Shown here: positions 1 through 34,150 of the stretch, in pieces
Numbering within the stretch: the first letter of the stretch is position 1
Layout of the letters: every line of letters begins with the position of its first letter
Notes under the pieces: model-generated
What the model was told of the DNA's origin: nothing
The model's input: only the letters and a program-made list of their open reading frames with translations
Databases searched by the model: none
Assembly: GCA_019359715.1 (NCBI GenBank)
Contig: JAHHGS010000123.1
Location: 1-34,150 of the forward strand
Source of the DNA: Aphanocapsa sp. GSE-SYN-MK-11-07L
GTDB taxonomy: Bacteria; Cyanobacteriota; Cyanobacteriia; Thermosynechococcales; Thermosynechococcaceae
Length of the DNA: 34,150 nt
Reading direction: 5' to 3'
Made by a program: the position numbers and the translations under genes

Positions 1-43
1 CCCATTGCTCGTCCGTCAGATCCGTCGGGTATGCTTTTCTCAT
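1..43 (-). CDS. IS5-family transposase, N-terminal fragment cut by window edge
   Basis: On the minus strand an ATG at 43-41 opens a frame reading MRKAYPTDLTDEQW before it runs off the left edge. This is the typical opening of IS5-family (DDE) transposases common in cyanobacteria. Only 14 codons are visible, so whether the transposase is intact cannot be judged. The gene points away from the response regulator at 219, and the sequence between them carries a candidate IS end. Family identity rests on recognising the N-terminal motif; no catalytic residue is in view. Confidence 0.72.
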   Translation of the reverse strand, partial: MRKAYPTDLTDEQW

Positions 44-122
44 GGCTCTTGATCCTCTGTCGTCTTCTTTTTAGACAGATTAATGGGTCAAGAGCTTTTC
101 TCAAAACTTTTCAAACACCCTC
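1..122 (-). mobile_element. Terminal part of an IS5-type insertion sequence (inferred end)
   Basis: The transposase fragment starts at 43 on the minus strand, so the IS 5' end should lie shortly to its right. Read on the minus strand, 122-107 gives GAGGGTGTTTGAAAAG, which resembles terminal inverted repeats of cyanobacterial IS5 elements. The matching right end lies outside the window, so the boundary is inferred and no target duplication can be shown. If correct, the element ends about 97 bases before the start codon of the response regulator. Confidence 0.45.
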
Positions 123-218
123 TCAGAAACCCAGGTATGGCATTACTGATTCCGCAACCGACTTGGATTGAGGCGGCTGGTCATCCTCCCAAGACAATCG
201 AAGAAAAGGGGCATCGAG

Positions 219-2186
219 ATGAAAATTCTCCTGGTTGAAGATGACGAAATTTTGACAGATGTGCTGACCACTGCCCTCACAGAGCAGCACTATATTGTCG
301 ATGCTGTTGCCGATGGGCTGAGCGGTTGGAACTATGCTCAGGAGACAAGCTATGACCTGATCCTGATGGATGTAGGCTTACCTAGACAAGACGGAATTAG
401 CCTCTGCCGCCGCTTGCGATCGCAGGGGTGTCAGGTGCCGATTTTGCTAATCACGGCCAAAGAGGACAGCGGCGATCGAATTGCCGGTCTAGATGCGGGA
501 GCCGATGATTACTTGACTAAGCCGCTTAACCTAGAAGAACTACAGGCGCGGGTGCGGGCATTGCTGCGCCGGGGCAGCGAGTCGAAAAACCCCGTCTTCG
601 AGGTAGGGAACTTGCAGCTTGATCCGCGCAGTTGTCAGGTGACCTACGATGGGCGATCGCTGAACTTAACGCCCAAAGAATATAATTTGCTGGAATTATT
701 CCTGCGTAATCCTGCCCGTGTCTTTAGTCGAGGGCAACTGGTCGAGCATCTGTGGACTTTTGACGATCCGCCATTAGAAGAGTCTGTTAAAGCCCACGTC
801 AAGGGACTGCGCCAAAAGTTAAAAGCGGCAGGAGCCGTAGACTGGATTGAGAATATCTACGGGATTGGCTATCGCCTTAACCCACCTCAGGAGGCGGCGG
901 CGGAAACCACACCAGCAACAGCGGCGGCATCTCCAGGGATTGCAGGCACCGCCTCACCAACCCTTGAGCAAGCCTTTAATCAGGCCAAGCTAGGACTGTG
1001 GCAAAAACACCAGGGATTGATTAGCGATCGCTTATCATTGCTCCAACAGGTTGCTGCTGCCCTGCCAGCCGGAAATCTCTCCCCCCAACTGCGCCAAGAT
1101 GCTGCTCAAGCCGCCCATAAATTAGCTGGCATCTTAGGCATGTACGACTTAGACCACGGCACGGTGATCGCCAGAACCATAGAAGTGATCCTGCAAACGC
1201 CGACACCATTGACTTTTGCTGCCCAGCGTCAGCTGATTGATAACGTTCAGGCTTTAGAGAGTTTATTGGCGGCACCTCGAATAGAACTGCCAGGGCTGGC
1301 GCAACCTCTACCCGATCGCCCAAATTGGGGAGAGGTAGGCCAGCAGTTTCCAGCGGTCAATGTCCTAGTCGTCGATGATGATCCGGCTTTTCTTGACCAT
1401 TTATGCCTGATGTTGGAACCGTGGGGCATTCGCCCCACCGGCATCAATAACCCCCAGGAAATTTGGTCTATTTTGCCCACAATTCAGCCTGACCTATTGA
1501 TTTTGGATGTAGAAATGCCCCAAACCTCTGGGGTTGACCTCTGTCAGGCAATTCGGCATCATCCCCAGTGGCAGAGCCTACCAATTATTTTTCTGACCGG
1601 GCACAGCGATCGCCAGACCATTCAACAGGTATTTGCAGTCGGAGCCGATGATTTTGTCAATAAGCCCGTTGTCGTGCCGGAACTCTTGACCCGAATCATC
1701 AATCGGCTGGAGCGGACTCGTTTGATCCAATCTTTAGCTAGCAAAGATCCGCTGACGGGCTTGCCAAATCAACTCGAATCGAGCCGGAGACTAGAAGCGC
1801 AACTGCCAAAGCTGGAAGTATTGAGCCTGGTGGTGTTCAGGCTTCCAGATCTGCGCCAAATTAATCTTGAGCAGGGGCATGGGACTGGCCATCAAGTCTT
1901 GCAGCGGTGGGGTAGTTTGTTTCAAGCTCATTTTGCTGGCGATGAAATCATCGGCTACTGGGGGAATGGAGAGTTTATCGTTGGGCTACCCAATTGCGAT
2001 CGGGCAACCGCTCGCGATCGCCTCGGTCAAGTTTTAATCGCTCTGCGCCAGCAAGTTTATACCGCCCCAGAGGGAGAACGATTTCAAGTCAACTCTCAAT
2101 GGGCGATCGCTGAATATCCGACCGCTGGCCAGACACTGCGATCGCTTTACCGCGCTGCGATCCAGCTAGGCTCCTTCCAGCAGTGA
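219..2186 (+). CDS. Multidomain response regulator: REC-wHTH-HPt-REC-degenerate GGDEF
   Basis: A 655-residue cytoplasmic signalling protein. Residues 1-118 form an OmpR-type receiver (acidic EDD at 7-9, phosphoacceptor D51, K101). Residues about 125-220 are an OmpR winged-helix DNA-binding domain. An HPt domain follows with the probable phosphorylatable H300 in AAHKLAG. A second receiver spans about 380-495 (VDDD, D430, K482). The C-terminus begins like a GGDEF domain (DPLTGLPN at 510-517) but carries GNGEF where GG(D/E)EF is expected, so cyclase activity is doubtful. ATG 219 was chosen over an upstream TTG at 168 because REC starts there and AAGGGG precedes it. The 3' end overlaps the convergent oxidoreductase gene by 21 bases. 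Target genes and the partner kinase are unknown. Confidence 0.9.
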   Translation: MKILLVEDDEILTDVLTTALTEQHYIVDAVADGLSGWNYAQETSYDLILMDVGLPRQDGISLCRRLRSQGCQVPILLITAKEDSGDRIAGLDAGADDYLTKPLNLEELQARVRALLRRGSESKNPVFEVGNLQLDPRSCQVTYDGRSLNLTPKEYNLLELFLRNPARVFSRGQLVEHLWTFDDPPLEESVKAHVKGLRQKLKAAGAVDWIENIYGIGYRLNPPQEAAAETTPATAAASPGIAGTASPTLEQAFNQAKLGLWQKHQGLISDRLSLLQQVAAALPAGNLSPQLRQDAAQAAHKLAGILGMYDLDHGTVIARTIEVILQTPTPLTFAAQRQLIDNVQALESLLAAPRIELPGLAQPLPDRPNWGEVGQQFPAVNVLVVDDDPAFLDHLCLMLEPWGIRPTGINNPQEIWSILPTIQPDLLILDVEMPQTSGVDLCQAIRHHPQWQSLPIIFLTGHSDRQTIQQVFAVGADDFVNKPVVVPELLTRIINRLERTRLIQSLASKDPLTGLPNQLESSRRLEAQLPKLEVLSLVVFRLPDLRQINLEQGHGTGHQVLQRWGSLFQAHFAGDEIIGYWGNGEFIVGLPNCDRATARDRLGQVLIALRQQVYTAPEGERFQVNSQWAIAEYPTAGQTLRSLYRAAIQLGSFQQ

Positions 2187-3527
2187 CCAATGGGGCTGAC
2201 CGACCAGTTCTGCTTCAAACCGATCACGATCAAATTTGCAATCCAAGTGGGCTTGAATTCGCTCGGTATCTTGCTCAGCGTTCCCTAAGCAGTTCGTGGC
2301 GCCAGGGGATGGCGTGACATTAAACCGAATCCCATGACCAGGGTCAATCGCTGCTTGCCCCAAAATAAGCTGTCGCGCGTTCTTGTCAATCAATTGGGGG
2401 CGAATCCCACCGATGCCGTGGGCAAACTTCAAATCTTCTAATTGCAAAGCAGGGACAATTTTCCGGGCATCCTGCAAAAACAAGCGCCGATTTACTAGCG
2501 GCACCTCAAAGGCAATGTTTTTGAGAATATAGTTGCGAATATCTTCCTCTTTGAGCAAATTCCAGAGCACACTGGCAACAGCCCGATCGGGGCGCAGCAC
2601 TTGGAGATATTCGCCAAAGGTTTTGAAGCTATAGCGCTCTAGTAAGGGCAACGGCAGGGCGGTTGGGCCAAATCGAGTTTTACCAGGGGCGGTGATATCT
2701 GGATCGCCGTGAATGGCCGCGAAGGGCAGTTTATCGTTTTGGATAGTATAAACTTTGCCGTTCAGAACCTGCGGCGTGAAGTAGAAATTCCCCGCCACTG
2801 GCAAACAGGAATACTCCAGCCCAAACCCCATCCGGTGCGCAAACAGCAGGCTATGCCCTCCGGCTGAGACCACCACAAACTTGGCGGTCAACGTCTGTTC
2901 ATCGGTTACGACCTGATAGTTAGCTCCCACTGGCTCGATCGCCGCCACCCGGACTCCTAGTTTAAGGTCAATGGTTTTATCCAGAACGGATTGCGCCTGC
3001 TCAACAAAAGATTGACACAAGGCACCATAGTTGATGGCCGTGTAGTCGTTGCGAATCGCCAAGGCGACAATCTGTTCTGAGGGCGATCGCCCATTCACAA
3101 CACCCGGTTCAAGTTCAGCAATCGCCGATCTTTCTAACAGCTCCATCCGCACAAAGTGGGGCTTAAAGTCTTGATACCGCTGGCGCAAAAACTCACACTC
3201 CTCTGCCCCCACGCCCAAAACCATTTTGGAAAAGCGGTAAATAATTCGATCGCGATCGGCTGGCGCTAGCTGATCGCCATAGCGCACTAGCATACCAGCC
3301 GTGCGCTGCACTTTTAGGGCTTTTTCGAGGCTGTAATTGGTTTCAATGTCTCCACAGTGAATCGTCTGGCTGTTGTTGGTGGCTTTGGAGTTGACCATCG
3401 CCAAGCCTGGATATTTCTCCAGCAGGGCGATGCGCTTTAAGTCCGTGAACTTAGCCAGCGTGTAGAGCAAGGCCGTACCTGTGACGCCACCCCCAATGAT
3501 CACGACATCGTAGATTTGATTCGACAT
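2166..3527 (-). CDS. mqo: Malate:quinone oxidoreductase (FAD-dependent)
   Basis: A predicted 453-residue flavoprotein that oxidises malate to oxaloacetate and passes electrons to the membrane quinone pool. The N-terminus has the dinucleotide-binding signature VVIIGGGVTGTALLYTLAK, then NNSQTIHCGDIETNYS, a stretch I associate with the short Mqo branch known from epsilonproteobacteria such as Helicobacter (about 450 residues). Near the C-terminus GGIRPQLID and NVTPSPGATNCLGNA are also Mqo-like. ATG 3527 is preferred to the TTG at 3533 because of the AAGG upstream and the fit to the family start. The gene is monocistronic and converges on the response regulator. Other FAD-dependent 2-hydroxyacid oxidases remain possible, but the motif match favours Mqo. 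Confidence 0.85.
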   Translation of the reverse strand: MSNQIYDVVIIGGGVTGTALLYTLAKFTDLKRIALLEKYPGLAMVNSKATNNSQTIHCGDIETNYSLEKALKVQRTAGMLVRYGDQLAPADRDRIIYRFSKMVLGVGAEECEFLRQRYQDFKPHFVRMELLERSAIAELEPGVVNGRSPSEQIVALAIRNDYTAINYGALCQSFVEQAQSVLDKTIDLKLGVRVAAIEPVGANYQVVTDEQTLTAKFVVVSAGGHSLLFAHRMGFGLEYSCLPVAGNFYFTPQVLNGKVYTIQNDKLPFAAIHGDPDITAPGKTRFGPTALPLPLLERYSFKTFGEYLQVLRPDRAVASVLWNLLKEEDIRNYILKNIAFEVPLVNRRLFLQDARKIVPALQLEDLKFAHGIGGIRPQLIDKNARQLILGQAAIDPGHGIRFNVTPSPGATNCLGNAEQDTERIQAHLDCKFDRDRFEAELVGQPHWSLLEGA

Positions 3528-3675
3528 CTTCAACCTTGCCCTAAACCTGTTTTTTCAGCCTACATCATTTATTCAAATTGCCGTCAGGATGTCGCCTTGG
3601 TAGAGCTTAGGGGCTACTTTGATCCTACTCTGTCTAACTCTTTCTTACTCTGCAGTTAAGACACTGCAGGGTCGG

Positions 3676-3723
3676 GAAATGCTTTTGAACCCAAACCTAT
3701 ACTTTCAGGTTCAAAAGCATTTC
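3676..3723. terminator. Hairpin downstream of amt, possible terminator
   Basis: A perfect 16-bp inverted repeat (3676-3691 with 3708-3723) encloses a 16-base loop. It lies 24 bases past the amt stop codon in the minus-strand direction. No T-tract follows on either strand, so it may stabilise the 3' end or act as a factor-assisted terminator rather than a classical intrinsic one. It sits in the gap between the start of mqo and the end of amt, with both genes on the minus strand, so it could insulate mqo from amt transcription. Confidence 0.6.
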
Positions 3724-3746
3724 TAAAATCAGCAAAGCCAAATTAA

Positions 3747-5201
3747 TTACATCGAAATATCACTCCCGTAGCCTAGTTCTCCGTGTTCGCTAATATCCAT
3801 CCCTTGCTGTTCCACATCGGGCTTAACACGCAGTCCGATCGTGGCATCCAGAACTTTCAGAATCATAAAAGTCCCAATCCCAGCTAGGGCATAGGTAATC
3901 AGCACCGCAAGAATTTGAGTTACAAGCTGTCCCGGATTGCCAAACAATAAACCATCAGCACCGCCAGCATTAACGGCTTTGCTGGCGAAGATACCGGTCA
4001 AAATTGCTCCGATCGTTCCGCCCACACCATGGACTGGAAAGGTATCAAGGGAGTCGTCAAAGCGGAGTTTTGCCTTTAAGCTGATCGCAAAAAAGCAAGC
4101 AGTTGCCGTGATCGCACCAATCAGGAGAGCGCTAATCGGGCTAACAAATCCAGCCGCAGGCGTAATTCCCACCAGACCTGCAACCGCACCCGTCGCGATC
4201 CCAACTGCCGTCGGCTTACCGCGCAGCACCCATTCCAAAATTACCCACATCAAAGCAGCGCTTGAGGCTGATGTTGTGGTGGTGACAAAGGCGACAGTCG
4301 CCAGCGAAAACGAACCCGACGACGCAGCAAATGCACTCCCACCATTAAAGCCAAACCAGCCAACCCAGAGCAGACCAGCCCCTAGCAAAATAAACGGGAC
4401 ATTGTGGGGGGCTGCATGTTCAGGATGAGTATGGCGGGGGCCAATCACCCAAGCGGCGACCAATGCTGATACCCCAGAGCTAATGTGAACCACCGTTCCA
4501 CCCGCAAAGTCGAGCGCACCCATGCCGCCATTCAAGCCGAGTGCGCCGCCAACGCCCCAAACCATATGGGCAAAAATCGGGTAAAGGATTCCTGCCCACA
4601 GAATCATGAACGCAAAGTAAGCCTTAAAGCTAACCCGCTCAACGATCGCCCCGGAAATCAGAGCTGGGGTGATAATTGCGAACATCGCTTGATAAATCAT
4701 GAACAACTGATGCGGAATGGTCGGCGAGTAGGAACCAAACCCTTCCGTGGCTGAACCTGCCGTCGCATCAACAAACAACACCCCGACGTTACCGATCGCC
4801 GCCAGGCTGTCTTTGCTGATGTAGTAACCCGCCTCAGGCTTAACATTGTTTAAAAACAGCCACTGCAAACCGCCGATAATCGCATTTCCTGGCGCAAAAG
4901 AAAGGGTATAGCCCCATAGCACCCAGGTTACGCCGACAATCCCCATCAAAATGAAGCTCATCATCATCGTGTTGAGGACGTTGCGCGATCGCACAAAGCC
5001 CCCGTAGAAAAATGCCAGTCCAGGCGTCATTAACAGCACCAGCGCGGCGGCCACCATCATAAATGCTGTATCTCCAGCAATTTGGGCATTTGCGGCGGCT
5101 GTTGCAGCAGCAGCTACCGGATCATCCGCAGCTAGGGCTGGAGAAACAAGCCCCAGCAGTCCGATCATTAAACCGAACCCAAAAACCCTTATCTTTTGCA
5201 A
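3747..5201 (-). CDS. amt: Ammonium transporter, Amt family
   Basis: A 484-residue inner-membrane ammonium channel. The N-terminus is a signal peptide (MQKIRVFG, a hydrophobic run, cleavage near PALA-ADD), as in many Amt proteins. About eleven membrane helices follow, with the family landmarks MTPGLAFFYGGFVRSRNVLN, DFAGGTVVHISSG, WVGWFGFNGGS and DDSLDTFPVHGVGG, which include the two pore histidines in HISSG and VHGVGG. The TTG start at 5201 is chosen because GAGGTG lies seven bases upstream; the frame stays open to a TTG at 5222 that lacks a ribosome site. A perfect NtcA box at 5278-5291 implies induction under nitrogen limitation. No glnK/glnB gene is adjacent. The exact paralogue (amt1-like) cannot be decided here. 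Confidence 0.96.
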   Translation of the reverse strand: MQKIRVFGFGLMIGLLGLVSPALAADDPVAAAATAAANAQIAGDTAFMMVAAALVLLMTPGLAFFYGGFVRSRNVLNTMMMSFILMGIVGVTWVLWGYTLSFAPGNAIIGGLQWLFLNNVKPEAGYYISKDSLAAIGNVGVLFVDATAGSATEGFGSYSPTIPHQLFMIYQAMFAIITPALISGAIVERVSFKAYFAFMILWAGILYPIFAHMVWGVGGALGLNGGMGALDFAGGTVVHISSGVSALVAAWVIGPRHTHPEHAAPHNVPFILLGAGLLWVGWFGFNGGSAFAASSGSFSLATVAFVTTTTSASSAALMWVILEWVLRGKPTAVGIATGAVAGLVGITPAAGFVSPISALLIGAITATACFFAISLKAKLRFDDSLDTFPVHGVGGTIGAILTGIFASKAVNAGGADGLLFGNPGQLVTQILAVLITYALAGIGTFMILKVLDATIGLRVKPDVEQQGMDISEHGELGYGSDISM

Positions 5202-5277
5202 CTGCTTACACCTCAAAGTCAAATTAATGATTGTTTTTTACTCAAACCATTTACAACCATCAAGGAAACTGTTGTTT

Positions 5278-5291
5278 GTAGCTAAAGATAC
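5278..5291. promoter_or_regulatory. NtcA binding site between amt and argD
   Basis: The sequence GTA-GCTAAAGA-TAC is an exact match to the NtcA consensus GTA-N8-TAC. It lies 76 bases upstream of the amt start and 171 bases upstream of argD. On the amt strand a -10-like TGTAAA begins 22 bases after the box, close to the spacing of class II NtcA-activated promoters. NtcA is the cyanobacterial CRP-family nitrogen regulator that responds to 2-oxoglutarate. Because the box is symmetric, an effect on argD is possible but less well placed. Confidence 0.75.
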
Positions 5292-5462
5292 AAGTCGCTG
5301 TTTAAGGTCAAATCCGTTGATTGGCTTTATCTTGATAAGGTCAAATCTTAGGCATCTGAAGAAAAGCTCTGTAACGGTATTTATTGCAGCGGTTATATAA
5401 ACTACCAGACCGATTCAGAGAAGAGACTACAATACCTACAAGATATTCAGTAAGGTAAAGTC

Positions 5463-6728
5463 GTGAGTCCTGAAACCCTGATCCAAGCCCCCGCTACCTC
5501 TGCCCCCGACGATGGCTCACTGTTTGCCAGCTTTGACCAAGCAGTGATGTCTACTTATAGTCGCTTTCCATTGGCGATCGAGCGCGGTGCGGGCTGCAAG
5601 CTTTGGGACACAGAAGGGCGAGAGTACCTTGATTTTGTGGCTGGGATTGCGACTTGCACCCTCGGTCATGCCCACCCGGCTCTCATTACAGCGGTGACGG
5701 AGCAAATTAACAAGCTGCACCATGTTTCTAATCTCTACTACATTCCAGAGCAAGGGGCGCTGGCTCAGTGGTTGATTCAGCATTCCTGCGCCGATCGCGC
5801 TTTCTTCTGTAATTCGGGAGCCGAGGCCAACGAAGGGGCAATCAAGCTGGCCCGGAAGTATGCCCATACGGTGCTGAATATTGCCAATCCGGTGATCATC
5901 ACAGCCAATGCCAGCTTCCACGGGCGGACGCTGGCCACAATTACAGCGACCGGGCAGCCCAAGTATCAGCAAAACTTTAGTCCGCTGGTGCCCGGCTTTG
6001 CCTATGTCCCCTATAACGACATTGCGGCGCTCGAAGCTGCGATCGCCGAACTCGACAGCCCGGAGCGACAGGTGGCAGCGATTTTGCTTGAACCTTTGCA
6101 GGGAGAAGGCGGCGTTTGCCCCGGCGATCGGGTCTACTTTGAGCACGTGCGGCAGATCTGCGACCAGAAAGGAATTTTGTTGATTTTTGACGAAGTGCAG
6201 GTGGGCATGGGTCGAACCGGGCAGCTTTGGGGACATCAAACCCTGGGCGTGGAACCGGATATGTTCACCTCTGCCAAAGCGCTGGCGGGGGGAATTCCGA
6301 TTGGGGCATTGCTGTGCAAGTCATTCTGCGATATTTTCCAACCGGGAGATCATGCCAGTACGTTTGGCGGCAATCCATTGGCCTGTGCGGCGGCTCTGGC
6401 GGTTTGTCAGACGATTGAACAAGAGCAGTTGCTAGAGAACGTGCAAGCGCGAGGCGAGCAGTTGCGGGCGGGACTGAGGGCGATCGCTCAGAAATACCCA
6501 ACCCTAGTCGCCGAAGTTCGCGGTTGGGGACTAATCAATGGGATGGAACTCCAGGCAGAGACTTCACTGACCGCTGCTGATATTGTTAAAGCAGCGATGG
6601 CTGAAGGATTACTGCTTGTGCCAGCCGGGCCAAAAGTCCTCCGATTTGTGCCACCCTTAATTGTGACCGCGGCAGAAGTTGATCAAGCCCTAGCGGCGGT
6701 TGCTAAAGTCCTCAATCACCTGAGCTAG
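5463..6728 (+). CDS. argD: Acetylornithine aminotransferase
   Basis: A 421-residue PLP-dependent class III aminotransferase that converts N-acetylglutamate semialdehyde to N-acetylornithine in arginine synthesis. Visible signatures are GIATCTLGHAHP, the phosphate-binding NSGAEANEGAIKLAR (117-131), SFHGRT (151-156), the cofactor Asp in IFDEVQVGMGRTG (241-253), and the Schiff-base lysine K272 in TSAKALAGG, followed by STFGGNPLACAAA. The start is GTG at 5463, preceded by AAGG. The gene diverges from amt and converges with the tetR gene with 29 bases between stops. ArgJ, which belongs to the same pathway, is encoded about 11 kb away, so this is not an arginine operon. Succinylornithine or ornithine aminotransferase activity cannot be excluded from sequence. 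Confidence 0.95.
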   Translation: MSPETLIQAPATSAPDDGSLFASFDQAVMSTYSRFPLAIERGAGCKLWDTEGREYLDFVAGIATCTLGHAHPALITAVTEQINKLHHVSNLYYIPEQGALAQWLIQHSCADRAFFCNSGAEANEGAIKLARKYAHTVLNIANPVIITANASFHGRTLATITATGQPKYQQNFSPLVPGFAYVPYNDIAALEAAIAELDSPERQVAAILLEPLQGEGGVCPGDRVYFEHVRQICDQKGILLIFDEVQVGMGRTGQLWGHQTLGVEPDMFTSAKALAGGIPIGALLCKSFCDIFQPGDHASTFGGNPLACAAALAVCQTIEQEQLLENVQARGEQLRAGLRAIAQKYPTLVAEVRGWGLINGMELQAETSLTAADIVKAAMAEGLLLVPAGPKVLRFVPPLIVTAAEVDQALAAVAKVLNHLS

Positions 6729-6757
6729 TTGTTAGCTTTAGCTTATTCGCTTAAACT

Positions 6758-7351
6758 TCAACCCTTACGGTGTAGGGTAAGAAGCTCTTTAGCCATCACC
6801 TTGGCAGTTTTCACTCGTTCAGCAGACTCAGTTTGAGCCACCCATACCGCCAGTTGATCCAAGGCTCCGTTGATCATCATCGTAAAGCCTTCTACGTCTG
6901 GCACGTCTAGCTCGCCCTCATCAACCGCGGCTTGGACAGCATTCAGCAGTAAACCGTAACCATAACGGCGATCGAACATAGACAGCGTTTCGGCATCTAA
7001 AACGGCCGGAGCCTCAATCAAGAGAAGGCGGCGAATTTCCTCTCGTTGGGCAATGTCCAAAAAGGCATAGCAGCCTCGGATCAGTTGCTTCCAAGCGGTT
7101 TTTCCGGTTTTGGCTTGCCCTTCAATCTCAGCGGCAATTTCAGCAAAGACTTCTTCAATCACGGCTCGAAAAACGCCCTGCTTGTCACCAAATTGGTGAT
7201 AAAGCGCCCCGCGAGTAACTCCTAGTCCAGCAATCATTTGCTCTGTCCCTGTAGCCGCGTAACCCTGGCTAACAAAGAGCTGACGGGCGTGATCTAGAAT
7301 TGCTCGGCGGGTGCGAAGGGTTTGCGCTGCTTTGGTCAGCTTTTCCGACAT
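6758..7351 (-). CDS. TetR-family transcriptional repressor
   Basis: A 197-residue regulator starting MSEKLTKAAQTLRTRR. The N-terminal TetR helix-turn-helix spans about residues 17-63: RRAILDHARQLFVSQGY, then GVTRGALYHQFGDKQGVF, the typical recognition helix with YHQF. The C-terminal helical ligand-binding region shows no recognisable effector signature, so the inducer is unknown. ATG 7351 is preferred to the GTG at 7438, because the longer version would run through two palindromic operators and abut the neighbouring start codon. It is divergent from the GNAT gene, with 87 bases between start codons, and the paired palindromes there suggest autoregulation and control of the acetyltransferase. 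Confidence 0.9.
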   Translation of the reverse strand: MSEKLTKAAQTLRTRRAILDHARQLFVSQGYAATGTEQMIAGLGVTRGALYHQFGDKQGVFRAVIEEVFAEIAAEIEGQAKTGKTAWKQLIRGCYAFLDIAQREEIRRLLLIEAPAVLDAETLSMFDRRYGYGLLLNAVQAAVDEGELDVPDVEGFTMMINGALDQLAVWVAQTESAERVKTAKVMAKELLTLHRKG

Positions 7352-7357
7352 GGCTTG

Positions 7358-7374
7358 ACATACAGGTTGTATGT
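7358..7374. promoter_or_regulatory. TetR operator 1 (palindrome)
   Basis: A perfect inverted repeat, ACATACA-GGT-TGTATGT, sits immediately upstream of the tetR start codon, in its leader. Its core ATACA-N3-TGTAT is shared with a second palindrome centred 31 bases to the right, about three helical turns away. Two matching palindromes between divergent tetR and target genes are the usual arrangement of a TetR operator pair. Binding itself is inferred. Confidence 0.75.
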
Positions 7375-7376
7375 AT

Positions 7377-7406
7377 TTGACAATGTATTCATACAGACTG
7401 TATCTT
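7377..7406 (+). promoter_or_regulatory. Candidate promoter for the GNAT gene
   Basis: A consensus -35 TTGACA (7377-7382) is followed after 18 bases by TATCTT (7401-7406) as a -10. Operator 2 lies between and over these elements. This would give a leader of about 25 bases to the ATG at 7439. It is predicted from sequence alone. Confidence 0.5.
7391..7403. promoter_or_regulatory. TetR operator 2 (palindrome)
   Basis: The 13-base perfect palindrome ATACAG-A-CTGTAT shares the ATACA-N3-TGTAT core with operator 1. It lies within the spacer and -10 region of the candidate GNAT promoter and overlaps the candidate tetR -10, so one bound repressor could block both directions. Confidence 0.75.
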
Positions 7407-7425
7407 TTGTTGGTTGATCTGACAA
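7397..7425 (-). promoter_or_regulatory. Candidate promoter for the tetR gene
   Basis: On the minus strand TTGTCA (7425-7420) and TACAGT (7402-7397) are separated by 17 bases. The -10 falls inside operator 2, and operator 1 lies downstream between the transcript start and the ATG at 7351. This fits autorepression. The -10 is a weak match. Confidence 0.4.
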
Positions 7426-7438
7426 GCGGAGACTTCAC

Positions 7439-8152
7439 ATGACGACTTCACCTGGCTCAATCGTGTTGGATGGCAGCAAGAACTTGCAGATACGCAAAGC
7501 CACGATCGCCGATATTCCTTTCCTGGCTCAGATTGAATACGAATCTACCCTACCGCCAACCAATCAGTGCTTCTGGGATCAGGCCTTACAGGACACCAAC
7601 ACAACCGGAATCAGATTCATCGAAGCGTTGCTTAAAACAGATGCTTCCAGTTGGGGCGGGTCAACGGACTTTCTGATTTTGTCAGTAGCCGATCAGCCCG
7701 TTGCCGCCGCGGCCGGATTTACGCCCAATTCAGAGGACTACCGCCCCTTCCGGTTTTCACAGCTAAGTGCAGTTGCTCAAGAGTTGGGCTGGTCGAAGCA
7801 GATGGCAGACCAATTTTGCGATCGCTACGATCAACTCTGGGGCAGCGATCCTCAGCCTGCTTACCTCAAACCCCAAGCTCCCTGGATTATTGAAACTGTC
7901 GCTGTGCTTCCCGCCGCCAGAGGGCGCGGTTTGGGCAAAGTTTTAATCAAAGCTTTGCTCGATGAAGGGCGATCGCGGGGTTATTCCCACGCCGGAATTA
8001 TGGTGATCAACGGCAATGAGGCGGCTCGCCGCACCTATGAATCTGTTGGGTTTAAAATGTATCAAGCCTTTGGGGCTGCCTACTTCGACGATCAATTTTC
8101 AGGCATCACTAAATTTCGGCTCCGGTTGGACGAAGCCAGCGATCGCCGCTAA
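7439..8152 (+). CDS. GNAT-family N-acetyltransferase
   Basis: A 237-residue protein. The C-terminal half carries the GNAT acetyl-CoA signature: ETVAVLPAARGRGLGKVLIKALLDE contains the (R/Q)xxGxG/A pyrophosphate loop, followed by GIMVINGNEAARRTYESVGFK, the usual motif B strand and helix. The N-terminal half (IRKATIADIPFLAQIEYES) also looks like a GNAT first strand and helix. The substrate is not deducible. ATG 7439 has GGAG nine bases upstream. The gene is divergent from a TetR repressor, with shared operators between them, so it is probably the regulator's target and may inactivate or modify the compound sensed. A strong terminator lies 50 bases past its stop. Confidence 0.88.
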   Translation: MTTSPGSIVLDGSKNLQIRKATIADIPFLAQIEYESTLPPTNQCFWDQALQDTNTTGIRFIEALLKTDASSWGGSTDFLILSVADQPVAAAAGFTPNSEDYRPFRFSQLSAVAQELGWSKQMADQFCDRYDQLWGSDPQPAYLKPQAPWIIETVAVLPAARGRGLGKVLIKALLDEGRSRGYSHAGIMVINGNEAARRTYESVGFKMYQAFGAAYFDDQFSGITKFRLRLDEASDRR

Positions 8153-8202
8153 CAGTGCCTCCGGTTCATCTGCCCGGATGCTGGGTAAACAAAACCACAA
8201 AA

Positions 8203-8238
8203 GCAGGGTGTGCAATTAAGGCACACCCTGCTTTTTTT
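8203..8238. terminator. Bidirectional intrinsic terminator between the GNAT gene and glnA
   Basis: A perfect 11-bp GC-rich stem (GCAGGGTGTGC with GCACACCCTGC) encloses a 7-base loop and is followed by seven T on the plus strand. On the minus strand the stem is followed by four T. It sits between convergent genes and can end both transcripts. Confidence 0.92.
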
Positions 8239-8316
8239 ACTGTCAAGTATCTATTCGCCTGAATCAGATAACTTAGAACCTAATGCTTTCTTCGTCAAAC
8301 TGAACTTCAGTCAAGT

Positions 8317-9732
8317 TTAGCAGTCGTAGTAAAGCTCAAACTCATAGGGATGAGGCAGTTTACTGAGGGGCTTCACTTCACCATCCATCTTCATTGACAC
8401 CCAGTTGGTAATAAAGTCTTCCGGGAAAACACCACCAACCGTCAGGAAGTCATGGTCTTGCTCTAGATACATCAGCGCTTCGGCTAGGTTGGCTGGAGCC
8501 TTCGGAATCTTAGCCAATTCGTCGGGAGCCATTTCGTAGATGTCTACATCTAGGGGTTCACCGGGGTCAATTTGATTTTTAATCCCATCTAGACCCGCAC
8601 ACAGCATGGCTGAGAAAGTCAGGTAAGGGTTGCTCGAAGCATCTGGGCAGCGAAACTCCAAGCGCTTAGCTTTGGGATTGGTGCCCGACAGCGGAATCCG
8701 AATCGAAGCAGAGCGGTTGCCAGCGGAGTAAGCCAGGTTGACCGGTGCTTCAAACCCAGGCACCAAGCGTTTGTAAGAATTGACGGTCGGGTTGGTGAAG
8801 GCCAGCAGCGACTTGGCATGCTTGATCAATCCGCCAATGAAGTAAAGGGCGGTTTGGCTCAAGCCAGCATACTTATCGCCCGCAAACAGGGGTTGTCCAT
8901 CATTCCAAATCGACATGTGGCTGTGCATCCCAGACCCGTTGTCGTCGTAGATTGGCTTCGGCATAAAGGTGGCCGTCTTGCCATACTTACGAGCTACATT
9001 CTTGACCACGTATTTGTAGGTCATCACGTAGTCAGCCGCATGCACCAGATCTGAGAACTTGATGCCCAGTTCGCACTGACCACCAGCGGCGACTTCGTGG
9101 TGATGCTTCTCAATTGGCACCCCGCACTTGGCCATCGTCATCAGCATCTCTGTCCGCATGTCTTGCAGCATGTCGGACGGAGCAACTGGGAAGTAACCGC
9201 GTTTTTTGCCAATCTTGTGGCCTAAGCTGGACTCCTCACCGCTGTTCCACGGGCCTTCATCCGAGTCAATGAAGAAATAGCCTTCGTGGCCAGCCATGCC
9301 GTAGCTAACTTTGTCAAAAATGAAGAACTCTGGCTCTGGCCCACAATAGACCTTATCGCCAATCCCCGTCGAAATTAGATAGTCGATCGCCCGCTGAGCG
9401 ATTGAGCGCGGGTCGCGACCATAGAGTTCGCCGGTGCGGGGTTCGACAATTGAGCAGACCATGCTCAAGGTGGGCACATCCATAAACGGATCCATCCAGG
9501 CAGTGGTGGGGTCGGGCACCATCGCCATGTCAGAGTTGTTGATTGCCTTCCAACCCCGAATACTAGAGCCGTCAAAGGCAACCCCGCCAGAATTCGCAAA
9601 AGAATCTTCTTCAATCAAGCTTTTGTGAAACGTGCAGTGCTGCCAGATTCCATACAGGTCAACAAACTTGAGGTCAATCAGTTCAATTCCGTTGTCCTCA
9701 ATATACTTCAACACTTCTTGTGCAGTTTGCAT
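8317..9732 (-). CDS. glnA: Glutamine synthetase type I
   Basis: A 471-residue enzyme that joins ammonium to glutamate using ATP, the entry point of the GS-GOGAT cycle; GSI forms cytoplasmic dodecamers. Recognisable family blocks include FDGSSIRGW, the metal/ATP region [37 protein letters not shown], the latch region NRSASIRIP, and [15 protein letters not shown] tyrosine is present at the position of the enterobacterial adenylylation site ([10 protein letters not shown]), but cyanobacterial GS is known to be controlled instead by small inactivating proteins, and no gif gene is seen here. AGGAG lies seven bases before the ATG. An NtcA box with a spaced -10 lies upstream. The gene is monocistronic and ends at a bidirectional terminator. 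Confidence 0.98.
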
Positions 9733-9818
9733 GGATTACTCCTAAAGAAATAGCGCGATCGCAGTGGGCTTACATGCAGAAATAAATGAAGACAGACTGC
9801 GGCATCAATCGAGCTACT

Positions 9819-9861
9819 ATGTTAGGAATTTGCAATCAGAAAATTTTGTATCAAAGATTAC
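9819..9861 (-). promoter_or_regulatory. NtcA-activated class II promoter of glnA
   Basis: The box GTA-TCAAAGAT-TAC at 9848-9861 is a perfect GTA-N8-TAC. On the minus strand TAACAT (9824-9819) follows after 23 bases and fits the TA-N3-T -10 of NtcA-dependent promoters. The predicted start lies near 9812, giving a leader of about 80 bases. Both elements and their spacing match the classic cyanobacterial glnA promoter. Confidence 0.85.
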
Positions 9862-9923
9862 CAAATTCCCAATTCGCTTTGCTTCGTTATACTCTCTTAA
9901 TTCCCCTGTGAGTGGTTCTGCGC

Positions 9924-9945
9924 CGTCTTAATGGCGTCTTAATTT
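9924..9945 (+). repeat. Period-11 direct repeat upstream of apcF
   Basis: Two tandem 11-base units, CGTCTTAATGG and CGTCTTAATTT, share their first eight bases. Direct repeats with an 11-base period are the usual site architecture of OmpR/PhoB-type regulators; CTTAA half-sites with 3-base gaps also resemble a two-unit Pho box. The repeat lies about 270 bases from apcF and about 190 from glnA, so its target is uncertain. Confidence 0.5.
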
Positions 9946-10214
9946 AGGAGGCTAAAGAGGGGCTGAAAACGACGAGGCGGCTGGTGCCTCACCGGGCCTC
10001 ATTTATCTGCTTCTATTGTATCCGTTGTTACTTGGGGCTGGGATTAAGCCAAGTCAGCAGGTTGGGCAAAGTTCTGTTAATGATCCGGTCTAGATCCCTT
10101 GCCATGATAGACTGAGGGAAATTTGACAATGGAAGCAAGCTGCCTAAACACCAAGGGTTTAGCGCTCACACACCACTAGCGTTTTAGAAAAGAAATTCAG
10201 GAGTCATTGCTACT

Positions 10215-10724
10215 ATGCGGGACGCAGTCGCCACTCTGATCAAAAGTTACGATACCACCGGGCGCTATTTCGATCGCGCTGCGGTTGATGCTCTCGCTTC
10301 CTATTTTGCCACGGGAGCCGGCAGAGTCAAGGCCGCAACCGTGGTTAACGCCGATGCCGCCGCGATCGTCAGAGAGACTGGTACGCGGCTATTTTCGGTG
10401 TTGCCAGAACTAATTCAGCCGGGTGGCAATGCCTATACCACCCGTCGCTACGCGGCTTGCCTGCGGGATTTAGACTATTACCTCCGCTACGCCACCTACG
10501 CTTTGGTGGCGGGAGACACCGATGTCCTCGATGAGCGGGTCTTAGAGGGACTGAGAGAAACCTACAACTCGCTGGGGGTGCCGATCGGCCCGACCGTGCA
10601 GGGGATTCAAATCATGAAGGAGATTGTCCAGGAGAAGGTTGCAGCGGCTGGGATTGACGGCTCTGGGTTTTTAGCTCAACCGTTTGACTACATGTCTCGT
10701 CAGATCAGCGAACAAAATATTTAG
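10215..10724 (+). CDS. apcF: Allophycocyanin beta-18 subunit (phycobilisome core)
   Basis: A 169-residue biliprotein of the phycobilisome core. It replaces one ordinary ApcB subunit in the terminal-emitter trimers that pass energy to the photosystems. The globin-like sequence includes GGNAYTTRRYAACLRDLDYYLRY with the phycocyanobilin-binding C82 and N72, the asparagine methylated in beta-type subunits. The opening MRDAVATLIKSYDTTGRY and the ending SRQISEQN fit ApcF better than ApcB, which differs at both ends. The gene stands alone, as apcF usually does, divergent from glnA. The start is ATG 10215 with AGGAG upstream. A long hairpin follows. Confidence 0.93.
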   Translation: MRDAVATLIKSYDTTGRYFDRAAVDALASYFATGAGRVKAATVVNADAAAIVRETGTRLFSVLPELIQPGGNAYTTRRYAACLRDLDYYLRYATYALVAGDTDVLDERVLEGLRETYNSLGVPIGPTVQGIQIMKEIVQEKVAAAGIDGSGFLAQPFDYMSRQISEQNI

Positions 10725-10745
10725 AACTCGCTCTGCGCTATTAAT

Positions 10746-10802
10746 TTTAGGGATGTTTTCGCGCCTGCAAGCAAAGTTTTCAGGTGTGGAAACATCCCTA
10801 AA
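10746..10802. terminator. Long hairpin after apcF
   Basis: A perfect 13-bp outer stem (10746-10758 with 10790-10802) continues through G-U tolerant pairs into an inner stem of about 7 bp (10761-10767 with 10781-10787). It starts 22 bases after the apcF stop. The downstream side reads TATTTCC, so it is not a strong U-tract terminator, but the position and size suggest a 3'-end structure for apcF. Confidence 0.65.
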
Positions 10803-10947
10803 TATTTCCTAATCATATAGAGTGCTTCTGCCCTTGCTCGGTGATGCTCTCGATCGCAAACAGCGGTTTTAGCATCATCCTGACCTGGAATGCGACAATT
10901 GAGGTTGCTCACCGATTCTTCATCCATGACTGGAAAGCGAGGCTGTT

Positions 10948-12078
10948 GTGCTGTCTAAAGGCTTTGAAGTCGAAATCTACACCGGGACTCCCGCCGGCAC
11001 CATTGTCGGCTTGTCTGATCGGATTGTGGCAGACCTGGATGGGTTTGTGCGGGAGCCAGACAGCCGCAATGTCGAGTACACGACTGCGCCAGCCTATCAC
11101 TACGACCAACTGCTGTGCGATTTGGTGCAGCCTCGCCTGCGGCTGCGCGACTACCTGCAAACCCTGGGCAACTATACGCTGATTCCGGGCAGTACGCTGG
11201 GGTTGGGCGGCGGCGATCGGTTTTACCGTTCTGATCCACAGAATCCTTATCACACGTACATTGAGCAAACCTACGGCACCAAGGTCGTTACCGCTAGCAT
11301 TCATATCAATGTTGGAATTGCTGACCCAGAAGTGCTGATGCGGGCCTGTCGGCTGGTGCGGGTTGAAGCAGCCCTCTATTTGGCTTTGAGTGCATCTTCG
11401 CCCTTTTTAGACGGTCAGGTGACGGGTGATCATTCAACCCGCTGGGCCACCTTCCCTAAAACTCCGCCCCAAGTGCCTTTGTTTACCAGCCATGCTGACT
11501 ATATTGAGTGGACGGAGACTGAACTAGCCAAGGGCAGTATGCAAAATGTCCGGCATTTATGGAGTGCAGTCCGCCCAAATGGCGATCGCCGCCCTTACTG
11601 CCTCAACCGCTTAGAGCTACGCATTTGCGACCTGATGATCGACCCGATCGCCCTGCTGGCAGTGACGGCTTTATTGGAAGCTCGCTTGATGCAACTGATG
11701 GAAGAACCCGCCCTTGACCCATTGACGGCTAATCTGACCAATGCTGATTTGGCTGCTTTAGCTGATGCCAATGAGGCTGCTGCTGCCCACGCGAGTTTGG
11801 ATGCAGAACTAACCCACTGGCAAGACGGCCGGACGCTGCTGGCCCGCGACTGGATTGAGGAACTTTATGCTGAAGTGTGGCCAACGGCCAAACAGCGGGG
11901 CTTTAGTTGTTTTCTCTCCCCAATTACCCGGATTTTGCGTCAAGGCAATGAAGCTCAGCGTTGGCTGCAAGCTTGTGAGCAGGGACAAACGGTTGCCGAG
12001 GTAATTGAGCAGTCGATCGTGGCAGCGGCCGTCCTAGAACAGGATCTCAAAGACAAACTCTGTCAGCCGATCGGCTAA
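10948..12078 (+). CDS. gshA: Glutamate-cysteine ligase, cyanobacterial type
   Basis: A 376-residue enzyme that catalyses the first, ATP-dependent step of glutathione synthesis (gamma-glutamylcysteine). The opening LSKGFEVEIYTGTPAGTIVGLSD and the block FVREPDSRNVEYTTAP are characteristic of the cyanobacterial GshA family in the GCS2/carboxylate-amine ligase group, which is unrelated in length to the enterobacterial enzyme. Further conserved pieces are TLGLGGGDRFYRSDPQNPYH and the LELRICD block, which supplies acidic metal ligands in this superfamily. The start is GTG at 10948 with GAGG just upstream. No gshB lies nearby. It converges with the Anbu gene with 56 bases between stops. Confidence 0.93.
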   Translation: MLSKGFEVEIYTGTPAGTIVGLSDRIVADLDGFVREPDSRNVEYTTAPAYHYDQLLCDLVQPRLRLRDYLQTLGNYTLIPGSTLGLGGGDRFYRSDPQNPYHTYIEQTYGTKVVTASIHINVGIADPEVLMRACRLVRVEAALYLALSASSPFLDGQVTGDHSTRWATFPKTPPQVPLFTSHADYIEWTETELAKGSMQNVRHLWSAVRPNGDRRPYCLNRLELRICDLMIDPIALLAVTALLEARLMQLMEEPALDPLTANLTNADLAALADANEAAAAHASLDAELTHWQDGRTLLARDWIEELYAEVWPTAKQRGFSCFLSPITRILRQGNEAQRWLQACEQGQTVAEVIEQSIVAAAVLEQDLKDKLCQPIG

Positions 12079-12134
12079 AAAGGGCAGTGGTATCGACAGC
12101 GATTTTCAATTTCACCGGGGATAGTTTTTTGAAC

Positions 12135-12941
12135 TCACGATATATCACTACCGACAGGTGCTTCGGTTGGGTCTGGGAAAGCTGGTGATGGTACAAAGTT
12201 GTTTGGTTGGGGGTCATGCCAATCGAGGGGCGGCATGTGGTCAAAGGCTTTTCTGAGTGCGCCTTCCCAATACTTGCGAACTTTGACTAAATAAGGGTCT
12301 CCCACGGGCAATCTGAGCTGATGGCGAATCAGCAGGCTGTCGGCTTCATACATCACCATGTTGATCGGTGGGCCAACCGAAATGTTTGACTTCATGGTTG
12401 AATCAATTGAAAGCAGGGCGCACTTGGCCGCATCTTCCAGCGGGATGTCGTAGTTGAGCGTGCGATCTAAGATCGGCTTGCCGTATTTGGCCTCACCAAT
12501 TTGTAAGAAAGGTGTTTCTTTGGTCGCCTGTAGGCAATTGCCTTGGCTATAAATCAAAAACAAACAGGGTTCTTCTCCCTTAATTTGACCGCCGAGCAGA
12601 AAACTGGACTGGAATTCAATTTTGTCTTGCTGGAGCCAAGTTCGATTTTCATCTAGGACTTGGCGTGTTTTCTGACCAATGTAGCGAGCCACTTCAAACA
12701 TGCTGGGCAAGGTATGCAAATTCGCCTCAGCCTGGGCTTTCAGGTCTTTACGCAGCAAAGCTAAGATGCCTTGGCTCATTGAAAGATTGCCAGCAGTGCA
12801 GAGCACAATCACCCGATCGCCTGGGTCCGAAAAGTTGAATAATTTTTGGTAATTGGAAATGTAGTCTACACCAGCGTTGGTGAGAGAGTCTGCCGCCATC
12901 ACAATTCCATAGCGGGTAATCACGCCGAGGCAATAGGTCAT
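12135..12941 (-). CDS. Anbu-type proteasome-related Ntn hydrolase
   Basis: A 268-residue protein of the ancestral-beta-subunit (Anbu) family, related to HslV and 20S beta subunits. After Met removal the N-terminus is TYCLGV, exposing the predicted nucleophile Thr2. GIVMAADSLTNAGVDYISNYQKLFNF supplies the Asp (D18) and Lys (K33) expected near the active site. The family occurs in cyanobacteria and proteobacteria and forms ring or helical assemblies; its substrate is unknown. The Anbu partners I would expect (alpha-E, transglutaminase-like and ATP-grasp genes) are not next to it here. Instead it lies 27 bases after an aminotransferase gene on the same strand, suggesting co-transcription. The ribosome site is weak. 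Confidence 0.87.
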   Translation of the reverse strand: MTYCLGVITRYGIVMAADSLTNAGVDYISNYQKLFNFSDPGDRVIVLCTAGNLSMSQGILALLRKDLKAQAEANLHTLPSMFEVARYIGQKTRQVLDENRTWLQQDKIEFQSSFLLGGQIKGEEPCLFLIYSQGNCLQATKETPFLQIGEAKYGKPILDRTLNYDIPLEDAAKCALLSIDSTMKSNISVGPPINMVMYEADSLLIRHQLRLPVGDPYLVKVRKYWEGALRKAFDHMPPLDWHDPQPNNFVPSPAFPDPTEAPVGSDIS

Positions 12942-12968
12942 GGCAGTGTCCGAGAGTTCTAAACGCTT

Positions 12969-14156
12969 TTACAAAGAATAGCGAATATTAGCTTGTTTAA
13001 GCCGATTCAGGGCTTCTTGCAGGCGATCGCAGTCCGCAATCAAACTCACCCGCACATAGCCTTCTCCACCTGCCCCAAAGGCATTGCCCGGTGTCACCAC
13101 CACGCCTGTTTCTTGCAGCAGCTTGAGGGCAAAGTCAGTCGAGCCAACGCTAGCCGGGCAGGGAATCCACAGGTACATTGTGGCCATGGTTTTAGGCACA
13201 TCCCAGCCGAGTTCGGCTAAGCCCGCAATCAAAAAGTCGCGGCGAGTGCGGTAGCGGTCTTGGACGGTTTGCAGGTAGCTATCGGGCAAGTTCAAAGCCG
13301 TCTCCGCCGCCGTTTGCAGCACCGAGAATAGCCCGTAGTCTAAATTTGTTTTCAGCGTCCGCAAGCCCTGAATCACGTGCCGATTGCCGACCACAAAGCC
13401 AACCCGCCAGCCGGCCATGTTGTAGGTCTTAGACAGGGTATGAAACTCAACCCCAACCTCTTTGCCGCCCGGAATTTCCAGCAAGCTGGTCGGCTGGTAG
13501 CCGTCAAAGGCCAGTTCGGCATAGCAGAGGTCATGCACCAGCAGAATATTCCAACGGCGGGCAAATTCCACCATCTCGACGAAAAACTCCCGCGGAGCGA
13601 TCGCCGCCGTCGGGTTACTCGGATAGTTAAAGTAAAGAATTTTTGCCCGCTCGGCTACTGAATCAGGAATCGCGGCTAAGTCAATCAGCCAATCGTTTTC
13701 TGGTTTTAAGATCAGGCTGTGAATTTCGGCTCCAGCGATCGCCGGCCCCCGAAAATGGGGTGGGTAAGCCGGGCTGGGCACCAGCACTAAGTCGCCAGGA
13801 TTAACGTAGGCCAGGGCCAAATGGGTTAACCCTTCTTTGGAGCCGAGCAATGGCAAGGCCTCGCCGTCTGGGTCTAAATCAACGTTGTAGCGGCGCTTGT
13901 ACCACTGGGTAATGCTGCGCCGAAACCCAGTCGTGCCTTCAAAGGGCGGATAGCCGTGGTTGCTGGCTTGGTCAAAGGCAGCGATCGCCGCTTCAATCAC
14001 CGGGCGGGGGGCGGCACCATCGGGGTTGCCCATGCCCAAATCAATTAAATCAATCCCTTGCTCGCGCACCCTAGCTTTCAGTTCATCCAGGCGGGCAAAC
14101 ACGTAGGGGGGGAGCGTGCGGAGGCGTTCAGCCGGTTTTAACCACTCTAAGCTCAT
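12969..14156 (-). CDS. Class I/II PLP-dependent aminotransferase (aspartate/DAP aminotransferase-like)
   Basis: A 395-residue fold-type I aminotransferase. Signatures: IDLGMGNPDGAAP near the N-terminus, GSKEGLTHL (105-113), NYPSNPTAAIAP (177-188, containing the cofactor-stacking and substrate-binding NP motif), the Asp in VHDLCYAELAFDG, and the Schiff-base lysine K243 in HTLSKTYNMAGWRVGF; the substrate-carboxylate arginine is in GYVRVSLI. It resembles proteins annotated in cyanobacteria as aspartate aminotransferase or LL-diaminopimelate aminotransferase homologues, and the substrate cannot be settled from sequence. The start codon overlaps the stop of the upstream dehydrogenase by 4 bases (ATGA), implying translational coupling. 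The Anbu gene follows after 27 bases. Confidence 0.88.
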   Translation of the reverse strand: MSLEWLKPAERLRTLPPYVFARLDELKARVREQGIDLIDLGMGNPDGAAPRPVIEAAIAAFDQASNHGYPPFEGTTGFRRSITQWYKRRYNVDLDPDGEALPLLGSKEGLTHLALAYVNPGDLVLVPSPAYPPHFRGPAIAGAEIHSLILKPENDWLIDLAAIPDSVAERAKILYFNYPSNPTAAIAPREFFVEMVEFARRWNILLVHDLCYAELAFDGYQPTSLLEIPGGKEVGVEFHTLSKTYNMAGWRVGFVVGNRHVIQGLRTLKTNLDYGLFSVLQTAAETALNLPDSYLQTVQDRYRTRRDFLIAGLAELGWDVPKTMATMYLWIPCPASVGSTDFALKLLQETGVVVTPGNAFGAGGEGYVRVSLIADCDRLQEALNRLKQANIRYSL

Positions 14157-15295
14157 GCCTTGCCCTCGCCGATCGCCGCCGCGTTTTTGCTATTTCGCTC
14201 GACCGGGGCTGTCGTCGAAACCATGGCGGCCATCAGTTGGGCGGGTTCAACCGGAAACGGCAAATGGTGCAAGTCAGAGTTGGGCAGGCAAGCCACCTCG
14301 GCCGCAGTTTGCAGCGCTTGCAGGGTAACTTGCTCCATCCCCAACGCGGCTAAGGTGGTTGGCAAGCCAATCTCGCTATAAAACTTGAGCAACTGTTGGC
14401 GCGCCGTCGCCGCTAAATGGTTGCCTGCGACCATTTCTTCCAGCCGCAGTTGAACCAAAATCCCGAAGGCGACTTTTTCACCGTGCAGGGTTTGGCGAGT
14501 CGGCGGTAAATGGGTTAGCCCATTGTGAACGGCATGGGCAGCCACAGTCCGGCACTGAGCGCCCCCCAAACCGCCAATCACCCCTGCCATCAGCACAGTC
14601 GCATCGACCACTTCTTGCCAGGTTTGGCTTTCCGGTTGCTCTAGGGCGATCGCCGCTTTCTGGAACAAAATATCCCGCAGCACCCGCGCCTGCTGGACGG
14701 CGGCAATCACCAAGGTGTCTTGGGAATGACCGCTGCTGACGGAAGCTTCGTACCACTTGGCTAAAGCATCGCCAATTCCGGCCACCAGGGTGCGATTGGA
14801 GGCGGTGGCAATGATCTGGTAGTCCAAAATCAATAAATCTGGGCAACGTAGCAGCCCGACATCATACTGGAAGGCGCCAGCCTCTGAATAAACGTTAGAG
14901 AGGGCTGTCCAAGCCGCACAGGTGGCGGCTGTGGTTGGAATTGTCACAACTGGCAACTGGCAATGATCGGCAATCAATTTGGCGGCATCAAGGGCTTTGC
15001 CGCCGCCTACCCCAATGATTAAATCGGCTTGATGTTCGACAACAGCCTGTCTGAGCTGAGCCAGACTCGTTTCACTGCAATCTTGTCCATAGGTAGCTGA
15101 GCCATAGGTCAGCCCTGCCAAAATTGGTGCTAATCGGGGCTGAACCACCGCCCCAGAGTGCTGACCGCTAATCACCAGCGGGCGCTGCCCCAACCTGGCG
15201 ATCGCCGCTCCTGCCTGCGCTAAGACGCCCGCCCCCCGCATAACTTGGGTTGGAGCAATAGTGATGGTGGGAGCGGAACAGGAATTCACAGTCAT
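14153..15295 (-). CDS. Iron-containing alcohol dehydrogenase, glycerol-dehydrogenase-like
   Basis: A 380-residue oxidoreductase of the Fe-ADH/GldA superfamily. The nucleotide-binding loop is GVGGGKALDAAK (95-106). Predicted metal ligands by comparison with glycerol dehydrogenase are D176 (GIGDALAKWYE), H254 (AAHAVHNGLT) and H271 (LHGEKVAFG). The TIPTTAATCAAWT block and the HAVHNGL block resemble GldA rather than butanol dehydrogenases. The substrate is unknown, and the coupling to an aminotransferase gene argues against simple glycerol catabolism. It is probably first in a transcript with the aminotransferase and Anbu genes. Confidence 0.85.
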   Translation of the reverse strand: MTVNSCSAPTITIAPTQVMRGAGVLAQAGAAIARLGQRPLVISGQHSGAVVQPRLAPILAGLTYGSATYGQDCSETSLAQLRQAVVEHQADLIIGVGGGKALDAAKLIADHCQLPVVTIPTTAATCAAWTALSNVYSEAGAFQYDVGLLRCPDLLILDYQIIATASNRTLVAGIGDALAKWYEASVSSGHSQDTLVIAAVQQARVLRDILFQKAAIALEQPESQTWQEVVDATVLMAGVIGGLGGAQCRTVAAHAVHNGLTHLPPTRQTLHGEKVAFGILVQLRLEEMVAGNHLAATARQQLLKFYSEIGLPTTLAALGMEQVTLQALQTAAEVACLPNSDLHHLPFPVEPAQLMAAMVSTTAPVERNSKNAAAIGEGKA

Positions 15296-15334
15296 AAAAG
15301 GCAGGAATGAAGCTTAAGGGCACTTAACCTAATT

Positions 15335-15856
15335 TTAAGAGTTTTCGGGCTGGGGTAAACGGGCCAAATTATCGGTGTAGAGCGTGACTTGCAGATTCGG
15401 GTCTTCCCGCACAAACAGCGATCGCTCGACCTGCCCTAAAACTAACGGCTCGGAGACTCCCGGTTCAGGATGCAGAATGGTTCTGGCTCTAATCGTCATT
15501 TGCTGTTGTCCCCGCCCCATTCGTCCGGGCGAAAATAAGTCGCTGGCGGCTTGGCGCAGGGTCGCTTCTAGCTCAGACTGGCTGATTTGTGGCGCAACAG
15601 CAATGACGGTTTGGCTGGCGCCAGTATCGTAAACCAACGTATATTTGCCTGCGCCCGGCACGATCGTATGTTGAAACGGCACCAAGCCGAGAGAAAACAG
15701 ACCCGCTGTCAGCACACCAAAAAAGCCTGTTATCCCCACCAGCCGAAACCGAAAGCCCCACTTAAACAAAAAGGCAATTATGGCTAGCCCGGCCAAGCCG
15801 AGGGTGGCAAACCCAACCCAACGACCATAGGTAAAAAAATCTTCAGAACCAAACAT
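15335..15856 (-). CDS. ycf51: Ycf51 family membrane protein
   Basis: A 173-residue protein of the Ycf51 family (DUF2518), found in cyanobacteria and some plastid genomes; its function is unknown. Two membrane segments lie near the N-terminus (about residues 13-32 and 37-60), followed by a soluble domain with the conserved LVYDTGASQTVIAVAP and a region rich in ARTILHPEPG. ATG 15856 was chosen because AAGGA lies nine bases upstream and the family starts at this MFGSEDFF; the open frame extends to 15901 but without a ribosome site. It lies 39 bases upstream of the dehydrogenase gene on the same strand and may share its transcript. Confidence 0.88.
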   Translation of the reverse strand: MFGSEDFFTYGRWVGFATLGLAGLAIIAFLFKWGFRFRLVGITGFFGVLTAGLFSLGLVPFQHTIVPGAGKYTLVYDTGASQTVIAVAPQISQSELEATLRQAASDLFSPGRMGRGQQQMTIRARTILHPEPGVSEPLVLGQVERSLFVREDPNLQVTLYTDNLARLPQPENS

Positions 15857-16132
15857 GACTTTTTTCCTTCTAGTTAGACAACGAGGGGAGATGATCAGCA
15901 TTTCCAGTGTGCAGCAATTTAATTGCCGCGATCGCTATTTTTCGAGCAAAATCTTGCTTATCCTTTCTAGCTGAGAATCCTCAGAGCAATTCCAATTGTT
16001 GAAGAATCAACGGCTGAGGCAGAGGGGCAATCCCCAGCAGACCTTTGATTTGAGGGGCAGCGTCGATCGACTGGCTCTTGTGCCAATCCAAACCTGGATC
16101 GGATCATTGATCAGCAATCCCTTAAGTCCTGA

Positions 16133-17482
16133 TTAACTTCGTCGCCGCCCATCTGGCATCACCGTGCCCCGTAAATCGACTTCACTCAGGTTTGCTGCCC
16201 CTAAATCGGCGGCCGTTAGGTTAGCGCGTGTCAAATCTGATCGAGACAAATTGGCTCCGGTCAAGTTGGCATCCCCTAAATCAGCCCCGCTGAGATTAAC
16301 CCCGCTCAGGTCAACTTTACTCAAACTCATGCCGCTAATAGTCGAACGATTAAGGCTGGCTCCACTCAGAGTGGCTCGACTCAAGTTAGCTTCACTTAAA
16401 GTTGAGCGACTCAGATTGGCTCCGGTTAGTTTAGCCCGACTCAGATTGGCTTCAATCAGATCAGCCCGGCTCAAATCAGCTTCGGTCAATTCTACTTCTC
16501 GCAAGTTAGCGCCGCTCAAATTAGCTCCTCTGAGGGTAACGCCGCTCAGGACTAGTCCGGCTAAGTTTGCTCCCCTTAAATCTGCTTGGCTCATGTCTGC
16601 CTTGTCCAAATTGGCACCACTCAGAATTGCCCCTCGCAAATTAGCACCTCGCAAATTCGTCCCCACGAGCTTCACCCTAGACAGGTTGGCTCCTGCCAGG
16701 TTGGCCCCAGTTAAGTCGGAACGACTAAGGTCAACATCCGTCAGGTTAGCCCCTGCCAAATTAGCCCCACTCAAGTCAACTTCGATTAGTTCTAGGTTAG
16801 TTAGGTCAGCATTAATCAATTGTGAACCGCTCAAATCGGCTTGATTTAAATTGGCTTGGCTCAGTTTGACCTCGCTAAAATCAACCCGGCTTAGATTGGC
16901 CGCACTCAGGTTGGTTCCATCCAAATTGGCCGACTTTAGGTTGGCTCCACTCAAGTTGGCTCCACTCAAATCGGCGGTGCTCAGATCAGCTTCCATTAAG
17001 TCAACGCGGCTCAGGTTGGCGGAGGTTAACTCAGTCCCGTGCAGATTGACTGCTCTTAAATCTGCGCCTTGCAAATTGATGCCGCTGAGGGCTAACCCGC
17101 GCAGGTCGGCTTTGACCAGATCAACCCGACTCAGGTCGGCTCCTTGTAAATTTGCCCCCCGCAGGATTGTCCCACTCAAGTCAGCTCGACTCAAATTAGC
17201 GCTGCTCAGATTTGCCCAGCTTAAGTCTGAGCAACTCAAATTGATCCCAATTAAGCTAGCCCCACTCAAGTCAATGTTGATCATGTTGGCGTTGACGAGT
17301 TCAGCCCCATTCAGCAGGGCTTGACTCAGCTTGGCCCCGCTCAAATTTGACCACTCTAGGTCAGCGCAAGATAGATTAATGCCCGTCAAATCAGCGCTGA
17401 TTAGCTCGGCATGACTGAGGTACGCCCGGTTAAAATCTCGTTCTCCTGCTGCGTAGCGCTTTATAAGCTCATGGGCATCCAT
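16133..17482 (-). CDS. Pentapeptide-repeat protein
   Basis: A 449-residue protein made almost entirely of A(D/N)LXX-type pentapeptide repeats from about residue 18 to 440, roughly 85 units or 21 coils of a right-handed quadrilateral beta-helix. The short N-terminal cap MDAHELIKRYAAGERDF is the one seen on many cyanobacterial members, and the C-terminus ends RGTVMPDGRRRS. There is no signal peptide, membrane segment or partner domain, so a cytosolic rod is expected. Function is unknown for this class; DNA-mimic activity as in MfpA/Qnr is possible but unsupported here. The low-complexity sequence keeps antisense frames open. Its neighbours give no functional clue. Confidence 0.95.
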   Translation of the reverse strand: MDAHELIKRYAAGERDFNRAYLSHAELISADLTGINLSCADLEWSNLSGAKLSQALLNGAELVNANMINIDLSGASLIGINLSCSDLSWANLSSANLSRADLSGTILRGANLQGADLSRVDLVKADLRGLALSGINLQGADLRAVNLHGTELTSANLSRVDLMEADLSTADLSGANLSGANLKSANLDGTNLSAANLSRVDFSEVKLSQANLNQADLSGSQLINADLTNLELIEVDLSGANLAGANLTDVDLSRSDLTGANLAGANLSRVKLVGTNLRGANLRGAILSGANLDKADMSQADLRGANLAGLVLSGVTLRGANLSGANLREVELTEADLSRADLIEANLSRAKLTGANLSRSTLSEANLSRATLSGASLNRSTISGMSLSKVDLSGVNLSGADLGDANLTGANLSRSDLTRANLTAADLGAANLSEVDLRGTVMPDGRRRS

Positions 17483-17632
17483 TGTGAATTACAGTCCCTG
17501 GTGTTAAGGCTGATTGCTCTTCCTTGCTCTACTATCGTGGTCATTTACGAATTAATTAATCAATGGACTTTGAGGGTTAGTTTCCACCTTAAAGTGATTA
17601 GATTTAGCTATAAATTAATAGACGATGACAAA

Positions 17633-17654
17633 GCGTGAATCAATTGATTCATGC
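17633..17654. promoter_or_regulatory. 22-base near-palindrome between argJ and the pentapeptide gene
   Basis: TGAATCAATTGATTCA (17636-17651) is a perfect 16-base palindrome, extended by GC/GC pairs across one G-T mismatch to 22 bases. It lies 61 bases downstream of the argJ stop and about 150 bases upstream of the pentapeptide-gene start, both genes being on the minus strand. It has no loop and no T-tract, so it looks more like a dimeric regulator site than a terminator. The regulator is unknown. Confidence 0.45.
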
Positions 17655-17714
17655 TATTGCCTTCAGCATTGATAACCGATTGAATTTAGGTAGGGTTTGA
17701 CATAGGCTATTTTG

Positions 17715-18944
17715 CTAGGTTGTGTACTCGGCATTGATCTTGACGTAGTCGTAGCTAAGGTCACATCCCCACGCTTTACCCGTGCCCGTACCACTACCAA
17801 TACTGACACTGATAGTTACAGTGTTCCCACTTGCGGCTTGGTTTTTCATATAGTCACTGGCCGCCGGGCGATCGAATTCTAGGGGCTGCCCGCCGGTCAT
17901 CATCAAGAAGTCTCCCAGCTTGATTTGGAGGTCTGTCTGGGTAAAGTGTGCGCCTGCCCGCCCCGCCGCAGCGGCAATCCGTCCCCAGTTGGGGTCACGC
18001 CCAAAAATGGCCGATTTGACCAGGGAAGAACCTGCTACGGTACGAGCGACTTGGCGAGCCGCTTTATTGTCAACCGCACCGCTGACCTGGACTTCAATCA
18101 GGCAGGTGGCCCCTTCGCCATCGCGGGCGATCGCCTTGGCTAGATAAATACACACCTCCGTTAGCATGGCTTCTAGCAAGTCGGCTTCTGGGCCAGGTTC
18201 AGTAATGGCTGGGGTGCGCGACTGCCCATTGGCCAGGGCCAGCAGGGTATCGTTGGTGCTGGTGTCGCCATCGACCGTAATTTGGTTAAAACTTTTGTCG
18301 GCGGCCCGACTCAGCATCTGCTGCCAAAGGTGAGGTGAAACTGCCGCGTCGCAGGTGACAAAGCTGAGCATTGTCGCCATGTTGGGGTGAATCATCCCCG
18401 ATCCTTTGGCAATGCCACCAATGCGGACGGGCCGATCGCCAATTTTGGCTTCTAGCGCGATCGATTTTGTGACTAGGTCTGTAGTGACGATCGCTTGGGC
18501 TGCCTGATCAGAGCCTGTATCTGAGAGACTGGCGACCAAAGCTGGCATCGCTGCGGCAATTTTAGGCAGCGGAATTTGCTGCCCAATCACACCGGTCGAG
18601 GCGACGAGAACAGCATCTGGAGAAATTCCTAACCCCTCTCCCACCAGCTTGGCCTGCTCTAACACTGTCGTCCAACCTTGGCTACCCGTGGCGGCATTAG
18701 CTTGCCCAGCGTTGCAGAGAATGGCTTGGGCGCTCGATTTTTCGTCTAAGCGCTGGCGACAATAATCAACGCAGGCGGCTCGGACTTGGCTGGTGGTAGA
18801 GACTCCGGCGGCGATCGCCTCCACATCAGAGACAATCAAGGCCAAATCTGGCAAGCCAGATCGCTTTAGCCCTGCCTTGATACCAGCGGCTCGATATCCC
18901 TTGGGAGCGGTGACGCCACCAGAAATTTCCTGCCAGTCAGTCAT
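17715..18944 (-). CDS. argJ: Glutamate N-acetyltransferase / amino-acid N-acetyltransferase
   Basis: A 409-residue enzyme that transfers the acetyl group from N-acetylornithine to glutamate, giving the cyclic arginine pathway. If bifunctional it also makes N-acetylglutamate from acetyl-CoA. ArgJ is made as a precursor that cleaves itself before a nucleophilic Thr: here KGSGMIHPNMATMLSF, with T191 as the new N-terminus of the beta chain. The oxyanion segment STGVIGQ is at 116-122, and the C-terminal FGRDPNWGRIAAAAGRAG and ISVSIGSGTGTGKAWGCDLSYDYVKINA blocks are complete. A strong AGGAGGA precedes the ATG. It is divergent from thiC and about 11 kb from argD. Whether it is mono- or bifunctional cannot be read from sequence. 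Confidence 0.96.
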   Translation of the reverse strand: MTDWQEISGGVTAPKGYRAAGIKAGLKRSGLPDLALIVSDVEAIAAGVSTTSQVRAACVDYCRQRLDEKSSAQAILCNAGQANAATGSQGWTTVLEQAKLVGEGLGISPDAVLVASTGVIGQQIPLPKIAAAMPALVASLSDTGSDQAAQAIVTTDLVTKSIALEAKIGDRPVRIGGIAKGSGMIHPNMATMLSFVTCDAAVSPHLWQQMLSRAADKSFNQITVDGDTSTNDTLLALANGQSRTPAITEPGPEADLLEAMLTEVCIYLAKAIARDGEGATCLIEVQVSGAVDNKAARQVARTVAGSSLVKSAIFGRDPNWGRIAAAAGRAGAHFTQTDLQIKLGDFLMMTGGQPLEFDRPAASDYMKNQAASGNTVTISVSIGSGTGTGKAWGCDLSYDYVKINAEYTT

Positions 18945-19141
18945 GTCTCCTCCTGATACGTTGCGGTAGTGGTATTAAATTTCAGAACGACCCGCGCCCT
19001 AGAATTGCCTCTGACCGAGAGATTATAGCAATTCTTAACCCAGTCCCCTAGCTCTCTGAGATTGAGGTGGTCGCAACCCTTAACTTTAAGAGATTCTGAT
19101 CTGCCTGCTCTCCCTTGAACCTGAATGCTAGGATCTATCTT

Positions 19142-19227
19142 TAACGCTAGGGGTGCCTGAATTGGTCAGGCTGAGATTAGACCCTTAGAACCTGAGTCCG
19201 GGTCATACCGGCGGAGGGAAGCTGTTA
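19142..19227 (+). promoter_or_regulatory. TPP riboswitch (THI element) upstream of thiC
   Basis: The conserved THI-box pieces appear in order: GGGGTGCC (19149-19156), CAGGCTGAGA (19167-19176), the ACCCTTAGAACCTGA segment (19181-19195), CCGGGTCAT and ACCGGCGGAGGGAA. A closing P1 helix can form between TAACGCT (19142-19148) and AGCTGTTA (19220-19227) with one bulge. The thiC Shine-Dalgarno GAGG begins only five bases after P1, and no terminator intervenes, so TPP binding probably hides the ribosome site (translational control). Confidence 0.95.
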
Positions 19228-19243
19228 CTCTGAGGAACTTAAT

Positions 19244-20617
19244 ATGCGGACTGAATGGGTTGCCAAGCGGCGTGGAGACAGCAATGTTTCCCAGATGTAC
19301 TATGCCCGTCAAGGCATGATTACAGAGGAAATGAGCTACGTTGCCCAGCGAGAGAATCTGCCAGCAGATTTAATTCGGGCAGAAGTGGCGCGGGGGCGGA
19401 TGATTATTCCGGCCAACATTAACCACACCAACTTAGAGCCAATGGCGATCGGGATTGCTTCTAAGTGCAAGGTCAATGCCAACATTGGTGCTTCTCCCAA
19501 CTCGTCTAACCTGCAGGAAGAAGTTGATAAGCTGCACCTGGCCGTCAAGTATGGCGCCGATACGGTGATGGATCTATCGACTGGCGGCGGTAATTTAGAT
19601 CAAATTCGGACGGCAATTATTCAGGCTTCGCCCGTCCCGATCGGCACCGTGCCGATTTACCAGGCCCTAGAGAGCGTGCATGGAGCGATCGAAAAGCTAA
19701 CTCCCGACGACTTTTTGCATATCATCGAAAAGCACGCTCAGCAAGGGGTGAGCTATCAAACGATTCATGCTGGAATTTTGATTGAGCATCTGCCGCTGGT
19801 TAGAAATCGGATTACCGGCATTGTTTCCCGTGGCGGCGGCATTTTGGCCCGCTGGATGCTGCATCATCACAAGCAAAACCCGCTCTACACGCATTTTCAA
19901 GACATTATCGAAATCTTTAAGCGCTACGATGTCTCGTTTAGTTTGGGCGATTCTTTGCGCCCTGGCTGCACCCACGATGCTTCTGATCCGGCCCAACTAG
20001 CGGAGCTAAAAACCCTGGGACAGTTGACCCGCCAAGCTTGGCAAGATGACATTCAGGTGATGGTGGAAGGACCTGGGCATGTGCCGATGGATCAGATTGA
20101 ATTCAACGTCCGCAAGCAGATGGAAGAGTGCTCAGAAGCGCCCTTCTATGTGCTGGGCCCATTGGTGACGGACATTGCGCCTGGCTATGATCACATTACT
20201 TCAGCGATCGGGGCTGCGATGGCCGGCTGGTATGGCACTGCCATGCTCTGTTACGTCACCCCGAAAGAGCACTTGGGCCTGCCGAATGCTGAAGATGTGC
20301 GGAATGGGCTGATCGCCTACAAAATTGCCGCCCATGCCGCCGATATTGCTCGGCACCGGCCGGGAGCGCGCGATCGCGATGACGAACTCTCACACGCTCG
20401 CTATAACTTCGACTGGAATCGTCAGTTTGAACTCTCGCTTGACCCTGAACGGGCCCGCGAGTACCACGACGAAACTCTACCGGCCGACATCTACAAAACC
20501 GCTGAATTTTGCTCAATGTGTGGGCCAAAGTTCTGCCCGATGCAAACCAAGGTTGACGCTGATGCCCTGACTGAATTGGAGAAATTTCTGGCCAAAGAGC
20601 CAGTTGCCCAAGCCTAG
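19244..20617 (+). CDS. thiC: Phosphomethylpyrimidine synthase
   Basis: A 457-residue radical SAM enzyme that rearranges aminoimidazole ribotide to hydroxymethylpyrimidine phosphate for thiamine synthesis. The C-terminal [4Fe-4S] motif is CSMCGPKFC (C423, C426, C431; CX2CX4C), the noncanonical radical SAM arrangement typical of ThiC. Other family blocks are [24 protein letters not shown] and [17 protein letters not shown]. The length and the opening [12 protein letters not shown] fit the cyanobacterial form, which lacks the N-terminal extension of E. coli ThiC. GAGG lies nine bases before the ATG, right behind a TPP riboswitch. A strong hairpin terminator follows. Confidence 0.98.
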
Positions 20618-20634
20618 CTCAATTATTCCAATCC

Positions 20635-20682
20635 AAAGGGATTTCAAGCAGCATCGCTGCTTGAAATCCCTTTAATTTTTTT
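20635..20682. terminator. Intrinsic terminator of thiC
   Basis: A perfect 18-bp stem (20635-20652 with 20656-20673) with a 3-base loop is followed by AA and seven T (20676-20682). It starts 18 bases past the thiC stop. The T-tract touches the stop codon of the convergent pgsA gene, so the hairpin lies just downstream of pgsA too and can help end that transcript. Confidence 0.95.
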
Positions 20683-21226
20683 AATTTAATTCAGCCTGCG
20701 GCCAGAGATAAATCAAGCCAGAGATTAGGGTTAGGGCGATCGCCACTCCATAGATTGCCAGAACCCAAGGCTGCCAGGTCGGAGCTAGGGGCGCAATCAA
20801 GAGAGAAATCGCCAGAATTTGAGTCACGGTTTTAGCTTTTCCCCAAAGGTTTGCGCCTGTAATTTGGGTTTGGTTGACTCGCCAACCAGCGATCGCTAAT
20901 TCCCTAGCCAAAATCATAAATACGCTCCAGCCCGGAATTTGATCTAGCTCCACTAATGCCAGCAGGGGAGCCAGCACCAGCAGCTTATCCACCAGCGGGT
21001 CTAGAAATTTACCAAGGTCTGTCACCTGATTGAAGCGGCGGGCCCAATAGCCATCTAGCCAGTCTGTCAAAGCGGCAATCAAAAATATTCCCAGACATCC
21101 CCAGCGAACTTGCTCGGTCGGAGTTTCCTGTAAGCCGTAAAGCAAGATCGGTACCGCCAGGAGTCGAGATAGCGTAATCCAAGTTGCAAAAGTCACAGAA
21201 CTTAGCGACTCCACGAAATTCAACAA
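20681..21226 (-). CDS. pgsA: CDP-diacylglycerol-glycerol-3-phosphate 3-phosphatidyltransferase
   Basis: A 181-residue integral membrane enzyme that makes phosphatidylglycerol phosphate, the committed step to phosphatidylglycerol, a lipid needed by the photosystems. The CDP-alcohol phosphatidyltransferase signature DG-x2-AR-x8-G-x3-D-x3-D is intact: D58, G59, A62, R63, G72, D76, D80. About five hydrophobic segments are seen. The start is uncertain. TTG codons at 21226 and 21223, and GTG codons at 21214 and 21196, are all in frame without a clear ribosome site, and the GTG at 21196 would give the family-like opening MTFATWITLSRLL. It is convergent with thiC. Confidence 0.92.
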   Translation of the reverse strand: MLNFVESLSSVTFATWITLSRLLAVPILLYGLQETPTEQVRWGCLGIFLIAALTDWLDGYWARRFNQVTDLGKFLDPLVDKLLVLAPLLALVELDQIPGWSVFMILARELAIAGWRVNQTQITGANLWGKAKTVTQILAISLLIAPLAPTWQPWVLAIYGVAIALTLISGLIYLWPQAELN

Positions 21227-21752
21227 TTCAAGGCATTTGATGAGATTTTGTCTATTTCTATGCTAGCAAGATTTAGTATTTAGCTGAGCCTATGTTTATT
21301 CTTGTTTAACGAGCTGCTTGACGACTGTTGCTGATTCCAGTGCCTCCGCTTTGAGACTTAATCTATGGAAATACAGTTCAGCATAACTTTAAACTAATGC
21401 TTAACAGATCCTAAGCCCGAAAAGCGCCAATTTATTTACACAAATCTATGTATGAAAAGCAACTTTTCTAAGTGTGTGAAAAAGTCAACAATTGATAATC
21501 CAAACCTATATAAACATTAAGAATCTTCAAAGCAGAAATGATTGCCTTTTGACTCAATTAAGCTGATTCTAATAGAAGTAGCACCTGAGCAAAAATCAAG
21601 TATCGCAGCCCTCGTCACGTTTTTGGCAAGACTTTAAGGTTGCGATTGTAGAAAGCTAAAGTTTGGCTGTGGCTTGAGATTTTTAAAAGGCACTGAGTTA
21701 CATCACTGTTACATCACTCCAGGTTGGAATTACTTAAGAGGAAGCAAGATCT
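21227..21752. other. AT-rich rbcL upstream region (526 bases)
   Basis: There is no gene here. The region carries AT-rich promoter-like sequence, for example TATATAAA near 21507-21514 and TTGACT at 21549-21554 without a well-spaced partner. A dense TAA/TTA cluster at 21384-21404 could suit a LysR-type Rubisco regulator. A perfect 11-base tandem repeat is at 21697-21718. The rbcL ribosome site GAGG lies 11 bases before the ATG. Long leaders are usual for cyanobacterial rbcL, so the real start could be anywhere in this stretch. Confidence 0.5.
21697..21718 (+). repeat. Perfect 11-base tandem repeat upstream of rbcL
   Basis: GTTACATCACT occurs twice, head to tail and without mismatch, ending 34 bases before the rbcL ATG. 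GTTACA half-sites in direct repeat resemble the HLR1 element of the OmpR-type regulator RpaB, but the period here is 11 rather than the 10 of HLR1. A DNA site for an OmpR-family regulator or an RNA leader element are both possible. Confidence 0.8.
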
Positions 21753-23183
21753 ATGTCTTATGCGCAAACGAGAACCCAGGCTAAGGCTGGGTATAAAGCC
21801 GGGGTTCAAGACTACCGGCTCACTTACTACACCCCAGACTACACGCCCAAAGATACTGATGTTCTGGCAGCCTTTCGTGTAACTGCTCAGCCTGGCGTTC
21901 CGTTTGAAGAAGCTGGTGCTGCCGTGGCAGCCGAATCTTCAACTGGTACCTGGACAACCGTCTGGACTGACCTCCTGACCGACCTCGATCGCTACAAAGG
22001 TCGCTGCTACGATGTCGAACCCGTCCCTGGCGAAGAAAACCAGTTTATTGCCTACATTGCCTATCCGCTGGACTTGTTTGAAGAAGGCTCTGTCACCAAC
22101 CTGCTGACCTCTTTGGTCGGTAACGTGTTTGGGTTCAAGGCCCTGAAAGCGCTCCGGTTAGAAGACCTGCGGATTCCGGTTGCCTACCTGAAGACTTTCC
22201 AAGGCCCACCCCACGGGATTCAGGTTGAACGCGACAAAATCAACAAATACGGTCGGCCGCTGCTGGGCTGTACGATTAAGCCCAAGCTTGGTTTATCGGC
22301 CAAGAACTATGGTCGTGCCGTCTATGAATGTCTGCGCGGTGGTCTTGACTTTACCAAAGATGACGAAAACATCAACTCGCAGCCCTTCCAACGCTGGCGC
22401 GATCGCTTCCTGTTTGTGGCTGATGCCATCCATAAAGCGCAAGCTGAAAGTGGTGAAATCAAAGGTCACTACCTAAACGTGACGGCTGGCACCTGCGAAG
22501 AAATGATGAAACGGGCTGCCTTCGCCAAAGAACTCGACATGCCGATCATCATGCACGACTTCTTGACCGGTGGTTTTACGGCCAATACGAGCCTGGCTCA
22601 CTACTGCCGTGACAATGGTTTGCTGTTGCACATTCACCGCGCCATGCATGCTGTGATTGACCGTCAGAAGAACCACGGGATTCACTTCCGCGTTTTGGCC
22701 AAATGCTTGCGGATGTCTGGCGGCGACCACATCCACACCGGCACGGTTGTCGGCAAGCTGGAAGGGGAAAAAGGGATCACAATGGGCTTTGTTGACCTGC
22801 TGCGGGAAAACTACGTTGAGCAAGACCGCTCCCGTGGGATTTACTTCACCCAAGACTGGGCCTCAATGCCCGGTGTGATGGCGGTTGCTTCTGGTGGGAT
22901 TCACGTTTGGCACATGCCAGCCCTAGTGGAAATCTTTGGCGATGACTCCGTGCTGCAATTCGGTGGTGGCACCTTGGGCCACCCCTGGGGTAATGCGCCT
23001 GGTGCAACGGCTAACCGGGTGGCCCTGGAAGCCTGCGTCCAAGCTCGGAACGAAGGGCGTGACCTGATGCGGGAAGGTGGCGACATTATCCGGGAAGCTT
23101 GCCGCTGGAGTCCTGAGTTGGCGACTGCTTGCGAACTCTGGAAAGAAATCAAGTTCGAGTTTGAGGCAGTCGATACCATCTGA
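21753..23183 (+). CDS. rbcL: Ribulose-1,5-bisphosphate carboxylase/oxygenase large subunit, form IB
   Basis: A 476-residue catalytic subunit of Rubisco, which carboxylates RuBP in the Calvin cycle and is normally packed in carboxysomes. The N-terminal catalytic lysine is K176 (GCTIKPKLG). The carbamylated lysine is K202 in [12 protein letters not shown], with the metal-binding Asp and Glu next to it. Loop 6 is VGKLEGEK, and the C-terminal [20 protein letters not shown] is complete. The overall sequence is form IB, as in beta-cyanobacteria, rather than the IA form of marine alpha-cyanobacteria. It leads the rbcL-rbcX-rbcS operon, with 84 bases before rbcX. No carboxysome genes lie in the window. 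Confidence 0.99.
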
Positions 23184-23267
23184 TCTGGGATACATCAAGC
23201 AGGATGAGGGATCGATCGGTTATTTTCCTTCTCTCATCCTCTATCCCTCGTCTGGCGGGAGTCGGCT

Positions 23268-23654
23268 ATGGATCTCAAGCAAATTGCTAAAGATACGACC
23301 AAAACGCTCATTAGCTACATGACTTATCAGGCAATGCGGGTTGTATTAGCTCAAATTGACGAAACTGAACCTAAGCGAGCCTACTGGCTGCATCAGTTCT
23401 CCGCCCGGCAAAGCATCCAAGATGGTGAAGCCTACCTGCAAGCCCTATTTAGGGAAGAGCCAAGGCTAGCCTTTCGGATTCTGACTGTTCGGGAAAGTAT
23501 TACCGAACAGGTGGCTGATTATCTGCCAGAGATGCTGCGGACTGGGATTCAAGCAGCCAATATTAAGCAGCGAACTCAGCAATTAGAGCGGATGACGCAG
23601 ATTGACCCGACTGCTTCTAGTACCCACCCAGAGCAAGAGCCTGAAAGTCCTTGA
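23268..23654 (+). CDS. rbcX: Rubisco assembly chaperone RbcX
   Basis: A 128-residue helical, homodimeric chaperone. It holds the flexible C-terminus of newly folded RbcL and promotes assembly of the L8 core before small subunits bind. The sequence MDLKQIAKDTTKTLISYMTYQAMRVV and the block LFREEPRLAFRILTVRESI are typical of RbcX-I. The last 20 residues are acidic and low-complexity and probably disordered. GGGAG lies upstream of the ATG, and the position between rbcL and rbcS is the standard one in many beta-cyanobacteria. Confidence 0.97.
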   Translation: MDLKQIAKDTTKTLISYMTYQAMRVVLAQIDETEPKRAYWLHQFSARQSIQDGEAYLQALFREEPRLAFRILTVRESITEQVADYLPEMLRTGIQAANIKQRTQQLERMTQIDPTASSTHPEQEPESP

Positions 23655-23702
23655 CCGTTAACTCCTAACTTCTCGTTCAACCCATTTTTACCGAGGATTC
23701 TC

Positions 23703-24059
23703 ATGAAGACCCTACCTAAAGAGCTGCATTACGAAACTTTTTCCTATTTGCCTCCGCTCACCGATGCTCAAATTGCGCGGCAGATTCAGTACACGATTGA
23801 CCAGGGCTATCATCCCTGTGTGGAATTCAACGAAAATTCTGACGCTGAAATCTACTACTGGACGATGTGGAAGCTGCCCCTGTTTAGCTGCAATAGCCCT
23901 CAAGAAGTACTGAACGAAGTTCAACAGTGCCGCTCTGAGTACCCTAACTGTTACATTCGCATTGTCGCTTTCGATAACATCAAGCAGTGCCAGGTAATGA
24001 GCTTTATTGTGCATAAGCCTGGAGCACCGAGTAGTAATGGTGGTGGATATCGCTACTAG
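23703..24059 (+). CDS. rbcS: Rubisco small subunit
   Basis: A 118-residue small subunit that caps the L8 core to give L8S8 holoenzyme. Family blocks are [37 protein letters not shown] and [22 protein letters not shown]. The C-terminus ([12 protein letters not shown]) is slightly longer than the minimal form. GAGG lies seven bases upstream of the ATG. It is the third gene of rbcLXS, 48 bases after rbcX, and is followed by a long hairpin. Confidence 0.98.
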
Positions 24060-24088
24060 AGTTGCACTGATCGCGATTTGCGCTTAAT

Positions 24089-24121
24089 ACAGTAGGCTTT
24101 CGGTTTCCGAAAGCCTACTGT
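24089..24121. terminator. Hairpin at the end of the rbcLXS operon
   Basis: A perfect 15-bp stem (24089-24103 with 24107-24121) with a TTT loop begins 29 bases after the rbcS stop. The following bases TCTGATCTGG contain no U-tract. It may act as an mRNA stabiliser or as a terminator that needs other factors. Confidence 0.75.
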
Positions 24122-24316
24122 TCTGATCTGGCTAAACTGCTGCGTAAGTTGATAACGCTGGCTAGAGATTTGAAGGCAAAAGCGATCAAAATTCTGGCTT
24201 TAATGTCTGATATGCTGATTCAAGTCATTGGCTATATCAATCAATAGCTATGTTGTTGAGATAGCAAAAGAGCGTTACTCCAGTTGAATTAATCAAGCTT
24301 GGGGTGAGGATTAGGG

Positions 24317-25051
24317 ATGAGTCGAATGCATGGGTTGGTTGGGCGTCGTGATCTCTTGCGTTTGGTAGGAGTTGGAGGCATTGGATTGGCGGCCACTGCT
24401 GCTAGCAGTCTGCTTTGGACACCAGAACAGGCGGTTTCTCAACAACCATCACCTGTACCCACCAAACCTGAGCCTGTTTCTTCTGACGAAGCTTTGAAGC
24501 TCATTCTGGAAGGGAATCAGCGCTTTGTTGAAGATAGACGGCAAACCCCAAATCAATCTCGGCTGCGGTTACAAGAAACTGCTGTAGCCCAGTATCCATT
24601 TGCATCTATTTTAGGCTGTGCAGATTCCAGAGTGCCAGCAGAAATTGTTTTTGATCAGGGCTTGGGGGATTTGTTTGTTGTCCGGGTTGCAGGTAATGTT
24701 GCAAGCCAAACTGCGATCGGCAGCTTAGAATTTGCTTCGGCGGTTTTAGGTTCTCAACTGATTATGGTGTTAGGGCATAAGAAATGTGGGGCTGTATCTG
24801 CTGCCATTAAAGGTGATCCATTGCCCGGTAGAATTGGCATTTTTGTGGAAGAAATTAAGCCAGCCGTTGAGAAGGTAAAGTTTAAAACGGGCGACATCCA
24901 AGAAAATGCGGTGATTGCGAATGTCCAATATCAAGCTACTGCCTTAGCAGAACGCTCCACAATTCTGAGTGGTTTGATTAAGGAAGGAAAACTCAGAATT
25001 GTTGGCGGCACCTACGACCTCCAGACAGGTCAAGCGACGATTGTGACCTAA
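24317..25051 (+). CDS. Beta-carbonic anhydrase with Tat-type signal
   Basis: A 244-residue beta-class carbonic anhydrase (CO2 and bicarbonate interconversion). Zinc ligands are C101, H154 and C157 (GCADSRVP and GHKKCGAV), and the D103-R105 dyad is intact. The N-terminus reads GRRDLLRLVGVGGIGLAATAASS, a twin-arginine pair followed by a hydrophobic stretch, then a Pro/Gln-rich linker to about residue 55, so export to the periplasm or thylakoid lumen is expected. This resembles the EcaB type rather than the carboxysomal CcaA, which is longer and lacks a Tat signal. GAGG precedes the ATG. It lies 257 bases after rbcS on the same strand and probably has its own promoter. Confidence 0.93.
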   Translation: MSRMHGLVGRRDLLRLVGVGGIGLAATAASSLLWTPEQAVSQQPSPVPTKPEPVSSDEALKLILEGNQRFVEDRRQTPNQSRLRLQETAVAQYPFASILGCADSRVPAEIVFDQGLGDLFVVRVAGNVASQTAIGSLEFASAVLGSQLIMVLGHKKCGAVSAAIKGDPLPGRIGIFVEEIKPAVEKVKFKTGDIQENAVIANVQYQATALAERSTILSGLIKEGKLRIVGGTYDLQTGQATIVT

Positions 25052-25358
25052 ACGTAGCCGCTCAAAGACGAAGTTATCTGAACGTATTTATCTGAGCCGA
25101 TTTCATAGCCTCCTATTTGTTCATCAACTTTGGTTTGATGGAACAATCGCCTGCTTGACTCAGCACAATCCCATTCCTCAATCCTTTCTTAACAGACTAT
25201 TAAAGCCAGTAGTCAAGGGAAGTTGTGGTCGGATGATCAGCGATCGCATACGATCCCAGGTATAAAGATCCATTTTGCAACCCCTTCTCGACTGAGATCG
25301 GTGAAGCTGAATCCCTTAGATCTAATTTAAAGAAGGGTTTTTGAGGAAATCCAAAAAT
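25052..25358. other. Intergenic region before the SPFH gene (307 bases)
   Basis: No gene was recognised. A small imperfect stem-loop, CATCAA with TTGATG (25122-25140), lies about 70 bases after the carbonic anhydrase stop and could be its terminator, but it is weak and lacks a T-tract. A HIP1 octamer lies near 25240. No convincing promoter was found for the SPFH gene. Confidence 0.4.
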
Positions 25359-27377
25359 ATGCCTAAATTGAATGTTCTGCGTCAAGGCTTGGCTGCTTCC
25401 CTGCTAGCAACAGCCCTAACCACAGGTGCAATTCTCTGTGAGACGGTAAAACCGAACGCCATAGCTCAACCCGCCCCGACCTATCCAGAGCCAGCCCAGG
25501 AAGTACGCTTAACCCAAGCTGGGTTGCTGGGTTTGCCTGCTTGGGGCTATCCCGTCGCAGCAGTGGTGGTATTTCTCGTCTTCTTGCCACAGTTGGGTTG
25601 GGTGGCTGGGCTAATTGTGATTGGTGAGCGAGAAGTTGGGGTTGTAACCAAAAAGTTCTCCGCTAAAAGCTTGCCGGCCGGGCGGCTGATCGCTCTGAAT
25701 GGCGAAGCCGGTTTGCAAGCCGACACCTTAGCTCCCGGCTGGCATTTTGGCTACTTCCCCTGGCAGTTTAGTATCCGCAAAGAGCCAGTTGCGATCATTC
25801 CCCAAGGCGAAATTGGTTTGATTTTAGCCAATGACGGCGCAACAATTCCCCCCGATCGGATTTTGGCCAAAACCGTTGTATGTGAAGATTTTCAGAATGC
25901 CCGCCAGTTTCTACTCAACAAGGGTGAAAAAGGACGGCAGTTGGCGATTTTAACGGCGGGCACCTATCGAATTAATACAGCCCTGTTTGAAATTATTACA
26001 TCTAGCAATGCGACCAAGCATGGGATGAGCCAAACTGATTTGAAAGTCCAAACAGTGCAGCCAGAAGCCGTCGGGATTGTCACCACCCTAGATGGGATGC
26101 CGATCTCGGAAGGTGAAATTGCTGGGGCGGTGATTCCTGACCACGAAAACTTCCAAAAGACGCAACTGTTTATCGATGGCGGCGGGCGGCGGGGGCTGCA
26201 AGAACAGGTGATTCTGTCGGGTTCCTGGAACCTCAACCCTTGGTTCGTCAAGGTACAGCAGACGCCGATGACTGAGGTGCCGATCGGCTATGTCGGTGTG
26301 GTGATTTCCTTTGTCGGGGAATCGCAAAAAGATATCAGCGGCGACGCTTTCACCCACGGCAACTTGGTCAACAAAGGCGATAAAGGGGTTTGGGTGGAAC
26401 CCCTCTATCCCGGCCGGCATCCGCTGAATACCCACATCATGAAAATGGAATTGGTGCCGACGACCAATATTGTGCTCAACTTCACGGCTCGATTTAGCGG
26501 CGAACACGGCTACGACACGGAACTTCATGCCCTCAAGCTGCTGTCGTTTGATGGCTTCACCTTTGAGCTAGAAGTGTTCCAGGTGATTCACGTCGGCGCA
26601 CTGGATGCCCCGAAGGTGATTTCTCGGCTTGGTTCAATGCAAAATCTGGTCGATCAGGTGCTGCGGCCGATTGTCGGCAACTATTTCCGCAACTCGGCCC
26701 AGGAATATACGATTCTAGATTTTCTGATTGCCCGCAGTGAGCGGCAGGCAGAAGCGGCCGAGCACGTCCGGCAGGCCTTGCGGGCCTACGATGTCCAGGC
26801 GGTGGATACGCTGATTGGGCTAATTACTCCACCCCCTGAGCTAATGCAAACCCTCACCGATCGCAAAATTGCCCAAGAGCAGCAAAAAACCTATGAAGTC
26901 CAGCGCCTAGCCCAAACCCAACGCCAAGAGCTAGTGCGTGAAACCACCCTGGCGGATATTCAAACCCAAGTCGTCACGGCAGAGCAAGGGGTCAAAATTG
27001 CAGAGCTGCAAGCGACGGCCAAAGTCAAGCAGGCAACTGGGGAAGCCGAGTCAATTCGAGTCACCGGCGAGGCTAAAGCCGATGCCTATACGGCGGGGGT
27101 GAATGCCCTCGGTGCCCAAGCCTACACCGCCCTCCAACTGATGCAGGTGATTGGCGATCGGCAAGTCCGAGTCGTGCCGGATGTCTCGGTCAGCGGTCAA
27201 AACGGCGGCGGCTTACTGGACGCAATGATGGGCATGCTGGTTTTGAATCAGACCAAAGATCCCTCAGGCAACGGCGGCATCCCTCAGCCAGCGATCGCAA
27301 AACCTGATTTGGCAAAGCCGGCGATTGTCAATGGTCAAGTCGTTGAGCCAATCATTGATCCGAGTGAGCAGGGCTGA
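25359..27377 (+). CDS. SPFH/Band 7 (flotillin-like) membrane protein
   Basis: A 672-residue protein. Hydrophobic segments lie at about residues 9-24 and 62-84. A signal or first anchor is followed by a Pro-rich linker, then the second anchor and the SPFH region from GEREVGVVTKK onward (IGLILANDGATIPPDRILA, GTYRINTALF, PIGYVGVVISFVG). Residues about 500-580 form a Gln/Glu-rich coiled coil with repeated TGEAES and TGEAKA motifs, as in flotillins, ending with a Gly-rich and Pro/Ala-rich tail. Such proteins scaffold membrane microdomains or protease and stress complexes; the partner here is unknown. ATG 25359 was chosen; a TTG at 25341 is in frame and nearer an AAGGG. It almost touches the kinase gene downstream. 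Confidence 0.85.
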   Translation: MPKLNVLRQGLAASLLATALTTGAILCETVKPNAIAQPAPTYPEPAQEVRLTQAGLLGLPAWGYPVAAVVVFLVFLPQLGWVAGLIVIGEREVGVVTKKFSAKSLPAGRLIALNGEAGLQADTLAPGWHFGYFPWQFSIRKEPVAIIPQGEIGLILANDGATIPPDRILAKTVVCEDFQNARQFLLNKGEKGRQLAILTAGTYRINTALFEIITSSNATKHGMSQTDLKVQTVQPEAVGIVTTLDGMPISEGEIAGAVIPDHENFQKTQLFIDGGGRRGLQEQVILSGSWNLNPWFVKVQQTPMTEVPIGYVGVVISFVGESQKDISGDAFTHGNLVNKGDKGVWVEPLYPGRHPLNTHIMKMELVPTTNIVLNFTARFSGEHGYDTELHALKLLSFDGFTFELEVFQVIHVGALDAPKVISRLGSMQNLVDQVLRPIVGNYFRNSAQEYTILDFLIARSERQAEAAEHVRQALRAYDVQAVDTLIGLITPPPELMQTLTDRKIAQEQQKTYEVQRLAQTQRQELVRETTLADIQTQVVTAEQGVKIAELQATAKVKQATGEAESIRVTGEAKADAYTAGVNALGAQAYTALQLMQVIGDRQVRVVPDVSVSGQNGGGLLDAMMGMLVLNQTKDPSGNGGIPQPAIAKPDLAKPAIVNGQVVEPIIDPSEQG

Positions 27378-27378
27378 T

Positions 27379-29280
27379 TTGGCCGCCTATTGCCTGCAAC
27401 TGGGCTGTCTGGAGCCAAAAAATCTGGTGGAAGCTTTATCCTGCCATGCCTGCGGCTCCAGCTTATTGCTGCGCGATCGCTATCGGGCTGTCCAATTACT
27501 CGGAGCAGGCGGATCGGGCAGAACATTTTTAGCGATCGATGAGCTGCGATCGGGGTTAACTTGCGTGATCAAGCAATTGCCCTTCTGCCAGTCTGGCCAG
27601 CCGCTCGCTCAAAAACTCGAACTATGGCGGTTATTGGGGCAGCATCCGCAACTGCCGTCCTGCTTAGATGGGTTTGAGCAAGCAGGCTGCTGGTATCTGA
27701 TTCAGGCATATATTGTCGGTCAGACCTTAGCCACCAGCTTGGCAAAAAACATTCACTTCAATCCGGCTGATATTTGGCAAATTCTGACCAACCTCTTGCC
27801 CGTGCTGGAGTTTATCCATGCCCAAGGCACAGTTCATGGAGATCTGAAACCGGAAAATATTATTTGTCGATCGCCCATCACCGCTGGCTTAAACAGGGTC
27901 AGTTTAGACGACTTGGTTTTGGTTGATTTTGGCTCAGTCCAATTGCTGTCAACCCTTGGGGGTAATCCCGCCCCCATCGTCGGCAGTCCTGAATATGCAG
28001 CCCCAGAGCAACTGGAAGGCCAGCCCAGCTTGGGCAGCGACCTCTACAGCCTGGGGGTAATTTGCATTCACCTGCTGACGGGGATGCGACCATTCAATCT
28101 GTTTGAAGTAGCCAATCACCGTTGGGTTTGGCAAAGCTATTGGCTGACTGAACCCAGCACTGCCAAAGCAGAGCTAGAAAACCAGCAGTTGTCCCAATTT
28201 CTCGATCGCCTGATTGCGCCTGACCTCAGCCAGCGGTTTGGCTCCGCCACAGCGGCGATCGCCGCTCTCTCAAAAATCAGCGGTCGTAAAGTCAAACCTG
28301 CTCCGTCTGTGCAATCACAATCACCAGGCTGGACCTGCACCGCGACTCTGACCGGCCATGCTGGGCTGTTTGCCAATGTCAACGCAGTGGCAATTGCGCC
28401 GGATCAAACCCTGCTTGCCAGCGCCAGCGATGACAAGACGATTCGGCTCTGGGATTTGCCCACTGGCAAAGCTGGGCCTGTTTTGCGCGGGCACAGCCAA
28501 TTTGTCCGCTCCGTTGCCTTTCATCCCCACGATCGCAGCCAATTGGTCAGCGGTAGCCGCGATCGCACCCTCAAACTTTGGCATTTGCCTACCCCAACCG
28601 AAATTCAGACCTTGAGCGGGCATCAAAATGCCGTCAATGCCGTGGGTTACGCTCCTGATGGGCAGACAATCGCCAGCGGCAGCGCTGATAAAACCGTCAA
28701 ACTCTGGGATGCCCAGACGGGTGAACTAATCGCATCTTTACAGGGGCACAGCTTGGGCGTGAGCGCGATCGCTTTTAGTCCCCTACTCACAGATCCAGAT
28801 CAGCCGCCGATTTTAGCCAGCGCCAGCGCTGATGCCACTGTCAAGCTATGGGAGTTAGAGCCGCTAACCTGTATCGCCACTTTGGTTGGACATTTACAAG
28901 CTGTGCAAGCCGTTGCCTTTAGCCCCGATCGGCAATGGCTGGCAACGGGCGGCGAAGACCGGACAATTCGGATTTGGAATACGAGTTCTTGGGGCTGCGA
29001 TCGCATTTTATCCGGGCATCCCTGGAGTATTTCATCCCTGGTCTTTACCGCCGACAGCCAGATCCTGCTCAGCGCCAGTTGGGATCACGCCGTCAAACTC
29101 TGGCAAGTCAAAACAGGGGCAGAAATTGGGCGGCTAGTCGGTCATACCGATGTGGTGAGTGATGTGGCAATCGCTCCCGACCAAAATCTGATTGTGACCA
29201 GCAGTCACGATCAAACCATCAAGCTCTGGCAGCGGAATCAGGAAATTATTCAACCAACAAGATCCCGCTGGCGGGACTGA
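27379..29280 (+). CDS. Serine/threonine protein kinase with seven WD40 repeats
   Basis: A 633-residue fusion. A small zinc-ribbon-like stretch (C5, C10, C22, C25) leads into the kinase domain: glycine loop LLGAGGSGRTF (40-50), ATP lysine K65, catalytic loop HGDLKPEN (153-160) with Gly in place of the usual Arg, DFG at 183-185, and AAPE (207-210). Seven WD40 repeats follow from about residue 320, each ending in LWD/IWN-type motifs, enough for one closed propeller. No membrane segment is seen. TTG 27379 is preferred, as AGGG lies five bases upstream and it starts one base after the SPFH stop; a GTG at 27364 and an ATG at 27325 would overlap that gene. The last eleven codons and the stop lie in a CRISPR-like repeat. 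Targets are unknown. Confidence 0.88.
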   Translation: MAAYCLQLGCLEPKNLVEALSCHACGSSLLLRDRYRAVQLLGAGGSGRTFLAIDELRSGLTCVIKQLPFCQSGQPLAQKLELWRLLGQHPQLPSCLDGFEQAGCWYLIQAYIVGQTLATSLAKNIHFNPADIWQILTNLLPVLEFIHAQGTVHGDLKPENIICRSPITAGLNRVSLDDLVLVDFGSVQLLSTLGGNPAPIVGSPEYAAPEQLEGQPSLGSDLYSLGVICIHLLTGMRPFNLFEVANHRWVWQSYWLTEPSTAKAELENQQLSQFLDRLIAPDLSQRFGSATAAIAALSKISGRKVKPAPSVQSQSPGWTCTATLTGHAGLFANVNAVAIAPDQTLLASASDDKTIRLWDLPTGKAGPVLRGHSQFVRSVAFHPHDRSQLVSGSRDRTLKLWHLPTPTEIQTLSGHQNAVNAVGYAPDGQTIASGSADKTVKLWDAQTGELIASLQGHSLGVSAIAFSPLLTDPDQPPILASASADATVKLWELEPLTCIATLVGHLQAVQAVAFSPDRQWLATGGEDRTIRIWNTSSWGCDRILSGHPWSISSLVFTADSQILLSASWDHAVKLWQVKTGAEIGRLVGHTDVVSDVAIAPDQNLIVTSSHDQTIKLWQRNQEIIQPTRSRWRD

Positions 29281-29282
29281 AA
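29251..29282 (+). repeat. CRISPR-like solitary repeat, copy 1
   Basis: This 32-base sequence recurs exactly at 30021-30052. It contains the perfect hairpin TCCCGC-TG-GCGGGA and ends GGGACTGAAA, here followed by C, giving the ACTGAAAC handle typical of cyanobacterial CRISPR repeats such as those of Synechocystis 6803. There is no second copy at spacer distance, so it is not an array. It supplies the last codons and stop of the WD40-kinase gene. Confidence 0.85.
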
Positions 29283-29552
29283 CTAACACTGGTGCCACCA
29301 TTGATCAGCGCGATCGCCGAAGATAGTCTAGGAAGCCATCGAGATGCCGGGGCTGTTGTATTTTGGCGGGGCAGTCAATATCTGCGGCGCAGCGCTCAAA
29401 AAAATTCAAGCCTGCGATTTGTTGAAGGATGGGCAAGGATGATTAGGGCGAGAATCACGATGAGCGGCTGATTACCTTTAAGCAACTCGCCCAAGTAGAA
29501 CCCTTGCCAGAAAAAGTAAGACATTTTGGTTAGCCACTCAGGAGACAAAGCA
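29283..29552. other. Unidentified stretch, possible decayed coding sequence
   Basis: No intact gene is recognised. A GTG at 29292 opens a 59-codon frame ending at 29471 (it includes GAVVFWRGSQYLRRSAQ and RFVEGWARMIRARITMSG). A second frame then reads NHDERLITFKQLAQVEPL up to a stop near 29533. The two could be pieces of one broken gene, since both have normal-looking composition, but neither has a ribosome site and no family was recognised. It sits between repeat copy 1 and the antitoxin gene. Confidence 0.35.
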
Positions 29553-29798
29553 ATGACAACGATAACCCTGCATTCCCACGTTGGCTCAGATGGAGTTTTA
29601 GATTTGAAAGTCCCAATAGACCTCAAAAACACCGATTTAGAAGTCACAGTTACTATCAAAGCCATCCCGCCCAAACTCGACAGAGATCTGGGTGTGGATA
29701 AGGGCTGGCCAGAAGCATTTTTTGCAGAAACAGCAGGTTCAATTCCCGATCTAGAGCGCCCGCCCCAAGGTGATTATGACCTGCGCGAAGCCCTATGA
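29553..29798 (+). CDS. VapB-like antitoxin
   Basis: An 81-residue acidic protein starting MTTITLHSHVGSDGVLDLKVP. It overlaps by 4 bases (ATGA) a broken PIN-domain toxin gene, the standard order and coupling of a vapBC pair. The N-terminal beta-rich part resembles antitoxins often found with cyanobacterial PIN toxins, and the C-terminal half (GWPEAFFAETAGSIPDLERPP) would be the toxin-binding arm. ATG 29553 has AGGAG nine bases upstream; the frame is open to 29526 without a ribosome site. With the toxin destroyed, it may be an orphan antitoxin. The assignment relies mainly on the neighbour. Confidence 0.65.
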   Translation: MTTITLHSHVGSDGVLDLKVPIDLKNTDLEVTVTIKAIPPKLDRDLGVDKGWPEAFFAETAGSIPDLERPPQGDYDLREAL

Positions 29799-30015
29799 GA
29801 TACCTGCTCGATACGAATGCCTGCATTCATTATCTGCGATTTCTAAACTCGTCCGTCGCCCGTAAGATGGCAACTCTACAACAATTGGCCCGTTTGATTC
29901 ACTAATTGCCGCGATCGCCTTGTCCCACAATCTGATCCTAGTCACGCACAATACGGGTGAGTTCAGTCGGGTTGAAGGTCTATCCTTGGAAGACTGGCAA
30001 ATTGAAACTCTATAG
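29795..30015 (+). pseudogene. VapC PIN-domain toxin, internally deleted and frameshifted
   Basis: The frame starting at 29795 reads MRYLLDTNACIHYLRF, the PIN-domain opening with its first metal-binding Asp (D6), and stops at 29903-29905 after 36 codons. A different frame from about 29893 reads FDSLIAAIALSHNLILVTHN and then TGEFSRVEGLSLEDW to a stop at 30013-30015, which is the normal PIN C-terminus with its acidic residues. A functional VapC is about 130 residues; the middle, roughly 60 residues with the second acidic cluster, is missing. The loss therefore involves a deletion that shifts the frame. Endoribonuclease activity is not expected. Confidence 0.8.
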
Positions 30016-30020
30016 ATTTC

Positions 30021-30052
30021 CAACCAACAAGATCCCGCTGGCGGGACTGAAA
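30021..30052 (+). repeat. CRISPR-like solitary repeat, copy 2
   Basis: An exact copy in the same orientation, 770 bases after copy 1. Here the repeat is preceded by TTTC and followed by T, whereas copy 1 is preceded by TATT and followed by C, so each may keep a different end of a longer original unit of about 37 bases. It begins six bases after the stop of the vapC remnant. Confidence 0.85.
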
Positions 30053-30338
30053 TATTGTGAAAGTGACTCTGGCTAGGCTCTGAGAGAGCAAACTCTTCCT
30101 CAGCTTCAGCTTTCCGATAATGGCTATATATTGATGAAGTAACTTTAGCGACAGTCAGCTTGCTCAACTCTAAATTTTTGGAGAGACAGCCCGTCAGTCG
30201 TTGCTAAAATTAAATCTCAAACTCTCGATTTTGCTGCGATCGTTGCGGGGGCGATCCTCAGAGCATAGTTCTTCTCGGAAACTTTTTCCGAGAAAATTAC
30301 TCAAGCATTATTAAGAAACCTCACTAGACGTCACAAGG
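30053..30338. other. Gap before the NRPS gene, with a hairpin at 30272-30294
   Basis: No gene is seen. TTCTCGGAAA (30272-30281) and TTTCCGAGAA (30285-30294) form a perfect 10-bp stem with loop CTT, about 45 bases before the NRPS start. It could be a terminator for upstream transcription or a leader structure; four A and then TT follow. A HIP1-like GCGATCG lies near 30236. No clear promoter is visible. Confidence 0.45.
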
Positions 30339-33300
30339 GTGTCTGACCTCTATCCCTCAGTTATGGCAGTCGCGGCTGAAATTGAAGATTCATACTTTCT
30401 GTCTCCCCTCCAGCAGGGCATGCTGTTTGAAAGTTTGTACGGACAGCAGCTTGGCGTAAACATTGAGCAAGTGGTTTGTACTTTGCCTGAAAAACTTGAG
30501 GTTGACTTGCTTAAGCAAGCCTGGAGCCAAGTTTTAGAGATGCATCCAGTCCTCAGAACCAGCTTCGAGTGGAGCAGCCTGGAGCAGCCAATTCAAAAAG
30601 TCCATCGCAGCCTGCAACTCCCCTGGACTGAATACGATTGGCGAGACCGATCGGCTGACCAGCAAGCCGAACAACTTCAAACCTTCCTAAACCGCGATCG
30701 CCAGCAGGGATTTAGGCTGACTGAAGCGCCGCTGTTCCGGTTGACGCTGTTCCGGTTGGGCGAAACTAAATATCAACTGGTGTGGACGTTTCACCATCTT
30801 CTTTTGGATGGGCGATCGCTGACTTTGCTGCTGCAAGAGGTATTTGACCTCTACGATGCCGTTTGTCGCGGTCAAAATTTACCCCTGAAACCTGCTCGTC
30901 CTGATTATCGGCAGCACATTGACTGGCTACAACAGCAGGATGTTGCAGCCGCCAAGGGTTTTTGGCAGGAATTACTCGCTGGATTTGCTTCACCAACTCC
31001 TCTGCCCCTGAGTGCTAGGCACTTGCCCGATCGCTCAACGGGGGAGAAAGCATCCATCTATCTGTCGGCAGCATTGACGGCAGGCTTACAGACGTTCGCG
31101 CAGCAGCATGGATTCACCCCCAATACCCTGATTCAAGCAGCTTGGGCCCTGCTGCTCAACCGCTATAGCGGCCAGGAAGATGTGGTGTTTGGGGCAACCA
31201 GAGCCTGTCGTCATTCCGGTTTGCTCGGAGCCGAGTTGATGATTGGTTTGCTGATCAATACGCTGCCAGTCAGGGTGCAGATGCCGGCGACAGCCTCCCT
31301 GATTCCTTGGCTGCAAGCGTTGCGATCGCAGCACCTGAGCATCAGAACATACGAACACACCCCGCTGGCGAATGTGCAAACCTGGAGCGAGGTGCCGCCT
31401 GGGATTCGGCTATTTGAGAGTATTGTCGTCTTTGAAAACTATTTACTGAACACAAAACTGCAACAGCAGGGCGGGCTTTGGCAAAATCGAGACGTTCAAC
31501 AATTCGAGCAGCCCTTCTATCCCCTGGTCTTGCTGGCGGGTTTGGGCTGCCAGTTGCGATTAAAAATTCTCTACGATCCTCGCCAGTTTGAGCCAGCAGC
31601 CGTCGATCGGATATTGGGCAACCTGCAAACCCTGCTGGCAGGCATGGTGGCCAATCCCGATCAATCGATCGCTAGCTTGCCGATTTTATCTCCAGCCGAA
31701 CGCCAGCAGTTGCTCTCGGTCGAGTCAAATGCTACGGATGTTGCTTACCCCGATCATCTCTGTCTGCATCACTTGTTTGAAGCTCAAGTCGCCAGTCAGC
31801 TTCAGGAGATTGCCGTTACCTGCGCTGGGCGGTCGCTTTCCTATCAGGAACTTAATCAGCAAGCCAATCAAGTCGCCCATGCCCTCCAAAAACTGGGCGT
31901 CGGGCCAGAAGTTCCCGTCGGCATCTGTCTGGAGCGATCGCTAGCGATGGTGGTTGGGCTGCTGGGGATTCTGAAAGCAGGCGGGGCTTACGTGCCCCTA
32001 GATCCAACTTATCCAGCCGCTCGGCTAACCCATATTGTTGCAGATTCTCAGGTGGCGATCGTCCTGACTCAAACAAGTTTACTGCCCTGTTTCCCAGCCG
32101 AAACCATCACAACTCTCTGTCTTGATCAGTTGCAGGCTGAATTGGTCAGTCAATCCGTCGAAAACCCGGCCAGCTTAGTCACGACTGGTAATTTGGCTTA
32201 TATAATCTATACCTCTGGCTCAACCGGCCTGCCAAAAGGGGTTTTGATTGAGCATCGGGGGGCCGTCAACACGATCCTTGACATCAATCGTCGGTTTCAG
32301 GTTGGCGCGGGCGATCGCGGGCTGGGCGTCTGTTCGCTCAATTTTGATCTGTCGGTGTTCGATATTTTTGGCTTACTGGCAGCCGGGGGCAGGATAGTCT
32401 TACCAAAACCCGCTAGCTTACCGGAGCTAAGTGACTGGATTACCTTGATGCAGCAAGAGCAGATTACGCTTTGGAACTCCGCTCCGCCAGTGCTGCAAAT
32501 GGTTGCCGACTATCTGGGCGATCGCGGTCTGACCCTGCCAGCCTCGCTGCGCCTCGTGCTGCTGAGTGGAGATTGGATTCCGATCTCTCTCCCAGGTTTG
32601 GTGCGCCAACTCAAACCAGCAAACAGTCCGGTCGAAATCATTAGCCTGGGTGGGGCAACGGAAGCTTCGATTTGGTCGATCGCCTACTCGATTCAGGCGA
32701 TTGATCCAAACTGGAAAAGTATTCCCTACGGTCGCCCCTTGACCAATCAGCAATTTTATATTCTTGACTCTCAGGGGGATTTAGCGCCTTTAGGAGCGAT
32801 TGGCGAGCTTTACATTGGTGGGCAGGGCGTGGCGCGCGGCTATCACAATCGTCCTGACTTAAATGCCAGCAAATTTAGGCCTGACCCCTTTCGTCAGTTA
32901 GGGGGTGGGCAGCTTTATCGGACGGGCGACTTGGGCCGCTATCTGCCCGACGGCAATATTGAATTTTTGGGTCGAATCGACGGTCAGGTGAAGATCCGGG
33001 GGTTCCGAGTGGAGTTGGCAGAGATTGAAACCGTCTTAAGCCAGCACCCTAAGATTCGGCAATCCACAGTCCTGCTCCGAGAGGATGAACCGGGTAAGCA
33101 ATCTTTGGTGGCTTATCTCGTCGCTGCTGAGGCTCCTGCCAGCAATGAACTTCGCCAGTTCTTGCAGCTCAGATTACCTGAGTACATGATTCCCGCCAGC
33201 TTTGTCTGGTTAACATCGCTTCCCCTCACCCCGAATGGCAAAATTAACCGTCAGGCATTGCCTTTGCCAGACTTGACGGATCAGGTACTAGCAGCAGCAA

Positions 33301-34043
33301 CAGCCTATCTTGCTCCGCGCACCCCCGTCGAGCAGGCGCTAACCCAAATTTGGCAGAACGTTTTGGGAGTTGAACCGATTGGTGTCAAAGACAACTTTTT
33401 CGCCCTTGGCGGTCATTCCCTCTTAGCGGTGCGGATGCTGACTCAGATTGAAAGTCAATTTGGCAAATGCCTGCCGATTACAACCCTGTTAGGCTGCGCC
33501 ACAATTGAAGCAGTATCAAATCTAATCCTCGATAGCCAGGAAGCAGATCTGGCAAGTAATCTGGTTGTTCTCAATCGGGGAGGAAGTAAACCTCCCCTAT
33601 TTTGTCTTTACGGTATTTTGCTCTATCAAGCATTGGCCAATCATTTGCATCCTGAGCAGCCTGTTTATGGGATATACCTGCAAGAGGAAGTTGAGCTGTT
33701 GAAGGCAGGCAAGATTGAAGCGTTTATGGCTAAGTTTTCCAATCTTGTTGGGGTCGCAACTCGATGCTTAGAGATGATTCGGACGCTGCAACCCCAAGGG
33801 CCCTACTATCTAGCCGGTGCGTCCTTAGGGGGAGCGATCGCCTATGAGATCGCCCAACAATTACAGGCCGCTGGAGAACAGGTGGCGCTCGTGGCGATGA
33901 TAGATACCTATAATCCCAATTGCGATCGCCGTCAGCCCTGGCACCAGCGCTGGCAGACCCATCGAGCATTACTGGCTAAGTATAAGTTGTCCTATCTGTG
34001 GCAAAAAACACTCCTCCAGCAGCAGGGTGCGACCTCAACTTGA
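30339..34043 (+). CDS. Single-module nonribosomal peptide synthetase (C-A-PCP-truncated TE)
   Basis: A 1234-residue enzyme. The condensation domain (about 15-450) opens LSPLQQGMLFESLY and has the active HHLLLDG at 152-158. The adenylation domain (about 470-985) has YIIYTSGSTGLPKG, NFDLSVFDIFG, TGDLGRYLPDG and NGKINRQALP; the binding-pocket residues read D-L-F-N-L-S-L-I-W-K by eye, one change from the cysteine code DLYNLSLIWK. The carrier protein has LGGHSLL with phosphopantetheine S1027. A thioesterase follows with GASLGG (S1162) and a probable catalytic D1189, but the protein ends 45 residues later, without the lid region and catalytic His. The GTG at 30339 and the ATG at 30363 are both possible starts, neither with a good ribosome site. 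The product is unknown. No partner NRPS genes lie in view. Confidence 0.9.
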   Translation: MSDLYPSVMAVAAEIEDSYFLSPLQQGMLFESLYGQQLGVNIEQVVCTLPEKLEVDLLKQAWSQVLEMHPVLRTSFEWSSLEQPIQKVHRSLQLPWTEYDWRDRSADQQAEQLQTFLNRDRQQGFRLTEAPLFRLTLFRLGETKYQLVWTFHHLLLDGRSLTLLLQEVFDLYDAVCRGQNLPLKPARPDYRQHIDWLQQQDVAAAKGFWQELLAGFASPTPLPLSARHLPDRSTGEKASIYLSAALTAGLQTFAQQHGFTPNTLIQAAWALLLNRYSGQEDVVFGATRACRHSGLLGAELMIGLLINTLPVRVQMPATASLIPWLQALRSQHLSIRTYEHTPLANVQTWSEVPPGIRLFESIVVFENYLLNTKLQQQGGLWQNRDVQQFEQPFYPLVLLAGLGCQLRLKILYDPRQFEPAAVDRILGNLQTLLAGMVANPDQSIASLPILSPAERQQLLSVESNATDVAYPDHLCLHHLFEAQVASQLQEIAVTCAGRSLSYQELNQQANQVAHALQKLGVGPEVPVGICLERSLAMVVGLLGILKAGGAYVPLDPTYPAARLTHIVADSQVAIVLTQTSLLPCFPAETITTLCLDQLQAELVSQSVENPASLVTTGNLAYIIYTSGSTGLPKGVLIEHRGAVNTILDINRRFQVGAGDRGLGVCSLNFDLSVFDIFGLLAAGGRIVLPKPASLPELSDWITLMQQEQITLWNSAPPVLQMVADYLGDRGLTLPASLRLVLLSGDWIPISLPGLVRQLKPANSPVEIISLGGATEASIWSIAYSIQAIDPNWKSIPYGRPLTNQQFYILDSQGDLAPLGAIGELYIGGQGVARGYHNRPDLNASKFRPDPFRQLGGGQLYRTGDLGRYLPDGNIEFLGRIDGQVKIRGFRVELAEIETVLSQHPKIRQSTVLLREDEPGKQSLVAYLVAAEAPASNELRQFLQLRLPEYMIPASFVWLTSLPLTPNGKINRQALPLPDLTDQVLAAATAYLAPRTPVEQALTQIWQNVLGVEPIGVKDNFFALGGHSLLAVRMLTQIESQFGKCLPITTLLGCATIEAVSNLILDSQEADLASNLVVLNRGGSKPPLFCLYGILLYQALANHLHPEQPVYGIYLQEEVELLKAGKIEAFMAKFSNLVGVATRCLEMIRTLQPQGPYYLAGASLGGAIAYEIAQQLQAAGEQVALVAMIDTYNPNCDRRQPWHQRWQTHRALLAKYKLSYLWQKTLLQQQGATST

Positions 34044-34095
34044 TTTAGGAAGTAAAAGGTGCTAATCCTAGGGAAACAATTTAGGCGGGAAAACT

Positions 34096-34150
34096 ATGGC
34101 AGCACGATTAATCAGTGTTGAGGGAGGTCAAGTCAAGATAGAAGTGACAA
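34096..34150 (+). CDS. Start of an unrecognised gene, cut by window edge
   Basis: An ATG at 34096, preceded by AGGCGGG, opens a frame reading MAARLISVEGGQVKIEVT to the edge. The short beta-rich opening resembles small trypsin-co-occurring (CU044_2847-type) proteins, but 18 codons are too few for an assignment. It lies 52 bases after the NRPS stop on the same strand. Confidence 0.45.
   Translation, partial: MAARLISVEGGQVKIEVT

What the first reader, a model, noticed from the sequence alone, without database searches (positions are those of the whole stretch)
29251..30052. Two identical CRISPR-like repeats standing alone around a decayed toxin-antitoxin locus
Two 32-base copies match perfectly in the same direction, 770 bases apart. 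Each has a TCCCGC/GCGGGA hairpin and an ACTGAAA 3' handle, as in known cyanobacterial CRISPR repeats. There is no spacer-sized spacing, and the segment between holds a VapB-like gene and a broken vapC. Possible explanations: leftovers of an array, repeats spread as a small mobile element, or a repeat-controlled addiction module that has decayed (compare CRISPR-regulated toxin-antitoxin units, CreTA, where degenerate repeats guide Cascade to a toxin promoter). Recombination between the copies would also cleanly delete the segment.
Basis: partly seen in the sequence, partly recalled or inferred. Interest (0 to 1): 0.72.

Follow-up and report, generated by a model that had tools for sequence, protein, structure and literature searches.

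The report
Dead two-repeat CRISPR remnant around pseudogenes
Two copies of a CRISPR repeat, of the kind used by cyanobacterial type I-D immune systems, survive in a genome in which no such system was found, bracketing a decayed stretch with a broken toxin gene; this looks like the fossil end of an old CRISPR array rather than a working genetic switch.

Summary
Two identical 32-mers lie 770 bases apart, with no other copy in the 5.1 Mb genome. Each is part of a 37-nt unit (29247-29283, 30017-30053; 34/37 identical) of the cyanobacterial type I-D CRISPR repeat family: same length, hairpin and ACTGAAA handle as arrays beside complete I-D cas operons. No I-D Cas6 or Csc2 was found in the genome, and its only array found is an unrelated I-E-like one beside Cas1e, so the repeats are orphans. 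R1 is worn at its 5' end, where the upstream kinase-WD40 gene runs into it. R2 ends GAAAT, like the last repeat of a related array. Between them lie a truncated ddrB remnant, an open vapB-like ORF and a vapC with an internal deletion, abutting the repeats within about 1-4 nt. Best reading: the dead leader-distal end of a vanished I-D array whose last spacer slot holds 733 nt of gene debris. CreTA-style control is not supported (no effector found, no seed match, broken toxin), nor is a dispersed mobile repeat (two copies only). Segments of 0.3-1.7 kb between repeats also occur in arrays of three other cyanobacteria, the one mildly surprising point.

The parts
27325..29280 (+). kinase-WD40 gene whose last codons and stop lie inside R1
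   Evidence: ORF list; protein kinase and WD40 domains
29247..29283 (+). R1, type I-D-like CRISPR repeat, 37-nt unit, 5' end worn, 3' end GAAAC
29288..29520 (+). ddrB-like pseudogene, 5' half missing, frameshifted; certain from 29338, the first 50 nt by a short match seen by eye
   Evidence: 76% DNA identity to the own-genome copy on C81, which is Pfam DdrB; frames
29553..29798 (+). VapB-like antitoxin ORF, open, no Pfam match of its own
   Evidence: homologous to ORFs in front of vapC in C102 and G010
29795..30015 (+). vapC pseudogene: keeps start and C-terminal part, large internal deletion and frameshift
   Evidence: 77% DNA identity to the intact PIN-domain gene on C102
30017..30053 (+). 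R2, type I-D-like CRISPR repeat, 37-nt unit, 3' end GAAAT as in a terminal repeat

Best explanation
R1 and R2 are the last two repeats (leader-distal end) of a former type I-D CRISPR array. Shown: they belong to the I-D repeat family, only two exist, I-D Cas6 and Csc2 are not detectable, R1 is worn at its 5' side where the wd40 gene runs into it, and R2 has a 3' end seen in a terminal repeat. Inferred: the leader, the other repeats and the cas genes were lost by deletion, and the 733-nt ddrB'-vapB-vapC' segment came to occupy the last spacer slot before or during that decay. The clean abutment on both sides suggests that entry used the repeats as junctions, for example homologous recombination with a repeat-carrying DNA. 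The locus now most likely does nothing as CRISPR; the repeats could still recombine and delete the segment.
For: Only two copies in the genome. 37-nt repeats with the core ATCCCG-N4-CGGGACTGAAAC form arrays of 4-147 copies in many cyanobacteria. Such arrays in G177 and G138 stand beside Cas3d-Cas10d-Csc2-Csc1-Cas6d-Cas4d-Cas1d operons. R1/R2 score 29 and 28 of 37 against the G074 repeat; the next best place in the window scores 22. Internal repeats end in C; the last repeat of the G074 array ends in T like R2. Own genome: no Cas6 PF10040 and no Csc2 PF18320, with models that do recognise I-D proteins; the one Cas10 hit is a GGDEF protein; the only Cas1 is Cas1e next to an array with a different repeat. 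The genes at the junctions are damaged or fused. Segments of 0.3-1.7 kb between repeats occur in arrays of G164, G035 and G033.
Against: No spacer of normal size and no third repeat remain, so 'array' rests on the repeat sequence and on the R1/R2 end pattern; only one of about a dozen terminal repeats inspected ends in T. The exact TGG-loop repeat is known from no array searched. No relative with an intact or empty site was found. Lone I-D-like repeats outside arrays are seen in other cyanobacteria, so R1 and R2 could each have been ectopic from the start.
Confidence: 0.66

Rival explanations
1. R1 and R2 were never part of an array: they are ectopic solitary repeats (or one ectopic repeat duplicated when the ddrB-vapBC segment entered by recombination with a repeat-carrying mobile DNA), as in solitary repeat units proposed to act on CRISPR systems or to allow integration into arrays.
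For: Solitary full-length repeats of this family occur in intergenic or gene-end positions in several cyanobacteria, four ending GAAAT like R2. No normal spacer remains here. The segment holds toxin-antitoxin and ddrB-like debris of the sort found on mobile DNA. Solitary repeat units on mobile elements are documented (PMC10651486).
Against: None of this repeat core in viral contigs, phages or plasmids at the sensitivity used. The host shows no I-D system to act on, and no promoter-like site reads into the repeats in their own direction. No integrase or other mobility gene between the repeats.
Confidence: 0.22
2. A CreTA-like, repeat-controlled addiction module: an RNA from R1 or R2 guided a Cascade to repress the toxin.
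For: Two repeats and a toxin-antitoxin pair in one small locus; the repeats keep hairpin and handle.
Against: No I-D Cas6 or Csc2 found; repeats near-identical and 733 nt apart instead of degenerate around a short guide (PMC9458426); no match of 7 nt or more between the DNA behind either repeat and the vapB upstream region; the toxin is a broken protein gene, and it has its own protein antitoxin.
Confidence: 0.03
3. The 733-nt segment was captured between duplicated repeats by the CRISPR adaptation machinery as a giant spacer.
For: Repeats abut the segment with about 1-4 nt to spare; other I-D-like arrays hold inserts of 0.3-1.7 kb between repeats.
Against: Known spacers in the arrays seen here are about 35-45 nt; the inserts in G164 and G035 have no near-identical source in their genomes; recombination between repeats explains the same junctions.
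Confidence: 0.05
4. A dispersed mobile repeat of the REP or MITE kind that merely resembles a CRISPR repeat.
For: Copies stand alone at gene ends.
Against: Two copies only in the genome; sequence, length and handle fit the I-D repeat family far better than any other place in the window.
Confidence: 0.02

Closest known systems
Cyanobacterial type I-D CRISPR arrays
   Same: 37-nt repeat, conserved ATCCCG...CGGGACTGAAAC hairpin and handle, variable 5' third; a terminal repeat may end in T
   Different: Only two repeats, no normal spacer, no leader recognised, no I-D cas genes found in the genome
CreTA (CRISPR-regulated toxin-antitoxin)
   Same: Two repeats and a toxin-antitoxin element in one locus
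   Different: CreTA has degenerate repeats around a short guide, an RNA toxin and a live Cascade; none of these was found here
Solitary repeat units / Racr RNA anti-CRISPRs
   Same: Repeat outside an array, with intact hairpin and handle
   Different: Two repeats, chromosomal contig, no promoter-like site reading into them, no matching host system found
Type II VapBC toxin-antitoxin modules
   Same: VapB-like antitoxin ORF overlapping the start of a PIN-domain toxin gene
   Different: The vapC copy is a pseudogene and the pair is flanked by CRISPR repeats

Membership tests
Type I-D CRISPR repeat family | Repeat of 36-37 nt with ATCCCG-N4-CGGGACTGAAAC core like arrays next to I-D cas operons | tested here: met
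Type I-D CRISPR repeat family | Hairpin in the repeat RNA | tested here: met
Functional CRISPR array | Repeats at regular spacing with spacers of about 30-45 nt | tested here: not met
   two repeats 770 apart only
Functional CRISPR array | Cognate Cas6 and effector genes in the genome | tested here: not met
   (99.5% complete draft genome)
Relict CRISPR array | Orphaned repeats with worn ends and a terminal-repeat signature | tested here: inconclusive
   orphaned and worn ends met; the terminal signature rests on few comparisons
CreTA | Served by an active type I Cascade and Cas6 | tested here: not met
   no cas genes among the ORFs around the unit
CreTA | Degenerate repeats flanking a short guide that matches the toxin promoter | tested here: not met
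CreTA | Small toxic RNA | not testable with these tools
   no expression data; the toxin gene present is protein-coding and broken
Racr / solitary repeat unit | Lone repeat on mobile DNA, matching the host CRISPR subtype, behind a promoter | tested here: not met
Dispersed mobile repeat (MITE or REP-like) | Many dispersed copies in the genome | tested here: not met
VapBC toxin-antitoxin module | Intact antitoxin and intact PIN toxin | tested here: not met
   vapC has lost roughly 75 residues and its frame

The most novel reading that the evidence does not exclude
Type I-D arrays of cyanobacteria repeatedly take up gene-sized DNA (0.3-1.7 kb, often small or broken genes) cleanly between two repeats, so that CRISPR repeats act as cassette junctions, and this locus is one such cassette that outlived its array.
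Probability: 0.08. Interest if true: 0.6.

Novelty: new member of a known kind. Interest (0 to 1): 0.3.

Why it matters
It is a clear example of how a CRISPR array may die: outer repeats outlast the immune system that made them and end up fused to neighbouring genes. If the parallel cases in other genomes hold up, repeats as precise junctions for gene-sized inserts would be worth a systematic count, since it bears on whether recombination or the adaptation machinery puts large DNA into arrays. For annotation, it warns against reading lone repeats next to a toxin-antitoxin gene as CreTA.

Tried and rejected
Exact 21-mer in GTDB contigs and viral contigs: nothing. Relaxed core in viral contigs: nothing. 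Phage and plasmid searches with R1 and flanks: nothing relevant. Segment against plasmids: only weak PIN-gene hits. DNA behind R1 as a protospacer in viruses: nothing. Rfam: no CRISPR or other credible family for the repeats. Empty site or orthologous locus in relatives: none; no other genome of the genus appeared among the relatives. Cas10 hit in the own genome rejected as a GGDEF protein. Recent self-origin of the inserts in G164 and G035 rejected. Spread as a mobile repeat rejected on copy number.

Full report
What is there. The window is a whole contig (C123) of a 5.1 Mb, 99.5% complete draft genome. The two 32-mers are at 29251-29282 and 30021-30052, identical and in the same direction. 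Extending to the family length gives two 37-nt units, R1 29247-29283 and R2 30017-30053, 34/37 identical, differing at positions 2, 4 and 37. There is no further copy in the genome at up to 3 mismatches over 25 nt. GGGACTGAAAC has only three other exact occurrences in the genome, of which the two that I read lie in ordinary sequence.

What family it is. The core ATCCCG-N4-CGGGACTGAAA(C) is found as arrays of 37-nt repeats at about 73-nt spacing in Planktothrix, Chamaesiphon, Oculatella, a Xenococcaceae genome and about a dozen unnamed cyanobacterial genomes. In G177 and G138 such arrays stand beside I-D operons: Cas3d, Cas10d, Csc2, Csc1, Cas6d, Cas4d, Cas1d. R1 and R2 score 29 and 28 of 37 against the G074 repeat and 27 and 26 against the G177 repeat; the next best places in the window score 22 and 21. 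The exact loop of this repeat was seen in no other genome or virus searched.

Is there a machine for it? No Cas6 (PF10040) and no Csc2 (PF18320) were found in the own genome, with models that clearly recognise the I-D proteins of G177 and G138. A weak Cas10-palm hit is a membrane GGDEF protein by its sequence. The one Cas1 is a Cas1e beside a ten-repeat array with an unrelated repeat, GGAGCACCCCCACGGGTGTGGGGAAAAC. The genome is a draft in 159 contigs, so absence is strong but not absolute.

The segment between. Behind R1 a ddrB-like pseudogene starts within about 4 nt if the short match GATIDQ/GATVEK, seen by eye, is accepted, and certainly from 29338 (76% DNA identity to an intact copy on C81). 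It has lost its 5' half and its frame. Then follow an open VapB-like ORF and a vapC that keeps about its first 14 and last 42 residues. The vapC stop is 1 nt before R2. Upstream, the kinase-WD40 gene reads into R1 and uses the TGA of the repeat handle as its stop. So the genes at the junctions are damaged or fused, while vapB inside is open.

Why a relic array. Internal repeats of arrays of this family end in C; R1 ends in C, R2 in T. The last repeat of the G074 array also ends in T, and the last repeats of two other arrays are altered at the same end. R1 differs from the family at its 5' end, where the wd40 coding sequence meets it. This is what two surviving distal repeats of an array would look like after a deletion removed everything on the leader side. 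The comparison set is small and I give it no significance value.

The oversized slot. Neighbouring repeats far apart are not unique to this locus. In G035 the last two repeats of an I-D-like array are 837 apart, with three small ORFs between. In G164, 1667 nt with an ABC-protein fragment and another gene fragment sit directly against repeats. In G033, 289 nt with promoter-like and terminator-like sequence lie inside an 88-repeat array. The inserts of G164 and G035 are not recent copies of other loci of their genomes. About two dozen arrays were inspected, chosen by the pattern searches and not at random. Repeat-precise junctions may come from recombination between repeats; capture of an oversized spacer is possible but has no direct support.

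Why not CreTA, Racr or a mobile repeat. CreTA repeats are degenerate and serve a live Cascade (PMC9458426; PMC8501985, abstract). Here no effector was found, and the 36 nt behind each repeat have no match of 7 nt or more to the vapB upstream region. Solitary repeat units described as RNA anti-CRISPRs mostly match the host's CRISPR subtype and are transcribed (PMC10651486). Here the host lacks a detectable I-D system, and no promoter-like site reads into the repeats in their own direction. A dispersed element would have more than two copies.

Verdict. A real, correctly spotted CRISPR-repeat pair, best read as the fossil end of a type I-D array with gene debris in its last slot, and in all likelihood non-functional. 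Confidence 0.66 for the relic reading. Interest is modest, with one lead worth a wider count: gene-sized segments set cleanly between repeats.

Noticed in passing
L033:6440-6477 (Chamaesiphon polymorphus CCALA 037): A lone I-D-type repeat, with a degenerate second copy apparently just before it, lies between cas3d and the cas10d side of an I-D operon. CreTA-like or autoregulatory ectopic repeats are found in such places; a better CreTA candidate than the window locus.
   Followed up: partly
L065:9790-10589 (G035:C44:53789-54588): 800-nt segment with three small ORFs between the last two repeats of an I-D-like CRISPR array; part is 79% identical to another locus of the same genome.
   Followed up: partly
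L089:7620-9286 (G164:C1:1019620-1021286): 1667-nt segment with a truncated ABC-protein gene and another gene fragment set directly between CRISPR repeats at the decayed end of a very long array.
   Followed up: partly
L088:7692-8018 (G033): 289-nt insert inside an 88-repeat array with promoter-like and terminator-like sequence, perhaps a small RNA unit; no Rfam family above its gathering score.
   Followed up: partly
L029, L035, L038, L042, L066, L067, L072: Solitary full-length I-D-like repeats in intergenic or gene-end positions in several cyanobacteria, four of them ending GAAAT.
   Followed up: partly
L016:10657-11280 and 11570-12484 (G000:C96): The genome's only CRISPR array found: about ten I-E-like repeats beside Cas1e, with no Cascade gene recognised among the neighbouring ORFs, so it too looks reduced.
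   Followed up: partly
window 19139-19236: TPP riboswitch, above the Rfam gathering score.
   Followed up: no
window 16266-17345: Repeats with 15-base periodicity, as in a gene for a pentapeptide-repeat protein.
   Followed up: no
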